A DNA stretch of 64,000 bases from Methylorubrum sp. B1-46. GTDB lineage: Bacteria; Pseudomonadota; Alphaproteobacteria; Rhizobiales; Beijerinckiaceae. Below, one piece after another: positions 1 through 64,000 of the stretch. The stretch covers positions 1,389,501-1,453,500 of the forward strand of contig NZ_CP088247.1 in assembly GCF_021117295.1 (NCBI RefSeq). Reading direction: 5' to 3'. Within the stretch, counting starts at the first letter, position 1, and every line of letters starts with the position of its first letter. A program made the translations under genes and the position numbers. The notes under the pieces were generated by a model. The model did not search any database and was not told where the DNA came from. It was given only the letters and a program-made list of their open reading frames with translations.

Positions 1-145
1 CTGCCGGCTGACTGCGCGGCGGCCGGCAGCGCCACGACCCCCGAGAGCATCGCGACGGCACCGGCAAATAGGATGGCCGCGATACAACCATAAGGGAGAG
101 GACGACCGGCGGTCACCAAGAGATCTCGCTTCGTTCGATGCGCCC

Positions 146-786
146 GTGCGACGGGTATGCCGAGTTGCAAGTATTCCCCGAACGGCTTGGTTCCTGGCGG
201 GATGGGAAGTGAACGGCGCGCTGCATAAACTGCTCGCCGGCATCCTGATCCTGCCGACGCAGCCCTTCGTCATCGGCGACCAGATCCAGGCGGGCAGCCA
301 CGAGTACACGGTCGAGGACGCCTGGGTGCGGGCCACAGTACTTTGCACCTACGACAACCAGCGTGTGCTGCCCCGAATGCGACGCTGTTCGTGGACAAGA
401 TCACGGTCATCACCGCGCACGAGAGGCGACGCCTCACCTTCCCGGTGACTAACCGAGGGCGTGCTGGCCGACCCGCCGCCCGAGGCCCAGGTCACGGGGC
501 TGGGAGCGGCCGGCGTCGACATGACCGCCCGGCTGTAAATCGATCCGCCCCGGCGGCGCGACGCGGTCGATGCCCTCGACCCGCCATCGCCAAGGAAGCG
601 CCCAACGCCGCCGGCATCGACCTGCCGTACCCGACCAGCCAGGTGCTGTTCCACGACCAGGCCGAGGAGACCTACGGAAACCGCTCTCGTCTGTGCGAGG
701 GCTGGCCCGCCGGCCGGAATCCCCCGCTCGGCCGCTGGCAGGTCACATGGCAGCGGAGAGGGGCCGACGGGGATGAACGCGCTTGA
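146..786 (+). pseudogene. MscS-family mechanosensitive channel, frameshifted remnant
   Basis: Pieces of an MscS-type channel core can be read here, but in more than one frame. The first frame gives LLAGILILPTQPFVIGDQI and TVEDAWVRATVLCTYDNQRV, which resemble the pore-lining helix and the start of the beta domain. Near position 368 the frame shifts; the next frame continues with PNATLFVDKITVITAHERRR, the expected VPN-type motif. Around 455 another shift is needed to read GVLADPPPEAQVTGLG, and that frame meets a TAA near 536. The C-terminal motif GIDLPYPTSQVLFHD is readable from about 615 in yet another frame. At least three lesions make a functional product unlikely. The gene start may lie before 146 or outside the window. 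Confidence 0.75.
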
Positions 787-795
787 GCGCCCTCC

Positions 796-1566
796 TCAGT
801 AGGCGCCCTCGTCAGGGATGTTCAGGCCGGTGCCGCAGGCCTTGCAGTGCACGGCGTCCGTCTCGTGCCGCTGCAGGCCGCAGGTCGGGCAGGGGAAGCG
901 TACCTTGTAGGGCCGGAACAGCACCTGGGCGAGGCGCAGGAACAGCGTCACCCCGCAGATCATCACCACCACCGAGACGAGGCGACCGCCGGTCCCGTGC
1001 AGGGTGACGTCGCCGTAGCCCGTCGTCGTCAGCGAGGTGACCGTGAAGTAGAGCGCGTCGACGTAGTTGCCGATGGCCGGATTGCGCCCGTGCTGCGTGG
1101 CGAAGACGATGCCGGTCATCACGAACACGAACACCGCGAGGTTCACCGCCGCGATGATCACCTCCTCGTTGCGCCGGAAGAACGGGAAGTCGGCGCGCAG
1201 GCGGTCGAGCAGCTGGTAGGTGCGCAGCAGCCGCAGGGTGCGCAGGATGCGCAGGAAGCCCGCCCCCTCGCCGACGATGGGCGCGAGGAACGAGGCGATG
1301 GCCGCGAGGTCGGCCCAGGTGGTCGGACGCAGGAACTCGCGGCCCGGCCGCGGGCAGATGGCCAGCCGCGACAGGAAGTCCGCGGTCACCGCCGCCCCGA
1401 TCAGCACGTCGACGCCCTCGACGAGCGGTTCGCGCGGCATGAAAGAGGAGACGATGATGAACAGCAGCGTGGCGAGGTCGAAGGCGAGCAGGCCGTAGCG
1501 GAAGCGGTGGGCGCGGTCGGTGTCGCCTTCGTACAGGGCTCGAAGCCTCTCTGTCAGGTGTGGCAT
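796..1566 (-). CDS. Voltage-sensor type potassium channel with C-terminal zinc ribbon
   Basis: A 256-residue six-helix ion channel. Hydrophobic helices run from about residue 27 to 155, with an S4-like segment around residues 104-120 in which arginines recur every third position (RILRTLRLLR). The selectivity filter is TTTGYGD around residues 180-186, which marks a K+-selective pore in the inner membrane. After the last helix a short cytosolic tail carries two CxxC pairs (CPTC and CKAC), suggesting a small zinc ribbon that may be a redox or metal sensor; that role is inferred. The ATG at 1566 was chosen because the family usually begins just before the first helix; a longer frame upstream is arginine-rich and implausible. 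It is divergent from nhaA. Confidence 0.88.
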   Translation of the reverse strand: MPHLTERLRALYEGDTDRAHRFRYGLLAFDLATLLFIIVSSFMPREPLVEGVDVLIGAAVTADFLSRLAICPRPGREFLRPTTWADLAAIASFLAPIVGEGAGFLRILRTLRLLRTYQLLDRLRADFPFFRRNEEVIIAAVNLAVFVFVMTGIVFATQHGRNPAIGNYVDALYFTVTSLTTTGYGDVTLHGTGGRLVSVVVMICGVTLFLRLAQVLFRPYKVRFPCPTCGLQRHETDAVHCKACGTGLNIPDEGAY

Positions 1567-1789
1567 GCGCCTGGAAATGCTCGCTCGCGGGGCTCGGAGG
1601 CCGAAACCCGTACACCGGACACGGTTCCGGCCACCTGAACGGGGTGCCGCCCGTCGCACCCGCCTTGTGTCGTCACCGGGGCCGGGTTGTGCCTGCCGCA
1701 CGCCGATGCGATAGCCCGCACGAGGGTGCGCGGTCCGTCGGTCGGACCGGCAGGACGAGCGCTGGTCGGGCCGCCAGCGCCGGAGACCC

Positions 1790-3013
1790 GTGCCCGTGTC
1801 GTCCTCCCCCCATGCCGTTGCGCGGCCTCGCCGCCGTCCCCTGTCGGCCCTGCGCGACACGCTCGTCAGCGAGGCCGGCGGCGGCCTCGTCCTGATGGCC
1901 AGCGCGGCGCTCGCGCTCGTGGTGGCGAACTCCGCCCTGGCGGACACCTACTTCGCCGCGCTCAAGGCCTATCTCGGCCCGCTCTCGGTCCTTCATTGGA
2001 TAAACGACGCCCTGATGGCCGTGTTCTTCCTGCTCGTCGGGCTGGAGATCAAGCGCGAGATGCTGGACGGGCGCCTGCGGACCTGGCCCGACCGTGTGCT
2101 GCCGGGGCTGGCCGCGGCGGGGGGAATGGCCGCCCCGGCCCTCGTATACGCCGCCGTGAACTGGTCTTCGCCCGAGACGCTGCGGGGCTGGGCGATCCCG
2201 GCCGCCACAGACATCGCCTTCGCCCTCGGCGTCCTGGCGCTGCTGGGATCGCGGGTGCCGGTATCGCTGAAGGTGTTCCTGACGGCGCTCGCCATCATCG
2301 ACGACCTCGGCGCGGTGCTCATCATCGCGGTGTTCTACACCGCCGACCTGTCGCTGCCGATGCTGGGCGGGGCCGCTCTGGTCCTCGCCGTGCTGTACGG
2401 GATGAACAAGGCCGGCGTGGCCCGCCTCTGGCCCTACCTCCTGCTCGGCGTGGTCCTGTGGGTCCTCGTGCTCAGGTCCGGGGTGCACGCCACCGTTGCC
2501 GGGGTGCTCCTGGCGATGACGGTGCCGTTGCGGCTGAGCGTGGGCAAGCCGGACGACCCGACCTCGCCGCTGCACCGCCTCGAACACGCGGTGCAGCCGT
2601 GGTCGGCCTACCTGATCCTGCCGGTCTTCGGCTTCGCCAACGCGGGCGTGTCGCTGGCCGGGTTCGCCCCGCACATGCTGCTCGACCCGGTCACGCTCGG
2701 CGTGGCGCTCGGCCTGTTCGTCGGCAAGCAGCTCGGCGTGTTCGGCCTCGTTCTCGCCGCGGTGCGCCTCGGGGTGGCGCAGCGTCCGGCCCACGCGACC
2801 TGGGCGCAGGTCTACGGCGTCTCGCTTCTCTGCGGCGTCGGCTTCACCATGAGCCTGTTCATCGGCCTGCTCGCCTTCGCGGACGCGCCGGCCCTGGAGG
2901 CGGAGGTCAAGATCGGCGTGCTCGCCGGCTCGGTCGCCTGCATGATCTCCGGGGCGCTCGTCCTCTTGGTCGCCACCCCGAGGGAGCAACGCGCGCGGCC
3001 AAGCCCGGCCTGA
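1790..3013 (+). CDS. nhaA: Na+/H+ antiporter NhaA
   Basis: A 407-residue inner-membrane antiporter of normal NhaA length. It exports Na+ (or Li+) in exchange for protons and so controls internal pH and sodium. Diagnostic segments are [25 protein letters not shown] (the transport-site aspartate of helix IV) and [13 protein letters not shown] (the essential aspartate pair of helix V), followed by a C-terminal [13 protein letters not shown] helix. The frame opens with GTG at 1790; the first 25 residues are basic and a slightly later start is possible. It is followed on the same strand by an MgtC-type gene after about 90 bases, so the two may be co-transcribed in an ion-stress group. Confidence 0.93.
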
Positions 3014-3101
3014 CCGAGCGGGCCAATCCGGGAAAGGGGGCGGCCGGCGCGTGTTGAACCCTCGACACTCGCCAAACCTCCCGGGGGGACCGGACCCGTT
3101 C

Positions 3102-3581
3102 ATGCTTCTCGACGCCACCGCCATCTCGTTGACGGACATCCTCCTCCGACTCGGCTCGGCCACGGTCTGCGGGCTGGCGCTCGGCTTCGAGCGGGAGCGC
3201 AAGGGCAAGGACGCCGGCATCCGTACGCACGCCCTTGTCGCCTTGAGTTCCGCGGTCATCACCACCTCGGCCCTGAGCCTCTACGCCGAGGTGCAGGCCC
3301 GCGGCGGCGACGCCGATCCCCTGCGCGTCATCCAAGGGCTTGCGCAGGCCATCGGCTTCATCGCGGCCGGTATGATCTTCGTCGCCCGGGGCGACGCGGA
3401 GCGAACCGTCCGCAACCTCACGACGGCCGCCAGCGTCTGGCTCGCGGCCTCGGCCGGCATCGTGGCCGGCGCGGCGCAGTTCACGTTGCTCGCGGTGGCG
3501 ATGGGCTTCGGGCTGGCCATCCTGGTGCGGATCACCGCGCTCAAGCGGTTCGGGCTCGCCCGGGAGGAAACGGAGGATTGA
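3102..3581 (+). CDS. MgtC/SapB family membrane protein
   Basis: A 159-residue hydrophobic protein. The first half matches the MgtC/SapB family core: DILLRLGSATVCGLALGFER followed by the charged loop EREKGK-like ERERKGKDAGIRTHALVALS. MgtC-type proteins are inner-membrane proteins linked to growth in low Mg2+ and to restraint of the F-type ATPase; the exact role here is not known. It lacks the long cytosolic C-terminal domain of Salmonella MgtC. The ATG at 3102 follows a GGGGGGA stretch; an in-frame GTG at 3051 would add 17 proline-rich residues and seems less likely. It lies between nhaA and a DUF2254 gene on the same strand. Confidence 0.82.
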   Translation: MLLDATAISLTDILLRLGSATVCGLALGFERERKGKDAGIRTHALVALSSAVITTSALSLYAEVQARGGDADPLRVIQGLAQAIGFIAAGMIFVARGDAERTVRNLTTAASVWLAASAGIVAGAAQFTLLAVAMGFGLAILVRITALKRFGLAREETED

Positions 3582-3632
3582 GCCGATGTCGATGAACGGG
3601 AAAGTGCCACCCGCCCGGGCTCGGGCGGCGGA

Positions 3633-4952
3633 ATGGGAGGGGCGCCGGTGAGGGCGAGGGTACGGGCCTGGATCGAGTTCCTGGGCGACCAGTTCTGGCT
3701 GCGTCCGGCGCTCGTTGTGCTGGCCTGCATCGGCTTGGCGCAGGCGGCCGTGTGGCTGGAGACCGCGCACATCGCCGGCTACGACCCGTCCTCCCCGGAC
3801 GCGAACTGGGGCTGGGCCGGGGGCGCCGAGGGGGCAAGGGCGCTGCTCAGCGCCGTCGCTTCCTCCACCATCGGGGTGGCGGGCACCACCTTCTCGATCA
3901 CCATCGCGGCGCTGACGCTGGCCTCGAACCAGATGGGGCCGCGGCTCCTGCGCAACTTCGTGCGCGACGCCCGCAACCAACTGGTGCTCGGCATCTTCCT
4001 CGGCACATTCGCCTACGCGCTGATGGTGCTGCGCACGGTGCGCACCGTCGAGGAGGAGACCTTCGTTCCGCACCTCGCCGTCTCGGGTGCCGTGCTGCTG
4101 GCGCTGGTCTCTCTCGGGACGCTGGTGTGGTTCGTCCACCACGTCGCCACCAGCATCAACGTCGAGACCGTGGTCGACGCCGTCCACCGCGACCTCTGCG
4201 CGGCCGTCGAGGCGCGGACCCGCGACGAGGCCGATGTCCAGCCACCGACGGAAGCCCCGCGCGGCGGCCCGGTCGCGCCGGCGGACGGCGGCTACCTGCA
4301 GGCGGTCGACACGGATGGCCTCGCCGACTGGGCGCACGAGCGGCGCGTCGTCCTTGCCCTGAGGGTTCGTCCGGGCGATTTCGTGCCACGGGGATTCCCG
4401 GTCGCCTTCCTTTCCGCGGGCGTCGAGGACGCCGCCGGGGCCGTCGGCCGCGCGCTCACTTTCGGACGCCGCCCCGCGGCGTTGCAGGATCTCGAATACT
4501 CGGTGCGGCAGCTCGTCGAGATCGCGGTACGGGCGCTCTCGCCCGGCATCAACGACCCGATGACGGCGGGCAGCGTGCTGGACCACCTGGGCGACGCCCT
4601 GTGCCGGATCGCGCCGCGCCACCTGCCGACTGGGGCCGTCGCGCGCGAGGGTCGCATCGTGCTCGTCCATCCGGTGACGGACTACGACGGCCTGTGCGAC
4701 GCGATGTTCCACATGATCCGCCAGAACGCCGCCGGCTCGGTCCACGTGCTCGCGCGGATGCTGGACGTCCTGACACGCGCCGCAGAGGTCGAGCGGCTGA
4801 CCTCGCGCCTGACCGAGCTCGGGCGCCATGCCGACCTCGTCCTGGCCGCCGCGCGGCGCGACGTCGCCGACCCGAGCGACCGCGCCGACCTTGAGGCGCG
4901 GCACGCTCGCTTCGTCCGGGTGAGGACCGGAGCGGGTCGATCCGTCGGGTGA
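3633..4952 (+). CDS. DUF2254 predicted membrane protein
   Basis: A 439-residue protein of the DUF2254 family. Two N-terminal helices (about residues 20-42 and 70-100) surround a short outer loop. The conserved segment TTFSITIAALTLASNQMGPR leads into FVRDARNQLVLGIFLGTFAYAL, followed by two more helices (to about residue 180) and a soluble C-terminal half containing ALSPGINDPMTAGSVLDHLG. The function of the family is unknown; its members sit in the inner membrane and are often near ion-transport genes, as here. An in-frame GTG at 3648, five bases after a GGAGGGG stretch, is an equally good start. It closes the plus-strand group nhaA-mgtC-DUF2254. Confidence 0.85.
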   Translation: MGGAPVRARVRAWIEFLGDQFWLRPALVVLACIGLAQAAVWLETAHIAGYDPSSPDANWGWAGGAEGARALLSAVASSTIGVAGTTFSITIAALTLASNQMGPRLLRNFVRDARNQLVLGIFLGTFAYALMVLRTVRTVEEETFVPHLAVSGAVLLALVSLGTLVWFVHHVATSINVETVVDAVHRDLCAAVEARTRDEADVQPPTEAPRGGPVAPADGGYLQAVDTDGLADWAHERRVVLALRVRPGDFVPRGFPVAFLSAGVEDAAGAVGRALTFGRRPAALQDLEYSVRQLVEIAVRALSPGINDPMTAGSVLDHLGDALCRIAPRHLPTGAVAREGRIVLVHPVTDYDGLCDAMFHMIRQNAAGSVHVLARMLDVLTRAAEVERLTSRLTELGRHADLVLAAARRDVADPSDRADLEARHARFVRVRTGAGRSVG

Positions 4953-5064
4953 ATGAACAATGCATGCTAGGTCGATGAAGAGCGTGGCGCCTGCGGGGTC
5001 GACCCATCGGGATCAAGCGGCGGCTGTACAAGTTGAGCGAAGGACCGCGCCTGACGAGGATCCG

Positions 5065-5331
5065 ATGATCGACAAGCCGAGATATGGTTCGACCCTGACA
5101 CGCTCGCTCGTGATCATCCCGTTGATGGGCTTCGCAGGAGGCTTGATGCCACAACCGGCCGCCGCGCAAGACGGGGGGGCGGTGGATCGCGCGCGGGCAC
5201 TCACAAAGGACCGCACCCTACCAAAGGCAAGGCCCGGCGCGGTCGGGACTCCTCCGATCATCACGAGGAGGGGGTCGTCGGTCCGGGGTACGCCCGCCCC
5301 ATCGAAGGCGCGCGACGCAAGGAGCCGATGA
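5065..5331 (+). CDS. Small hypothetical secreted protein
   Basis: An 88-residue frame that I do not recognise. The ATG at 5065 is preceded by GAGGA five bases away. The first 35 residues look like a signal peptide: basic start (MIDKPRYGSTLTRS), hydrophobic core (LVIIPLMGFAGGLM) and a possible cleavage site after PAAAQ. The rest is polar, rich in arginine, proline and serine and without recognisable domains. High GC content makes chance frames common, so the signal peptide and the ribosome binding site are the only support. It lies alone between the DUF2254 gene and the convergent response regulator gene. Confidence 0.4.
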   Translation: MIDKPRYGSTLTRSLVIIPLMGFAGGLMPQPAAAQDGGAVDRARALTKDRTLPKARPGAVGTPPIITRRGSSVRGTPAPSKARDARSR

Positions 5332-5400
5332 TCGTCGGGGAACTCTCTGCGGCAGGCCCGTTCGGGCCGTGGCGTGCGCGGCGGAGCGAAAGGTATGGCG

Positions 5401-6066
5401 CTACCGCAAGGCCAAGGCGTCGAACCAGCCGTGCGCGGCGCCGTAGCGGATGATCTCGGCGCGGGTTCGCAACCCGAGCTTCTCGGCGGCCCGCGCCTTG
5501 TAGGTCTCGACCGACTTCACGCTGACATCGATGCGCCGGGCGATCTCCTTGTTGCTGAAGCCTTGCGCGATCAACCGCAGGGTCTCGGCCTCGCGCGGGC
5601 TCAGCGGCTCGCGGCCTTCCGCCGTGCCCGGGCGCCCGTCCGAGCCGGAAGTTTCCGCCAGGGCGTGGCCGGCAATGGAGGGGTCGAGATAGACGCCGCC
5701 GGAGGCCACGGCCCGGACCGCCCGGAGCAGGTCGTCCGCAGCCGAGCGCTTGAGGAGGTAGCCTCGCGCGCCGGCTCTCATCAACGGCTGCACGTAGGCC
5801 GCGTCCTCGTGGACGGTCAGCACCAGCACCTGGGTGCCGGGGCATTCACCCTTCACCCGCTCCGTCAATTCGAGGCCGTTCAGTCCGGGCATCGAGACGT
5901 CGACCACGGCGACGTCGGGCGCGACGGCGCGGATCATCGGCAGCGCCTCTCCGCCGTCGGTGGCCTCGCCGACGAGCTCGACCTCCGGGTCGGCGTTCAG
6001 CAGCGCCCGGATGCCCGCGAGGACGACCGGATGGTCGTCGGCCAGGATGACGCGAATACGGTCCAT
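5401..6066 (-). CDS. NarL/FixJ-type response regulator
   Basis: A 221-residue two-component regulator. The receiver domain spans about residues 1-120, with the acidic pocket at D10-D11, the phosphoacceptor at about D56 (VAVVDVSMPG) and the conserved lysine in GYLLKRS. The C-terminal LuxR-type helix-turn-helix begins at LSPREAETLRLIAQGFSNKE and continues with RIDVSVKSVETYKARAAEKL. It should bind DNA when phosphorylated by the histidine kinase gene immediately upstream (18 bases apart, same strand). Its target genes cannot be told from the sequence. Confidence 0.92.
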   Translation of the reverse strand: MDRIRVILADDHPVVLAGIRALLNADPEVELVGEATDGGEALPMIRAVAPDVAVVDVSMPGLNGLELTERVKGECPGTQVLVLTVHEDAAYVQPLMRAGARGYLLKRSAADDLLRAVRAVASGGVYLDPSIAGHALAETSGSDGRPGTAEGREPLSPREAETLRLIAQGFSNKEIARRIDVSVKSVETYKARAAEKLGLRTRAEIIRYGAAHGWFDALALR

Positions 6067-6084
6067 GCTGTTCCCTCTCGTGGG

Positions 6085-8151
6085 TCAGGCGGCTGGCGTC
6101 ACCGGGATGCGGACGAACAGCGTGGTGCCGACGCCCGGGGATGCCTCCAGCGCGAGCGTGCCGTTCAGGAGGGTCAAACGCTCGCGGATGCCCGAGAGAC
6201 CCAGCCGCGGCTCCGTCGGCGTGCGCCCCACAGAAACGGCAGGGCCCGGTTCGAAGCCGACGCCATCGTCCTCGATAATGACCTGGACCTCGTTCGGGCG
6301 ACGGTCGACGCAGACGCTGACGGTGGCCGCGCGGGCGTGCTTGAGGACGTTGGTGAGCGCCTCCTGCACGATCCGGTAGACCGCGCTCTCGACGGCCGCC
6401 GGGAGGCGCGACGCATCCCCGACGAACTCCAGATCGGATCGGACGCCGTGGCGCTGTCCCCACTCGCGCAGCAGCGTCGCCAGCGCCTCGCGCAGCCCGA
6501 GGTCGTCCAGGGCGGTCGGGCGCAGGTCGATGGCGGCGCGGTGGATGTCGCGCCCGATCTCGCCGGCGAGGCGCTGCAGCCACTGGATCTGCCGTCCGGC
6601 TTCGGTCGAGGTTTCATGCGCGTCGAGCAGACGTTCCAACCCCTTGAGGCCGAGCGACAGGCCGGTCACCGTCTGGCCGACCTGGTCGTGCAGCTCGCGG
6701 GCGATCCGGCGCTGTTCATTCTCTTGTGCCTCGCCGAGGCGGCGCAGCAGGTCGAGCCGCTCCGCCTCGGCCCGCTTGCGCGGCTCGATGTCCGAGACCA
6801 CGCCGTAGACGAGGCCCGCAGGGTCCCCCTGCCGAAGCCGGGGCGCTCGCCCGGTCAGGCGCACCCAGCGCGACGCCGAACCAGCCTGGAAGACCCGGAA
6901 CTCCACGTCGAGGGTCTTGCCCTCGGCGAGGCTTCGCCGCACCGCCGCCGCCATCCGCTCCCGGTCGCCGGCGTCGACCGCCCGGAAGGCGATGTCGGCA
7001 TCCGCGGTCATTTCGCGCCCCTCCGGCACCTCCGCTTCCCAACCCAGGAGCTCGGCGGCGCGTCGGGAGGCCGTCACGGTCTCCTCGGCCGTATCCCACC
7101 GTAGGGTGCCGAGCTCCGCGGCCTCGGCGGCGACGGCGCCCTGCTCCTTGCTCGACCGCAGGGCGAGGGCGAAGCGCGCCTGCTCGCCCGCCCTCCGCTG
7201 GGCCATGTCGCGCCCGACCAGCCCGACCAATGCGAGGCCGAGGCCGATGCTCAGCACGCTGCCGCCGGCCAGCAGGATGTAGGAACGCGAAACCGGCGCG
7301 TTCAGCGTGGCGACCGGCATACCGAAATGCACCGACCAGCCGCCGGTGTCCTTCAGGGTGCGGTAGACGACCTCGACGTCCGGCCCTTCCAGCGTCGATC
7401 CGGTGTAGAAGCCCTGCGGCTCCCGCCGGATCGCCGCCAGCAGGGCGGCGCCGGCCGGGTGGCCGAGTTCCTCCGCCTCGGCCCGGGTGCGTGCGATGGT
7501 GTTGCCCGCCGCATCGACGATGGTCCCGACCCAGCCCTCCGGCGCGCCCGCGTCGCGAAGGATCGCGCTGACCGCGCTCGTGGCGAGACCGACCGAGAGG
7601 ACGTGGCGGAGCGTTCCGTCCCGGACGACCGGCACCCGCAGCGCGATGAGGCGCTTGCCCGAGATCGGCCCGAGCGGCCCGATCCCGCCGACCACCGGCC
7701 GCCCCGTCCGTACCACCGCATCGAAGCTCGCGCGGTCGGCGGTGGGTCCGAGCTCGTCGTCGAGGGAGCGGAGGAGGTTGACGACCTGCACGCCGTCGGG
7801 ACCGGCGAGCTCGACGGTCTCCCAGAGCGGGTGCTCCCGCCTCAGTCGCTCGGCCTCGGCATAGAAGGCGGTGAGGTCCGGCCGGTCGAGGCTCGCCGAG
7901 GCGGCCTCGGCTCGGAGGACCGCGATCTGCGTGGCGATGTCGGAGGCGACGCGCTCGGCCACCCGGGCCACGCTCGCCACGGCGGCGCTGCGGGTCAGTC
8001 CACGTTGCTGCTGCGCCATGAGCGTCGCCACCCAGCCGCTAAGCAGCAGCACGGGAATGGCGGCCGCCACCGCGAGCGCGACGAAGGTCCTGCCGTTGCC
8101 GCGATGGATCTCGGGGCGGCCGGCATCGCCGTTCTCACGTCCGGCGGACAT
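6085..8151 (-). CDS. Membrane-bound sensor histidine kinase with extracytoplasmic sensor and PAS domain
   Basis: A 688-residue sensor kinase. A first membrane helix (about residues 22-45, FVALAVAAAIPVLLLSGWVA) is followed by a periplasmic sensor region of about 230 residues that resembles a Cache-type domain. A second helix (ILLAGGSVLSIGLGLALVGL) leads to a PAS-like domain ending in RAPRLRQGDPAGLVYGVVSD. The dimerisation domain is HisKA_3 type with the phosphoacceptor histidine in RRIARELHDQVGQT, and the ATPase domain shows EDDGVGFEPG and GLSGIRERL. It pairs with the downstream NarL-type regulator. The ATG at 8151 is preferred because the sequence before it in the same frame is arginine-rich and overlaps another gene. 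The ligand is unknown. Confidence 0.9.
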   Translation of the reverse strand: MSAGRENGDAGRPEIHRGNGRTFVALAVAAAIPVLLLSGWVATLMAQQQRGLTRSAAVASVARVAERVASDIATQIAVLRAEAASASLDRPDLTAFYAEAERLRREHPLWETVELAGPDGVQVVNLLRSLDDELGPTADRASFDAVVRTGRPVVGGIGPLGPISGKRLIALRVPVVRDGTLRHVLSVGLATSAVSAILRDAGAPEGWVGTIVDAAGNTIARTRAEAEELGHPAGAALLAAIRREPQGFYTGSTLEGPDVEVVYRTLKDTGGWSVHFGMPVATLNAPVSRSYILLAGGSVLSIGLGLALVGLVGRDMAQRRAGEQARFALALRSSKEQGAVAAEAAELGTLRWDTAEETVTASRRAAELLGWEAEVPEGREMTADADIAFRAVDAGDRERMAAAVRRSLAEGKTLDVEFRVFQAGSASRWVRLTGRAPRLRQGDPAGLVYGVVSDIEPRKRAEAERLDLLRRLGEAQENEQRRIARELHDQVGQTVTGLSLGLKGLERLLDAHETSTEAGRQIQWLQRLAGEIGRDIHRAAIDLRPTALDDLGLREALATLLREWGQRHGVRSDLEFVGDASRLPAAVESAVYRIVQEALTNVLKHARAATVSVCVDRRPNEVQVIIEDDGVGFEPGPAVSVGRTPTEPRLGLSGIRERLTLLNGTLALEASPGVGTTLFVRIPVTPAA

Positions 8152-8527
8152 GCGGGGGCAACCGATCAGGCGGGGCCGTGGCGGACGTTCCCGCCGGTGA
8201 GACCGGCCGAGCCATGCTCTCCACCACAGGGTCGGCCGCGACTGCGCTGCCCTCGACAGGCATGCCGGCGATGCCGTCATCCCTCAGCACGCGCGGGTCG
8301 GTCACCGTCTGCTCGTCGCCGAGGAGGCGACGTCCCGACGCGATCACCTGCAGGACTTGGCGGTCGCCCCCGGTGGCGGCGTTCCGTTCCAGGTCCCGCA
8401 GCCGTTCGACGAGGTTCGGCGGCGCGGCCGCACAGTCCTGCAAGCCCGCCTCGACCAGGGCGGTGACCACCCGTTCGAGGCTCCCGAAGGTCCGGCCCTC
8501 GAACGAGCGGGGTCGCTTCCGTCCCAT
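8135..8527 (-). CDS. Hypothetical protein upstream of the sensor kinase
   Basis: A 130-residue frame that ends 17 bases inside the start of the kinase gene, an overlap typical of translational coupling. I do not recognise it. The N-terminal half is helical and regular (RTFGSLERVVTALVEAGLQD, then LVERLRDLERN and VLQVIASGRRLLGDEQ); the C-terminal part is low in order and rich in alanine and proline. The even, charged composition of the first 70 residues looks coding rather than random. It could be an accessory gene of the two-component system or a chance frame. Confidence 0.45.
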   Translation of the reverse strand: MGRKRPRSFEGRTFGSLERVVTALVEAGLQDCAAAPPNLVERLRDLERNAATGGDRQVLQVIASGRRLLGDEQTVTDPRVLRDDGIAGMPVEGSAVAADPVVESMARPVSPAGTSATAPPDRLPPHVRRT

Positions 8528-8610
8528 CGCCTCTCCGCCGCCTTCCCGACGGTCCTCAAATTTCTGCCTTAGGGCCAGGGAAACCAGGGGTCGAGAGAAA
8601 GGTCCGCGAC

Positions 8611-8826
8611 CTAGACCAAGTTCGGGTCAACCGCCCCGTTCCGGGTCACGGGGCCGCGAGCCGTCACGGCCGGATGGGGAACTCGCTCGGCGAAGTCCCA
8701 GGTCGATCCATCGTAACCCTCGTACCAGGCCCGGCGCTCGCGGGAGTCGGCCGGATGGGGGCAGGCATCCCGCGGTCGCCCGAGAGCCCGGGCGCGGGAT
8801 CCCTGCATGATGACGTCCATGAGCAT
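8611..8826 (-). CDS. Small CrpP/ribosome modulation factor-like protein
   Basis: A 71-residue protein. The central stretch GSRARALGRPRDACPHPADS followed by RERRAWYEGYDG matches the short motif of the RMF/CrpP-like family: an ARA-G-PR-C-P-P turn, then a helix ending in W-x-x-GYD. Family members are small and cytosolic. The founding RMF inactivates ribosomes in stationary phase; many relatives have no known job. The ATG at 8826 is preceded by GGAGGGAG about five bases away, which favours it over an in-frame GTG further upstream. The stop codon is close to the end of the motif, as usual for this family. Confidence 0.65.
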   Translation of the reverse strand: MLMDVIMQGSRARALGRPRDACPHPADSRERRAWYEGYDGSTWDFAERVPHPAVTARGPVTRNGAVDPNLV

Positions 8827-9012
8827 CGCCACTCCCTCCACCGCCTCGACGTTTACGAAGTGGCTTCGAGTAGCGCCCGTATCCTAGCTGGCGACAAGCG
8901 GTTTCGCCGGGCGCTGCCGCTCTCACCGACGCCTGTCAGGTTCATCCCGACACCGCCCGGGCGCTGGAATGCTTGGGCGTGGCCCCGCGGACACGGGACC
9001 ATGCATCGGGGG

Positions 9013-9510
9013 TCAGGAGTTCTTGTTGTACTTGAACTCGGGCGCGTTCTTCAGTGCGTCCTTGTCGGTGTCGACCATCGCCTTGAGCTTGCCGTCCGCC
9101 TTGTGCAGGAAGATCGACGAGGGGTCGACCAGCACGTAGCGCTCGCCCATGCCGAGGAAGCCGCCGACGCTGACGACGACGCCGGTGACCGTCTTGCCGT
9201 TGTCGATGACGAGATCCTCGACCTCGCCGATGGTCTCGTTCTGCTTATTGTAGAGGTTCTTGCCGACAAGCTTGGACGAGGTCACCTCGGCCGGCTTGGC
9301 GGTGACGAACTTGATCTTGGCGGTCGCGGTGTCGGCCATGGTCATTCCGCCCACGCCGCCTGCCGAGGTCGGCATCGCGGTGCCGGCCGGCGGCGTTTTC
9401 ATCTGGTTGGTCTGGGCGTCGGCTGGCGGCTGGGCCGCCTTGTCCTGTGCGAGCGCGGGGCCGGCGAGCACGGAACTCGCGAGGAAGACGCCGAGTGCGA
9501 GGTTCTTCAT
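9013..9510 (-). CDS. Secreted PRC-barrel domain protein
   Basis: A 165-residue protein with a clear signal peptide (MKNLALGVFLASSVLAGPALAQ), a linker rich in proline, alanine and threonine to about residue 75, and a PRC-barrel domain: SSKLVGKNLYNKQNETIGEV, EDLVIDNGKTVTGVVVSVGG, FLGMGERYVLVDPSSI. PRC-barrel domains are small beta barrels found in photosynthetic reaction centre H subunits, RimM and many exported stress proteins. The role of this exported type is not established. The ATG at 9510 lies six bases after AGAAAGG. It stands alone, upstream of and on the same strand as the CrpP-like gene. Confidence 0.8.
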   Translation of the reverse strand: MKNLALGVFLASSVLAGPALAQDKAAQPPADAQTNQMKTPPAGTAMPTSAGGVGGMTMADTATAKIKFVTAKPAEVTSSKLVGKNLYNKQNETIGEVEDLVIDNGKTVTGVVVSVGGFLGMGERYVLVDPSSIFLHKADGKLKAMVDTDKDALKNAPEFKYNKNS

Positions 9511-9629
9511 CGGTTTCACCTTTCTATGCTGACGTGGGCTTGACCCGTCCCGAGGTCGGACCGGCGCACGCCGAGGGAGTCGGGAACGGGTGGCGACCCG
9601 GCGGGAATGCCGAGTCTCCTCTACGAAGG

Positions 9630-10052
9630 TCAGTAGCCGCAGGTGCAGTAGGAGCCGCGGGCGCCGTACCCGTATCCGACCGGGGCATAACCGTAGCCGC
9701 CGTATCCCCCGTAGTAGGCCGGCCGGACCGCCGTTGCGGCGAGGCCGAGCCCGAGGCCGGCAGCCAGGCCGAGACCGGGATAGCCGCGGCGGTAGCCGTA
9801 GCGTCGCCCGTAGCCGTAGCGCGGACCTCCGAAGCCGACGCGACGGTACCCGCCGAAGCCGCGGCGATAGCCACGGAAGCCGACCGAACGGTGCCCACGG
9901 AAGCCGTGGCGGACGCCTCGGAAGCCGCCGTGGTGGCCGGCGAAGCCGCCATGGTGGAAGCCATGGCCCCTGCCGAAGGGCCGCGCCTCGCTCGACGGCG
10001 AGAACAGTACCAGGCTCGATACGGCCGCGATGGCCAGTGCGAGACGTTTCAT
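9630..10052 (-). CDS. Secreted glycine/arginine/tyrosine-rich protein
   Basis: A 140-residue low-complexity protein. It has a signal peptide (MKRLALAIAAVSSLVLFSPS, probable cleavage after SSEA), then a histidine- and glycine-rich part (GRGHGFHHGGFAGHHGGF), a block of RGYRRGFGGYRR-type repeats, a glycine/leucine hydrophobic segment (GLGLAAGLGLGLAATAV) and a tyrosine-glycine tail ending in CTCGY. Such proteins occur widely in Methylobacterium and Bradyrhizobium as envelope proteins of unknown role. The histidine runs could bind metal; this is a guess. An opposing frame is also open over this stretch because of the repetitive composition, but only this strand has a signal peptide and proper start. 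Confidence 0.75.
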   Translation of the reverse strand: MKRLALAIAAVSSLVLFSPSSEARPFGRGHGFHHGGFAGHHGGFRGVRHGFRGHRSVGFRGYRRGFGGYRRVGFGGPRYGYGRRYGYRRGYPGLGLAAGLGLGLAATAVRPAYYGGYGGYGYAPVGYGYGARGSYCTCGY

Positions 10053-10917
10053 CGGATTTCAGCTCCGTGATGGTGTGGCTGACCCTTGCGGGCCACGACC
10101 GTGATGGGTTCGACGGGGGGGCCTATGCCTTGGCCCTCGGGCCGGACGTCGCTGCGCCGGACCGCCGGGGACGCTCGGGCTCGGCGTCCCTCTCCCCGCT
10201 CATCGGGTGATCTGTGGCACCGTGGATGGGCGCGCAGTCGGAGAAGACCGCATTCCTGTCGGGACAAACCTGACACGCCCCTGGGCGCCGCCTCGGGGTC
10301 GGCTTGCGCGGCCGGTTTGGTTCACGAAAGCTTAAACCGGAGCCGCCGACCCTGTAGCCATCTTGCGGGCGACGGCTCCCGTCCGACCGATCACAGGGAC
10401 GAGGGAGAGACATGAGGTCAGCCATCGTTCGGAAGGCTCGGCTCGCTTGGGGAAGACGGCCGGAGACCGGAAGCGCGGCCGGCACGGGCGACGCCCAGGT
10501 GCCGACGGTCCCGGCGGACGTGTCCATCGAGGACTGGGCACGCCTCGGCGGTGGCCTGGCATCGGCCGACGCCGACCTTCAATGCGTCCTTGGCGGCACT
10601 GCCACTGGCGGCCGCGGCATCCGATATCCCGGTTATGTCGTGTCGCCATCGCCATGACACCGGATCGGGCCAGTCGGTCCTGCAGGCCCCGTCGACCTGC
10701 CGACGGTAGCGGCGCTGGCTAAGCGAGCTGCCGGGTCCGGCCAACGACAACGGCGCCACCTCGTGGCCGCTTTGGGCCGCGGGCGGGATGGCGGTGGATC
10801 TGCTCCTGCTCGTCGGCCTGGCCGGTATCCTCGCGTCCTGATGCCGGTCGTTCGCGAGCGCCGACGGTCTAGCCCGATTCGCACGCCCCGGAGCGAACCG
10901 GCCGAAGGAGATCTATC
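10053..10917. other. Region with no convincing gene; possible decayed small frames
   Basis: No well-supported gene is seen. An 81-codon plus-strand frame at 10412-10657 has a good ribosome binding site (GAGGGAG) and begins MRSAIVRKARLAWGRR, but the rest has no recognisable pattern. Further on, at about 10765-10841, a short frame ends in MAVDLLLLVGLAGILAS, a hydrophobic tail resembling the small membrane proteins described nearby, but it lacks a start. The stretch may hold decayed relatives of that small-protein group. Confidence 0.4.
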
Positions 10918-11085
10918 ATGTCACGTTCCATGCTTCGCAAAGGCCACTGGCGGCAACTCGCCTTCGGGCCATGCCCTGCGGCTCCGCGCGCGTCCGATCT
11001 GGTCCTGGCCGTCGTCGCGACGTCCTTGCTCGCGAGCCTCTGCCTGCTGGCGGCGGCCAACGTCGCTGCCGACCTGGCAGGCTGA
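10918..11085 (+). CDS. Small single-helix membrane protein, SDLVLA type
   Basis: A 55-residue protein that would be missed by most length cut-offs. The ATG at 10918 is preceded by GAAGGAGA seven bases away. A basic amphipathic first half (MSRSMLRKGHWRQLAFG) is followed by the sequence RASDLVLAVVATSLLASLC and then LLAAANVAADLAG, one transmembrane helix with a short tail. The motif R-[AT]-S-D-L-V-L-A recurs in two other small proteins in this window (12768-12941 and 20678-20878). Function unknown; inner membrane location is inferred from the hydrophobic helix. Confidence 0.6.
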   Translation: MSRSMLRKGHWRQLAFGPCPAAPRASDLVLAVVATSLLASLCLLAAANVAADLAG

Positions 11086-11208
11086 CCGTCGCGGGTTTCG
11101 GCCGGCCTCCCGGACGGAACCGGCGGACGCGTCACCGCCGCCCGTGCCGGATACGACGGTTCGCGGGTTGTCCCTCTAACGGGACCACCGGCAACAAGGA
11201 GACGATCC

Positions 11209-11955
11209 ATGCTCGACACCACCCGCAGGGCAACCGTCTACCGCATGGTGATGGAGAAGCACGTCTGCCCCTACGGCCTGAAGACCAAGGACCTGCTCGA
11301 ACGCGAGGGCTTCACGGTCGACGACCACTGGCTGACCACGCGCGAGGAAACCGACGCCTTCAAGGCGGAGCACGGCGTGAAGACCACGCCGCAGACTTTC
11401 ATCGGCGGGCGGCGCATCGGCGGCTACGACGACCTGCGGCGCCACCTCGGCAAGGAGGTCAAGGATCCCGACGCGACGAGCTACACGCCAGTCGTCGCCG
11501 TGTTCGCAATGACCGCCCTGATGGCGTTGGCGGCGAGCTACGCGGCCTACGGGACGCCGCTGACGATGCGTGCAGGCGAGTGGTTCATCGCCTTCAGCAT
11601 GTGCGTGCTGGCCATCTTGAAGCTGCAGGACGTCGAGTCCTTCTCGTCCATGTTCCTGGGCTACGACCTGCTCGCTCGGCGCTGGGTCCGCTACGCCTAC
11701 GCCTACCCCTTCTGCGAGGCGCTGGCCGGCGTGCTGATGGTGGCGGGCGCCCTGGACTGGCTTTCGATCCCGGTGGCCCTTTTCATCGGCACGGTCGGCG
11801 CCGTCTCGGTGGTCAAGGCGGTCTACGTCGACAAGCGCGAAATCAAATGCGCCTGCGTCGGCGGCTCGGGAAGCGTGCCGCTCGGCTTCGTCTCGTTGAC
11901 CGAGAACCTGATGATGGTCGCGATGGCCGTCTGGATGCTGGTTGCCCACCACTGA
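11209..11955 (+). CDS. Glutaredoxin-MauE/DoxX-type fusion membrane protein
   Basis: A 248-residue fusion. Residues 1-85 form a glutaredoxin-like domain with CPYGLKTKDLLEREGF (CPYG in place of CPYC, so one active-site cysteine) and TTPQTFIGGRRIGGYDDL, the usual cis-proline and glutathione-binding segments. Residues 95-248 form a four-helix membrane domain of the MauE/DoxX-like redox family, with SMCVLAILKLQD, YPFCEAL and a paired-cysteine loop IKCACVGGSG, which is the typical CxC of MauE-like proteins. It probably moves reducing equivalents across the membrane, but its partner is unknown. It is far from and unlike the true mauE at 35766. The ATG at 11209 follows AAGGAGA. Confidence 0.82.
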   Translation: MLDTTRRATVYRMVMEKHVCPYGLKTKDLLEREGFTVDDHWLTTREETDAFKAEHGVKTTPQTFIGGRRIGGYDDLRRHLGKEVKDPDATSYTPVVAVFAMTALMALAASYAAYGTPLTMRAGEWFIAFSMCVLAILKLQDVESFSSMFLGYDLLARRWVRYAYAYPFCEALAGVLMVAGALDWLSIPVALFIGTVGAVSVVKAVYVDKREIKCACVGGSGSVPLGFVSLTENLMMVAMAVWMLVAHH

Positions 11956-12053
11956 GCGGAGGCCGCGATAGCCCCGTCCTGGCTGCACATCCTCGCCGCG
12001 TCATGCCTGCTGCTCGGCGCGGCATGCTCCATCGTTGTCGCCCATGACAATGG

Positions 12054-12185
12054 GCCACAACATGCTGACGTCGTGGCCGCCGCTGCTAGATCCGCTTCCT
12101 CCTACTGAGAAGACCTCTGGGCCGGCACGCTTGAATGTCCGCAAGGGGTCAGGAGTTCGCTCGCCGCATGTTCGGCTGTGCGCCA
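12054..12185 (+). repeat. 132-bp dispersed direct repeat, copy 1
   Basis: This stretch aligns without gaps to 24563-24694, in the same orientation and exactly 12509 bases away. I count 11 mismatches in 132 bases, five of them clustered near 12157-12167. The longest identical run includes TTGAATGTCCGCAAGGGGTC. No transposase or tRNA is attached to it. It could be a non-autonomous repeat scattered through the genome or a remnant of an integration site. Confidence 0.85.
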
Positions 12186-12347
12186 TAAGCGGCCCCCCTA
12201 ACAGAGTCGCTGGAATGGCCGCTTAGCCTTCGAAAACTGCCATTGGCATGGAACAGCAGGTCCCGGCGGCCACAACGTCCCCATGTTGGCGCCCAGGTGG
12301 CCGATGCGCCGCCGGGTTTCGAGGGCGCGGACCGCCGAAGACCGGAA

Positions 12348-12403
12348 TCCTAACGAGACGCTTATGAGATTGGCTCCGCTTCCCGCTCGAACCCTAATGC
12401 GGT
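12348..12403 (+). promoter_or_regulatory. Three-unit phased element, site A
   Basis: Reads TCCTAACGAG, three bases, CTTATGAG, then after a 23-bp spacer CTCGAACCCTAATGCGGT. Units start at positions 1, 12 and 45 of the element, the same as in four other copies in this window. It ends 52 bases before the 78-residue gene at 12456. Unit spacing of one and three helical turns suits an OmpR-family dimer, which would include KdpE. Confidence 0.65.
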
Positions 12404-12455
12404 CGGGGGCAGATATGGAACGCGGTCTCCTGAAGCCCGCGCGAACCCAAGACAC

Positions 12456-12692
12456 ATGATGTCTCCCGCCGTTCAAGTTGCCGCCATCCATGTTCAGGCC
12501 CCCGCCTCGGATGCGGCCCGGTTCATCGTCGGCCAGGACCCGGAAGGCCACTGGGTCGCCATCGAGATCCACGGGCGCGCCGGCGGCCTGTTCCGGAGCT
12601 GCAAGGCCGCGGTCGACTACGCCGAGGACGAGACCGACCACCGGCCCGACGCCGTGCTCCTGTCCGGGGAGCGGATCGAGCTGCGCATTTGA
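12456..12692 (+). CDS. Small conserved-looking hypothetical protein
   Basis: A 78-residue soluble protein that I do not recognise. Its composition is balanced and looks coding: a central ARFIVGQDPEGHWVAIEIHG strand pair, GRAGGLFRSCKAAVDYAEDE, then VLLSGERIELRI. This suggests a small alpha-beta fold without membrane segments or signal peptide. The start is ATG at 12456 (or the adjacent ATG at 12459). Regulatory site A lies just upstream and a small membrane protein gene follows 75 bases downstream, so the two may form one unit. Its placement argues for a role in the putative K+-linked regulon. Confidence 0.6.
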   Translation: MMSPAVQVAAIHVQAPASDAARFIVGQDPEGHWVAIEIHGRAGGLFRSCKAAVDYAEDETDHRPDAVLLSGERIELRI

Positions 12693-12767
12693 ACCCATGG
12701 CCGACGCCCTGGAGCGGTCGGCCCCGGCATCCCAGATCCTTCCCGTCGTCAACCGCAGGAGCTTCCC

Positions 12768-12941
12768 GTGTCCACCCGTTCCGTCCGAGCCCGCCACATC
12801 CGGCACATGGGCTCCGGACGCCGTGGCACCCAGGTCGTCCGTACTTCGGACCTCGTGCTCGCCGTCGCCGGCGTCGCCACGCTCGGCGGCTTCTGCCTCC
12901 TGCTTGCCGCCGACGTCCTGGGGGGTCTCGCGGGCATCTGA
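12768..12941 (+). CDS. Small single-helix membrane protein, SDLVLA type
   Basis: A 57-residue protein starting with GTG at 12768, seven bases after AGGAG. It has a basic N-terminal half (RSVRARHIRHMGSGRRG) and then the shared motif RTSDLVLAVAGVATLGGFC, continuing into LLLAADVLGGLAGI, a single membrane helix. It is clearly related to the 55-residue protein at 10918: both have R-[AT]-S-D-L-V-L-A-V, a cysteine after the helix start, and LAA-x-V plus a glycine-rich end. Function is unknown. It follows the site-A gene on the same strand. Confidence 0.6.
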   Translation: MSTRSVRARHIRHMGSGRRGTQVVRTSDLVLAVAGVATLGGFCLLLAADVLGGLAGI

Positions 12942-12976
12942 CGCCCCTGGCCGGACCGTACCCGATGCCGGGCCGG

Positions 12977-13032
12977 TCCTAACGTGATACTCATACGGCG
13001 GACCCGTTCGCCCTCTCGAACCCTTATGCGGG
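12977..13032 (+). promoter_or_regulatory. Three-unit phased element, site B
   Basis: Reads TCCTAACGTG, three bases, CTCATACG, spacer, CTCTCGAACCCTTATGCGGG. Spacing of the three units equals that of the other four copies. It ends 41 bases before the ATG of the hydratase-family gene at 13074. Confidence 0.62.
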
Positions 13033-13073
13033 AAGGTGCAGGCTCCGGTGACTTAAGCGTCCCGGGGCCTCCC

Positions 13074-13865
13074 ATGCTCGCCTTTCCCTCGCCAGTCCTC
13101 GACATGACCTCCATCGGCGAGCGTCTCGCCCATGCGCGCCTCACGGGCGAACTCACCGATCTGGACCTTGCCGGCCTGGCAGACCTCGACGCGGCGGAGG
13201 ACGTGCGCGACGCGGCCCTGAGAAAGCTTGGCTGGGCGCAGGTCGGCTACGCCCTTGTCGGCACGCATTTGGCGGTCGCACGGACGCTCCGCCTGGACGT
13301 ACCGGTCGTCGCCCCGTTGATGCGCGAGACGGTGCTTGAGAATTCCTCCACCCTACGCCTGCCGCGTGGTGTGCTCGGCGCGGGCGTCAGTCTCTCCTTC
13401 CTGCTCGGTCGCTCGTTCCCGTTCACGGACGAGGAGCCGCTGACCGCCCGCAACGCGTCCCAGGCCTGCCTTGCCTGCCGGATCGACCTGCACGTACTGG
13501 GTCGGCGCACCCTGTCGCCGGCCGTCCTCGACGAACGCTCCGCGACCGCAGATCTCGGGCTCGACGTCGCACACGTGGCCGGCCCGTGGATCGAGGGCTG
13601 GGCAGCGACCGACCTCGCCGCGACCGAGGCCAGCCTCGCCATCGACGGCCACGTGGTCGTACGCGGCCACGGGCGCGACGTCATGGGCGACCCGTTCGCC
13701 GCGGTGGCCTGGTTGGCGCGACGGCTCACCGAACGAGGCTCTGGGCTGAGCGCGGGCGACCTCGTCTCGGTCGGTAGCTGCACCGGCTTGGCGCAGGTGC
13801 TACCGGGCCAGACGCTGTCGGCCCGGTTCGGCCACCTGGGCACCGTTTCGCTCGAACTGCGCTGA
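13074..13865 (+). CDS. 2-keto-4-pentenoate hydratase-like (MhpD/FAH-related) protein
   Basis: A 263-residue protein. The C-terminal third carries the hallmark of the hydratase/decarboxylase branch of the FAH-like fold: MGDPFAAVAWLARRLTERGS, SAGDLVSVGSCTGLAQVLPG and ARFGHLGTVSLEL. The N-terminal helical part (SIGERLAHARLTGELTDL) also fits. Such enzymes use a divalent metal to hydrate 2-hydroxy-dienoates or act on related keto acids. Catalytic glutamates of the family are not all obvious here, so the substrate is open. The start at 13074 was chosen because an upstream in-frame ATG lies inside regulatory site B; an ATG at 13104 is another option. Its link with K+ genes is unusual. Confidence 0.7.
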   Translation: MLAFPSPVLDMTSIGERLAHARLTGELTDLDLAGLADLDAAEDVRDAALRKLGWAQVGYALVGTHLAVARTLRLDVPVVAPLMRETVLENSSTLRLPRGVLGAGVSLSFLLGRSFPFTDEEPLTARNASQACLACRIDLHVLGRRTLSPAVLDERSATADLGLDVAHVAGPWIEGWAATDLAATEASLAIDGHVVVRGHGRDVMGDPFAAVAWLARRLTERGSGLSAGDLVSVGSCTGLAQVLPGQTLSARFGHLGTVSLELR

Positions 13866-13911
13866 ACGCATTGGCTCGTTTCGCTCTCGGCCACCGTCAT
13901 GCGGTAGCGCG

Positions 13912-13930
13912 GGGCGCCCGCAAGGCGCCC
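13912..13930. terminator. GC-rich hairpin between converging genes
   Basis: GGGCGCC, a five-base loop (CGCAA) and GGCGCCC form a perfect 7-bp stem. It sits between the stop of the hydratase-family gene (13865, plus) and the stop of ptsN (13931, minus), where a shared terminator would be expected. There is no T-run on either side, so intrinsic termination would be imperfect. Confidence 0.45.
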
Positions 13931-14410
13931 TCATACGTTGCTGGGTGACCGAGCGCTCACCGACGCGTAGAGGCCCGCAGCGTCCCGCGCACCCCGCAGC
14001 CCGGTGGCGGTCTCCGGGTCCCTGAGCTTGCGCGCCACGCAGGCCAGGGCGTTCAGGTGCCCCCCACCTTCGCCTATGGGCAGCAGCAGTAGAAAGACGA
14101 GATCCACCGGCTGCTCGTCGACCGCATCGAAGTCTAGGGGCTCCCGCAGGCGCGCCAGCAGCCCGAACGGCTTCCTCATCGTCTCCAGCCGCGCGTGCGG
14201 AAGCGCCACACCGTCACCCACCCCGGTAGAGCCGAGCCCCTCCCGGCGGACGAGGGCACCGAGGATCGTGCCGGCATCGAGGTCGAGGGACCGGGCCGCA
14301 CGTTGAGCGAGATCTTCGAGGAGGGCGGTCTTGCCGGAGGCGCGCAGGCCGTGGACCACGTCCGCCGGCGCGAGGATGTCGTCGATGGTCATCGCGTTGG
14401 CCGGCTCCAT
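13931..14410 (-). CDS. ptsN: PTS IIA-like nitrogen-regulatory protein PtsN (EIIA-Ntr)
   Basis: A 159-residue PTS EIIA type-2 domain. The phosphoacceptor histidine is in GDGVALPHARLETMRKPFG, followed by a DAVDEQPVDLVFLLLLP strand and the HLNALACVARKLRDPE helix, all typical of the EIIA-Ntr family. In E. coli, unphosphorylated EIIA-Ntr binds KdpD and stimulates the kinase, so its position 13 bases after kdpE at the end of the kdp run fits a dedicated K+ regulator. The ATG at 14410 was preferred over a longer arginine-rich frame. The genome may hold another ptsN with rpoN. Confidence 0.85.
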   Translation of the reverse strand: MEPANAMTIDDILAPADVVHGLRASGKTALLEDLAQRAARSLDLDAGTILGALVRREGLGSTGVGDGVALPHARLETMRKPFGLLARLREPLDFDAVDEQPVDLVFLLLLPIGEGGGHLNALACVARKLRDPETATGLRGARDAAGLYASVSARSPSNV

Positions 14411-14423
14411 GCGGGGCTGGGTT

Positions 14424-15170
14424 TCAAGTGCTCGTCTCCGTCGTCGCCGGCTTGGTGTCGTTCGCCGCACGCAGCTTGAGGTTCGGTTCGTCGTCGGGGG
14501 CCCGCAGGCGATAGCCGACGCCGGTCTCGGTGAGAAGGATGCGCGGGCGCTCCGGGTCAGCCTCCAGCTTCTGGCGCAATTGGCGCATGTACACGCGCAG
14601 GTATTGCGGCTCCGACGAGACCGAGACCTCGTGCATCAGCTGGGCGTGGGTCAGGACCTTGCCGGCATGCAGCACCAGCACGCGTAGGAAGTCGTACTCC
14701 CTCGGGGTCAGCTTCACATCGGCGTCGTCGACCTTGACTACGCGGCGGACCAGATCGACCGAGAGCCCGTCGACCCGGAAGACCGGGCGCTCGCCGCGGG
14801 CGGCCAACTGGTGGCGCAGGGCCGCGCGCAGGCGGGCCAGGAGCTCTGCCATCCCGAAGGGCTTGGTCACGTAGTCGTCCGCGCCGAGGTCGAGGGCCTC
14901 GACCTTGCCGCCCTCGTCGTCCCGGCTCGACAGGACCACCACCGGAAGACCCGGATGGGTCACCCGGATCGCCCGGAGCAGGTCGTGCCCGCGCATGTCG
15001 GGCAGGCCGAGATCGAGGATGACGAGGTCCGGGCTCTCTTGAGCGAGCACCTCCAGGGCGGTGGCGGCGTTCGGGGCTTCCAGGATGGCATAGCCCTGCG
15101 TGGACAGGCCCATGCGCAGCAATTTGCGGATCGGGGGCTCGTCGTCGATGACGAGGATGGTCGGGCTCAT
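14424..15170 (-). CDS. kdpE: Response regulator KdpE
   Basis: A 248-residue OmpR/PhoB-type regulator. The receiver domain has D9-D10 and the phosphoacceptor at about D53 (VILDLGLPDMRG), with the lysine in YVTKPFGMAELLARL. The winged-helix domain begins near residue 130 and shows LTPREYDFLRVLVLHAGKVL and YLRVYMRQLRQKLEADPERP, then TETGVGYRL. Its ATG overlaps the kdpD stop by four bases (ATGA), so the pair is translationally coupled. KdpE activates kdp transcription when K+ is scarce. It is the best candidate to bind the five phased elements at 12348-24067; a short acidic tail follows the wing. Confidence 0.95.
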   Translation of the reverse strand: MSPTILVIDDEPPIRKLLRMGLSTQGYAILEAPNAATALEVLAQESPDLVILDLGLPDMRGHDLLRAIRVTHPGLPVVVLSSRDDEGGKVEALDLGADDYVTKPFGMAELLARLRAALRHQLAARGERPVFRVDGLSVDLVRRVVKVDDADVKLTPREYDFLRVLVLHAGKVLTHAQLMHEVSVSSEPQYLRVYMRQLRQKLEADPERPRILLTETGVGYRLRAPDDEPNLKLRAANDTKPATTETST

Positions 15171-17887
15171 GCGGCGAGTTCCCTTGGCGTTGTCCGTGCC
15201 GGGACCGGGAGCGTCACGGTGAAGGCGGCACCCAGCCGGTCGCGCCGGTTGCCCGCGGTGACGGTGCCGCCCATCGCCTCGACGAACCCGCGGGAGATGG
15301 CGAGGCCGAGCCCGGTGCCGGCCCGGACGTGGTCGCTCTTCCGGACCCGGTAGAACTTGTCGAACACCCGTTCGACGTCCGCCTCCGGCAGGCCGAAGCC
15401 CTCGTCCAGCACCTCGATCCGGACCGCCTGGCCGTCGTGCCGGGCGCGGACCGTGACGGTGGAGCCTTCGGGCGCGTACTTGGCGGCGTTGTCGAGGAGA
15501 TTGACGAGAACCTGCTCGAACAGGACCGGGTCGAGGCGCAGGGTCGGCAGGTCCGGGTCGATCTCGACCGCAACCACGTGACCCGCCATGACCTTCTGGG
15601 TGCGACGCAGGGCGGTGTCGACGGTCTCGGCCACGTCGTGGGGGGCGAGGTTCGGCGCCACGGCGCCGGCCTCCAGCCGCGTCATGTCGAGCAGGTTCAC
15701 GATGAAGCGGTTCAAACGCTCCGATTCCTCGATGACCGTCGCGAGGAGCTCGCCCTTGGCCTCGGCGGGTAGGGCCGCGTCGAGGTCGCGCAGGGTGGTG
15801 GCGGCGCCGAGCACTGAGGCCAGCGGGGTCCGCAGGTCGTGGCTGATCGAGGTGAGGAGCGCTTGGCGTAGCCGGTCGGTCTCGGCTGCGCGCTCGGCCC
15901 GGTCGAGATCCTCCACGAGGCGCACCCGTTCGATGGCGAGCGCGCCCATGTCGGCGAGCGCGTCGAGGAGGCGCCGGGCCTCGGGCGTCAGGATCGGTCC
16001 GGTGCCGTCCGCGTCGAGGCCGATCACGCCGATGATGCCGCGTCCGGTGCGCATCGGCAGGAACAGGCGCTTGGCTCCTGGCAGGGTGTCGGCGCCGCGC
16101 CCCGCTGGGCGCTCGTTGTCGAAGGCCCATTGCGCTGCGGCGAGATCCGCCTCGTCCAGCATGTCCTCGGGCGGGTAGCCGGCCCGGACGGTCACGGCCT
16201 TGCCGTCCGGCAGCAACAGCACGACGCGCACCTTCAGCATGGCGGCGACCTGGGCGGAGGTCGCCCAGAGCACGTCGTCGAGGGTCCCACAGGCCGCGAG
16301 CTTGCGCGAGAAGCCGAACAGCCGCTCGGTCGCCTTGGCGCGTCCCTGACTGACGACGGCGGTCCGGCGCGCCCGGGCGGCGAGGTTCGAGACCAGCACC
16401 GCCACCACGGTGAAGAGCAGGAAGGCCGCGACGTTGGTCGGGTCCGAGATGGTGAGGGTGTAGACCGGCGGCAGGAAGAAGAAGTTGTAGGAAAGCGATG
16501 ACACGACCACCGCGACGAGGGAAGGGCCGAGCCCCCAGCGCACGGCCACCGCCACGACGGCGGTGAGCAGCATGAGGTCGGCGTTCTCGATGCCCGTGTA
16601 AGGCTCCAACAGCAGGGCGAGCCCGAGCGCCGCGCCGGTGGCGAGCAGCGCGACGATATAGGTCCGGGCATCGAAGGCGGCGGGCGGGGCGACGGTGGCC
16701 ACGGGCCGGCGCGCGCCTGCATCGGCCGTTGGCATGGCCTCGCCGGGGACGACGTGGACGCTGATGTTGCCGCTGCGGCGAACAAGGTCGTGCACCACCG
16801 AGCCGTTGACGAGCTCGAAAGCCCAGGAGCGTGTCGCCTTGCCGACGACGATGTGGTTGACGTTGGCAGACTGCGCGTAGGCCAGGATCTCGTCGGCGAT
16901 GCGCCGCCCGCCCGGCAGGGTGACGGCATCGCCCCCGAGCCGGTCGGCGAGGCGCAGGACCTCGGCGATCCGGTCGCGCTCGGCCTCGGTGAGGGAGGCG
17001 GCCCGCGGCCCTTCGACCACCAGGGCGGTCCAGGGCGCGTGTAGGCGGTCGGCGAGGCGCTTGGCGTAGCGCACCAGGCTGGCGGAGCGCGGGTCCTCGC
17101 TTACGCAGACCAGCACGCGTTCCCCCGCGGCCCAGGGGCCGGGGATCGCGTTCGCCCGCATGTGGCTCAGGAGCTCGTCGTCGACCCGGTCGGCCGTGCG
17201 GCGGAGCGCGAGCTCTCGCAGGGCCGTGAGGTTGCCGCGCGAGAAGTAGTGCTTCAGCGCCCGCTCGGCGTTCGTCGGAACATAGACCTTGCCCGCTTTC
17301 AAGCGCTCGATCAGGTCGTCGGGGTTCAGGTCGACGACCTCGATATCGTCGGCCCGGTCGAGGACACCGTCGGGCACGGTCTCGCGCACCCGGATGCGGG
17401 TGATGGACGCCACCACGTCGTTGAGGCTCTCGACGTGCTGGATGTTGAGGGTGGTCAGGACGTCGATGCCGGCGTCGAGCAACTCCTCGACGTCCTGGTA
17501 GCGCTTGGGGTGGCGAGAGCCGGGCGCGTTGGTGTGCGCAAGCTCGTCCACGAGCGCGATCTGCGGCCGGCGGGCGAGCAAGGCGTCGAGGTCCATCTCC
17601 TCCAGGACCGTGCCGTGGTAGGGCACGGCGCGGCGTGGGACGACCTCGAATCCGTCGAGCAGCGCCTCGGTCTCAGCGCGCCCGTGCGTCTCGACCACGC
17701 CGACGACCACGTCGGCGCCGGCCTTCAGCCGGGCGCGTCCGATGGTGAGCATCTCGTACGTCTTGCCGACGCCGGGCGCGGCGCCGAGGAAGACCTTGAG
17801 CCGACCGCGCGTCCGCTCCTCCCGGCGCGCCGCTTCGAGCAGCGCGTCGGGCGATGGGCGGTTCGGGTCGCGGCCGGTCTCGGGCAT
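15167..17887 (-). CDS. kdpD: Sensor histidine kinase KdpD
   Basis: A 906-residue K+-sensing kinase of full length. Domains in order: N-terminal KdpD domain with Walker A FLGAAPGVGKTYEMLTIGR and the TLNIQHVESLND segment (to about residue 230); a universal-stress-like domain (about 250-380, VLVCVSEDPRSASLVRYAKR); four membrane helices (about 405-500); a GAF-type region; HisKA with LLTSISHDLRTPLASVLG; and an ATPase domain with NLLDNAAKYAPEGS and GTGLGLAISRGF. It autophosphorylates when external K+ is low and phosphorylates KdpE. It starts nine bases after kdpC. Confidence 0.96.
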   Translation of the reverse strand: MPETGRDPNRPSPDALLEAARREERTRGRLKVFLGAAPGVGKTYEMLTIGRARLKAGADVVVGVVETHGRAETEALLDGFEVVPRRAVPYHGTVLEEMDLDALLARRPQIALVDELAHTNAPGSRHPKRYQDVEELLDAGIDVLTTLNIQHVESLNDVVASITRIRVRETVPDGVLDRADDIEVVDLNPDDLIERLKAGKVYVPTNAERALKHYFSRGNLTALRELALRRTADRVDDELLSHMRANAIPGPWAAGERVLVCVSEDPRSASLVRYAKRLADRLHAPWTALVVEGPRAASLTEAERDRIAEVLRLADRLGGDAVTLPGGRRIADEILAYAQSANVNHIVVGKATRSWAFELVNGSVVHDLVRRSGNISVHVVPGEAMPTADAGARRPVATVAPPAAFDARTYIVALLATGAALGLALLLEPYTGIENADLMLLTAVVAVAVRWGLGPSLVAVVVSSLSYNFFFLPPVYTLTISDPTNVAAFLLFTVVAVLVSNLAARARRTAVVSQGRAKATERLFGFSRKLAACGTLDDVLWATSAQVAAMLKVRVVLLLPDGKAVTVRAGYPPEDMLDEADLAAAQWAFDNERPAGRGADTLPGAKRLFLPMRTGRGIIGVIGLDADGTGPILTPEARRLLDALADMGALAIERVRLVEDLDRAERAAETDRLRQALLTSISHDLRTPLASVLGAATTLRDLDAALPAEAKGELLATVIEESERLNRFIVNLLDMTRLEAGAVAPNLAPHDVAETVDTALRRTQKVMAGHVVAVEIDPDLPTLRLDPVLFEQVLVNLLDNAAKYAPEGSTVTVRARHDGQAVRIEVLDEGFGLPEADVERVFDKFYRVRKSDHVRAGTGLGLAISRGFVEAMGGTVTAGNRRDRLGAAFTVTLPVPARTTPRELAA

Positions 17888-17896
17888 GATGGCTCC

Positions 17897-18502
17897 TCAG
17901 CGCTTGGCGAGATCGTCCAGGGCCATGTTGAGCGCCAGGACATTCACGCACGGCTCGCCGAGCAGGCCCAGGGTACGACCCTGGACCTGACCGGCGACGA
18001 GGTCGCGCAGCTTGTCCTCAGGCAGGTTGCGGGCCTTTGCGACCCGCGGCACCTGGAAGAAGGCGGCCTCGGGCGAGACGTCGGGGTCGAGGCCCGAGCC
18101 GCTCGTCGTAACGAGGTCGACCGGCACCGGTTGTCCCGGGTTCTGCCCGCGCAGCGCATCGAGGTCGCCCTTCACACGCTCCGCCAGTGCAGCGCTGGTC
18201 GGCCCGAGGTTCGAGCCCGCGGAGCTGGCGGCGTTGTAAGGCGCCGGCACGGTCTTGCTCGCGTCGGCCGGGTCGGCCGCGGTCGTGGCCGAGGGGCGGC
18301 CATGGAAGTAGCCCTCGCCGGTGAAGCCCTGCCCGATCAGGCTGGAGCCGACGACCTTGCCATCAAGCTCGATCAGGCTGCCGGCGGCCTTGGCGGGGAA
18401 GACCGCGCTGGCGATGCCGGTGACGGCGAGGGGGTAGGCAAGACCGGTGACCGCGGTCAGGGCGACGAGCAGGACGAGGGCGGGGCGAAGCTGGTTCAAC
18501 AT
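17897..18502 (-). CDS. kdpC: K+-transporting ATPase subunit KdpC
   Basis: A 201-residue subunit with one N-terminal membrane helix ([20 protein letters not shown]) and a periplasmic domain. Diagnostic stretches are [60 protein letters not shown] and the C-terminal [19 protein letters not shown]. KdpC stabilises the KdpFABC complex and may raise ATP affinity. It lies 24 bases after kdpB and 9 before kdpD in the kdp operon. Confidence 0.96.
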
Positions 18503-18526
18503 GGCAGGTCTCCTTCGACCTTCGGT

Positions 18527-20617
<2,091 letters not shown>

Positions 20618-20677
20618 GGGTTCGGGTGTCCGGAGAGGGGCGAGGGGACCCGGCGGGCGACGCCGGGCCTTGCCGGT

Positions 20678-20878
20678 TCAGGGGGCGGTCGCGCCGGTGG
20701 CCAGGGTGAAGGCCGCGCCGAGGGCGAGGCCGCCGAGCAGGACGACGCCGAGGAGGGCCAACACGAGATCCGAGGCGCGTACCGGCTTGGCCTCGGAACC
20801 GTGGGGTCGGCGTCGTGACGGCCGGTGCGGCATGAGGTGGTGGCGCGGGATGCGCCGGTTCGGGAGGGTGCGTGGCAT
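20678..20878 (-). CDS. Small single-helix membrane protein inside the kdp operon, SDLVLA type
   Basis: A 66-residue protein whose ATG at 20878 directly follows the kdpA stop (TGA, one base, ATG). A basic first half (MPRTLPNRRIPRHHLMPHRP and onward) precedes RASDLVLALLGVVLLGGLAL and GAAFTLATGATAP, one membrane helix. The RASDLVLA motif is shared with the small proteins at 10918 and 12768. It is not KdpF, which is present upstream of kdpA. Its fixed place between kdpA and kdpB suggests a small accessory or regulator of the Kdp pump; this is inference. Confidence 0.7.
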   Translation of the reverse strand: MPRTLPNRRIPRHHLMPHRPSRRRPHGSEAKPVRASDLVLALLGVVLLGGLALGAAFTLATGATAP

Positions 20879-20879
20879 C

Positions 20880-22595
20880 TCAGCTCCCCGTGCCGAAGGT
20901 CTGGCCGGCCGCGCCGGCGAGGTGCTCGACCACGGGGCCGAGCGCCAGCGACGGGAAGAAGGTCAGCCCGCCGACGATCAGGATGACGCCGACCAGCAGG
21001 CCGACGAACAGGCCGCCATGGGTTGGGAACGTGCCGGCGGAGGCCGGGACCCGCTTCTTGGCGGCGAGCGAGCCCGCGATGGCCAGGGCCGGGATGATCA
21101 CGAAGAACCGTCCGACCAGCATGCCGAGCCCCAGCAAGCTGTTGTAGAACAGCGTGTTGCCGCTGAGCCCGCCGAAGGCCGAGCCGTTGTTGGCCGCCGC
21201 CGAGGTGAAGGCGTAGAGGATCTCCGAGAAGCCGTGCGGCCCGGCGTTGGCAGGGCCGGCGAGGCCGGCGGCCGCCACGGTGGCGACGGCGGTTCCGCCC
21301 AGCATCATCAGCGGCAGGCACAGGATGGCGAGCATGGCCATCTTCACCTCGCGCGCCTCGATCTTCTTGCCCAGGTATTCCGGCGTGCGCCCGACCATCA
21401 GGCCGGCCACGAAGATCGCCACCACGACGAAGACCAGCATGCCGTAGAGGCCCGCCCCGACGCCGCCGACGATGATCTCGCCGAGCTGCATGTTGATGAG
21501 CGGGATCAGGCCGCCGAGCGCCGTGAAGCTGTCATGCATGGCGTTGACCGCGCCGCACGAGGCCGCGGTGGTGACGACGGCGAACAGGGCCGAGGCTACG
21601 ATGCCGAAGCGGACCTCCTTGCCCTCCATGTTGCCGCCCGTCAGCCCGAGCCCGTTCAGCACGGAGCTTCCCGAAGCCTCGCTGCCGTAGGTGACGGCGA
21701 CGCCGGCCAGGAACAGCACGCCCATAGCGGCGAGGATGGCCCAGCCCTGGCGGTCGTCCCCGACCATGCGGCCGAAGACGTTCGTGAGCGCGGCGCCCAG
21801 CGCGAAGATCGAGACGATCTGCACGAAGTTCGACAGGGCGGTGGGGTTCTCGAAGGGGTGCGAGGCGTTGGCGTTGAAGAAGCCGCCGCCGTTGGTGCCG
21901 AGCATCTTGATCGCGACCTGGCTCGCCACGGGGCCGACCGCGATTGTCTGCTTGGCGCCTTCCAGCGTCGTGGCGTCCACGTAGGCGCCGAGCGTCTGCG
22001 GCATGCCCTGCGAGACCAGGAACAGCGCGTAGACGAGGCAGATCGGCAGCAGCACGTAGAGGGTGCAGCGGGTCAGGTCGACCCAGAACGAGCCGACCGT
22101 CCTGGCCGAGGCTCGGGCGAAGCCGCGGATCAGGGCCACGGCGAGCGCGATGCCGGTGGCCGCCGAGAGGAAGTTCTGGTGCGTCAGCCCCAGCATCTGG
22201 CTGAGGTACGAGAGGGTGCTCTCGCCGCCGTAGTTCTGCCAGTTGGTGTTGGTGACGAAGCTCGCCGCGGTGTTGAAGGCGAGGTCGGGCGCCACCGCCG
22301 CCTGGCCCATCGGGTTCAGCGGCAGCACGTCCTGCAGGCGCAGCACCGCGTAGAGCAGCAAGAAGCCGAGCACGTGGAAGGCGAGCATGGCGAGGCCGTA
22401 TCCGAGCCAGGTCTGCTCATGGCGCTCGTCGATGCCGGCGACGCGGTAGAGCCCGCGCTCGACGGGGGCGAGCACGGGCGAGAGAGGGGTTCGCTCCCCG
22501 GTGAAGACGCGTGTCATGTACCAGCCGAGCGGCTTCACGAGCGCGACGATGACCGCGCAGAACAGCGCGATCTGTATCCAGCCGTTAGGGGTCAT
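20880..22595 (-). CDS. kdpA: K+-transporting ATPase pore subunit KdpA
   Basis: A 571-residue K+-channel-like subunit of the superfamily of K+ transporters. Repeated pore regions are visible: [60 protein letters not shown] and [19 protein letters not shown]. The filter residues NxGG and the SAxANxGSAF-like motif are intact. KdpA binds and conducts K+ while KdpB provides ATP hydrolysis. It starts with ATG at 22595, 23 bases after the kdpF stop. Confidence 0.97.
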
Positions 22596-22618
22596 GGGAT
22601 GTGGTCCGGCAAGGCCGC

Positions 22619-22708
22619 TCAGAACCGCTCGGGGCGGATGAGGGCGTAGGTGAGGTAGACGAGGAGGCCGGCGGTCACGAGGGCGCCGAGGGCGAGGTCG
22701 AGGGTCAT
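22619..22708 (-). CDS. kdpF: K+-transporting ATPase small subunit KdpF
   Basis: A 29-residue one-helix peptide: [20 protein letters not shown] followed by YALIRPERF. The Y-L-xx-ALIRPE-x-F ending is the KdpF signature. KdpF is a lipid-like stabiliser of the KdpFABC complex in the inner membrane. It lies directly before kdpA, as in other kdp operons. Confidence 0.93.
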
Positions 22709-22719
22709 GGCGGCGTGCC

Positions 22720-22803
22720 TCAGAGGCGTTCGCAGAGCGTGGCGTAGGCGGCGGCCAGGCCGAAGAAGGCAAGGCCCCCGGCCAGGAAGACGATGTCGAG
22801 CAT
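22720..22803 (-). CDS. 27-residue membrane peptide at the head of the kdp operon
   Basis: Reads [20 protein letters not shown] followed by ATLCERL. It is a single membrane helix with a short cysteine-containing tail (Y-x-x-x-C-E-R-L). Peptides of this form are often seen just upstream of kdpF in alphaproteobacteria and are usually unnamed. It begins with ATG at 22803 and its stop is 11 bases before kdpF, so it is the first gene of the operon, 80 bases after regulatory site C. A second KdpF-like subunit is a possible role. Confidence 0.75.
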
Positions 22804-22882
22804 GGGATGTCCCGTATCCGTTCGGCCCGCTTGTCGCGGTCGTTCCGCGACCGACGGGGGCCGACCCCGAATGTGGACGGGA

Positions 22883-22938
22883 ACCGCATTAGGGTTCGAG
22901 ACGGAAAGGGAGGCGATCCTATAAGGAACTCATTAGGA
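22883..22938 (-). promoter_or_regulatory. Three-unit phased element, site C (kdp operon)
   Basis: On the minus strand it reads TCCTAATGAG, three bases, CTTATAGG, spacer, CTCGAACCCTAATGCGGT. The last 18 bases are identical to those of site A, more than 10 kb away on the other strand. It lies 80 bases before the first gene of the kdp operon, where a KdpE operator would be expected. Confidence 0.72.
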
Positions 22939-23271
22939 TGGGCCCAATTCCGAGGCTCGTCCGGAGCCTTTGGGGCGTGCCTTCGGACGCCAGGCTGCCT
23001 GCAGCTCCTGGCAGGCTCCCGGGGCGTCGACGAGCATGGCTTTCGGGCAGGCGGCGCGCCAGAGCGTGCGGTCCACCTGGATCACGCCGGTGTCCGCCCC
23101 TGCGAAGCCGCTGTACGGCACGCCGCAGGCCGGGCAGCGTCCGACGACGCGGCGGAGATCCGCGGCTCGGGCGTCCGCAGGGACCGGGTCGGGGGAAGCC
23201 CGGCTGGACGGGAAGCGGGGCGTGACGCCGGCAAGGCGAGCCCGCAGGCCGAGTGGGGACCCGGCGCTCAA
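22933..23271 (-). CDS. Hypothetical protein with a CPxCG motif
   Basis: A possible 112-residue protein starting with TTG at 23271 that overlaps the stop of the preceding small membrane protein gene by four bases (TTGA). I do not recognise it. It contains [20 protein letters not shown], then [20 protein letters not shown] and CQELQAA; this arrangement of four cysteines could hold a metal. The end is basic. No ATG or GTG lies near the coupled position, so support rests on overlap, strand and composition. The stop codon lies inside site C of the kdp promoter. Confidence 0.4.
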
Positions 23272-23408
23272 GATGCGGGCAGCAGGTCGAGGGCGTTCAG
23301 GGCGAGCAGCGCGAGGGACAGGGCCGACCAGGAGCCGAGGACCAGGATCATCAGGGCGAAGACGCGGTCGGCCCTGCATTCGGCGGCGATGTGCCGTAGG
23401 ACTATCAT
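23268..23408 (-). CDS. 46-residue single-helix membrane protein
   Basis: Reads MIVLRHIAAECRADRVFALM, then ILVLGSWSALSLALLALNAL and DLLPAS. It has a short charged head with one cysteine and one membrane helix. The R-A-D-R-V-F-A-L region is a weak match to the RASDLVLA motif of the other small proteins. It starts with ATG at 23408, 48 bases after regulatory site D, which is the main support for it being a real gene. Function unknown. Confidence 0.55.
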   Translation of the reverse strand: MIVLRHIAAECRADRVFALMILVLGSWSALSLALLALNALDLLPAS

Positions 23409-23456
23409 CTGCAAACTCCACCCGGGCGACGGCCCGGTGGGCGAGAAGTCCTCGTT

Positions 23457-23512
23457 ACCCCGTTAAGGAACAAGACGGAGACCGGGCCTCCGGCATAGGT
23501 AACTCATAAGGA
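23457..23512 (-). promoter_or_regulatory. Three-unit phased element, site D
   Basis: On the minus strand it reads TCCTTATGAG, three bases, CCTATGCC, spacer, GTCTTGTTCCTTAACGGGGT. Unit positions 1, 12 and 45 match sites A, B and C exactly, though the last unit is more divergent. It is upstream of the 46-residue membrane protein gene. Confidence 0.58.
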
Positions 23513-23586
23513 CCGGTCGACGGGGCTGGCGACACGGGACCGGGGCCGATGCGCATCCGATGCGGGTACGGCTCCATTCGCCGGTC

Positions 23587-23913
23587 CTAGGCGCCACGGG
23601 GTGCGAACAGGATGAGGGCGCTTCCCAGCAGGCACACCACGCCGCCCGCGATGTCCCATCGGTCGGGTCGGTGTCCCTCGAACCCCCAGAGCCAAATGAT
23701 GGCCGCAACGATGTAGATGCCCCCATAGACCGAGTAGGCCCGCCCGGCGGCCTCGCTCTTGGCCAGCGTCAGCAGATCGGCGAACACTGCCAGGGAAAGC
23801 ATGCCGGGCGCCAGCCACCAGGGCGACTTGTCGAGGCGCAGCCAGGCCCAGAATGCGAAGCAGCCGGCGATCTCGGCCAGCGCGGCGGCGGCGAACACGG
23901 GATAGGTCGGCAT
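23587..23913 (-). CDS. ynfA: YnfA/UPF0060 family membrane protein
   Basis: A 108-residue four-helix membrane protein. [40 protein letters not shown] and [20 protein letters not shown] are diagnostic for the YnfA family, a relative of small multidrug-resistance transporters. The natural substrate is not settled. The ATG at 23913 was chosen as it gives the exact family length; the open frame upstream is arginine-rich. Site E and the kup remnant are divergent from it. Confidence 0.9.
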
Positions 23914-24011
23914 GGTCGCGTGTTCGCACGCACGGGCCATGCGGCCAAGCCATGCTTGCACGCTGCGGGGTTCGGCGCCTGTGCCGCGCCGGCCTGGCCG
24001 CCGCTGCGCGA

Positions 24012-24067
24012 TCCTGATGACTTCCTTATACCGCGCGCCCGCCATCCATCTCGTTTCCTTATGCGAG
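24012..24067 (+). promoter_or_regulatory. Three-unit phased element, site E
   Basis: Reads TCCTGATGAC, three bases, CTTATACC, spacer, ATCTCGTTTCCTTATGCGAG. The unit spacing again equals that in sites A-D. It points towards the kup remnant at 24159, which suggests that an intact K+ uptake gene once stood under the same control as kdp. Confidence 0.58.
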
Positions 24068-24158
24068 CCGTTTTAGCGTCGGGACCACGACCGCCCGAAG
24101 ACGCGAGCCCGTCTTCCGCTCACCGACATCCCATCCGTCGGGCCGGTCACTCGAGGGC

Positions 24159-24350
24159 GTGCGGATGTCGCCGTGGGTTCACCGGCCGATCCGCACGCGG
24201 CGGGTCCTGGTGCCCTCGCATGAGACGGGCATGCCGGTCTGGCAGGACCAGCTCTACATCGCCATGGCGCGCGCGGCGACCGATGCGTCACGCTACTTCC
24301 GTATCCCAGTGGACAGGGCCGTCGAGATCGGCGCCCGGATCGACATCTGA
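24159..24350 (+). pseudogene. C-terminal remnant of a Kup-type K+ transporter
   Basis: A 63-codon frame that ends like a low-affinity K+ uptake protein: RRVLVPSHETGMPVWQDQLY, then IAMARAATDASRYFRIPVDR and AVEIGARIDI. In Kup proteins this is the last part of the cytosolic C-terminal domain (M-x-W-Q-D-x-L-F-I-x-x-x-R and YF-x-P-x-x-R-V-V-E-x-G). The twelve-helix membrane part is absent from the upstream sequence, which instead holds the promoter element (site E). I infer a deletion between the promoter and the 3' end. A minor chance remains that it is a stand-alone small protein. Confidence 0.6.
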
Positions 24351-24943
24351 GGACGCGGCGCCCGATCCGGAGCTGCAAAGGGGCCCGCTGCTGCGATGGG
24401 CTATTAGGCCGAGGCCGACGCACGACGGGTTGGTCAGGGTTTGGCGGGTTCGGCTGCCCGCGCAGTGCTCAGGGACGAGCGTACGGGCGCCAGACCCGGT
24501 GTCGCGGCTTGCACATGCCGGAAGGGGACCGAGACCGGCGCGACCTATGCCGGTCATGCTGTGCCACGACATGCTGATGTCGTGGCCGCCGCTGCTAGGT
24601 CCGCTTCCTCCCACTGAGCAGACCTCTGGGCCGACACGCTTGAATGTCCGCAAGGGGTCAGGAGTTCGCATGCCAGTTGTTCGGCTGTGCGCCAGTTCCG
24701 GACCTTTGACGGGAGCAGCCGCAAGGGCCGCTCGCCACCCAACAGCAGCCATTGGTCGAAGAGACCAGGCACCGCAGCCATTCACCCTCACGGTCGGCCT
24801 GCCAAGAGGGCTGAAGGCAAGCCGACCGCTATCGCAGGCCCCGGGAAGGGGCAACCACGCGGCCTCTGACGGGTCACACTCTAGAGCAACAAATAAATGA
24901 AATGAACGAGGATCGGGTGCCTTCGCGGATCATTCTAAATTGA
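24351..24943. other. Intergenic stretch with the second copy of the dispersed repeat
   Basis: No gene is supported. It carries copy 2 of the 132-bp repeat (24563-24694). Downstream of it the GC content falls sharply near 24890, where the regulator genes of the amine island begin; this change marks a probable junction between two DNA segments of different history. Confidence 0.55.
24563..24694 (+). repeat. 132-bp dispersed direct repeat, copy 2
   Basis: Gap-free partner of 12054-12185 (11 mismatches in 132 bases by eye). Flanks differ completely on both sides, so the repeat limits are sharp: GCCAC at the left and GGCTGTGCGCCA at the right. Together the copies bracket all five phased regulatory elements and the kdp system. 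Confidence 0.85.
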
Positions 24944-26011
24944 TCAAGACAGTATTAATTTTTCTGAAAATAATCGATTTTTGTACTTATGAATTAGTGC
25001 CAGTCTAGATTTGACATTTGCTTTTCGGCATATGCGGATAGCGTAGTTTTTGACCGTACCCTTTGACATCGATAGAAGGCGTGAGATGTCAGACGACGAG
25101 CGTCCTCCGACGATCAGATTGAATATGTCGCGCTCACGCCGCGTCAGGCGACGGATCAACTCTGTTCTCTCCCATGTCGAGGCGCGCTCCTGCGGATCGT
25201 CCGGACAGGGTGTCAGCGTAAGCATCCGCCCAGAGGGGGCAAGCGGGAAGTATTTGTCGAAACGCTCGATGTTGACGATGAAATCGTCGAGCATGATTGG
25301 GCCGTTCTGTTCGTTCTGAACGGCAACGGCGAGGAGGGACGGGTCCCTCTCGGCCGCGTCCCGCCAAGATCGTGAGGAGAAGAGTTCGACGCCGCACCGA
25401 TCCTGCACCAAGGTCGGTTGCGGATTAAGCTGCGCGGCCTCCGAGATAAAGCCGCCCTGGCTGGTGGCGTCGAAGATCCGGCCGATATGGGCGCGTTCCA
25501 AGCCGTCGATGATGGGAAACGCTGCCTCGGCCCGCTCGATTTCGATTTTGCGGAAGTCGCCGCGTTCCCTCTCCAGAAAAAGGCCGATCGATGAGTTTCC
25601 GATCGTCGGCAGAAACAAGCCCAGTTCATCGCTTACATTGGCAACCGACTTGAAGACGAAGTTGTAGTTTCCGGCATCGATGGTATCAGCCGTACTCTTG
25701 AATTGCGACAACGCGCGTACACCGACCTCCTGGTACCGTCGCCAATGAGCCGCAAAGGGGTCAACGTCGGAACACAATTTATTGTAATGATCGCGCAGGG
25801 ATTGTGGTACGCCCGACGTATACATGATTTCAGGAGGAGCTGTGTCTGAGAACCGGATGATCCAGCGGGCGCTGTGATGGATCAGGCATCCGAGTAGGTC
25901 GATGAGATTTTCATGGAAATTCATTTCACCGAGCGCGCGGGAGATGTTGCCGACACGCTGAAACCATTCCTGGCTGCCGAAATCCGTGAGCTTGGGACTA
26001 TTTGTTCGCAT
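24944..26011 (-). CDS. LuxR-type HTH regulator, second of an overlapping pair
   Basis: A 355-residue regulator without a receiver domain. The N-terminal 270 residues form a sensor-like region (FHENLIDLLGCL, RWIIRFSDTAPPEI, YNKLCSDVDPFAAHW) and the C-terminal HTH reads LTRRERDIFNLIVGGRSSSD followed by LLSMSKGTVKNYAIRICRK. Its ATG at 26011 overlaps the end of the upstream regulator gene by 14 bases, so they are co-translated. The two proteins share the same plan throughout, which marks an old duplication. Being divergent from the dimethylamine operon, it is a likely regulator of it. Codon usage is more AT-rich than in the ion genes. Confidence 0.82.
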   Translation of the reverse strand: MRTNSPKLTDFGSQEWFQRVGNISRALGEMNFHENLIDLLGCLIHHSARWIIRFSDTAPPEIMYTSGVPQSLRDHYNKLCSDVDPFAAHWRRYQEVGVRALSQFKSTADTIDAGNYNFVFKSVANVSDELGLFLPTIGNSSIGLFLERERGDFRKIEIERAEAAFPIIDGLERAHIGRIFDATSQGGFISEAAQLNPQPTLVQDRCGVELFSSRSWRDAAERDPSLLAVAVQNEQNGPIMLDDFIVNIERFDKYFPLAPSGRMLTLTPCPDDPQERASTWERTELIRRLTRRERDIFNLIVGGRSSSDISRLLSMSKGTVKNYAIRICRKANVKSRLALIHKYKNRLFSEKLILS

Positions 26012-27062
26012 CAGAGTCTTTCGCGAAAGCGATGAATTTCGACACCAGTTCGCCTTCCGATGCGACACCTGATTTCCGATAAAGGCGAAGCTTGATGTTT
26101 CGGATCGAGCCGCCACCTACTCCGAGCGTGCTCGAGATCTCGGGGTTCTTCATTCCCTTCAGCACGAGGCGGAGTACGTCGCGTTCGCGGCGTGTGAAGA
26201 CGGTAAGTGGGTCCGCAACCTCGTTGGACACGTACGAGGTCGGTGCGGCCGTGACTTTCTCGAGCACTAGCATCGCTCCGTTCGGAGCGAGCGGAAAATC
26301 CGAATTGAGGCGCTTGGTCCGCAGGATCCATTCCTCCGAAATTTGTTCGACTCCGCCACTGACGGCGAGTGCTGCGGAAAGTTGCTTCAGCTTCGGAAAG
26401 CGATGCGTCGCTTGGCTCCAATTGCCGTTGGAGTAGACGTGGTGTCCTGCATGATCGAAGAGGGCTCTCGGAGATTGGATTGCAGGTGCGCCGGCCGAGA
26501 AATCCGATTTCCGCGTTTCGTTGAAGAGCAGGCCGAGATGAGATTGGCAGCACCCTTCGATCGCCGGATAGACGGTTTCGAGATTGCGAACCTCGTCTTC
26601 GGTGAAGAAGCCGTGCTTCCTTTCCAGGAAGATCGCGAAGCAGCTATGGGCCGTGATCGGTAGAATGATGCCTAACTCGTCGTCCATCCCGGCCGCCGCC
26701 AAGAATACATCGCTGTATCTCTTGTATGCAGCATCGTTCGATCGCAGCTGATCGAGCGTGAAGATGCCTGACTGCCTTTCGCTTCGCCATCGCGCCGAGA
26801 AAGGGTCGATCGACGCGCAAATCTTGGAATACACGCGTCGCGTCTGTGCTGAGACCCCGCGCGTGAACACAACGTCTGGATTTGTTTCACCGGCATATCG
26901 GATGATCCAGAAAGCATCGCTCGCGACCGTCATGTCGAGAAGGCCGATGAGTTCTTCGTGAAAAAAAGGCGAGCCGATGGATTGAATAACCTTGCCGATA
27001 TGCAGGTTCCACGCGGGCGTTTTGAAGATGCTCGAAGCGTTCGCAGATCGGGACCGTGCCAT
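25998..27062 (-). CDS. LuxR-type HTH regulator, first of an overlapping pair
   Basis: A 354-residue paralogue of the next gene. The sensor-like region carries FFHEELIGLLDM, AFWIIRYAGETNPDVVFTRG and CASIDPFSARW, which match the partner position by position. The HTH reads FTRRERDVLRLVLKGMKNPE, then LGVGGGSIRNIKLRLYRKSG. No phosphoacceptor or autoinducer-binding signature was seen. The ATG at 27062 was preferred over an upstream cysteine-rich extension. The pair could form a heterodimer that senses a methylated amine or a product; this is inferred from position only. Confidence 0.82.
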   Translation of the reverse strand: MARSRSANASSIFKTPAWNLHIGKVIQSIGSPFFHEELIGLLDMTVASDAFWIIRYAGETNPDVVFTRGVSAQTRRVYSKICASIDPFSARWRSERQSGIFTLDQLRSNDAAYKRYSDVFLAAAGMDDELGIILPITAHSCFAIFLERKHGFFTEDEVRNLETVYPAIEGCCQSHLGLLFNETRKSDFSAGAPAIQSPRALFDHAGHHVYSNGNWSQATHRFPKLKQLSAALAVSGGVEQISEEWILRTKRLNSDFPLAPNGAMLVLEKVTAAPTSYVSNEVADPLTVFTRRERDVLRLVLKGMKNPEISSTLGVGGGSIRNIKLRLYRKSGVASEGELVSKFIAFAKDSDANK

Positions 27063-27626
27063 TACTTCCGAGCCATCGATCCTGGGTCCTTTCGGACAAG
27101 TGCAGCCGCTGCGCCGCGACGAATGGCAGGTGCTGAGCAAACCGTTGGTGCCAAATTGCACCATTGCACTCCTGTGCAGCCGCGGCAATTGTGACCCGGA
27201 AGAAAAGTTCTTGATCGCAGGGCGTGCAAAGCTACTGGTGCGTTCTGACAGGAGAGCCTAGGCAAAGGCATGCCGCATGTCGCACTAATACTGATTTTTT
27301 CTCCATGATTTCAGTATTTTATCGAATATCGACAATCTCCTCCAGTGCGCTGAACCCGGTCCAGAATTTGTAGATCGCACGCTCAATCCCGCGCGGCTTC
27401 GTCGCGCGAGGCCGCGCGGGCTCTCCCCCAAGCGCGGCATCGAAAGGCCGGCGACGTCCGCGTTATGAGTCGATCGGGAGCATCGACACAAATATATAGC
27501 TCTCGTGCCGTGAACGAATTCTTGCCATTGAGAGTGTTTGTCGCTGAATTTATTGAGTGCGTCAATATTGCCGAAATATCCATTCCGACGCCGAACAACG
27601 GCGTGCATCGCTTGGGAGGGTAAGTC
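27063..27626. promoter_or_regulatory. Divergent promoter region between luxR pair and dimethylamine operon
   Basis: An AT-rich stretch of 564 bases with no supported gene. It holds an inverted repeat, AATACTGA at 27287-27294 and TCAGTATT at 27311-27318, 16 bases apart. Centre-to-centre spacing of 24 bases and position between divergent units suggest an operator. A GGGAGGG ribosome site at about 27614 precedes the permease start. Confidence 0.5.
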
Positions 27627-29252
27627 GTGACGATCGCAACGGCCGAGTTGTCGCCCGTTCCCGCCGAGGAAGGGCACCTGCAGAGAAGCATATCCTGGAC
27701 GGGCGCGTTCTGGGTCGCGAGCGGCGTGCCGCCCCTCGTTCTATTCTCGATCGGTGGCATCGCCGGAGCGACCGGCACGCCTGCCTTCGCGATCTGGACG
27801 GCGTCGATGCTGATGGGCTTCCTGCAGTCCTTCGTCTACGCGGAGATGGCTGGGCTCTTCCCCAACAAGTCCGGCGGATCGTCGGTCTACGGCGCAGCCG
27901 CCTGGATGCGCTACGCCCGGCCAATCTCGCCGCTGCTGGTGTGGTGCAACTGGATCGCCTGGACGCCCGTCCTGTCGCTGGGCTGCACGATCGCCGCCGC
28001 CTACATCCTCAATGCCCTGGTGCCCGACCCGAACGCCACGATCCGGACATGGACGCTAGCCGCCGGCTCCATCGGTCCCGTGTCCTTCTCGCTGAACGCA
28101 GCCTTCTTCATCGGGGTCGCGCTCATGCTTTCGGCCTTCGCCGTGCAAGTTCGCGGCATCAGCGGCACCGCCCAAGTCCAGCGCATCATCGGTCTCGCTG
28201 TCATCATCCCGCTGCTCGTCATCGGCGTCGCTCCGCTGCTGCAGCACGGGGTGAATTGGGCCAACTTCACACCCTTCGTGCCGCTCGCCGAGGCCAACAA
28301 GCCGGCGCCCGGCGATTGGAATGCCACCGGCTGGACCCTCGTCCTCGGCGGGATGTTCCTCGCCGCGTGGTCAACCTATGCCTTCGAGACCTCGATCTGC
28401 TACACGAGCGAGTTCAAGAACCCCAAGACCGATACCTTCAAGGCGATCTTCTATTCGGGCCTGCTCTGCCTGACGATCTTCCTGCTGGTCCCGTTCACCT
28501 TCCAGAGCGAGCTCGGCCTCACGGGCATGCTGGATCCGTCGATCGTGGACGGTTCGGGCGTCGCGGCCGCCTTGGCCCGCATGGTCGGCGGCGGGCCGGT
28601 CGTGGCGAGCGCGCTCGTCATGCTCATGATCTTCGCGCTCCTGCTCTGCCTGATGACGGCCATGGCCGGTGCCTCGCGTACGCTCTACCAGGGCTCGCTC
28701 GACGGTTGGTTGCCGAAGTATCTCGGCCGGGCGAACCGGCACGGAGCGCCGATCGCCGCGATGTGGACCGGGCTCGCCGTCAATCTTGGCCTGCTGGCTA
28801 TCGCCTGCGCCGATTCGGCCTCGTTCTTTTTCATCCTCGCGGTGTCGAACGCCGGCTACATCATCTTCAACTTCCTTAACCTGAATTCGGGCTGGATCCA
28901 CCGTATCGACAACGGGCATCTTGAGCGGCCCTACCGGGCGCCCACGCTCCTCGTCGCGATCGGCACCTTGTTCGGCTTCACCAACGCGGTGTTCCTCGGG
29001 GCGGGCGCGAAGGTGTGGCACCCCTGGGCGCTGTGGGCCGGGATCGTCACGGCCGGTGCGATCATCCCGGTCTTCCTGTTCCGCCACTACGTTCAGGACC
29101 GCGGCCAGTTTCCGCCGCAGATGCTGCACGATCTCGGCGTCACGCGGACCGAGGCGCTGCTGAGCGGGCGCAAGGCCGGCCTCCTTCCCTACCTCACACT
29201 GGCGGCGGGCGTGGCCACCGTCCTCCTCGCCAACTTTCTCTTTCAGCTCTGA
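27627..29252 (+). CDS. APC-superfamily permease, probably for methylated amines
   Basis: A 541-residue permease with about twelve helices. Near the N-terminus LQRSISWTGAFWVASGVPPL and YAEMAGLFPNKSGGSSVYGA match the helix 1-3 pattern of amino acid-polyamine-organocation carriers. The charged loop YTSEFKNPKTDTFKAIFYSG and GASRTLYQGSLDGWLPKYLG (typical G-x-SR-xxY of the family) follow. It starts with GTG at 27627 after GGGAGGGTAAG. As the first gene of the N-demethylase operon it most likely imports dimethylamine or a related amine; the exact substrate is inferred from context. Confidence 0.85.
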   Translation: MTIATAELSPVPAEEGHLQRSISWTGAFWVASGVPPLVLFSIGGIAGATGTPAFAIWTASMLMGFLQSFVYAEMAGLFPNKSGGSSVYGAAAWMRYARPISPLLVWCNWIAWTPVLSLGCTIAAAYILNALVPDPNATIRTWTLAAGSIGPVSFSLNAAFFIGVALMLSAFAVQVRGISGTAQVQRIIGLAVIIPLLVIGVAPLLQHGVNWANFTPFVPLAEANKPAPGDWNATGWTLVLGGMFLAAWSTYAFETSICYTSEFKNPKTDTFKAIFYSGLLCLTIFLLVPFTFQSELGLTGMLDPSIVDGSGVAAALARMVGGGPVVASALVMLMIFALLLCLMTAMAGASRTLYQGSLDGWLPKYLGRANRHGAPIAAMWTGLAVNLGLLAIACADSASFFFILAVSNAGYIIFNFLNLNSGWIHRIDNGHLERPYRAPTLLVAIGTLFGFTNAVFLGAGAKVWHPWALWAGIVTAGAIIPVFLFRHYVQDRGQFPPQMLHDLGVTRTEALLSGRKAGLLPYLTLAAGVATVLLANFLFQL

Positions 29253-29312
29253 CGAAACCGACCCGGGCGTTGCCGCGCACCGTCCGGGACCGTCGAAGAC
29301 TTGGAGATCCCC

Positions 29313-29918
29313 GTGATCGAGATCAGCCAGTTCGACAGCCGGCCGACCTACGGCCGCCTCGCCCTCGATCAGAGGGCTAAGACCCACCTCATCGCCGCCG
29401 AGGACGAGGGCGCGGGCGCCATCCTCGACGTCTTCACAGGGGCGAGCGGCGCGCGCTCGCGGGCCATCCTGCTCTACGCGGAGACCGGGGATCTTGGCGC
29501 GCAGCGTTCGGATTCGCTCGCCTGCCTCGGCTGGGCGGCGTTTCATCCGGTAGCGAGCTGGAGCGCCCTGCTCGCCGACCTCGACAGCGTGCTCGAGGCC
29601 GCGACCATGGGCACACGCCTCTACGCCGCCGGGTCCGAGAGCTTCGTCGGCGCGGTGATCGCGCGGGCTGCGGGCTTCGGCGTAGTGCCGCACTCCGTCA
29701 TTGCCGAGACGCGCGGCTCACTCGCCCGCCGCGTTCAGTGCGTGCACTGCAAGCACGTCGCCGAGGCGGTAACCGTTTCCCCCTACCGCTGCCCGGGCTG
29801 CGGACAGAGCCTGCTCGTGCGCGATCACTTCTCGCGCCGGCTCTCGGCCTTCCAGGGCGTGCGCATCGACGCCGAGATGCCCGGCGACATTCCCCCCGCA
29901 CAGGAGCTGACACGATGA
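29313..29918 (+). CDS. dmmA: Dimethylamine monooxygenase subunit DmmA-like (N-demethylase gamma)
   Basis: A 201-residue protein that matches, by order and size, the DmmA subunit of heme-dependent oxidative N-demethylase. The main part has an alpha-beta plan (GAGAILDVFTGASGARSRAI, TMGTRLYAAGSESFVGAVIA). The end has two cysteine pairs, CVHCKH and CPGCGQ, in a zinc-ribbon or rubredoxin-like spacing. The GTG at 29313 lies after TTGGAG and was preferred over the TTG at 29301. Its stop overlaps the next start (ATGA). The role of the subunit in electron transfer or assembly is not settled. Confidence 0.8.
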   Translation: MIEISQFDSRPTYGRLALDQRAKTHLIAAEDEGAGAILDVFTGASGARSRAILLYAETGDLGAQRSDSLACLGWAAFHPVASWSALLADLDSVLEAATMGTRLYAAGSESFVGAVIARAAGFGVVPHSVIAETRGSLARRVQCVHCKHVAEAVTVSPYRCPGCGQSLLVRDHFSRRLSAFQGVRIDAEMPGDIPPAQELTR

Positions 29919-30874
29919 GCGGCGTCGAAATCCCGGTCCGCGTCACCGAGATCGAGCAGGCGACGCCGACGATCCGGCGTTTCCGGCTGGCGCGCACGGA
30001 TGGCGGGACGCTGCCGCCCTTCGCCGCCGGGAGCCACGTCGTCGTGCTGATGCCGGCGGACGGCCGGACCATCCGCAACGCCTACTCGCTGGTCGACCGC
30101 GCCGAGGATGGTTCGAGCTACCGGATCGGCGTGCTGCGCACGCAGAAGTCCCGCGGCGGCTCGCGCTTCATGCACGAGCGCGTCGTCGTCGGCAGCGAGC
30201 TCAGGATCACGATGCCGGTGAACCTGTTCCCCCTGTTTCTGCCCGGGCGCCGGCATCTGCTGGTGGCGGGCGGCATCGGCATCACGCCGATCTACGCCAT
30301 GGCGGAGGCACTGCGGCGCACCGGCGCCGATTACCAGATCCACTACGCCGTGCGCGGCGAGGCGCACGGTGCGTTCATCGCCGAACTACGCGCGCACCAC
30401 GGCGACCGGCTGCGGCTCTATCGCAACGACTGCCAGGAAATCCTGGTCATGAGCGATATCCTGCCGAACCAGCCGCTCGGCACGCATCTCTACGTCTGTG
30501 GCCCTGCGGGGATGATCGAGTCGGTGCTCGACGAAGGGCGCGCGGCCGGCTGGCCGGAGGAGAACCTCCATTCCGAGCGATTCCAGGCGCCGCCGGCCGG
30601 GGACCCGTTCTCGGTGCAGCTGGCGCGGGCCGGGATCACCTGCGAGGTGCGCGGCGACCAGAGCCTGCTCGAGGCGCTGGAGGCGGCGGGCGTGGACGCG
30701 CCCTTCCTGTGCCGCGGCGGCGCCTGCGGCCAGTGCGCAGTCGATGTCTGCGAAGCCGACGGCGAGCTGATCCACAACGACCATTACCTGACGCCGGCCG
30801 AGCGCGCCTCCGGCAAGAAGATCATGCTCTGCGTCTCCCGCCTCGCCGGGCGGGAATTGGTTCTCGATCTGTAG
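29915..30874 (+). CDS. dmmB: Dimethylamine monooxygenase reductase subunit DmmB (FMN, 2Fe-2S)
   Basis: A 319-residue reductase of the phthalate dioxygenase reductase type. The flavin domain shows RNAYSLVDRAEDGSSYRIGV; the NAD(P)H domain shows LLVAGGIGITPIYAMAEAL and THLYVCGPAGMIESVL. The C-terminal plant-type ferredoxin domain has CRGGACGQC (C-x4-C-x2-C) and a last cysteine in KIMLCVSR. It takes electrons from NADPH via FMN and a 2Fe-2S cluster to the heme subunit. It overlaps dmmA by four bases and is 71 bases before dmmC. Confidence 0.88.
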   Translation: MSGVEIPVRVTEIEQATPTIRRFRLARTDGGTLPPFAAGSHVVVLMPADGRTIRNAYSLVDRAEDGSSYRIGVLRTQKSRGGSRFMHERVVVGSELRITMPVNLFPLFLPGRRHLLVAGGIGITPIYAMAEALRRTGADYQIHYAVRGEAHGAFIAELRAHHGDRLRLYRNDCQEILVMSDILPNQPLGTHLYVCGPAGMIESVLDEGRAAGWPEENLHSERFQAPPAGDPFSVQLARAGITCEVRGDQSLLEALEAAGVDAPFLCRGGACGQCAVDVCEADGELIHNDHYLTPAERASGKKIMLCVSRLAGRELVLDL

Positions 30875-30945
30875 AGCCCCGAACCCGCCGGGACGCGACA
30901 CCGCCCGGCGCCGCACCGTCTCACGAAACGACAGGGGAAACGCCG

Positions 30946-31986
30946 ATGACCCTTCACTTCAAGAAGGAATCGTTCCGCGACGATTTCACGTTCTCGAACT
31001 CGCCCGAAGCGATCCGCCGCTTCCCGTTCCCGTTCGAGAAGGACGAGTACATGTACTCGGTCAATATCGAGCAGCACATGCCGGGACCGGCAAAGTCCCC
31101 GTTCGAATTTCCGATCGACATCGATGAGCATTACCTCGCTGAAATGCACGACCGGGCACTCGTCCTGAAGGAGGATCCGGGTCGGTGCCAGTCGCTGCCG
31201 CACATGATCACCGCCGAGTGGGACCTCGTCGAACTCCTCATGGAGTCGATGGCCAAGCACTATCCCGAACATTTCCAGCTGACACGCGACGGCGACGCTT
31301 GGCACTGGGTCAACCGGCCGCTCGGGATCGACCAGCGTTTCACCTTCGGCGACACCGCGACCCTTCCCCGCCCACCGATGGAGTACATCACCCGCCAGTG
31401 CCAGGGCGATTTCGCGCTGCTCGACCAGCGGCTCGGCAATCTCTGGATGGATTCCGGCATGATCACCGGTCAGGCCGACTGGTCGCTCGATTTCGACATC
31501 GGGATGAACTTCATGGAATGGCACGCGCCAGTTCCGCTCGCGAAGGACATGGGCGTGTTCGAGCGCGCCTTGAAGTTCCTGCTCAATCTACAGCAGGGAC
31601 GGCCGGTCCGGCGCCTCAACTGGACGATGACCATCAATCCTCGGCTCGATACCTCGCCGGAAAACTACGACAAGTGGGGCCGGGACCGGACGACGGTGAC
31701 GCCCGAGAATGTCGGTGACAAGGTCCATCTGCGCGTCGAGCTTCAGGCAATGTGGCGCCTGCCGCGGTCGAATGCGATCGTGTTCTCGATCCGGGCTTAC
31801 ATGATCAGCATGGACGAACTCGTCACGGTGCCGAAATGGGCGCGGCGTTTCCACCGCGTGCTGCGCGACGTGCGGGGTGAGCTCGCCGAGTACAAGGGCC
31901 TGTCGCGCTACCGCGACAAGACGGTGGCGTGGCTGTCGCGCTACGACGACGGCGCGCCGACCTCGCCCGGCTTCGCACCCGACTGA
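30946..31986 (+). CDS. dmmC: Heme-dependent oxidative N-demethylase alpha subunit DmmC (DUF3445)
   Basis: A 346-residue protein of the DUF3445/HODM alpha family. Recognisable stretches are FPFPFEKDEYMYSVNIEQHM, MITAEWDLVELLMESMAKHY, MNFMEWHAPVP, LNWTMTINPRLDTSPENYDK and HLRVELQAMWRLPRSNAIVF. In the known enzyme this PAS-like subunit binds heme b and removes a methyl group from dimethylamine using O2, giving methylamine and formaldehyde. The ATG at 30946 follows AGGGGAAA. Conserved heme-site histidine and arginine residues are probably those in WHAPVP and VELQAMWRLPR, but I cannot assign them with certainty. Confidence 0.87.
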   Translation: MTLHFKKESFRDDFTFSNSPEAIRRFPFPFEKDEYMYSVNIEQHMPGPAKSPFEFPIDIDEHYLAEMHDRALVLKEDPGRCQSLPHMITAEWDLVELLMESMAKHYPEHFQLTRDGDAWHWVNRPLGIDQRFTFGDTATLPRPPMEYITRQCQGDFALLDQRLGNLWMDSGMITGQADWSLDFDIGMNFMEWHAPVPLAKDMGVFERALKFLLNLQQGRPVRRLNWTMTINPRLDTSPENYDKWGRDRTTVTPENVGDKVHLRVELQAMWRLPRSNAIVFSIRAYMISMDELVTVPKWARRFHRVLRDVRGELAEYKGLSRYRDKTVAWLSRYDDGAPTSPGFAPD

Positions 31987-32084
31987 CGCCCGTGGCGGCA
32001 CCCGTCGCCGCTCCTCTCAACCGCACCGACGTCTTCGAGACCGCGTCACCCGGCGCCGTCGCATACCTGAAGGTAGGACGAGTC

Positions 32085-33215
32085 ATGACCACCGACACCT
32101 TTCCGCGCAAAAACGCCCTGGCGAAGCGGCATCACGAACTCGGCTCGAAGCTCGATACCGAGTGGAATGGGCGGCTGATCCCGCAGCACTACGACACCGA
32201 CCCCCACGAGGAGGTCGCAATTGTTCGCTCGAAGGCCGGGCTGTTCGACGTATCGGCCCTGCGGATCATCAACGTCTCCGGTCCCGATGCCGCCGAGGTG
32301 CTGAACCGGATGCTGACCTCGGACGTGGGCAAGCTGAAGCCCGGACAGTCGTCGATCTCGAACATCGTGGACGAGAACGGCGCGCTGATCGACGACGTGC
32401 TCGTCTATTGCGACGGCCCGACCGCGTTCCGCGTGAGCCACGGCGGCGGCCGGCTCGATACCGTCATCGCCAGCTTCTTTGAGGGCTCGCAATCGACCTG
32501 CGATCGGGACGATGACGTCCATATCCTCTCCCTCCAAGGCCCCGCCGCGCTCGATATCCTGAGGCCACACACCGACCTCGACCTGACCGGCATCAAGTAT
32601 TTCGAGCACGCGCCAACGACTCTGTTCGGCAGAAGTGTTTCGATCGGCCGTGGCGGCTACTCGGCCGAGCGGGGCTACGAGGTGTTCTGCGCGGCTGCCG
32701 ATGCGGAGTTCCTCTGGGACAAGGTCATGGAGGCTGGCAAACCCTACGGGATCTGCGCCGCGTCGTGGGATTGCCTGGACATCGTCCGGGTCGAGGGCGC
32801 CCTGCTGTTCTTCCCCTTCGACATGCCGCAGGGCGACGAGACGCCCTGGGAGGTCGGCGCGGACTGGACAGTCGACCTGTCCAAGCCGGATTTTCACGGC
32901 AAAGTGGCCCTGGAACGGCGCCGGCGCGAGGTGCGCTACGCCAATGTCGGCCTGGAGATCGATGCCAACGGGGCGATCGAACCGGGCGCGAGGCTGGTCC
33001 GGGACGGGCGGACCGTCGGCCGGATCAACTCAACGACCTACAGCCGGCATTTGATGAAGTCGATCGCGCTCGCTCAGGTCACGTCGGATCTTACCGCCTT
33101 CGGGACGGAGTTCGCGGTGCGCTCGGACAAGGGCTCATTCACCGCGCACGTCGTGCGTATCCCGTTCTATGACCCGAACCGGCTGCGCACCCATCCGCTG
33201 GATGAGCGGGCCTGA
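32085..33215 (+). CDS. dmmD: GcvT-like folate-binding subunit DmmD of the N-demethylase
   Basis: A 376-residue aminomethyltransferase-like protein. GLFDVSALRIINVSGPDAAE, RMLTSDVGKLKPGQSSISNI and VDENGALIDDVLVYC are the GcvT N-terminal signatures; RGGYSAERGYEVFCAAADAE and the C-terminal GRINSTTYSRHLMKSIALAQ follow. In HODM-type enzymes this subunit binds tetrahydrofolate and captures formaldehyde as methylene-THF. The last gene of the demethylase operon, it starts 98 bases after dmmC and is followed by the mau promoter region. Confidence 0.85.
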   Translation: MTTDTFPRKNALAKRHHELGSKLDTEWNGRLIPQHYDTDPHEEVAIVRSKAGLFDVSALRIINVSGPDAAEVLNRMLTSDVGKLKPGQSSISNIVDENGALIDDVLVYCDGPTAFRVSHGGGRLDTVIASFFEGSQSTCDRDDDVHILSLQGPAALDILRPHTDLDLTGIKYFEHAPTTLFGRSVSIGRGGYSAERGYEVFCAAADAEFLWDKVMEAGKPYGICAASWDCLDIVRVEGALLFFPFDMPQGDETPWEVGADWTVDLSKPDFHGKVALERRRREVRYANVGLEIDANGAIEPGARLVRDGRTVGRINSTTYSRHLMKSIALAQVTSDLTAFGTEFAVRSDKGSFTAHVVRIPFYDPNRLRTHPLDERA

Positions 33216-33604
33216 CCGGTGCAGGTGAGGTGGAGTGAACGGAGGGCGCGATGCAGCGCAAAGATCGGCGCACCGCGCTCCAAGTCCGGCACAGACGCGG
33301 CCGCGCAGCAAAGCCTCCGGAAATTCGCCGCGTCGGAGTGGAGACGCCATGACCCGATGCAGCCTCCAGGCCAGTGCTTCTCACGTATCTTGACAACCGG
33401 AAACGTCCATGTCGGTCGACCTGATTCGATGACATTGCGTTGCACAAATTGTGCGCAATTCGGTCTGAAAACCGTGCAGATGACCTGTTTTCAGGCAACA
33501 TTTCGCTTGAAGATAAAATTTGTATCCCGTAGGGAATATGACAACGAAGGGACGTCGCAACATCGTGAGCGGCGTTCGATAAAAACACTCAGGGAGATCG
33601 TGGC
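33216..33604 (+). promoter_or_regulatory. mau: Promoter region of the mau operon
   Basis: A 389-base gap without a supported gene. From about 33420 the GC content drops. A near-perfect palindrome GCACAAATTGTGC lies at 33442-33454 (6-bp arms with a single central base), about 150 bases before mauF, and is a candidate operator. A GGGAGA ribosome site precedes the mauF ATG. I did not find a clear sigma-70 pair. Confidence 0.5.
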
Positions 33605-34462
33605 ATGACCACTTTGACGCCTCCGGCTGGAGGTGAAGCGATGCCGCTTGTCTCGACGCGCTCCGAGGGCGTCGCGGACTGTCTTATCTTCGCTCAGGAA
33701 TATTCCCGTCGGACGCGACTGGCCGGCCTCGTCGGCGCCGCGCTGACCGGCGCCGCCGGCGCCGCCTTCATCGCCCGGATCGATGCGCAGGCGAGCGCCC
33801 TGCCGGCCCTCATCCTCGGCTTCTCCTTCGTGGGCGGCCTGCTCTCGACCTGGTCGCCCTGCGGCTATTCGAGCCTCTGCCTCCTGCGCCCGGTTGGGCG
33901 GCACGCGCGCAGCGCCCTCATCACCTACACGCCCACCTTCCTGCTCCATGGGGCCGGCTACGCCCTCGGGGCCGTGATCCTCGGCCTCGTCCTCGGGCTG
34001 GCCGGGGGGCTCCTCGGCTTTGCCGGCGCGTCGGTTCTCACGCTCGCCGCGCTCGGTCTCGCCGGCCTCGTCTACGGCGCGCATCAGCTCGGCTTCCTGC
34101 GCGTCCCCTATCCGCAGCGCCGGGCCCAGGTGCCGCACGACGCGCGGCAGCGCTTCCCGATGTGGTTCATCGGTGGCCTCTACGGGATCTCGCTCGGCCT
34201 CAACTATCTCACCTACGTCCAGACCCCGATCCTGTACCTCGTGACCGCGGCGGCCGTGGCAAGCGGCAACGTCACCTCCGCGATCGTGCTGTTCCTGGCC
34301 TTCAACGCGGGCCGCTTCCTGCCCATGGCGGTGAATTACCTGCCGGTGAGTGACATCGCCGTGCAGAACTGGCTCGCCCGCCGCCAGGAAAGTGCAGCTT
34401 TTCTCGACGGTGGATTGCTGATCGCGTTCGGCGCGGCGCTGCTGACCTTCGCCGTGCTCTGA
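33605..34462 (+). CDS. mauF: Methylamine utilisation protein MauF
   Basis: A 285-residue inner-membrane protein with six or more helices. It resembles the membrane part of CcdA/Dsb[21 protein letters not shown] near residue 80 keeps a CGYSSLC motif, followed by [20 protein letters not shown]. MauF is needed for the formation or stability of both methylamine dehydrogenase subunits in studied methylotrophs and probably takes part in disulfide transport to the periplasm with MauE and MauD. It is the first gene of the mau operon; the ATG at 33605 follows GGGAGATCG. Confidence 0.92.
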
Positions 34463-34465
34463 GCG

Positions 34466-34485
34466 CGAGCGGGCCGGCGCCCGCT
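34466..34485 (+). terminator. Hairpin between mauF and mauB
   Basis: GAGCGGGC, loop CGGC, GCCCGCTC: a perfect 8-bp GC-rich stem directly after the mauF stop. A TTTTT run occurs about 18 bases further on. It may act as an RNA-processing or stabilising element in front of the strongly expressed mauB rather than as a full terminator. Confidence 0.5.
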
Positions 34486-34530
34486 CACCCATCCCGCCCT
34501 TCGGTTTTTCGCACTCGCCTCAAGGAGAGA

Positions 34531-35760
34531 ATGATGACGCACGCCTATGCCTCGCTTCGGCACGCCTTCCGCTACGGCTCGTCCGCCCTCGGTGCCGCGG
34601 CGCTCGCGGCCCTGATGGCCGCCGGCCCGGTCGCGGCCGCCGAGCCGGGTACCGCCGCCAAGCAGGCCGCCGCCGACCTCGCCGCCGGCAAGGCCGACGA
34701 TCCGGTGGTGCTGAAGGCGCCCGCGCCGAATGCCCGGCGCGTCTACGTCTACGATCCGAAGCACTTCGCGGCGATCTCGCAGAGCTTCATCATCGACGGC
34801 GACACCGCCCGCGTCCTCGGCACGGCCGATAGCGGCTTCATGGGCAATCCGATCGTGGCCAGCGACGGCTCCTTCTTCGGCCACGCCAACACGGTGTTCT
34901 CACGGATCGCCCGCGGCAAGCGCACCGACTACGTCGAGCTGCTCGACCCGCGGACCGCGGACCCGATCGCCGACATCGAGCTGCCGAACGCACCCCGCTT
35001 CCTCGTCGGCACCTATCCCTGGATGACGGCGCTGACGCCCAACAACAAGACGCTGCTGTTCTACCAGTTCTCGCCGCAGCCGGCCGTCGGCGTCGTCGAC
35101 CTCGTCGGCAAGAAATTCGACCGGATGATCGAGGTGCCGGACTGTTACCACATCTTCCCGTCGAGCAACGACACCTTCTTCATGCATTGCCGCGACGGCA
35201 GCCTGCTGAAGGTCAGCATCGGAGCCGACGGCAAGTCGCAGACCAAACGGACCGAGATCTTCCACAAGGAGAACGAGTACGTCATCAATCACCCGGCCTA
35301 CTCGCCTAAGAACGGCCGCCTCGTTTGGCCGACCTATACGGGCAAGATCTTCCAGGTCGACCTGTCCTCCCAGGAGGCCAAGTTCCTTCCCGCGATCGAG
35401 GCCTTCACCGAGGCCGAGAAGAAGGACGGCTGGGCGCCGGGCGGCTGGCAGCAGGTCGCCTATCACCGCGACAGCGACCGCATCTTCCTGCTCGGCGACC
35501 AGCGCGCGGCCTCCAAGCACAAGGCGCCGAGCCGCTTCCTGTTCGTGATCGATGCCAAGTCCGGCAAGCGCCTCAGCAAGATCGAGCTCAAGCACGAGAT
35601 CGACTCGGTCGGCGTGAGCCAGGATGCCAAGCCGCAGCTCTACGCGCTCTCCACCGGCGCCAAGACGCTGTTCATCTTCGATCCCGAGACCGGCAAGGAG
35701 ATGTCGAGCGTCAACCAGCTCGGCGCCGGCCCGCAGGTCATCACGACCTCGGACATGTGA
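34531..35760 (+). CDS. mauB: Methylamine dehydrogenase heavy subunit MauB
   Basis: A 409-residue periplasmic subunit. A signal peptide ([20 protein letters not shown], cleavage near AAAE) precedes the seven-bladed propeller: [60 protein letters not shown], then [18 protein letters not shown] and [20 protein letters not shown]. In the alpha2beta2 enzyme it shields the TTQ cofactor and docks amicyanin. It starts at ATG 34531 after AAGGAGAG; the following ATG at 34534 is an alternative. MauE follows six bases after its stop. Confidence 0.96.
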
Positions 35761-35765
35761 CGATC

Positions 35766-36350
35766 ATGTCCGCCATCGCCCTGTCCGACATCGCCCTGCC
35801 GCTCCTCGGTGAGCCCGTCGTCACGGTCTTCCTGCGGTCGTTCCTGATCCTGCTCTTCGTCGCCGCAGCCCTGCCGAAGCTGCGTCACGCCGACGAGTTC
35901 TTCGGGGTCGTGCGGAACTTCCGGCTGATGCCCGAGGCGATGGCCCGCCCCTTCGCCGCCGTGCTTCCCCTCGCGGAACTGGCGCTCGCGGCGGGTCTCG
36001 CGGTCCCGGCGACGGCCGCGATCGCCGCGGCGGGCCTCGGCGGCTTGCTGGTTCTGTTCGGCCTCGCCATCGCGATCAACGTGGTCCGCGGCCGGACAGC
36101 GATCGATTGCGGATGTTTCCGCAACGGCATGCGGCAGCCGCTCGGCTGGCTGCTCGTCGGCCGCAACGCCGGTCTCGCCCTCGCGGCCTTCGGCCTCGCC
36201 TGGATCCTGCCGGCGGCGCCCGCCGCCGGCCCCTTCGATCTTGCCGTCGGCTTCGCGGCCGCCGGCCTCGCCCTCCTCATCGGCTACGGCGCTTCGCTCT
36301 TGAACGGGCTTCAAGCCGGCGCGCGCCCCTCTTCCCTTTCGAAAGGCTGA
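35766..36350 (+). CDS. mauE: Methylamine utilisation protein MauE
   Basis: A 194-residue membrane protein with about four or five helices, the founder type of the MauE/DoxX-like redox family. Diagnostic are FVAAALPKLRHADEFFGVVR, NFRLMPEAMARPFAAVLPLA and the paired-cysteine loop AIDCGCFRNGMRQPLGW. It probably works with MauD to form or shuffle the six disulfides of the small subunit in the periplasm. It starts at 35766, six bases after mauB, and ends five bases before mauD. Confidence 0.94.
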   Translation: MSAIALSDIALPLLGEPVVTVFLRSFLILLFVAAALPKLRHADEFFGVVRNFRLMPEAMARPFAAVLPLAELALAAGLAVPATAAIAAAGLGGLLVLFGLAIAINVVRGRTAIDCGCFRNGMRQPLGWLLVGRNAGLALAAFGLAWILPAAPAAGPFDLAVGFAAAGLALLIGYGASLLNGLQAGARPSSLSKG

Positions 36351-36355
36351 CTGCG

Positions 36356-36973
36356 ATGACCATGCAGTTCCTGATCGCCTCGAACGTCCTGCTCTGGCTC
36401 GCCCTGATCGGCTGCGCCGTGCTCCTGCTCGGCCTGCTGCGACAGGTCGGCCTCCTCCACGAACGCTCCTCGCCCATGGGCGCCATGATCACCGATCACG
36501 GTCCCGACATCGGCGACGCCGCGCCGGTCTTCGACCTTCCCGACCATGCCGGCGCCACCGTGCGCATCGGCGGATTGAGCGCCGAGGGTCGCCCGACGCT
36601 GCTGATGTTCACCGCCCCGACCTGTCCGGTCTGCGACAAGCTCTTCCCGCTGATCAAGTCGATCGCCCGGGCCGAGAAGTTCGCGGTGGTGATGATCAGC
36701 GATGGGCAGCCGGACGAGCACCAGCGCTTCCTGGCCAAGCACGAGCTCGGCGACATCCGCTACGTCGTCTCGGCCGAGGTCGGCATGGCCTTCCAGGTCG
36801 GGAAGATCCCCTACGGCGTGCTGCTCGATGCCGAGGGCGTGATCCGCGCCAAGGGCCTCACCAACACCCGCGAGCATCTCGAGAGTCTGCTTGAGGCGGA
36901 CAAGAGCGGCTTCGCGTCGATCCAGCAATTCATGACGAGCCGGAAGCACAGCCACGGCGCCAAGGCCGCCTGA
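36356..36973 (+). CDS. mauD: Thioredoxin-like methylamine utilisation protein MauD
   Basis: A 205-residue membrane-anchored thioredoxin-like protein. One N-terminal helix (residues 5-28) is followed by a TlpA/AhpC-like domain with the active site APTCPVC at residues 87-93 and the cis-proline region VGKIPYGVLLDAEGVIRAKG. It is thought to act in the periplasm as a disulfide isomerase for the cysteine-rich small subunit. The stop codon lies inside the first unit of a 17-bp tandem repeat that fills the gap before mauA. Confidence 0.94.
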   Translation: MTMQFLIASNVLLWLALIGCAVLLLGLLRQVGLLHERSSPMGAMITDHGPDIGDAAPVFDLPDHAGATVRIGGLSAEGRPTLLMFTAPTCPVCDKLFPLIKSIARAEKFAVVMISDGQPDEHQRFLAKHELGDIRYVVSAEVGMAFQVGKIPYGVLLDAEGVIRAKGLTNTREHLESLLEADKSGFASIQQFMTSRKHSHGAKAA

Positions 36974-37027
36974 TCGAAAAGCCCGCCTGATCGAAAAGGC
37001 CGCCTGATCGAAAAGGCCGCCTGATCG
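36964..37027 (+). repeat. 17-bp tandem repeat between mauD and mauA
   Basis: The unit GGCCGCCTGATCGAAAA occurs three times head to tail (the second copy with one change, GCCC for GGCC), then a partial fourth copy of 13 bases. The mauD stop TGA lies in the first unit. Slippage in this stretch could change the last codons of mauD and the distance to mauA. Confidence 0.85.
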
Positions 37028-37071
37028 CAGGCCGCCCGCGTCCGCAAACCCAGAACAGCGACGAGGAAACG

Positions 37072-37632
37072 ATGCTCGGAAAATCCCAATTCGACGATCT
37101 CTTCGAGAAGATGTCCCGCAAGGTGGCGGGACATACCAGCCGCCGCGGCTTCATCGGACGCGTCGGCACGGCGGTGGCCGGCGTGGCGCTTGTGCCCCTG
37201 CTTCCGGTCGACCGCCGCGGGCGCGTCAGCCGCGCCAATGCCGCTGAGAGCGCGGGCGATCCTCGGGGCAAGTGGACGCCGCAGGACCATGACGTGCAGG
37301 CTTGCGATTACTGGCGCCACTGCTCCATCGACGGCAACATCTGCGACTGTTCCGGCGGCTCGCTCACCAATTGCCCGCCCGGCACCAAGCTCGCGTCCAG
37401 CTCCTGGGTCGCCAGCTGCTACAACCCGACCGACAAGCAGAGCTACCTGATCTCATACCGCGACTGCTGCGGCGCCAACATGTCCACCCGGTGCTCGTGC
37501 CTGAACACCGAAGGCGAGCTGCCGGTCTACCGCCCGGAATTCGGCAACGACATCATCTGGTGCTTCGGCGCCGAGGACGATGCCATGACCTACCACTGCA
37601 CGATCTCGCCCATCGTCGGAAAGGCCGGCTGA
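37072..37632 (+). CDS. mauA: Methylamine dehydrogenase light subunit MauA (TTQ-bearing)
   Basis: A 186-residue precursor. A long leader with a twin-arginine-like motif (HTSRRGFIGRVGTAVAGVAL) ends near RANAAE. The mature part holds many cysteines (ACDYWRHCSIDGNICDC and YRDCCGANMSTRCSC) for six disulfides. W112 (SSSWVASCYNPTD) and W163 (NDIIWCFGAEDD) lie 51 residues apart, as do Trp57 and Trp108, which are crosslinked into tryptophan tryptophylquinone in characterised enzymes. It oxidises methylamine to formaldehyde and ammonia in the periplasm. MauG finishes the cofactor. Confidence 0.97.
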   Translation: MLGKSQFDDLFEKMSRKVAGHTSRRGFIGRVGTAVAGVALVPLLPVDRRGRVSRANAAESAGDPRGKWTPQDHDVQACDYWRHCSIDGNICDCSGGSLTNCPPGTKLASSSWVASCYNPTDKQSYLISYRDCCGANMSTRCSCLNTEGELPVYRPEFGNDIIWCFGAEDDAMTYHCTISPIVGKAG

Positions 37633-37638
37633 TCCCCG

Positions 37639-37660
37639 GCCGCGGCCTGCGGGCCGCGGC
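37639..37660 (+). terminator. Hairpin between mauA and mauC
   Basis: GCCGCGGCC, loop TGCG, GGCCGCGGC: a perfect 9-bp stem seven bases after the mauA stop. No T-run follows, so it may protect the 3' end of upstream mRNA or dampen transcription into mauC. Confidence 0.5.
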
Positions 37661-37695
37661 TCCCGGACAGCCCTGAGACATCGGAGTCGAACCCC

Positions 37696-38055
37696 ATGCG
37701 CGTCCTCGTTCTCGCAGCAACGCTTGCTGCCCTCTCCGCCGGTGCGGCGCTTGCCGCCGGCGCGCTCGAAGTGGTGCCGGAGGCGCCTGCCGGCAGCACC
37801 GAGGTCAAGATCGCCAAGATGAAGTTCGCGACCCCGGAGGTCCGCATCAAGGCGGGCTCGGCCGTGACCTGGACCAATACCGAGGCCCTGCCGCACAACG
37901 TGCACTTCAAGCCCGGCGGCAGCGTCGACAAGGAGCTGGAGGGGCCGATGCTGCGCTCCAACCAGACCTTCTCGGTCCAGTTCAACACGCCGGGCACCTA
38001 CGACTACATCTGCACGCCCCATCCCTTCATGAAGGGCAAGGTCGTCGTCGAGTAG
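37696..38055 (+). CDS. mauC: Amicyanin MauC
   Basis: A 119-residue blue copper protein with a signal peptide (MRVLVLAATLAALSAGAALA). Copper ligands are H67 (LPHNVHF), C106, H109 and M112 (YICTPHPFM); each is 14 higher than H53, C92, H95 and M98 of the characterised mature protein, so the fold is intact. It is a type I cupredoxin in the periplasm that takes electrons from TTQ of methylamine dehydrogenase and passes them to c-type cytochromes. It lies between two RNA hairpins. Confidence 0.97.
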   Translation: MRVLVLAATLAALSAGAALAAGALEVVPEAPAGSTEVKIAKMKFATPEVRIKAGSAVTWTNTEALPHNVHFKPGGSVDKELEGPMLRSNQTFSVQFNTPGTYDYICTPHPFMKGKVVVE

Positions 38056-38062
38056 CGACGAA

Positions 38063-38103
38063 GCCGGCAGGTCTCCGACGCGAGCGGACCGCGACCTGCC
38101 GGC
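38063..38103 (+). terminator. Long hairpin after mauC
   Basis: GCCGGCAGGTC at 38063-38073 pairs perfectly with GACCTGCCGGC at 38093-38103, an 11-bp stem with a 19-base loop, followed by CTTCCTCC. It lies just after the mauC stop and could terminate part of the transcripts before mauJ, so that structural genes are made in excess over maturation genes. Confidence 0.6.
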
Positions 38104-38183
38104 CTTCCTCCGCCGTACCGCCCCCGAGACTCGAATGCCCCCCGATCCGTCGAGGAGGGCCCGTCAGCGCGCAAGGTGCACCG

Positions 38184-39071
38184 ATGTGGATTCCCTACGA
38201 CCTGACCGGCTCGCTCAAGGGCGAGACATCGGCCGCGAGTCTTCAGCGCTCACAGGCGGACCGCTCCGTTCGCGACGTGCTGGTCGGCTTCTTCGTGCGC
38301 AATCCCATCACCCAGAGCTGGGAGATCGACATCCGGGCCGAGTCCGCCAAGGAGGTGCTTACGGTCGCGCTGGACGGCATGCCGGCCGAGATCGCCTGCT
38401 ACGGCGACGCGTCGGGCAAGCTCAGCGAGATCATCTACCGCATCAAAAGCGCCGAGCCCTACGCCGCCTTCGATGCCTGCCGGCACGACCTGGAGGACCG
38501 GCTCGCCCGCTGGACGTTGGAACTCGGACGCGGCATGGCCGTCGCCGGCTGGCGCGTGGCCGATCCGGCCAACGAGGCGCGCTGGCGCTGCACCCCGTTC
38601 CGTCCGAGCGCGCTCGACCTCGACCTCGACGCCGTGGCCTTCGCGCCGGACGACCTCAAGCCGCTGTTGCGCGTCTACCAGCGCGCCCGCAACGCCTCGG
38701 ACCCGGCCTGGCGCCTGCTGAACGCCTACGCGGTGCTGACATGCTGGCGCGCCGGCAGGGCTCCCTTCCCGGCAAAGCCGCCGCGGCCCGTCCCCACCGT
38801 GACCCTGGAGATGCTGGTGCATAGCGGCACCCTTGGCTGCGCCGTGACCTTCAAGGACCAGCCGCTGACGGTCCTCGTCGATGCCCTGGAGGTCTGGCGC
38901 GACGCCGTCCTGCAGGATCTGGAGTCCCCCGGCGACGGCGCGCAGGGGCTGCGGGGCGAGGCGCGCTGGCGTCTCGCGCACATGGCGAGCCTCGCCGACC
39001 TCGCCGCCCGCGAGACGCTCCTGCGCGAGATCGCGCGTCGCCGCGGCGCCGATCTGGCGCTCGCTTCCTGA
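38184..39071 (+). CDS. mauJ: Methylamine utilisation protein MauJ
   Basis: A 295-residue protein without signal peptide or membrane helices, so probably cytosolic. It begins MWIPYDLTGSLKGETSAASL and contains DVLVGFFVRNPITQSWEIDI and AYVLTCWRAGRAPFP-like segments. Its place after mauC and before mauG is that of MauJ in Methylobacterium clusters. The function is unknown; it has been reported as not essential for growth on methylamine in some strains. The ATG at 38184 follows GCAAGGTGCACC, a weak ribosome site. Confidence 0.85.
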   Translation: MWIPYDLTGSLKGETSAASLQRSQADRSVRDVLVGFFVRNPITQSWEIDIRAESAKEVLTVALDGMPAEIACYGDASGKLSEIIYRIKSAEPYAAFDACRHDLEDRLARWTLELGRGMAVAGWRVADPANEARWRCTPFRPSALDLDLDAVAFAPDDLKPLLRVYQRARNASDPAWRLLNAYAVLTCWRAGRAPFPAKPPRPVPTVTLEMLVHSGTLGCAVTFKDQPLTVLVDALEVWRDAVLQDLESPGDGAQGLRGEARWRLAHMASLADLAARETLLREIARRRGADLALAS

Positions 39072-39103
39072 TCCCGGCCAGAGCGCCAAGGATAGTGAGG
39101 GCC

Positions 39104-40165
39104 ATGCGGCCGATCCTGCCGATCCCCGTCCTGCTTGCCTGGGCCGTCCTCCTCTGCGGGGGCACCTACGTCGTGACCGCACGCTCGGACGCCGCGACGG
39201 CGACCGACGGCCCCTCACAACAGGATATCACCGCGCTGAAAGAGCGCTTCCGCCGGCCGGACGGCGTGCCGCACCCCAAAGCCAACCCGGCGACACCGGA
39301 AAAGGTGACGCTCGGCAAGGCTCTGTTCTTCGACCCAAGGCTCTCGCGCTCGGGCAGCGTCTCCTGCGCGACCTGCCACAATCCGAGCCTCGGCTGGAGC
39401 GACGGTCTCACCCGGGCGGTGGGCTTCGGCATGGTCTTGCTGCCGCGGCGAACCCCGCCGGTGCGCAATCTCGCCTGGGGCTCCGCCTTCCAGTGGGACG
39501 GCCGGGCCGACAGCCTGGAGGCGCAGGCGCGGATGCCGATCACGGCGCCCGACGAGATGAACATGTCGATGGATCTCGTCGTCGAGCGCCTGAAGGCGGT
39601 GCCGGGCTACGCCCCGCTCTTCCGCGAAGCCTTCGGCGACGAGGAGCCCATCAGCGCGCGCAATGTCACCGCGGCGCTCGCCGCCTTCCAGCGGACGCTG
39701 GTCTCGGGCAAGGCTCCGTTCGATCGCTGGGTCGAGGGCGAGGAGGCGGCTCTCGGGGCCGACGCCCGTCGCGGCTTCGCTCTCTTCACCGGCAAGGCCA
39801 ATTGCGCGGCCTGCCATTCCGGATGGCGCTTCACCGACGACAGCTTCCACGACATCGGCCTGAAGGCCGGCGACGATCTCGGCCGCGGCAAGTTCGCGCC
39901 GCCCTCCGTGACGGCCATGCGCTACGCCTTCAAGACGCCGTCGCTGCGCGACCTGCGGATGCAGGGCCCCTACATGCACGATGGCCAGCTCGGCAGCCTG
40001 GACGCGGTGATCGAGCACTACGTCGAGGGCGGCGAGCGGCGTCCGAGCCTGTCCTTCGAGATGAAACCGGTCGCGCTCAGCGCGCAGGAGCGGCGCGATC
40101 TCACCGCCTTCCTCGAATCCCTGGCGGCGGAACCCGCCGCCCTCACCCTGCCGCACCTGCCGTGA
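39104..40165 (+). CDS. mauG: Di-heme TTQ-maturation enzyme MauG
   Basis: A 353-residue periplasmic di-heme protein related to bacterial cytochrome c peroxidases. It has an N-terminal signal/anchor (LPIPVLLAWAVLLCGGTYVV) and two heme c sites, CATCH at residues 88-92 and CAACH at 234-238. Other family stretches are TLGKALFFDPRLSRSGSVSC, RNLAWGSAFQWDGRADSLEA and LRDLRMQGPYMHDGQLGSLD. MauG completes TTQ by a bis-Fe(IV) state that oxidises the light subunit precursor from a distance. The ATG at 39104 was preferred to an in-frame GTG at 39095. Confidence 0.95.
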   Translation: MRPILPIPVLLAWAVLLCGGTYVVTARSDAATATDGPSQQDITALKERFRRPDGVPHPKANPATPEKVTLGKALFFDPRLSRSGSVSCATCHNPSLGWSDGLTRAVGFGMVLLPRRTPPVRNLAWGSAFQWDGRADSLEAQARMPITAPDEMNMSMDLVVERLKAVPGYAPLFREAFGDEEPISARNVTAALAAFQRTLVSGKAPFDRWVEGEEAALGADARRGFALFTGKANCAACHSGWRFTDDSFHDIGLKAGDDLGRGKFAPPSVTAMRYAFKTPSLRDLRMQGPYMHDGQLGSLDAVIEHYVEGGERRPSLSFEMKPVALSAQERRDLTAFLESLAAEPAALTLPHLP

Positions 40166-40176
40166 GAGGACTTGCC

Positions 40177-40551
40177 ATGACGAGGAACGGTCGGATGGCC
40201 CTTGATCCCGCATTCCGTCGCCTTGCCGCTGGCTTCGCCCTGAGCCTCGCGGTGCTGACCGCGCCGGCGAGTGCCGAAGAGTTCGAGGTCATGATCCATC
40301 ACGCGGAACTGCAGGAGGTGACGATCAAGCCCCGCGTGGGCGACACGATCCGCTTCGTCAATCATGCCGACATCGCCCACAACCTGTACCTCACCTACGA
40401 GGACGGTCAGGTCGAAACCCTCGACACGCAACCGCCGCGCACGACCAAGCACGCGGTGCTGCGCCGAGCCGGCCACGTCGTCGTGCGCTGCTGGATCCAT
40501 CCCATCATCCGGATGGAACTCGATGTCGCCGACAAGGCCGCGAGCCAGTAG
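40177..40551 (+). CDS. mauL: Cupredoxin-like methylamine utilisation protein MauL
   Basis: A 124-residue exported protein. The signal peptide (LAAGFALSLAVLTAPASAEE) is followed by a cupredoxin-like domain: RFVNHADIAHNLYLTYEDGQ and VVVRCWIHPIIRMELDV. Potential copper ligands are the histidine of AHNLY and the C-x2-H-x4-M set of RCWIHPIIRM, a spacing close to that of amicyanin-like proteins. MauL is needed for active enzyme in some methylotrophs but its role is not clear. It lies 11 bases after mauG. Confidence 0.9.
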   Translation: MTRNGRMALDPAFRRLAAGFALSLAVLTAPASAEEFEVMIHHAELQEVTIKPRVGDTIRFVNHADIAHNLYLTYEDGQVETLDTQPPRTTKHAVLRRAGHVVVRCWIHPIIRMELDVADKAASQ

Positions 40552-40569
40552 GACGCCGGGAGGCCTGCC

Positions 40570-41232
40570 ATGGCAAAGCCGAACCCTCCGTCGCGGCGGG
40601 ACCTTCTGACGAGCGGCGCCAAGGCTGCCGGCGTCGCCTGCCTCGCGGGCCTCTCGCTCACGGCCTACGTCGAGTCGGCGCGCAGGGCCGAGGCGACGGC
40701 GTTGCGCCCGCCCGGCGCCCTGCCGGAGGACGATTTCCAGGGGGCTTGCGTCCGCTGCGGCCTGTGCGTGCGGGCCTGCCCGTTCGACACCCTGCGCCTT
40801 GCCGAGTTGGGAGAGGAGGCGCCGCTGGGCACTCCCTTCTTCGTCGCCCGCGAAACGCCCTGCTTCATGTGCGCGGACGTGCCCTGCGCCAAGGCCTGCC
40901 CGACCGGCGCCCTCGACCGCGACATCCCGAGCATCCGGCAGGCCGACATGGGCGTCGCCGTCCTCGTCGGCCACGAGAGCTGCCTGAACTACAAGGGCAT
41001 CACCTGCAGCATCTGCCACCGCGTCTGCCCGATCCGCGACGAGGCAATCACGCTGGAGCCGCAGACGATCAGGGGACGCCGGATGGTGATCCCGACGGTG
41101 CATTCCGACAAATGCACCGGTTGCGGCACCTGCGAGAAGCACTGCGTGCTGGGCCACGCCGCGATCCGGGTGCTGCCGCGCGAACTCGGGCTCGGCGGCC
41201 GCGGGCGCAACCCGGCGGGGAGGGCGGTGTAA
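40570..41232 (+). CDS. mauM: Ferredoxin-type protein MauM
   Basis: A 220-residue iron-sulfur protein similar to NapG. The N-terminus SRRDLLTSGAKAAGVACLAG looks like a twin-arginine leader or anchor. Four cysteine clusters can be seen: CVRCGLCVRACPF, CFMCADVPCAKACP, CSICHRVCP and CTGCGTCEKHC, consistent with up to four 4Fe-4S clusters. It probably passes electrons with MauN, perhaps to the maturation machinery; null mutants in studied strains show little effect on methylamine growth. Its TAA overlaps the mauN ATG. Confidence 0.92.
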   Translation: MAKPNPPSRRDLLTSGAKAAGVACLAGLSLTAYVESARRAEATALRPPGALPEDDFQGACVRCGLCVRACPFDTLRLAELGEEAPLGTPFFVARETPCFMCADVPCAKACPTGALDRDIPSIRQADMGVAVLVGHESCLNYKGITCSICHRVCPIRDEAITLEPQTIRGRRMVIPTVHSDKCTGCGTCEKHCVLGHAAIRVLPRELGLGGRGRNPAGRAV

Positions 41233-42086
41233 TGCGCCTGAGCCTGACAGCGGAAGCGCGAAGGGAGGGCGTGGCGGCCAAGGGTTGGGTGCGCGCGCAC
41301 AAATGGTGGATCCTGCGCCGCCTGACGCAGCTCACGGCGCTGGGCGTCTTCATGGCCGGCCCGCTCGCCGGGATCTGGCTCGTCCGGGGCAATTTCGCGT
41401 CGAGCGAAATCCTCGGACTCCTGCCGCTCAGCGATCCCTTCATCGCCGTCCAATCTCTCGCCGCCGGTGCAGTGCCGGCACGCGTCGCCCTCTTGGGCGC
41501 CCTCTTGATCACGCTGTTCTACATCGTGGTGGGAGGCCGCGCCTATTGCGGCTGGATCTGTCCCGTCAACATCGTCACCGATACAGCCTATTGGCTTCGG
41601 GAGAAACTCGGCATCACGCGCGACCGCAAGCTCGACCGGCGCACGCGGCTCTGGGTTCTGGGCGGTGCACTGCTCGCCTCGCTTCTGAGCGGCACGGTCG
41701 CCTGGGAGTTTGTCAATCCGGTGAGCCTGCTGCAGCGCGGCCTGATCTTCGGACTCGGCGCGGGCTGGACCATCATCGCGGCCGTGTTCCTCCTCGACCT
41801 GCTGATCACGCGACGGGGCTGGTGCGGTCATCTCTGCCCGGTCGGCGCCTTCTACGGAATCATGGGCAAGGCCAGCGTCGTGCGGGTCGCCGCATCGCGG
41901 CGGGAGGCATGCACCGATTGCGGGGCGTGCTTTCAGATCTGCACAGAGCCCCACGTCATCACGCCGGCCCTGAAGGGACGTGGAACGATGTCGATCCTGA
42001 ATCAGGATTGCCTCAATTGCGGTAGCTGCATCGATGCGTGCCCAGTCGATGTCTTCGAGATATCAGTACGTACAAATATTCGTTGA
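41232..42086 (+). CDS. mauN: Membrane ferredoxin-type protein MauN
   Basis: A 284-residue NapH-like membrane protein. About four helices alternate with cysteine motifs CGWICPVNIVTD and CGHLCPVGAFYG in the membrane part; the C-terminal domain has two 4Fe-4S motifs, CTDCGACFQICTEP and CLNCGSCIDACP. It likely forms a quinol-linked electron chain with MauM. The start overlaps mauM by one base (TAATG). It is the last gene of the mau operon; the following 270 bases are AT-rich and mark the end of the unit. Confidence 0.92.
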   Translation: MRLSLTAEARREGVAAKGWVRAHKWWILRRLTQLTALGVFMAGPLAGIWLVRGNFASSEILGLLPLSDPFIAVQSLAAGAVPARVALLGALLITLFYIVVGGRAYCGWICPVNIVTDTAYWLREKLGITRDRKLDRRTRLWVLGGALLASLLSGTVAWEFVNPVSLLQRGLIFGLGAGWTIIAAVFLLDLLITRRGWCGHLCPVGAFYGIMGKASVVRVAASRREACTDCGACFQICTEPHVITPALKGRGTMSILNQDCLNCGSCIDACPVDVFEISVRTNIR

Positions 42087-42359
42087 GGTTTTAACAGTTT
42101 TTTGACAATTTATGCGCAGATTGACTCCTTGTTATTCTCAGTATGATAAATTCATCCGCCACCCTCCAAGGTGGATCAGCGCTCAAAAAGCTCAAATAAC
42201 TGCATATTTCGAAATACCTGGGACATAAACGACTCGCTGAGACTACTTTTTATTCAAAAACATCAGACTTGTCGCAATTATCCAAAATTTCCCTTGCGAC
42301 TAGAATATTCTTTTAGGAATAGATCTATCGGGAACAGCATGGCAAGGGGAAATAAAGTT

Positions 42360-43340
42360 ATGTCGAAAATCAATCTTCGCGCTCTATTACTGAGCGGAGC
42401 GCTCGCTCTCTCCGGTCCACCCGGTCTCGCCGCCGACCGCTTATCGGCACCTAAACAGATGCCGCCCGAGGCCAAGGCCGCCGATCCACTCATCGGCTTC
42501 TCCTTTTACTCGCAATATGCGACAGACTACAACTTTCGAGGTGTCTCGCAATCGAATCGGCAGGGAAGTTTTCAGACGTTCTTCGAAGCACAGTTCTTCA
42601 ACAATTTTGCCTATACGGGCCTATATACATGGCAGGTGCGCTTGCCGACACGGCCTGATTTCGAGTTTGATCTGACCGCCGGCATCCGTCCGGTTTTTGA
42701 CAAGCTGTCACTTGATCTTGGTGTCGTGTATTACTTCTACCCCAACGAACAACGGCTCATCAACCCGACCAACGGCGCATTCCTGACGACTGCCAACAGT
42801 GACTTCATCGAGTATGCCGGCAAGGCGCTCTATCAAATTACGCCAGAACTTATCGTCGGAGCGAATATCATCCATGCGCCCAGCTTCTTCGGGCAGCACG
42901 CCACTGCGACCTACACGTCCGGCACGATCGCCTACACACTTCCAGCCAACTGGTTTTCGTTCCTGCCCGAGGCCTACGCCGGGGGCTTCTCGATCTCCGC
43001 TGAAGGCGGTCACTACTTCATCGGCGCAGCGAAGACCTCAGCGACAGGATTCGATGCATCGATCGGGCGCTTCGCCGCCGTTGACTTGCCGAGTTACAAT
43101 TACGGCAACATTGGAATATCATATAATTACAAAAATATACTGATCGATTTCAGATACCATACGACTGATCTCACACCAACGCAGTGCTTCACTTTTACGG
43201 GCGATTACCGTGGCTACTTCAACGGCGGTCGCTCCGGCTGGTGTGGTGATGCAATCATCGGGGCCATCCGCTGGCAGGCATCGACCTCAGCCCCGGGGAT
43301 TTACGCGGAGCCATCCGGTTTGTTCGGATTCTTTAAGTAG
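42360..43340 (+). CDS. TorF-family putative porin
   Basis: A 326-residue outer-membrane protein. A signal peptide (INLRALLLSGALALSGPPGL, cleavage near GLAA) is followed by a beta-barrel sequence that begins FSFYSQYATDYNFRGVSQSN, the hallmark of the TorF/TIGR02001 family, with ELDLxAG-type FEFDLTAGIRPVF and DLGVVYYFYP. The start at 42360 lies after CAAGGGGAAATAAAGTT; an ATG at 42340 is possible. It is more AT-rich than the mau genes, especially in the 5' region. It may let methylated amines or other small solutes through the outer membrane, judged from its position only. Confidence 0.82.
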   Translation: MSKINLRALLLSGALALSGPPGLAADRLSAPKQMPPEAKAADPLIGFSFYSQYATDYNFRGVSQSNRQGSFQTFFEAQFFNNFAYTGLYTWQVRLPTRPDFEFDLTAGIRPVFDKLSLDLGVVYYFYPNEQRLINPTNGAFLTTANSDFIEYAGKALYQITPELIVGANIIHAPSFFGQHATATYTSGTIAYTLPANWFSFLPEAYAGGFSISAEGGHYFIGAAKTSATGFDASIGRFAAVDLPSYNYGNIGISYNYKNILIDFRYHTTDLTPTQCFTFTGDYRGYFNGGRSGWCGDAIIGAIRWQASTSAPGIYAEPSGLFGFFK

Positions 43341-43396
43341 AGATGAGGACGGATAGGCCATCCTCACGCATCGCAAAACCTCGATATCGGCGCCCG

Positions 43397-43672
43397 TTAT
43401 CGAACGGAAGGCGAAGGATTGCCTGGTCGCACGCGGCCGGTTCGGGCATCGAACACGGAGCCGCGCAACTGATCGCTTGACGGCGCCACGCTCCCGCTTT
43501 CGGCACGGGCTCCCGGCGTGAGGGTGAACGGACCGCTGGGCGGCGCATCCTGCGCCGTGCTGCTGTTGTAGGTGGTCTTCGGCTGCACTTGTCCGAGCGC
43601 AACGGTCGTCCCGCCAGCAACGCTGAAAATTATGAGCATAACCATTGCGGCGCTGCGAACCGGCACTGACAA
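43397..43672 (-). CDS. Small exported hypothetical protein
   Basis: A 91-residue frame starting with TTG at 43672, six bases after GGAGGAG (an in-frame GTG lies six bases further). The signal peptide is convincing: VPVRSAAMVMLIIFSVAGGT, then TVALGQ. The mature part is short, polar and rich in serine, threonine and proline (SSTAQDAPPSGPFTLTPGAR). Not recognised. It is convergent with the porin gene. Confidence 0.5.
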   Translation of the reverse strand: MSVPVRSAAMVMLIIFSVAGGTTVALGQVQPKTTYNSSTAQDAPPSGPFTLTPGARAESGSVAPSSDQLRGSVFDARTGRVRPGNPSPSVR

Positions 43673-44213
43673 TCGTTTCTCCTCCAACAGATCCTATACA
43701 GAGGCAAACGTCGGCAGGCCGGCCTACAATCCCGAAAGATGCGACCGGCAATTCTCAATTTATGACGAATGTGCTTTGACGCACATCAACGGTTGCTCCG
43801 ACGACATGCCATTCGGAGGGTTGAAGCACGCGCATGATGCCCGAGCTGCGTGCTCGACGCGGCTCATTGGGTGCGATGAATGCCTTCAGTGCCTTCTACG
43901 GGTGTGGCAGCGTGGTGTTGGCGTGGGCTGGAGTGGCAGCGATGCGCCTGGACGATGAAGGTTGAGATGCGCACGCCACGCTACACGACGCAGGTCGATG
44001 AATTGCCAGTCGCGCAGGCCAGAAGGGTCACCTTCCGACCCTGAGCAGACTCCAGAATGGCCCGCTGTAAGACAGGCTGTCGATTCGGCAGCGACCTCTA
44101 ATTGAATGGCGCAGCTTCGTGCCGGTCTGTTTCCAAACCGTGGGACTACTGCTGCGGACATGGGACTGCGAACTTGTTGCCGGGGAAAGCTCTACCCGCA
44201 GCCATGATGCTCG
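43673..44213. other. Stretch without a recognised gene
   Basis: I see no supported coding frame, RNA or element in these 540 bases. They lie between a small exported protein gene and the cut receptor gene and may be decayed sequence downstream of the insertion-sequence region. Confidence 0.4.
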
Positions 44214-44525
44214 TTAGAAGCGGGCCGCCACACCGCCCATGATCGTGCGGGGTGCGCCCGGTGTCGCGTAGCGGCTCTGGAAAGCGCGGTCGTAGTAGGT
44301 CGCGTCGAACAGGTTGTCGACGTTGAGGTAGATCCGCACCTCAGGCGTGATCCAGTAGTACGAGATCAGGTTGAAGACCGTGTACTCCGGCAATCGGAAG
44401 GTCGACAGCGCAGTGCCGGCCACGCGTTGGCTGACATAGGTCACGCCACCACCCAAGCCGAGGCCACGCAGATCCGACCCCTGGAACTCGTACACGCTCT
44501 GGAAGGCGAGACTGTCAGCAGGAAT
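44214..44525 (-). pseudogene. C-terminal end of a TonB-dependent (siderophore-type) receptor, cut by an insertion sequence
   Basis: The last 103 residues of an outer-membrane receptor are readable up to the left end of the IS element: SLAFQSVYEFQGSDLRGLGL, GTALSTFRLPEYTVFNLISY, YWITPEVRIYLNVDNLFDAT and YYDRAF. The D-N-L-F-D-x-x-Y motif and the terminal aromatic residue (AARF) are typical of TonB-dependent siderophore receptors. The frame stays open to 44525, where the inverted repeat begins, and the rest of the barrel is not found on the far side of the two IS elements within this window. Confidence 0.85.
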
Positions 44526-44609
44526 TGTCCGCCGTCAGCACTCCTGAGACATACTGAGGGTCTTCACGAACGGAGGATAGCTGGTTCATCGTCGCCTCCA
44601 GGAGCGAAG

Positions 44610-44984
44610 ATGAAACAGACGTCCGGGCCGGTACGGAAGCCGGCAGAAGCCGTGATCAAGGACATCCGCCGCGCGACACGCCGGCAGTTCTCGGCCGAGG
44701 AGAAGATCCGCATCGTGCTGGAAGGCCTGCGCGGTGAAGACAGCATCGCCGAGCTGTGCCGGCGTGAGGGCATCGCCAGCTCGATGTACTACGGCTGGTC
44801 CAAGGAGTTCTTGGAGGCCGGCAAGAAGCGGCTGGCCGGCGACACGGCCCGCGCCGCGACCGCTGATGAGGTCCAAGATCTGCGCCGCGAGGCGGGTGCG
44901 CTGAAGGAAGTCGTGGCCGACCTCGTCCTGGAGAACCGCCTGCTGAAAAAAAGCATGACCGCGGCTGGGGGCGACGAGGCATGA
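44610..44984 (+). CDS. IS3-family transposase OrfA
   Basis: A 124-residue protein with an IS3-type helix-turn-helix: TRRQFSAEEKIRIVLEGLRG, ELCRREGIASSMYYGWSKEF, then a leucine-zipper-like helix VQDLRREAGALKEVVADLVL and ENRLLKKS. It binds the ends of the element and, by frameshift or coupling, joins OrfB. The ATG at 44610 follows AGGAGCGAAG. Its stop overlaps the OrfB start by four bases (ATGA), so OrfB may be made as a separate protein by coupling. Confidence 0.9.
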   Translation: MKQTSGPVRKPAEAVIKDIRRATRRQFSAEEKIRIVLEGLRGEDSIAELCRREGIASSMYYGWSKEFLEAGKKRLAGDTARAATADEVQDLRREAGALKEVVADLVLENRLLKKSMTAAGGDEA

Positions 44985-45961
44985 GGTACCCGGCCTCTGA
45001 GAAGCTGGAGATCATCCAGTTGGTCGAGCAGTCTCACCTGCCGGTGCGCGCTACCCTGGAGAAGCTCGCCATCCCGCGCGCCACCTTCTACCGCTGGTAT
45101 GACGCCTTCCAGTGCGGCGGCCCCGAGGCATTGGCGGATCGTCCCTCGCGGCCCAGCCGGGTCTGGAACCGTCTGCCGACAGAGATCCGCGAGCAGATCG
45201 TCGCCCTCGCACTGGAGGAGCCAGAGCTCAGCCCGCGCGAGCTGGCGGTGCGCTTCACCGACGAGCGGCGCTACTTCGTCTCGGAGGCAACCGTCTACCG
45301 CCTGCTCAAAGCCCAGGACCTGATCACCAGCCCGGCCTACATCGTCGTCAAAGCCGCCGATGCGTTCCACGACAAGACGACCGCACCCAACCAGCTCTGG
45401 CAGACGGACTTCACCTACCTGAAGGTCGTGGGATGGGGGTGGTACTACCTCTCGACCGTGCTCGACGACTTCTCGCGCTACATCGTGGCGTGGAAGCTGT
45501 GCACGACGATGCAGGTTGGCGACGTCACCGCCACGCTCGACCTTGCGCTGGCGGCGGCCGGGCTCGACCATGTGCAGGTGGCGCATCGGCCACGGCTGCT
45601 CACCGACAACGGATCGAGCTACGTCGCGGGTGATCTGGCCGACTGGCTCGGCAGTCAGGGTATGACCCACATCCGCGGTGCCCCGCGCCATCCGCAGACG
45701 CAGGGCAAGATCGAGCGCTGGCACCAGACGCTCAAGAACCGCATTCTACTCGAACACGCTTACCTGCCCGGCGAACTCGAGGCGCGTGTGGCCGCCTTCG
45801 TCGAGCACTATAACCATCTCCGGGCTCACGAGAGCCTGGGCAACCTCACCCCTGCCGACGTCTACTTCGGCCGCGGCGAGACGATCTTGCGTGAACGGGC
45901 GCGGATCAAGCGTCAGACCCTCATGGATCGCCGCTTGCGCCATTACGCGCAGGCTGCCTAA
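44981..45961 (+). CDS. IS3-family transposase OrfB (DDE integrase)
   Basis: A 326-residue catalytic subunit. An N-terminal HTH (EKLEIIQLVEQSHLPVRATL) leads to a DDE core of the rve fold: first Asp in LWQTDFTYLKVVGWGWYYLS, second in PRLLTDNGSSYVAGDLADWL, and Glu in QTQGKIERWHQTLKNRILLE. No stop codon or frameshift interrupts it, so the element looks competent for transposition. It starts at 44981 inside the end of orfA. Confidence 0.92.
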   Translation: MRYPASEKLEIIQLVEQSHLPVRATLEKLAIPRATFYRWYDAFQCGGPEALADRPSRPSRVWNRLPTEIREQIVALALEEPELSPRELAVRFTDERRYFVSEATVYRLLKAQDLITSPAYIVVKAADAFHDKTTAPNQLWQTDFTYLKVVGWGWYYLSTVLDDFSRYIVAWKLCTTMQVGDVTATLDLALAAAGLDHVQVAHRPRLLTDNGSSYVAGDLADWLGSQGMTHIRGAPRHPQTQGKIERWHQTLKNRILLEHAYLPGELEARVAAFVEHYNHLRAHESLGNLTPADVYFGRGETILRERARIKRQTLMDRRLRHYAQAA

Positions 45962-46035
45962 CCTCTCAACCCAGGTGGACCAGAGCCTCCGTTCCTGAGC
46001 ACCTCAAAGCGTCTCAAATCATCTGACAACGGACA

Positions 46036-47131
<1,096 letters not shown>

Positions 47132-47442
47132 ATAGCCGCGATCCAGACCAAAAACGCTCAACCCTCAAAGCCAACGAGAAAATCCAGCCGAGTCGATCAG
47201 ACGGAAACCGGATTACTCCGCCTTCGGCTTACGCAAGCGATGGACTTGCCACGTCAGCATCATGCTCGAAGCCATCAAGGCTGCGTGCAGGAGTTGAAGG
47301 AGAAGCGATCCGTCTTGCATCGGCTGAATCTCGCGGACCTGGCAGTGCCAGAACGACGGGAAGCGCTAGCAACGAACGGGCCAACGTCCACCATGGCGCG
47401 CTGAGCCTCGGGTACTCGACGGATTCGGGCCTGATCGGCCGT
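47132..47442. other. Stretch between the decayed IS and the HPP gene
   Basis: About 310 bases without a supported gene. A short plus-strand frame (VQELKEKRSVLHRLNLADLA) has no recognisable start or family. Probably leftover sequence from earlier rearrangements. Confidence 0.35.
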
Positions 47443-48582
47443 CTACGCTGCGACGGGGCTGGGAAGCGCGAGGGTCCTGGCCGAGAGCAGGCGCGTCAGG
47501 GTCGCGAGGAGGTCGGTCTGAGTGATGATGCCCAAAACGCGGCGTTCACCATCCACGACCACAACCGCATGGGTGCGACCGTCGGTCAGCGAGGACGCCA
47601 GCGCGACGACCGGCTCGTCCGGGCCGGTCGTCTGGGCCTCGGACATCACCTGCGCGATGCCCCGCTCGCCATGCAACGTCAGCTCGCGTAGGCCGAGCGT
47701 GCCGAGCAGCCGGCCGGCCCCGTCCACCACGGGCAATGTCCGGATGTTGCGTGCGATCAGGAGTTCCCGCGCCTGCTCGGCGCTGCCATCCGGCGCGATG
47801 GTGACCACGTCGCGCGACATGATCTCGGCGCAGGTCAGGTCGCCCTGCGTGCGCACGAGCGCGCGGAGTTCGACTTGGCGGAGGAGCCGATCGAGGTCGG
47901 CGCGGTCGATGTCCAGCGTCTCGTGCAGCTCGAGCAGTGCGGCATCCACGTCTTCCTGTCGGAAGCCGACACGCAGCGGCGCGGGCAGGTCCGCCGTTCC
48001 GTGCGTGTTGACCGGCGCTGCCACGGGAACGTGGGGATAGTTGCGGCGTGAGATCTTGTGGAAGGCGATGCCGAGCGCGACCAGAATGACCGAGTTCACG
48101 CAGACCGGGAATAGAGGAAACAGAAAGCCCGCGGACGTGACGGCCGGGCCGCCGATCAACGCCGTCAATGCGGCCGCGCCCCCAGGCGGGTGAAGGGAGC
48201 GAGTGAGCGACATCGCGGCGATCGCAAGCGACACCCCGACGCCGATGGCCACAACCGGGTCCGGAATGAAGCGGGCGGCGAGCACGCCCATGAAGGCCGA
48301 GATCGTATTGCCGCCGATGATGGACCAGGGCTGCGCCAGCGGGCTCGCGGGCACCGCAAACAGCAACACCGCCGAGGCGCCCATCGGAGCGACGATGAGC
48401 GGGATGTCAGGCCCCTGACCGAAGACAAAGCCGCAGATCAGGCCCGTCAGCGTGATGCCGACCAGCGCGCCGAGGCACGCGACCACACGTTCCCGCAGGG
48501 TCGCACCTGCCAGGATGGGCCTGAACAGCCGAAATCCGGATGACCTGCCGGCTTGGCGTTCGGGGATGGCAGTCTTGGACAT
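47443..48582 (-). CDS. HPP-family membrane protein with CBS domain pair
   Basis: A 379-residue protein. The N-terminal half is the HPP domain with four helices: PLIVAPMGASAVLLFAVPAS, AQPWSIIGGNTISAFMGVLA and the signature TRSLHPPGGAAALTALIGGP. The C-terminal half has two CBS motifs, CAEIMSRDVVTIAPDGSAEQ and IRTLPVVDGAGRLLGTLGLR, then THAVVVVDGERRVLGIITQT. Some HPP proteins act in nitrite transport; with CBS domains the activity may respond to an adenosine nucleotide. The ATG at 48582 was chosen over a proline-rich extension. Confidence 0.88.
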   Translation of the reverse strand: MSKTAIPERQAGRSSGFRLFRPILAGATLRERVVACLGALVGITLTGLICGFVFGQGPDIPLIVAPMGASAVLLFAVPASPLAQPWSIIGGNTISAFMGVLAARFIPDPVVAIGVGVSLAIAAMSLTRSLHPPGGAAALTALIGGPAVTSAGFLFPLFPVCVNSVILVALGIAFHKISRRNYPHVPVAAPVNTHGTADLPAPLRVGFRQEDVDAALLELHETLDIDRADLDRLLRQVELRALVRTQGDLTCAEIMSRDVVTIAPDGSAEQARELLIARNIRTLPVVDGAGRLLGTLGLRELTLHGERGIAQVMSEAQTTGPDEPVVALASSLTDGRTHAVVVVDGERRVLGIITQTDLLATLTRLLSARTLALPSPVAA

Positions 48583-49099
48583 CCTCGTGCGTCCCTCGCT
48601 TGCCGGCTCCGCCCGAGGCGCCCATCGGATGGGCGGAGGCTCGGAAGATCGACGCGGCACACTGGTATACCAGATACCGATTTACCGGCCGCATTCGAAA
48701 TTGCAACGTGCTGAGGCACGTTGCCTGCAATCGAGGCAGAACCGGCTGGGCACGCGATGGCCGGAACATGAGAGACTGAACCGCTCCGGCTTTCGCGGAG
48801 CGGTTCAGCATCGGCTTCGCCATGGGCGCGTTGTCCGGATTGGTGATGTCCTGCCCATTCGGCATGAGCAACGTCGGCCCGCGCCGGCGCTTTCTCGCCA
48901 CCCTGATGGAAATCATCGGGACCGGAAAGGAACCGTGGGTCTGCATCAGCCGAAGAACCGCAGGCGGATGGTTTCGCTGACTCCGAGAGCGATCGAGGTG
49001 ATCCTCGCTGCGGGCCGATTGACGCGCTGCACCGCCCTGGGGAACCCAGAGCGGTGCATCACTCGGTGACGGCGGCTTGTTGGACCGTCCCTCCGCGTC
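48583..49099. other. Intergenic stretch with a strong hairpin
   Basis: About 517 bases without a supported gene between the HPP gene and the end of the giant gene, both read on the minus strand. At 48777-48807 a perfect 12-bp stem occurs (TGAACCGCTCCG, loop GCTTTCG, CGGAGCGGTTCA) with no T-run on either side. It could be a terminator-like or repeat element. Confidence 0.5.
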
Positions 49100-52000
49100 T
49101 CAGGCGATATGCATCAAGGTCTCGAACTCACCCAAGACCGGTGAGAGCGGGGCGAGAGCCTGATCGCTCGTCTCCTGGTCCAGGTGCAGCGATTGGTGGC
49201 TGACCGGGTCAGGCGTCGCGGGCATGGCGAATCGCACTCCGAAGTTGAAATGCGTCGGCGTCGGCGTGCTGAACAGCGCCTTGGGGACCGTGATGCCGCT
49301 CGGCGCATCCGTAACCATTGTCGATCCAAGTCCCGGTTCACCTGCAAGAGGCAGGTGTGGATCCGCGGCACCGCCACCAACCGCCTGCGAGACCGATTCG
49401 GAGCCGTACAGTTCGGACATCGCCGAGGTCATCGTCGCGTAGACGTCGTTGGGGATGGCGCCGTCGGGAAACCAGACGAATTTCTCGACCCCACCGCTCT
49501 GCATGCTGAAGGCTGTGCTGTCCGATGCCGGCTCGCCGAGGCCGGTCTCCGAATTGGCCGTCAGCGCGGACAGAGCATTCGGGCCGGGCTCACGCAGGTC
49601 GAGGGTGAAGGAGCGCAGATCCAGCACATAGGGTGAGCCGGCCTGCGGCGTGCCGTTGAAGGTCAGCCGCAGGGTCTGCACGCCCTCCGCCAGGGTGATC
49701 CCGATCGGTTCCGAGGCCTGGAACGGTGCCGCGCCGAAGCTGGTGCCGCCATCCTGAAGCGCCGCCGTGCCGAGCGCCGCCCCGCCGTTGAGCGAGACCG
49801 CGATGCTGGCGTTCGCCAGCGGGGTCTTGGCCAGGAAGCTCAGATCGTAGGTGCCGCCGGTCGGTGCGTTGATGGTGTACTCCACCCACTCGCCCGGTCG
49901 GATGTAGCCGATGTCGTTCTGGCTGTTGACGAACTCGACCGCTTCACCCGCCCGGAAGGTGGTGCCGCCGTCGCGTCCGGCATTGTCGTTGTAGGCGATG
50001 CCCTGGCCGCCGGTGTCGAAGTTCGACGCGTCCACCGTCAGCACGCCGTTCGTGAAGGTCGGCGCCGTCCCGTTGAAGGGGTTCTGCGGATTGCTCGGAG
50101 CCGTCAGCGTGAACGACCGGAAGTCCTGGCTTCCGCCCGAGAACGTCACCCGGACGATCTGCGTCCCCGCATCGAGCGCGATGTCGTCGACCTCCCGAGC
50201 GACGAAGGTGTTGTAGCTGCCCGTGCTCGGATTCGCGATCGACCCGCTCGTCGCGTAGGGTGTTGCGACGCCCGGCTTGTAGAAGTCGACTTTCGCCGAG
50301 CGGCCGGTCTCGCCCCCGTTCGAGAGAAGCAGGTCGAGATCGTAGGCTCCGGCCGTCGGAACCGAGATCGTGTACTCGGTCCAATCACCCGCATCGATCC
50401 AGCCGATGTCGCCCGCCCCGGTCTGCTCGACCGCGCTGCCGGCCCGGCCGCCATTCGTGCCCCCCTGGAGGCCCGCCGCATCGTTGTAGGCGACGCCCTG
50501 GCCCCCGTTGTCGTAGTTGGAGGCGTCGACCGTCAGCACCCCGTTCGAGAAACCTGCCGCCGTGCCGCCGAAGGGCGTTTGAGTGAGCGGCGTTTCGCGC
50601 AGGTCGAGGGTGAAGGAGCGCAGATCCAGCACATAGGGTGAGCCGGCCTGCGGCGTGCCGTTGAAGGTCAGCCGCAGGGTCTGCACCCCCGCCGCTAGGT
50701 TGACCCCGATCGGGGCCGAGGCCTGGAACGGTGCCGCGTCGAAGCTGGCGCCGCCATCCTGAAGCGCCGCCGTGCCGAGCGCCGCCCCGCCGTTGAGCGA
50801 GACCGCGATGCTGGCGTTCGCCAGCGGGGTCTTGGCCAGGAAGCTCAGATCGTAGGTGCCGCCGGTCGGCGCGTTGATGGTGTACTCCACCCACTCGCCC
50901 GGTCGGATGTAGCCGATGTCGTTCTGGCTGTTGACGAACTCGACCGCTTCACCCGACCGGAAGGTGGTGCCGCCGTCGCGTCCGGCATTGTCGTTGTAGG
51001 CGATGCCCTGGCCGCCGGTGTCGAAGTTCGACGCGTCCACCGTCAGCACGCCGTTCGTGAAGGTCGGCGCCGTCCCGCCGAAGGGCTGCTGAAGGCCACC
51101 CGGCAGCGCCGCCACCGCGACCGCCAGCGGTGTGGATACGCTCGCCGCACCGTCCGAGGCCGTCACCTGCAGGGTCAGCGAACCGGCGGTCAGCGGCGTG
51201 CCGCTGATGACGCGGGTCGCCGCGTTGAAGCTCAGGCCCGCCGGCAGTCCGGTGACGGTGTAGGCGAGCGCGTCGCCGTCCACGTCCACGAACGTGCCCG
51301 CGGGAATGGTGTAGCTGAAGAACTGCCCCTGCGTAGCGCTGGCGCCCGAGAGCGTCTGTGCCACGGTCGGCGCCACGTTGGCGCGATCGATCGTGAAGGT
51401 GTCGAGATCGAAGGCGCCGCCGCCGAAAGTGAGGCGGACCGTCTGGACACCCGCCGCCAGATTGACCTGGACCGGCGCGGTGGCGGTGAACGAGGTGTAG
51501 TTGTTGGTGTCCACCACATTGGCCGAGGCCGCCGTCACGTAGGTCGAGCCGTTCTGCTCGAACGAAGCGGTGATGGTGCGTCCCGGATCGGGGGAAGCGG
51601 CGGCGAAGGTCAGCGTGTGGACGCCGGCCCGTGCCACGTTGACCGTGTACTCGATCCACTCGCCGGCCGCGATGTAGCCCACGGCCACGTTGTTGCCGAC
51701 GATGTCGACACCCTCGTTTCGGCCCGCCGTGCCCCCCTCGTCGTTCGCCGTCGTGTCGTTGTAGGCCACACCCTGTCCGCCGAGATCGAAGCGCGTGGCG
51801 TCGATCACAACGGGGGCGGCCCCGATCTGCGGCGCGGTACCGCCGAACGGCGTCTGGGCGGTGTTCGTCGTGTCGAAGAAGTTGACGAGACCGTCACCAT
51901 CCGTGTCGCGCTGCAGGGCGTCGTTGATACGGTCGCCATTCGCGTCGTTCGTGCTCGTCAAGACATGCGGCTTGACGTTTTTGATGACGAACATGTGGTC

Positions 52001-55000
52001 GTTGTAATCGTAGTTTCCGGCACCCGGATAGTCTTGGATGCCGATATACGTCCCCGCGATCACGGCTCCATTGGCGTCGCGCGCCTCGAAGAAGCGGATC
52101 AGGTGGCCCTGATCGTCGCCGACGAGCTGGCCGAATTGGGGATCGATGCGGTTGGCGACCGGATCGGTCCAGGACGAGTAGGTCGGCCGGCCATCGACGG
52201 AGATGTAGAGGCCGAACGGCGTGCTCTGGTTGATGGTCCCGCGCGCCACGCTCGCGCCCGCGCCCGTGCCGGTCACCAACTGGTCGGGCAGCACGGTCTG
52301 GCCCTGCTGATCGTCGTTGGCGAACAGGTTGGTGACCTGCGACGAGGCGAGGCCGTGGAAGCCGAGCCGCGCCACGTTGCCCTGGTTGAGGAAGGCCGCG
52401 ACCTGGATGACCTCGACCGCCTTCGTCGCGTCGAGCCGCTCCAGGTAGGGCATCAGCACCTCGTTGCCGACGGTCTCGACACGACCGCCATTCGCCAGAT
52501 CGCCCTGGGCCATGTCGGTGCTGTAGCCGAGGGCCTTGACGATCTGGGCGACCGTCGGCTCCGAGTTGTTCTCCGAGAACTCCTGGGCGAGGCCGGCGAG
52601 CGCGATCACCTTCTCGCCCTGGACGAAGTCGTTCGACCGGATCGTCAGCGTCGACTCGGTCAGGTCCGCGCCGGCGGACGTACCGTTATGCGTGCCGACG
52701 AAGCGGACCGTGACGGTCGCGCTCGCATTGGCCGCGATCGAGGCCGGCGGCGTGCCGACGATCTGGAACGCGGCGCTGCCGGTCGTCACGCTGTCGATGG
52801 TGAGCGCCGCGGAGCCGTCGTTCCGGATGGTGAACGTCGCCTCGTTGCGGAAGGCCTGCGAGGCGTTGGCCGGCGAGTCGATGTTGGTGAAGACGAGACG
52901 ATCCCCGGCCGCCGCGTCGTCGAGCCCGCTCACCACCATGTGCTGGCCGAAGCCGACCGGCGTCACGCCCTCGATGACGAACAGGTTGTCGTTATAGTCG
53001 TAGTTGATACCGGTATAGTCCATGACCCCGAGATAGACGTTCGGGATCACCTTCCCCTGCGCATCGAGCGCCTGGAACATCTTCACCGTGTGGCCTTGCT
53101 GCGCGCCCGGAACCTCGACGTTGCCGCGCGGATTGAGCCGCGGATCGGTGGACAATCCGGCCACCGAGATGCCGAAGATGTCGTTGCCGGCCCAGGCGTC
53201 CGGGATGGCCACCCGGTCGAAGGTGCGGGTCGCGAAGGTTGTGTCGTTGCCGGCATTCGGGAGCAGGCGCTGGTTGTCCGTTCCCTCGTGATCCCAGAAC
53301 CGGACGTTGGCTCCCTTGTCGCCGGGGTTGTGGATGTGCAGCGTCGCGCCGCCGGTGCCGTGGAAGGCGGCGATCTGAGTGACCTTGGCCTGCGTGACCC
53401 CGTCGGCGATGCGCCAGTAGGGCGACAGCACCTCGGTCTCGTCGGTCTTGGCGAAGACGTCGTTGGTGCTCAGCACCGAGTTCTCACCGCCGCCGCGTAG
53501 CGTCAGGCCTTCGATGACGTTGCCGAAGCCGAAGATCTTCCAGATCTCGTTGACGTTCGGCTCCTGCCCGCCCTCGTCCCGCGCCTGCCAGAAGCCCGCA
53601 AGATCGATCGTGGTGACCGGCGTGTCGGCATCGTTGGTGATGAGCTTCAGCGCGCCGGTGAAGACCGTCGAGGTCGCGTCGATGTTGCTGGTCGGCGGGG
53701 TGTAGGCGGCCCGGTTGAACAGCACCGTGACATCGGCCGATTGGCCCGCCGCGATGGTCAACCCGTCGAGCTGGGTCGGATTCGCGAGGACGAACGGACC
53801 GGTGAGGTCGTAGTCGGTGAGGGACAGCGTCTCGGTGCCGGTATTGGTGATCCGCACCGTACCGGAATCCTTGAAGTCGCGATCCGCCGCGTCGGGCGCG
53901 ACCGAGTCCGGATCCTCCAGGTAGCTGAAGTGTAGCCGGTTATCGAGATAGGCCGGATCGAGGCTCTGGACCGCGATGTCGGCGTTCGGGTTGCCGGGTG
54001 CCCGCCGCACGTCGAGATAGTCGAGCGCGTTCGCGCCCGGCGCGGACGACAGCACACGCAGCGCGTAGGAGGTGCCGGCTTCGAGGTTGACGTAGACGGT
54101 GCGCTCGCCCGCCGTCCCGACGCCGGGGAAGGCGATTTCCTCGGTGGCGGTGCCGTTGAGGAAGAGGCGCAGCGTCCCGCCATTGGCCGCGCCGGCATTG
54201 GCCGCGAGGTCGAGGGCATAGAGGCCGTTGGCCGCGACCTTGAAGTAGAACTCCACGGCTTGGCTGTTGAGGATGCGGGTCGAGCTGTCGGCGGTCTGTT
54301 CGAGCTCGATCCGGGACTCCGTCGTGACGGACACGTAGTCCGGCTCGAAGGGCGGCGCCGCGGTGCCGGTGGCGACGCGAAGCTGATCGATGTTCGGGCC
54401 GACGGCGTTCGGGGCCGTGACCGTGACGGTGTTGGCGCCCTGCCGGAGGTTCACGATCGCCGTCTCGAACTGCCAGGTGTTCTCCGCATCCGGTCCGAAG
54501 CCCTCGAAGTTGACGGGACCGAGATTGACGCCGTTGACCGTGAGCGAGAGCGGACGGTCCGCCTTCGAGGCCGCCAGCGCGTAGCGGAAGCCGATCTCGA
54601 ACGAGCCGGCGCTCGCCGCATTCACCGTCCAGGTGATCGACTGATCGCCGGTCCCGTCGAAATCGACGAAGCCGGTGCCGACTTGGTTGCGGTTCTCCGT
54701 GACGACCTTGGCGCCGACGATCTGCGCCGTCTCCGCCTCGTAGAAGGTATAGGGGGTGCTCGGCACTTGTGCCTCGGGCACCAGCACCTCGATCTGATCG
54801 ATGTTGGGCCCCGTCGCCGCGACCGACTTGAACGTAATGGTGTTCAAGCCGGCCACCAGGTTGGCGGGCACGTCGACCGTCTGCCAGACCGTCCAGGCCG
54901 GGTCACCCGTCACGCCGGTGGGCGGGACGAAGCTGACATTGCCGAGGCTCACCCCGTTCAGCACGGCCTCCAGCGGCCGGTCCGCGGTGGCGCCGTTGGC

Positions 55001-58000
55001 GTAGCGCACCTTGATGACGCCAGCCCCGGCCTGCGTGCTCGGCACCGAGAAGCTGAAGGTGACGAAGTCCGCGTTGCTGGCGCCGAAATCGGCGTAGCCG
55101 CCCGGCACGCCATCGGTGTTGCTGGTGTTCCCGTCGAGGCCCACCGCGCCCGGACGCAGGCCGTTCACGTAGCCCGTGCCGGTCGCGTTGGGTTCGGGGT
55201 TGGCGGCGCTGCGGATCTGGATCTGCGCGGCCGAGCCCGTCGCCACGGTGACGGCGGTGCCGTCGCCCGGCGTGGTGTCCTCCGCCTGGATCGTCATCAG
55301 GGAGACGAGCCCGGTCGGGCCGGGATTCTGTCCGGGGGTGAAGCTCGCGGTCGTGGAGGCGCGGTTGAGCGCATCGTCCGTGACTTCGACCGTCGCGATC
55401 ACCGGACCGGTCAAGGTTCCGACGTTGGCGGTGAAGCGGTTCTGCGGGTCGAGCGTGACGGTCTGGCTCGGACCGCCGTTGAACGAGACGCGCACCGCGG
55501 TGATGTCGCTGTCGAGCCCGTTGAGCTGGAAGACGGCGGCCGCCGGGTTGCTGACATTGACGGCGACGAGCGCGAGGTTGCCGCCCTCGTCCGCCGTGAG
55601 GTCCTGCGTCACGCCGCCGGGGGCGGGCGTCAGCAGGATGAGCTGGCTCGCCCCCGTGCCGCGATTCAGCGTCATCAGGTAGAGCTGGCCGGTGACCGGG
55701 TTCTCGATGATGTCGAGCGGATCGATGTAGTTGTTGATCACCGAACCATCGGGCCGCCGCAGCACGTCGTCGCCGATGATCTTGCCGCTCGCATCGACCC
55801 GGATGGCGCGGACGTTGTCGCCGGTCGAGAACTGCGCGAACAGCACCGCACCCTTGAGATTCGTGCCGAAAGCGCTGCCCTTGTACTCGATCGCACCGTT
55901 GGGAGACTGATTGCGGCCGAGGCTGTAGGCGCCGTCGAGGTCGTAGTTCAGGTCGGGCCGGACGCCGGCGTCGTAGCCGTCGGTGTTCGGGTTGCCGTCC
56001 TTGCGGTCGGTCACCTCGTTCTTGTCGACGCCAGACGTCGGGTTGCCGCCGTTGAGGATGTACTCGTCGCGCAGGATGTTGGGGTGACCGTAATATTTAC
56101 CCTGCTCGACGGTGAAGAAGTAGTCATCCTGGGTCGGCGAGTTGACGATGATCTGGCTTCCGGGCTGCGTCGGGTCGTCGAAGGTCTTGCCGCCCGACGC
56201 CGTGCCGTTCGTCGGCATGTAGAGGTGGCCGTTGGAGTGCCAGACGAGGTCGTAGGCGTTGCGGATGCCGGTGGCGAAGATCTTGAGGACGGCATCCGCC
56301 GCATACGGGTTGTAGAAGCCCGGATAGGTGCCGTCGCTGTTGAAGCTTGAGAGCGGGTTCTGCGTGGTCGGAACCGTCACCGGCTCCGTGCGCACGTCGA
56401 AGCCGCCGGTCGGCGCCTTGCGGGTCGGGTCGATCTCGAGGACGGCCGCGTTGAGCAGCCGCTCGGGCCGGTTGCCCCAGGCGCCGTCGGGCGCGCCCGC
56501 GGCGGAGTTCGAGCCCTGGGACAGGTAGAGGAGGTAGGCCGGCTCGCCGGCCTGTCCCGCATCGGGGTTGGCGCGGAACTCCAGGCTGTTGGTGACGTGG
56601 TCACCGCCCGAGCGCGGCAGACCGGTGAGGTAGGTCTCGGCGGTGGCACCCGTGAACGAGCCGTTCTGCCCGAGCGTGATCTTGCTCACCCGGCCGGAAA
56701 ATTCCGGCGTGTCGAACGCCTTGTTCTCGCGCGGGATCGGATAGTTGTCGCTGATCCAGATCGTGTTCGGATCGGTCGGATCGAAGGTGAGCCCGATAAT
56801 GCCGCGCCGATCCGCGCCCGATTGCAGGTAGTCGAGAACGAGGCTCTCCTTGGAGGCCTTGTTGATCGAGCCGTCAGAATTGACGCTCCAGCGGAAGATC
56901 TCGCCCATGATGGTGGCGACGTAGAGTTTTCCGTCGGGGCCGAACTCGATCGAGGTGAAGCCCCCGGCGCCGTCGACGAAGCCGTTGAGGAGCGTCGAAG
57001 TCGTGAAGGCGACCTCGCGTGCCACCTCAGTCGGCGCCACGCCCGTCACGAAGGTCGTCGTAAGGTCCTGCATCTGACGGATGGCGGCCGCGGCATCCGT
57101 GATGCTGCCGAGGTCGAGCACATCCTCGACCTTGAGCGTGTAGCTGGTGTTCGCCTTCAGCGCCTGCAGCGGACGGATCGTCAGCGAGTCGGCGCCGCCG
57201 GAGATCTGCACGTTGATCGCGACCTCCTGGCCGGTCAGCGTTTCGACGAGTTTGATTCCCTCGACATGGGCGATGTTCGGGCCGCGGTGGTTCGGCGCCT
57301 GCACGTTGACGCCGACGACGAAGCTCGACAGCGGGTTGATGCCGGTCGGCAGTTGCCCGTTCTCGCCGAGCGCGATCGAGACCTGATCGTTGAGGTAGGC
57401 GGCGCGCGGCGCGGCGAAGGTCGAGTAGTCGAGGTCCGCCGTCCGTGTGTCGGTCGGCGTCAGGTCGGGCAGGCGGTCGATCTCGAGATACTGGATCTCG
57501 GTGTTGGTGCCGCCGATGGAGTCGACCGTCAGCCGCCCGTCCGTCACCTGCACGATGCCAGTGACCAGCGTCGAGCGGAAGCCGCCGCCGTTCTGCGAGT
57601 TGTCGAGCGGGTTGGCCGGCACCCAGGAGGGCATGAAGCGCTTGCCCTCGACATTGATCGCATAGGTGCTGTCGAACGCACCCGCGGTGTCGCCGATCGA
57701 GAGCTTGACTTGGTAGGTCCCGTTGGCAAGCGCCATCTCCCAGGCCCGCGCGCCGGCCGCACCGGCACCCGGGAACTCGAAATGCGCGTAGGTCTTCTGG
57801 AGATTGGACGCGCCCGTGACCGTGTTCTTGTACCAGTGGGCGTTGGCGGGCTGCGCGGCCGCGATGGTGCCGTTGGCCGTGCCGTCGACGACGCTCGCCT
57901 CCGTCACCCAGCCGTAGCTGAAGCCATTGCCGCGATCGCCGTAGGCGGCACCCGTGTCGGCGAGATAGCCGGCGGGCGTGACGTAGCCGGCGGGCAGGCC

Positions 58001-61000
58001 CTGCGTGGTCTGGCCCGGAGCCGGCTCGAAGTTGATCTTGACGACCTCCTGGAACAGTTCGCGGCCGCGCGGATCGACCGGAGCACCGTCGCGGCTGATC
58101 GTGACGCTGTCGATATTGGGGCCGTTGGCGACCGTGTTGGCGATCGTCACCGTGTTGGCGCCGGCCGCGAGATCGATCTCGACGGTCGCCGTCTTCCAGT
58201 TGTCCCAGCCGTTCACGTCGGTGCCGGGGAACGAGAGCGTCTTGGTGACGCCGTTCACCGTGACCGTCATCGGACGGTCGCCCTGCGGGTTGCCGCCGTT
58301 CGAGTAGCGGAACGCGAAGGTGTAGGTGCCGGCCTGCGGGGTCGTCAGGTTGAACGAGGCCGCGTCACCGATCTGCGCCCCCATATCGAGGTAGCCGGTG
58401 CCGGTGAAGCCGTCCCACAACCCGTCGCCGTTGACGTCGCGCAGGAGCGGGAGGGTCGGCTCCTTGTTGGCGAGTGTCCGCGCCTGGGTGATCGCATTGC
58501 CGGTCCCGGTCGTATCGATCGGCGTGAAGGTCTCGGCCTCGATCGTGAGCTGGAACGGCTGCGGCTGGCTCGGCCCGCTTCCCTGATGGACGAAGCGGAT
58601 CTCGTCGATGTTCGGCCCGGCCAGGGCTCCGGCCGGGATCGCCAGCGCGATCGTGTTCGCGCCGGCCTTCAAGGTCAGCTCGACCGTCTTCTCGACCCAG
58701 GACTCCCATCCGGACGCGGTCGTGCCGGTGCCGATCACCGGACCGGGCACGAAGTCGACCGAGAGCGCCGTACCACCGTTGAGCCGCAGGTCGAGCGGCC
58801 GGTTGGCCGCGCCGCCGTTGGCGTAGCGGAACGTGACGAGGTAGGTCCCGGCCGCGGGCGCATCGACGTTCACCGTGATGGCGTCGCCCGCATTGGCGCC
58901 GAAATCCATGTAGGCGCCGCCGACCGCGCCGACCCGGTAATTGCCGGTCGCATCCGGATGGGCCGCGTCCACCACGCGGGTGAAGTCGGCGTTGGTGGGC
59001 ACACCGGTATCCTGCACCGTGACCCGCGTGGCGTCCTCGGCCTGGATCGTGAAGGGCGCCACCGTCACGGTGCCCCCGATCACGATCGACATCGAGGAGG
59101 AGGCGACGTTGCCGGCGCCGTCGGTGACGTAGACCCGCGCCGTGTAGGAGCCCGCCGCGAGGCCGGAGCCGTCCGCGACGAAGTCGCCGTCCGCGTCCGG
59201 CCGGACGAGCGTCCGGGTGACGCCGTTGTCGAAGCTGATCTCGGTCTTGACGATATCCGCGTCGACGCCCGCGATCTTGAAGTTGATCGATTCCTTTGCC
59301 GCCCCGGTCAGCTCGCCGATCGGGCCGGAGAGGAAGAGCGGGATGTCGTCGGCGTCGGCCGAGACGTCGGCCGGCGCCTGCGGCTTGCTGATCGTCAGGC
59401 TGTCGATGTTGGGGCCGTTGACGCGCCCGGCAGGGATCGCGAGCGAGAGGGTGTTCGCCCCCGCCGCGAGGGTGACCGTCACCGTCTTGGTGGCCCAGAC
59501 GTTGAAGCCGTCGACCGCGGGTGTCGTGCCGCTCGCCGGCGCTCCGGTGTTCGCGAACTCGACCAGGGTCGCGGGCCCGGTGCCGACCGCGAGGTCGAGG
59601 GCGCGGGCGTCGCCGGAGGCGTAGCGGATGGCCAGTTCGTAGGTGCCGGCCTGTGCCACCGTCACCACGAAGCTGGCCCGGTCCCCGGCATCGTTGCCGA
59701 AGTCGAGGTAACCGGTTCCGGTGTAGCCGGCCCGCAGGCCGAACTGGTCGAGTACCTTCGTGCCGCCGGGGGTTTCCGGGTTGGCCGTAGTCGTACGCAG
59801 CAGCGTCGAGTTGGCGTCGGCCGCCTGCGTCAGGGTGACGGACGCCGCCTCGCCCTGGATCACGATGGGCTCGAACGGCTGCGGCGTTCCAGGCTGCTCG
59901 ACCGTGACCGTGAAGGCCACGGGGGCCGAGGCGAGTTCGCCGTCGCTGGCGAGGACCTCGATCGCGTAGGCGCCGGGCGCCACGTTCGGGGCGACCCGCA
60001 GGACGCTGCCGTCGAGGACGATACCGGTCGGCAGGGCGCCGCCGCCCGCGAGACGGACGAACAGCGTCGCGGCATCGCCCGCATCGGGGTCGGCGGCCGT
60101 GAGCACCGCGAGGTTGACCTCGCCACCGGCGTCGCTCTGGAAGACCTGGGCCGCGATGGTGCCGGACAGCGTCGGCGCCTCGTTCACATCCGTGACCGAG
60201 AGCGTGACCTGTGCGGTCGTCGCCGCGCCGCGGGCATCGGTTGCCACGACGCTGATGGTGGTCCCGTTATCCGTCTCGTGGTTGAGCGCCGCGCCGGCGG
60301 CCAGACGCAGCTCGGTCTGGCCGGTCTCGGTGTTGCGGACCACGACGAAGCGCGGATCCGACACCGTGAAGCTGACGGCATCGCCCTCCGCATCGGTGGC
60401 CGCGAGCAGGCCGACGAGGGCGCCCACGGCGTTCTCGGCCACCGCGCCCGTGAGCGTGATGCCGGTGGGCGCGGCGTTCGGCGCCTCGACGCGCTCGAAG
60501 GTGAAGCGGTCGAAGCGCAGGGACTCGCCCCCGATCGCCTGGCCATTGAGCGTCATGACGCTCCCGGCCTCGACGCGGACGATCGTGTCGAAGGTGATCG
60601 CCTTGAGGTTGCCCGCGTTCGCGGCCGTCCCGCGCAGCGCCAGCGGGTTGACGAAGCTGCCCGGACCCGCGTCGTTGAGGACGACGCTCGAGGTTCCGCC
60701 GATCCGGAGTTGGGTGCCATCGACCGACAGCGAGAAGGTGCTGGCGCCGTCCGTCTCGTCGAAGACGTAGGCGGTGACGCGGTAATAGCCGTCGGCGAGG
60801 CCGTTGGCCGCGAGGTTGGTCGAGACCGATCCGGCATCGCCCTGATTGAGCAGGATCAGTCGGCTGCCGGAGGCGGCGGTGGCGCCGGTGGCGAAGAAGC
60901 CGTCGGCGGTCGAGAGCCCCGTGAGGGCCTCGGCCTCGACCGAGACGACGTTGCCCGCGGCCGACGCCTCGACGACGAAGGTCAGGGTGAGCGTGTCGGA

Positions 61001-64000
61001 CAGGCCGGCCGGATCGCTCGCCCGGACCTTCACCGCGAAGGTGCCCGACGCGATCGGGGTACCGCTGACATAGCCCTCCGCGTTGACGCTCAGGCCCGGC
61101 GGTAGGTCCTCGATCGTGAAGGTCAGTGCCTCGCTCTCGGGATCGCTGAAGAACGACGACAGTCCGTTGATGTCGAAGCCGGTGAAGGCCGTGCCGACGC
61201 GGCCGAAATACGGCTCGAGCGCCACATCCTCGGCCACCGGCGCCTTGTTGACGTGCGTGACCGTCAGCGAGAAGCTGTCCTCGGCAAAAGCCGTCCCGTC
61301 GCTTGCCCGCACCGTCACCGTGAAGACGCCGTTGCCGAGGGCCGCGAGACTGCCGGAGAGAACGCCGTCGGTGATCGTCAGGCCGCCGTTCGGGACGACC
61401 GCACCGGCCGCATTCTTCACCTCGAGCGTGTAGCTCAGCGCGTCGCCGTCCGGATCGAGGAACGGCAGGTCGATCTCGAGCGAGCCGGTCTCAGGGATCG
61501 TGCGGTCGGCGATGCCGCCGCCGACCACGACCGGCGCGGCATTGGCGTCGGCCGTCTCCACGAACCGCACATTGGTGTAGGTCGAGGAGCCCAGATTCGG
61601 ACGGCTGTCGTCGTCGTTGACGACCACGAGCGACGTCAGGGTCTTGCCGGCATGGGCGCCGAGATCGATGACGAAGCGGACCGTCCCGTCCCCGTTCGGG
61701 GTGCCCGAGCCGCGCAGATCGATGAACCCGCCCTGGGTCTGGCTTCCGCCGAGCTGGTAGATGCTGGCATCCGCGTCGAAGGGGTCTTCATCGACGTCGA
61801 AGCCGATCGCCACGATCTCGGGGAGTTCACCGCCGGTGCCCACGCGCAGGTCGAACTCGAGCTTGGTCGCCTCTGTGACCGTGTAGCTGCCGATGCTCAC
61901 GCGCTTCCAGAAATTGCCGTCGAGCGTCAGTGAATCGGGGGTGGCGGTGACCGTACCGCCGTCCTGCGGCCGATCCTGGGACGAGTAGGGCGTGATCGCC
62001 CCGAAGACGACCGGCACCGGCCCGCCCTCGGCGACGTCGGTAACGGAGACGGTGATGGTCTTGGAGGTCGTCAGGCTGCCGTCGCTGACTGCAACCTCGA
62101 CGTTGAAGGTCTTGCCGGCCGGCAGCGCCTCGTAGTCGGGCGCGGTCAGGAAGCTCAGCGCGCCCGTCCGGGCGTCGATGGCGAACAGCGCGTTGTCGGT
62201 CACCGCATTCGCGGTCAGCGCGTAGGTGAGCGCGTTGCCGTCCACGTCGGTCGCCGCCACGAGGCCGACCGCCGTCTGGTTCTCCGTGGCCGAGAGCACT
62301 GTCGTGGTGATCACCGGTGCCTCGTTGACGTTGGTGACCGCGACCGCGAGCGTCTTCAGGGTCCGCCCGGTTCCGTCGAACGCCTCGACCTCCACTGTGT
62401 AAGGACCCGCACCGCGCGCACCCTCGAAGTCGGGCGCGGTCTTGAAGCTCAGCGCGCCCGTCCGGGTGTCGATGACGAACAGGGCGTTGTCGGTCGCCGC
62501 GTTCGCGGTCAGCGCGAAGTCGACCCGGTCACCGTCGAGGTCGCTCGCCGTCACCGTTCCGACGGTCACCGTTCCCTCGGCGACCGTGAAGCCGGCCTCC
62601 GTCACGACGGGAAGCGCGTTCGGGGCATTGAAGGTCGCGGTCGCGCCCTGGCGCGTGACCGCGATCGCGTCGAGGTTGGGGCCCGAAGTCGCGCCCCCCG
62701 GGATCGCGAAGGCAATCGTGTGCGTGCCGGCGGTGAGCGTCACCGTCACCTTCTGCACGGACCAGTTGTTGAACCCGTCCGCTGCGCCGGTTCCATCCGG
62801 ATCCGTCGAGAGGAAGGGCAGGTTGGACAGGTTGGGCAGCGCCGCGCCGTCGAGCCGGAAGGCGAGCGGGCGATTGCCGGCGGAAGCATAGCGGACGTGG
62901 ATGTCGTAGCTGCCGGCCTCCGCGACGGTGAAGCTGTAGCTCGCGGTGTCGCCGGGCGTGTCGCCGAAGTCGAGATAGCCGCTGCCGGTGAAGCCCGGCC
63001 GCAATCCGTCGACGAGGCCGGCCGCGTTCGACGTCTCCTTGTTCCAAGGATTGCGGACGAAGGTGTCGTTCGTGTTGATGTCGGTGTCCACGATCGTCAG
63101 ACGCCCGGCCTCGGCTTGGATCAGGATCTGGTTGAAGGGCTCGGGCATGGGAGGAGCCTGGATCGTGAGGGTGAAGGGGACGGCGGCGGAGGTCAGTTGG
63201 CCGTCGGTCGCGAAGACCTCGAACGCGTAGGCGCCGGGCGCGACGCCGGCCGCGACGGTCACTGCCCCGCCGCTGAGGCTGATGCCGGAGGGCAGATCCC
63301 CTCCGCCGGCCAGACGGAGCCCGAGCGCGGGCGTGGTGCCGTCCGGATCGGCCGCCACGAGGCCCGCCAGCGACACCGACCCGCCGCTCGCCGGCACGCT
63401 GGCCGCCGCCAGGGTGCCTGTCAGCATCGGCGCCTCGTTCAGGTTCGTGACGGCGAGGGTGACGGATTGAGTTAGGTCACCGACGCTCACCGAGACCTCG
63501 GGCCGGGCGCCCTCGAAGTTCAGGGTTTGGCCCTGGCGCAGCGCCAGTTGCAGCGCGCCCGCGGTGCCGACGACTTCGAACCGGCCGGCATCCGCGCCCG
63601 AAAGCACGACGTCCTCGGGGAGATAGCTGCTGTCGATGTCCGTGATCGCGATGTTGGCCACGATCGCGCCGGGCGCATTCTCAGCGACCGGCAGGGCGGT
63701 CACACTCAGTCCGGTCGCGGCGTCGTCCACCGGCGCGATGGCGACCGTGACGGAGGCAGAGGCCGAGAGGGCGGGCGAGCCGTTGTCGGTGACGATGTAG
63801 GCGATGCTGGCTTGGCCGGAGAAGTTGGCGGCCGGCGTGAAGGTGATGACGGTACCGTTGACCGAGACGGTGCCCTGCGCGGCCGGGACCGTGGCGGTGA
63901 CGGAGAGGGTGCCGCCCGTGTCGACGTCCGCGATCAGGCTAGCGACGTCGATGGTGACAGCGGTGTCCTCGCTGGTCTGAGCGGTGCCGTTCAGGGCCGT
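49100..64000 (-). CDS. Giant modular surface/secreted protein with cadherin, CBM6, malectin and sugar-dehydrogenase-like domains (5' end outside window)
   Basis: One uninterrupted frame of 4966 codons plus stop; it stays open at position 64000, so the start is missing. Modules from the N-terminal side, by base position: cadherin/Ig-like repeats (64000-63150); CBM6-like (63140-62640); cadherin repeats (62610-62050); beta-sandwich and Ig-like modules (62010-59890); three CBM6-like modules (59880-58090); malectin-like (58050-57450); Ig-like (57430-57030); a sorbosone/glucose-dehydrogenase-like propeller with GFTSIEFGPDGKLYVATIMG and SGGDHVTNSLEFRAN (57020-55610); more CBM-like modules (to 53990); two ASH-type modules each followed by a NYDYNDxxFVI domain (53960-51970); a Ca-type DTDGDGLVNFFD segment; four CBM6 modules with an Ig-like domain (51840-49590). 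It probably binds cell-surface glycans; export route is unknown. Confidence 0.9.
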   Translation of the reverse strand, partial: TALNGTAQTSEDTAVTIDVASLIADVDTGGTLSVTATVPAAQGTVSVNGTVITFTPAANFSGQASIAYIVTDNGSPALSASASVTVAIAPVDDAATGLSVTALPVAENAPGAIVANIAITDIDSSYLPEDVVLSGADAGRFEVVGTAGALQLALRQGQTLNFEGARPEVSVSVGDLTQSVTLAVTNLNEAPMLTGTLAAASVPASGGSVSLAGLVAADPDGTTPALGLRLAGGGDLPSGISLSGGAVTVAAGVAPGAYAFEVFATDGQLTSAAVPFTLTIQAPPMPEPFNQILIQAEAGRLTIVDTDINTNDTFVRNPWNKETSNAAGLVDGLRPGFTGSGYLDFGDTPGDTASYSFTVAEAGSYDIHVRYASAGNRPLAFRLDGAALPNLSNLPFLSTDPDGTGAADGFNNWSVQKVTVTLTAGTHTIAFAIPGGATSGPNLDAIAVTRQGATATFNAPNALPVVTEAGFTVAEGTVTVGTVTASDLDGDRVDFALTANAATDNALFVIDTRTGALSFKTAPDFEGARGAGPYTVEVEAFDGTGRTLKTLAVAVTNVNEAPVITTTVLSATENQTAVGLVAATDVDGNALTYALTANAVTDNALFAIDARTGALSFLTAPDYEALPAGKTFNVEVAVSDGSLTTSKTITVSVTDVAEGGPVPVVFGAITPYSSQDRPQDGGTVTATPDSLTLDGNFWKRVSIGSYTVTEATKLEFDLRVGTGGELPEIVAIGFDVDEDPFDADASIYQLGGSQTQGGFIDLRGSGTPNGDGTVRFVIDLGAHAGKTLTSLVVVNDDDSRPNLGSSTYTNVRFVETADANAAPVVVGGGIADRTIPETGSLEIDLPFLDPDGDALSYTLEVKNAAGAVVPNGGLTITDGVLSGSLAALGNGVFTVTVRASDGTAFAEDSFSLTVTHVNKAPVAEDVALEPYFGRVGTAFTGFDINGLSSFFSDPESEALTFTIEDLPPGLSVNAEGYVSGTPIASGTFAVKVRASDPAGLSDTLTLTFVVEASAAGNVVSVEAEALTGLSTADGFFATGATAASGSRLILLNQGDAGSVSTNLAANGLADGYYRVTAYVFDETDGASTFSLSVDGTQLRIGGTSSVVLNDAGPGSFVNPLALRGTAANAGNLKAITFDTIVRVEAGSVMTLNGQAIGGESLRFDRFTFERVEAPNAAPTGITLTGAVAENAVGALVGLLAATDAEGDAVSFTVSDPRFVVVRNTETGQTELRLAAGAALNHETDNGTTISVVATDARGAATTAQVTLSVTDVNEAPTLSGTIAAQVFQSDAGGEVNLAVLTAADPDAGDAATLFVRLAGGGALPTGIVLDGSVLRVAPNVAPGAYAIEVLASDGELASAPVAFTVTVEQPGTPQPFEPIVIQGEAASVTLTQAADANSTLLRTTTANPETPGGTKVLDQFGLRAGYTGTGYLDFGNDAGDRASFVVTVAQAGTYELAIRYASGDARALDLAVGTGPATLVEFANTGAPASGTTPAVDGFNVWATKTVTVTLAAGANTLSLAIPAGRVNGPNIDSLTISKPQAPADVSADADDIPLFLSGPIGELTGAAKESINFKIAGVDADIVKTEISFDNGVTRTLVRPDADGDFVADGSGLAAGSYTARVYVTDGAGNVASSSMSIVIGGTVTVAPFTIQAEDATRVTVQDTGVPTNADFTRVVDAAHPDATGNYRVGAVGGAYMDFGANAGDAITVNVDAPAAGTYLVTFRYANGGAANRPLDLRLNGGTALSVDFVPGPVIGTGTTASGWESWVEKTVELTLKAGANTIALAIPAGALAGPNIDEIRFVHQGSGPSQPQPFQLTIEAETFTPIDTTGTGNAITQARTLANKEPTLPLLRDVNGDGLWDGFTGTGYLDMGAQIGDAASFNLTTPQAGTYTFAFRYSNGGNPQGDRPMTVTVNGVTKTLSFPGTDVNGWDNWKTATVEIDLAAGANTVTIANTVANGPNIDSVTISRDGAPVDPRGRELFQEVVKINFEPAPGQTTQGLPAGYVTPAGYLADTGAAYGDRGNGFSYGWVTEASVVDGTANGTIAAAQPANAHWYKNTVTGASNLQKTYAHFEFPGAGAAGARAWEMALANGTYQVKLSIGDTAGAFDSTYAINVEGKRFMPSWVPANPLDNSQNGGGFRSTLVTGIVQVTDGRLTVDSIGGTNTEIQYLEIDRLPDLTPTDTRTADLDYSTFAAPRAAYLNDQVSIALGENGQLPTGINPLSSFVVGVNVQAPNHRGPNIAHVEGIKLVETLTGQEVAINVQISGGADSLTIRPLQALKANTSYTLKVEDVLDLGSITDAAAAIRQMQDLTTTFVTGVAPTEVAREVAFTTSTLLNGFVDGAGGFTSIEFGPDGKLYVATIMGEIFRWSVNSDGSINKASKESLVLDYLQSGADRRGIIGLTFDPTDPNTIWISDNYPIPRENKAFDTPEFSGRVSKITLGQNGSFTGATAETYLTGLPRSGGDHVTNSLEFRANPDAGQAGEPAYLLYLSQGSNSAAGAPDGAWGNRPERLLNAAVLEIDPTRKAPTGGFDVRTEPVTVPTTQNPLSSFNSDGTYPGFYNPYAADAVLKIFATGIRNAYDLVWHSNGHLYMPTNGTASGGKTFDDPTQPGSQIIVNSPTQDDYFFTVEQGKYYGHPNILRDEYILNGGNPTSGVDKNEVTDRKDGNPNTDGYDAGVRPDLNYDLDGAYSLGRNQSPNGAIEYKGSAFGTNLKGAVLFAQFSTGDNVRAIRVDASGKIIGDDVLRRPDGSVINNYIDPLDIIENPVTGQLYLMTLNRGTGASQLILLTPAPGGVTQDLTADEGGNLALVAVNVSNPAAAVFQLNGLDSDITAVRVSFNGGPSQTVTLDPQNRFTANVGTLTGPVIATVEVTDDALNRASTTASFTPGQNPGPTGLVSLMTIQAEDTTPGDGTAVTVATGSAAQIQIRSAANPEPNATGTGYVNGLRPGAVGLDGNTSNTDGVPGGYADFGASNADFVTFSFSVPSTQAGAGVIKVRYANGATADRPLEAVLNGVSLGNVSFVPPTGVTGDPAWTVWQTVDVPANLVAGLNTITFKSVAATGPNIDQIEVLVPEAQVPSTPYTFYEAETAQIVGAKVVTENRNQVGTGFVDFDGTGDQSITWTVNAASAGSFEIGFRYALAASKADRPLSLTVNGVNLGPVNFEGFGPDAENTWQFETAIVNLRQGANTVTVTAPNAVGPNIDQLRVATGTAAPPFEPDYVSVTTESRIELEQTADSSTRILNSQAVEFYFKVAANGLYALDLAANAGAANGGTLRLFLNGTATEEIAFPGVGTAGERTVYVNLEAGTSYALRVLSSAPGANALDYLDVRRAPGNPNADIAVQSLDPAYLDNRLHFSYLEDPDSVAPDAADRDFKDSGTVRITNTGTETLSLTDYDLTGPFVLANPTQLDGLTIAAGQSADVTVLFNRAAYTPPTSNIDATSTVFTGALKLITNDADTPVTTIDLAGFWQARDEGGQEPNVNEIWKIFGFGNVIEGLTLRGGGENSVLSTNDVFAKTDETEVLSPYWRIADGVTQAKVTQIAAFHGTGGATLHIHNPGDKGANVRFWDHEGTDNQRLLPNAGNDTTFATRTFDRVAIPDAWAGNDIFGISVAGLSTDPRLNPRGNVEVPGAQQGHTVKMFQALDAQGKVIPNVYLGVMDYTGINYDYNDNLFVIEGVTPVGFGQHMVVSGLDDAAAGDRLVFTNIDSPANASQAFRNEATFTIRNDGSAALTIDSVTTGSAAFQIVGTPPASIAANASATVTVRFVGTHNGTSAGADLTESTLTIRSNDFVQGEKVIALAGLAQEFSENNSEPTVAQIVKALGYSTDMAQGDLANGGRVETVGNEVLMPYLERLDATKAVEVIQVAAFLNQGNVARLGFHGLASSQVTNLFANDDQQGQTVLPDQLVTGTGAGASVARGTINQSTPFGLYISVDGRPTYSSWTDPVANRIDPQFGQLVGDDQGHLIRFFEARDANGAVIAGTYIGIQDYPGAGNYDYNDHMFVIKNVKPHVLTSTNDANGDRINDALQRDTDGDGLVNFFDTTNTAQTPFGGTAPQIGAAPVVIDATRFDLGGQGVAYNDTTANDEGGTAGRNEGVDIVGNNVAVGYIAAGEWIEYTVNVARAGVHTLTFAAASPDPGRTITASFEQNGSTYVTAASANVVDTNNYTSFTATAPVQVNLAAGVQTVRLTFGGGAFDLDTFTIDRANVAPTVAQTLSGASATQGQFFSYTIPAGTFVDVDGDALAYTVTGLPAGLSFNAATRVISGTPLTAGSLTLQVTASDGAASVSTPLAVAVAALPGGLQQPFGGTAPTFTNGVLTVDASNFDTGGQGIAYNDNAGRDGGTTFRSGEAVEFVNSQNDIGYIRPGEWVEYTINAPTGGTYDLSFLAKTPLANASIAVSLNGGAALGTAALQDGGASFDAAPFQASAPIGVNLAAGVQTLRLTFNGTPQAGSPYVLDLRSFTLDLRETPLTQTPFGGTAAGFSNGVLTVDASNYDNGGQGVAYNDAAGLQGGTNGGRAGSAVEQTGAGDIGWIDAGDWTEYTISVPTAGAYDLDLLLSNGGETGRSAKVDFYKPGVATPYATSGSIANPSTGSYNTFVAREVDDIALDAGTQIVRVTFSGGSQDFRSFTLTAPSNPQNPFNGTAPTFTNGVLTVDASNFDTGGQGIAYNDNAGRDGGTTFRAGEAVEFVNSQNDIGYIRPGEWVEYTINAPTGGTYDLSFLAKTPLANASIAVSLNGGAALGTAALQDGGTSFGAAPFQASEPIGITLAEGVQTLRLTFNGTPQAGSPYVLDLRSFTLDLREPGPNALSALTANSETGLGEPASDSTAFSMQSGGVEKFVWFPDGAIPNDVYATMTSAMSELYGSESVSQAVGGGAADPHLPLAGEPGLGSTMVTDAPSGITVPKALFSTPTPTHFNFGVRFAMPATPDPVSHQSLHLDQETSDQALAPLSPVLGEFETLMHIA
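49593..50080 (-). repeat. Near-identical CBM6 coding repeat, C-terminal copy
   Basis: About 488 bases that match 50598-51085 almost perfectly with an offset of 1005 bases (335 codons), so frame is kept. Both encode FDTGGQGIAYNDNAGRDGGT and IGYIRPGEWVEYTINAPTGG with only a few residue changes (for example S/A before GEAVEF). The similarity at DNA level points to recent duplication or gene conversion. Confidence 0.88.
50598..51085 (-). repeat. Near-identical CBM6 coding repeat, N-terminal copy
   Basis: Partner of 49593-50080. Between the two lies a third, more divergent CBM6 module (about 50090-50580; QGVAYNDAAGLQGGTNGGRA). Recombination between the outer copies would delete exactly 335 codons and keep the frame. 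Confidence 0.88.

Follow-up and report, generated by a model that had tools for sequence, protein, structure and literature searches.

The 64,000-nt stretch of the Methylorubrum sp. B1-46 genome analyzed here (the window) carries the kdp genes on its reverse strand, opened by a conserved hydrophobic peptide of 27 aa (22720..22803) upstream of kdpF (22619..22708; a 29-aa ORF) and continuing with kdpA (20880..22595), kdpB (18527..20617), kdpC (17897..18502; PF02669 match), the sensor kinase gene kdpD (15167..17887; PF02702, 330 bits), and kdpE (14424..15170). The latter, assigned by Pfam, encodes the proposed regulator, with Escherichia coli KdpE as its best solved relative (4kny; E-value, 3.6e-56), and its end is overlapped by a reverse-strand gene for an EIIA-Ntr (PtsN)-type protein (13931..14470; PF00359, 85.6 bits). 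The forward strand holds an ORF for a small protein of 78 aa, founder of an unnamed family and itself without a Pfam or NCBIfam match (12456..12692), a 57-aa hydrophobic ORF with a GTG start and no Pfam family (12768..12941), and the gene of an FAA-hydrolase/hydratase-family protein (13074..13865; PF01557, 32.9 bits). At the other end of the locus lie a 46-aa hydrophobic peptide (23268..23408, reverse strand) and a free-standing Kup C-terminal remnant of 61 aa (24165..24350, forward strand; PF22776, 37.4 bits).

Five sites, each made of three short units, are interspersed with these genes. The coordinates and strands proposed for them in the initial annotation were all confirmed on the letters: site A (12348..12403, forward), which comprises predicted tandem half-sites (units 1 and 2) plus a −35/unit 3 part, site B (12977..13032, forward), site C (22883..22938, reverse), the predicted kdp promoter/operator, site D (23457..23512, reverse), and site E (24012..24067, forward). 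The rigid spacing claimed for them holds, with unit offsets of 0, +11, and +44 and no copy deviating, and the 18-base stretch said to be common to sites A and C is indeed identical (CTCGAACCCTAATGCGGT). ORFs and domains also bear out a gene or gene remnant downstream of each site, namely, the 78-aa protein (A), the FAA-hydrolase-type protein (B; the 57-aa ORF ends ahead of this site), kdp (C), the 46-aa peptide (D), and the kup remnant (E).

An 18-nt pattern of units 1 and 2, with up to three mismatches, picked out exactly sites A to E in the window versus 0.07 expected (100 shuffles), a partly circular result because the pattern was taken from the sites themselves. The matrix scan proposed in the initial annotation yielded no random matching: sites A to E were the only strong matches to a model of the five sites in the 5.5-Mb genome, all of them around kdp. 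As a noncircular test, we used a model (R2) of 47 kdp-upstream sites from other Methylobacterium genomes, with the own genome excluded. R2 gave its strongest E-value to site C (2.7e-19), recovered A (1.9e-12), B (7.6e-9), and E (2.5e-6) strongly and D weakly (0.12 genome-wide), and predicted at least one further site, a sixth, upstream of the gene for a paralogue of the 78-aa protein. BLAST with site C retrieved C, A, part of B, and one weak match (E-value, 4.69).

Conservation of the sites and of a small-protein family

The initial annotation had named conservation upstream of orthologous genes as a check, and such conservation was found across the genus. Model matches at an E-value of ≤0.01 occur in 92 of 99 genus genomes, and kdpA, used as a query, matches in 94 of the 99. 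The scan returned at least 150 matches, and positions were counted among the 150 matches listed: 127 share a contig with kdpA, 125 of those in the kdp neighborhood. Seventy-five have their midpoint 246 to 331 nt before the kdpA match on the same strand, 13 lie at −728 to −869 relative to kdpA on its strand, 34 lie 8.2 to 10.9 kb past the kdpA start on the opposite strand, and 3 are upstream of kdpA on the opposite strand. Among the matches listed, a site about 250 to 330 nt upstream of kdpA is present in at least 73 of the 94 kdpA-bearing genomes; outside these 73, a site was found in 18 of the 19 genomes with upstream DNA read, 2 others being left out. No site was detected with either model upstream of the second, distant kdpA of one genome (G083; 52% identical). 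The first gene after the site is the 27-aa peptide at 61 of 129 sites, the 46-aa peptide at 14, and the FAA-hydrolase-type protein at 5.

The 78-aa family has 108 matches in 86 of the 99 genomes, and a site precedes 94 of them, also far from kdp. R2, built on kdp sites only, found a site before 45 of 59 further family matches (49 earlier ones make up the 94), with all 45 on the strand of the gene and a weakest E-value of 0.0049. Fourteen of the 108 matches lack an R2 site, 12 of them in genomes with another family match. Searches with 37 members revealed no convincing curated family; the lowest Pfam E-values were those of Agd3_C (0.0025; 2 members), DUF7250 (0.031; 2 members), and DUF2188 (0.048; 2 members), and the lowest in NCBIfam was 0.02 (1 member). 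The lowest E-value to a solved chain was 0.092 (YkoF), and Foldseek returned no match below an E-value of 0.4 for the structure model, the core of which is confident (pLDDT of about 90).

With kdpB as a query, 80 loci at 65 to 91% identity were kept, and 27 of the 80 fetched kdp loci were left out of the R2 scan. Outside the genus, 15 of 50 named kdp loci have an R2 match (E-value, ≤1) on the kdpA strand no more than 600 nt ahead of that gene; the other 35 have no R2 match upstream of kdpA, some of them because the contig starts inside the operon. Twenty-three loci belong to other genera of the same bacterial family; 4 of them show no kdp and no small protein within 1.5 kb. The predicted site layout is also found ahead of kdp in other Alphaproteobacteria, among them Sinorhizobium fredii CCBAU 45436.

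Promoter layout and comparison with known KdpE operators

The sites contain two direct repeats of ∼6 bp at an 11-bp period, and units 1 and 2 are best read as a tandem KdpE operator, CTNATG-N5-CTTATA. Column conservation revealed TCGAAC, which resembles a −35, and a conserved hexamer whose second base is A, judged against the 17- to 18-bp spacing of sigma-70 promoters and with the start inferred. In the probable core promoter, TCGAAC would serve as −35 and CAGCTT or CACATT as −10. Since unit 3 falls between the probable −35 and −10, the whole element would be an operator plus a core promoter. Probable −10 hexamers were assigned from column conservation and sequence to site A (CAGATA; 12410..12415, forward; columns of 40 small-protein-class sites), site B (CAGGCT; 13039..13044, forward), site C (CACATT; 22870..22875, reverse), and site D (GACTTC; 23445..23450, reverse), the last being the weakest of the five, and from sequence to site E (TAGCGT; 24074..24079, forward). 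The best-fit spacing is the same in 127 of 129 sites.

The tandem geometry of units 1 and 2 resembles that of the E. coli operator upstream of kdpFABC, which consists of two 6-bp direct repeats with a 5-bp spacer and hence an 11-bp period (TTTATA-N5-TTTACA; PMC3264566). Residues R193, R200, and T215, given there as the DNA contacts of E. coli KdpE (PMC3264566), are identical in the Methylorubrum protein (4kny alignment, mapped by eye). Unlike in E. coli, the half-sites here are GC-richer (CTNATG/CTTATA), the core promoter contains a third copy at a set distance, and several genes besides kdp also have the signal upstream.

Unit 3 (CCTNAYGCGG) resembles a KdpE half-site, the third, facing the same side of the helix: it repeats CCTNAYG, the pattern of the half-sites, keeps a nearly invariant A that is in step with units 1 and 2, lies four 11-bp periods after unit 1, and is alike in distant genera. 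These features speak against unit 3 being a mere spacer or core of the RNA polymerase promoter, with units 1 and 2 as the real operator, a reading that we nevertheless take seriously and hold to be somewhat short of an even chance, as unit 3 is flanked by the −35-like TCGAAC and the conserved −10-like hexamer and the E. coli operator consists of only two half-sites (PMC3264566).

KdpE of S. fredii CCBAU 45436 is reported to bind the kdpFABC promoter in EMSA but neither trkA nor kup (PMC9239096). The corresponding deposited plasmid sequence reads CCTATA-N5-CCTATT, followed by CTCGAACC at 36 nt from the first half-site, which is also the distance in sites A to E; R2 aligns only positions 29 to 72 there, and the half-sites were read by eye. 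Layout and spacing match, and kup is unbound there as predicted here, whereas the words "motif" and "regulon" are absent from the main text of that paper (PMC9239096). Mycobacterium smegmatis KdpE likewise activates kdpFABC via a conserved upstream site, of 22 bp, which differs from ours in having its own sequence (CCGTAAAGAAACCATCAAGGCC) and a SigF-type promoter (PMC5401905). In Desulfovibrio vulgaris, the response regulator DVU3334 controls its own kdp operon through a motif kept in orthologues, here compared by description only, but the available part of PMC3333781 does not mention small-protein targets. An RNA element or riboswitch was considered and rejected, with no Rfam match in 12000 to 25000 and a weak alignment fold (−2.24 kcal/mol).

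A proposed KdpE regulon

KdpE is best known for switching a single operon. The phrase "KdpE regulon" was not found in open-licence PMC papers, and, by title or abstract start, none of the open-licence PMC matches listed describes a KdpE site in Methylobacterium. We propose, with a probability of roughly 0.87, that each site is a KdpE-activated promoter that is on at low K+, a reading that covers the operator, the core promoter, and the role given to unit 3. When K+ is scarce, KdpD would phosphorylate KdpE, two subunits of which would bind the tandem half-sites of units 1 and 2, the center of which would lie some 64 bp before the inferred start. Bound KdpE would bring sigma-70 RNA polymerase to a weak promoter (−35 TCGAAC; −10 CAGCTT or CACATT) and then turn on kdp and, in Methylorubrum sp. 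B1-46, the 78-aa protein, the FAA-hydrolase-type protein, the 46-aa peptide, and the decayed kup end together. KdpE as the putative regulator is supported by the E. coli-like tandem half-site geometry, the identical DNA-contact residues, and the S. fredii layout. The five sites around kdp thus very likely respond to KdpE, and we infer KdpE binding and low-K+ induction for Methylorubrum sp. B1-46.

It is improbable that the sites are operators of another OmpR/PhoB-type response regulator whose control of kdp and its neighbors is a coincidence. Several response regulators do target kdp in Desulfovibrio (PMC3333781), and the comparison of site loss with loss of KdpDE, which covers only two genomes, is divided: G016 lacks kdpA as well as a close KdpE and shows no site and no small protein, and G035 also lacks both (best KdpE, 48% over 152 residues) but keeps a moderate site (E-values of 3.1e-5 with R1 and 0.0019 with R2), with no small-protein ORF after it. 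Nevertheless, good matches in the own genome are limited to a handful, and a nonlocal regulator would therefore have almost no other targets. The layout also follows kdp in other genera, the E. coli contact residues are identical in the own KdpE, and in a further genome without kdpA (G051), the site and the small protein persist alongside most of kdpE. We give hardly any weight to a MITE-like (mobile or dispersed) repeat inserted near kdp by chance as the source of the sites. Sites A and C are nearly identical in parts and several copies lie in 12 kb, but good matches in the 5.5-Mb genome number no more than about six and are not scattered as copies of a repeat. In dozens of species the sites hold orthologous positions, their inner spacing rigid but the unit 2-3 interval and the flanks divergent, and the tested small-protein sites all share the strand of their gene.

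With KdpE as the regulator, proteins of the 78-aa family are probably made when potassium runs out. A broader proposal, to which we give even odds, is an old alphaproteobacterial KdpE regulon that extends beyond K+ uptake. Its second core member would be an undescribed family of small cytoplasmic proteins (about 75 to 100 aa; predicted beta-beta-beta-alpha-beta; motif VGxDxxGxWxAxExxGxxGG(L/I)F), co-induced with Kdp and helping the cell at low internal K+, e.g., by acting on the Kdp pump or a K+-dependent machine. Throughout a genus, and probably in Bradyrhizobium as well, one compact, genome-scannable signal flags the same second gene, so that the question of what else K+ starvation switches on becomes a short list of candidate genes for knockout, including a set of small proteins currently without a convincing family match. 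A further outcome is a predicted layout of KdpE-responsive promoters in Alphaproteobacteria, which lends itself to testing base by base.

The kup remnant that the initial annotation had placed behind site E is present as a Kup C-terminal end, but kup is not a conserved target, because neither of the two intact kup genes (C1:2465392 and C1:1912428) coincides with a model match. The kup piece next to site E is a lone C-terminal end. In two other genomes (G005 and G067), a different sequence comes after the E-type site, dapA-like by eye in G067.

Sites in the genome and across Methylobacterium

The five 56-bp sites of the initial annotation were recovered at the same coordinates and strands, i.e., A (12348-12403, +), B (12977-13032, +), C (22883-22938, -), D (23457-23512, -), and E (24012-24067, +), with units at offsets 0, 11, and 44, and sites A and C indeed have 18 identical bases in common. 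The window contains five matches to the first 18 nt at ≤3 mismatches, versus 0.07 expected by shuffling, for a pattern that was derived from these very sites. A sequence-only model of sites A to E (R1) returned these five as the sole strong matches across the 5.5-Mb genome (E 5e-14 to 2e-12); the next-best match scored E 0.077. We also used a model (R2) trained on 47 kdp-upstream sites from other Methylobacterium genomes, none from this one. Its input was chosen among 58 nonredundant kdp-class sites already having standard spacing, and its alignment is gap-free over 73 columns partly by this choice. In the genome under study, R2 recovered sites C (E 2.7e-19), A (1.9e-12), B (7.6e-9), and E (2.5e-6), and site D weakly (0.12). 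It also pointed to an additional place, C1:4829487 (E 7.3e-4; 0.495 with R1), which was absent from the input of both models and lies immediately 5′ of a paralogue of the 78-residue protein downstream of site A (50% identity over 54 residues).

At E≤0.01, R1 matched 92 of 99 Methylobacterium genomes; KdpA is present in 94 of the 99. Positions relative to kdpA were counted on the 150 R1 matches listed, weaker ones excluded; 127 of these share a contig with kdpA. Of the 127, 75 share the strand of kdpA and have their midpoint 246 to 331 nt ahead of the kdpA match; another 13 on that strand are 728 to 869 nt 5′ of kdpA, and 34 are on the opposite strand, 8.2 to 10.9 kb beyond the kdpA start (the rest comprise 3 that are upstream but on the opposite strand and 2 at other positions). 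The proximal site is among the listed matches in 73 of the 94 kdpA genomes. Examination of kdpA upstream DNA in 19 of the other 21 (all but G006 and G046) revealed it in 18, namely, 16 by R1 (weakest E 0.024) and two, G015 and G083, by R2; in the exception, G059, this DNA reaches the contig edge after 388 bases. A second kdpA of G083 (52% identical) has no upstream site by R1 or R2.

Target genes and the small-protein family

The first downstream gene was assigned among eight query peptides at 129 sites from 103 sources, with a second collection round accepting E up to 0.5. It was the 27-aa peptide opening the kdp operon at 61 sites, the 78-aa small protein at 41, the 46-aa peptide of site D at 14, the FAA-hydrolase-type protein of site B at 5, another short ORF at 2, and none of the queries at 5. 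The kup remnant accounts for a single site, in the own genome, where two intact kup genes elsewhere lack R1 or R2 matches; kup is thus not a regular target. It is the small protein, rather than K+ transport genes at large, that forms the second conserved target. The 20 regions with sites away from kdpA (22 sites) feature the small protein at 18, the hydrolase and the kdp-type peptide at one each, and none at 2.

Members of the small-protein family occur in 86 of the 99 genomes, for a total of 108 matches that counts one frameshifted gene of G076 twice. Immediately 5′ of 49 matches is a listed R1 site, and R2 found a site upstream of 45 of the other 59 (weakest E 0.0049), in all 45 on the gene's own strand, so that 94 of 108 carry the signal; for 12 of the 14 without it, the genome has another match. 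The own 78-aa member (12456-12692, +) matched no Pfam or NCBIfam model, and weak Pfam matches among 37 members were to Agd3_C (E 0.0025) and DUF2188 (E 0.048), two members each. Solved chains gave nothing better than E 0.09. An AlphaFold2 model from eight sequences predicts a beta-beta-beta-alpha-beta core (pLDDT about 90, pTM 0.68), with no significant match among PDB folds. From co-regulation alone, we infer a role in low-K+ physiology.

Several further features accompany these genes. At positions 12404-12455 and their equivalents in the small-protein class, a conserved inverted repeat of the type GCGGTCC...GGATCGCG lies between the proposed -10 and the start codon and may form a leader hairpin. 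The hydrophobic 27-aa peptide ahead of kdpF (22720-22803) has a similar ORF readable 5′ of kdpF in Sinorhizobium fredii (L296). Two genomes have an extra site 5′ of another conserved ORF of ~65 aa (L187:2725-2781 and L190:1298-1354), and in G029 a kdp-type site and peptide (L132:6806-6861) are directly 5′ of kdpC and kdpD-like ORFs, separate from that genome's kdpA.

Anatomy of the element and the proposed regulator

Column conservation delineated three blocks: TCCTNATGCGATCCTTATAAGA, an 11-bp tandem repeat; CTCGAACCCTNAYGCGG; and, further downstream, a hexamer that reads CAGCTT at small-protein-class sites and CACATT at kdp-class sites and includes a conserved A. Of 129 sites, 127 have the same best-fit distance between units 1 and 3 and 2 have a distance shorter by one base, within a fit range of 33 to 43 that penalized any nonstandard value by 3 bits. 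Judged from conservation, TCGAAC and the hexamer would be the -35 and -10 elements, 17 or 18 bp apart, and the inferred start would then lie ~64 bp downstream of the tandem repeat. Because the half-site pattern recurs as unit 3 inside this promoter spacer, unit 3 may either contact KdpE as a third half-site or belong to the core promoter.

Units 1 and 2 read CTNATG-N5-CTTATA, or TTTATG-N5-TTTATG among divergent members of the genus. The Escherichia coli KdpE site is TTTATA-N5-TTTACA, with R193, R200, and T215 as key residues, according to PMC3264566. E. coli KdpE is the best solved relative of the own KdpE (14424-15170, -; E 3.6e-56), in which identical residues align with these three (residue numbers assigned by eye). 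kdpA is missing from five genomes. G016 is also devoid of a close KdpE, of the site, and of the small protein; in G051, the site and the small protein remain next to each other, together with most of kdpE; and the incomplete genomes G073 and G093 contain kdpE and a site. G035, with no close KdpE (best 48% over 152 residues), retains a site of moderate score (R1 E 3.1e-5) that no small-protein ORF follows, and its one small-protein paralogue is without an R2 site. The retained G035 site could be a leftover, or else it speaks against a strict dependence on KdpE.

An EIIA-Ntr (PtsN)-type gene (13931-14470) overlaps the kdpE end, and a dedicated PTS-Ntr protein therefore seems to be coupled to kdpDE. 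PtsN of S. fredii reportedly acts via KdpD (PMC9239096).

Occurrence beyond the genus and neighboring genes

Family-wide, R2 at E≤0.01 matched 46 of 149 genomes, 7 of them Methylobacterium. Among 23 listed loci from other genera, the DNA up to 1.5 kb from the site includes kdpA (17), kdpB (1), the small protein (1), or none of these (4). We also scanned 53 of 80 named kdp loci, the omitted 27 being mostly short or from distant phyla; at E≤1, R2 gave 26 matches, 5 of them in three Methylobacterium loci. Fifteen of the other 21, in 15 of 50 loci, lie ≤600 nt 5′ of kdpA on its strand, in Rhizobium, Mesorhizobium, Bradyrhizobium, Devosia, Novosphingobium, Parvibaculum, and others. The 6 positioned elsewhere include Bradyrhizobium L072:4847-4901, 5′ of a distant small-protein relative; two further Bradyrhizobium loci and one of Paenirhodobacter also have relatives next to kdp. 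A divergent site by kdp, 5′ of another conserved ORF of about 160 to 175 aa, occurs in Bradyrhizobium at L072:7494-7544 (-), L060:3195-3237 (-), and L050:7483-7533 (-).

In S. fredii CCBAU 45436, KdpE is reported to bind the kdpFABC promoter and not trkA or kup (PMC9239096). Upstream of kdp, the sequence of this strain is CCTATAGAAATCCTATT, followed by TCTCGAACCTTTATGCGGTTC and CATATT, with CTCGAACC placed 36 nt from the first half-site, as in sites A to E; R2 aligns the downstream part alone (positions 29 to 72, E 1.3e-7). Tandem KdpE sites at kdp are already known. Among the open-licence papers listed, we found none that describes the fixed three-unit layout or a KdpE regulon to which this small-protein family belongs, an absence that counts as weak evidence.

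Divergent to site E is a YnfA/UPF0060 family gene (23587-23913; PF02694, 106 bits). By eye, the translations of two adjacent minus-strand ORFs at 24944-27188 resemble LuxR-type regulators.
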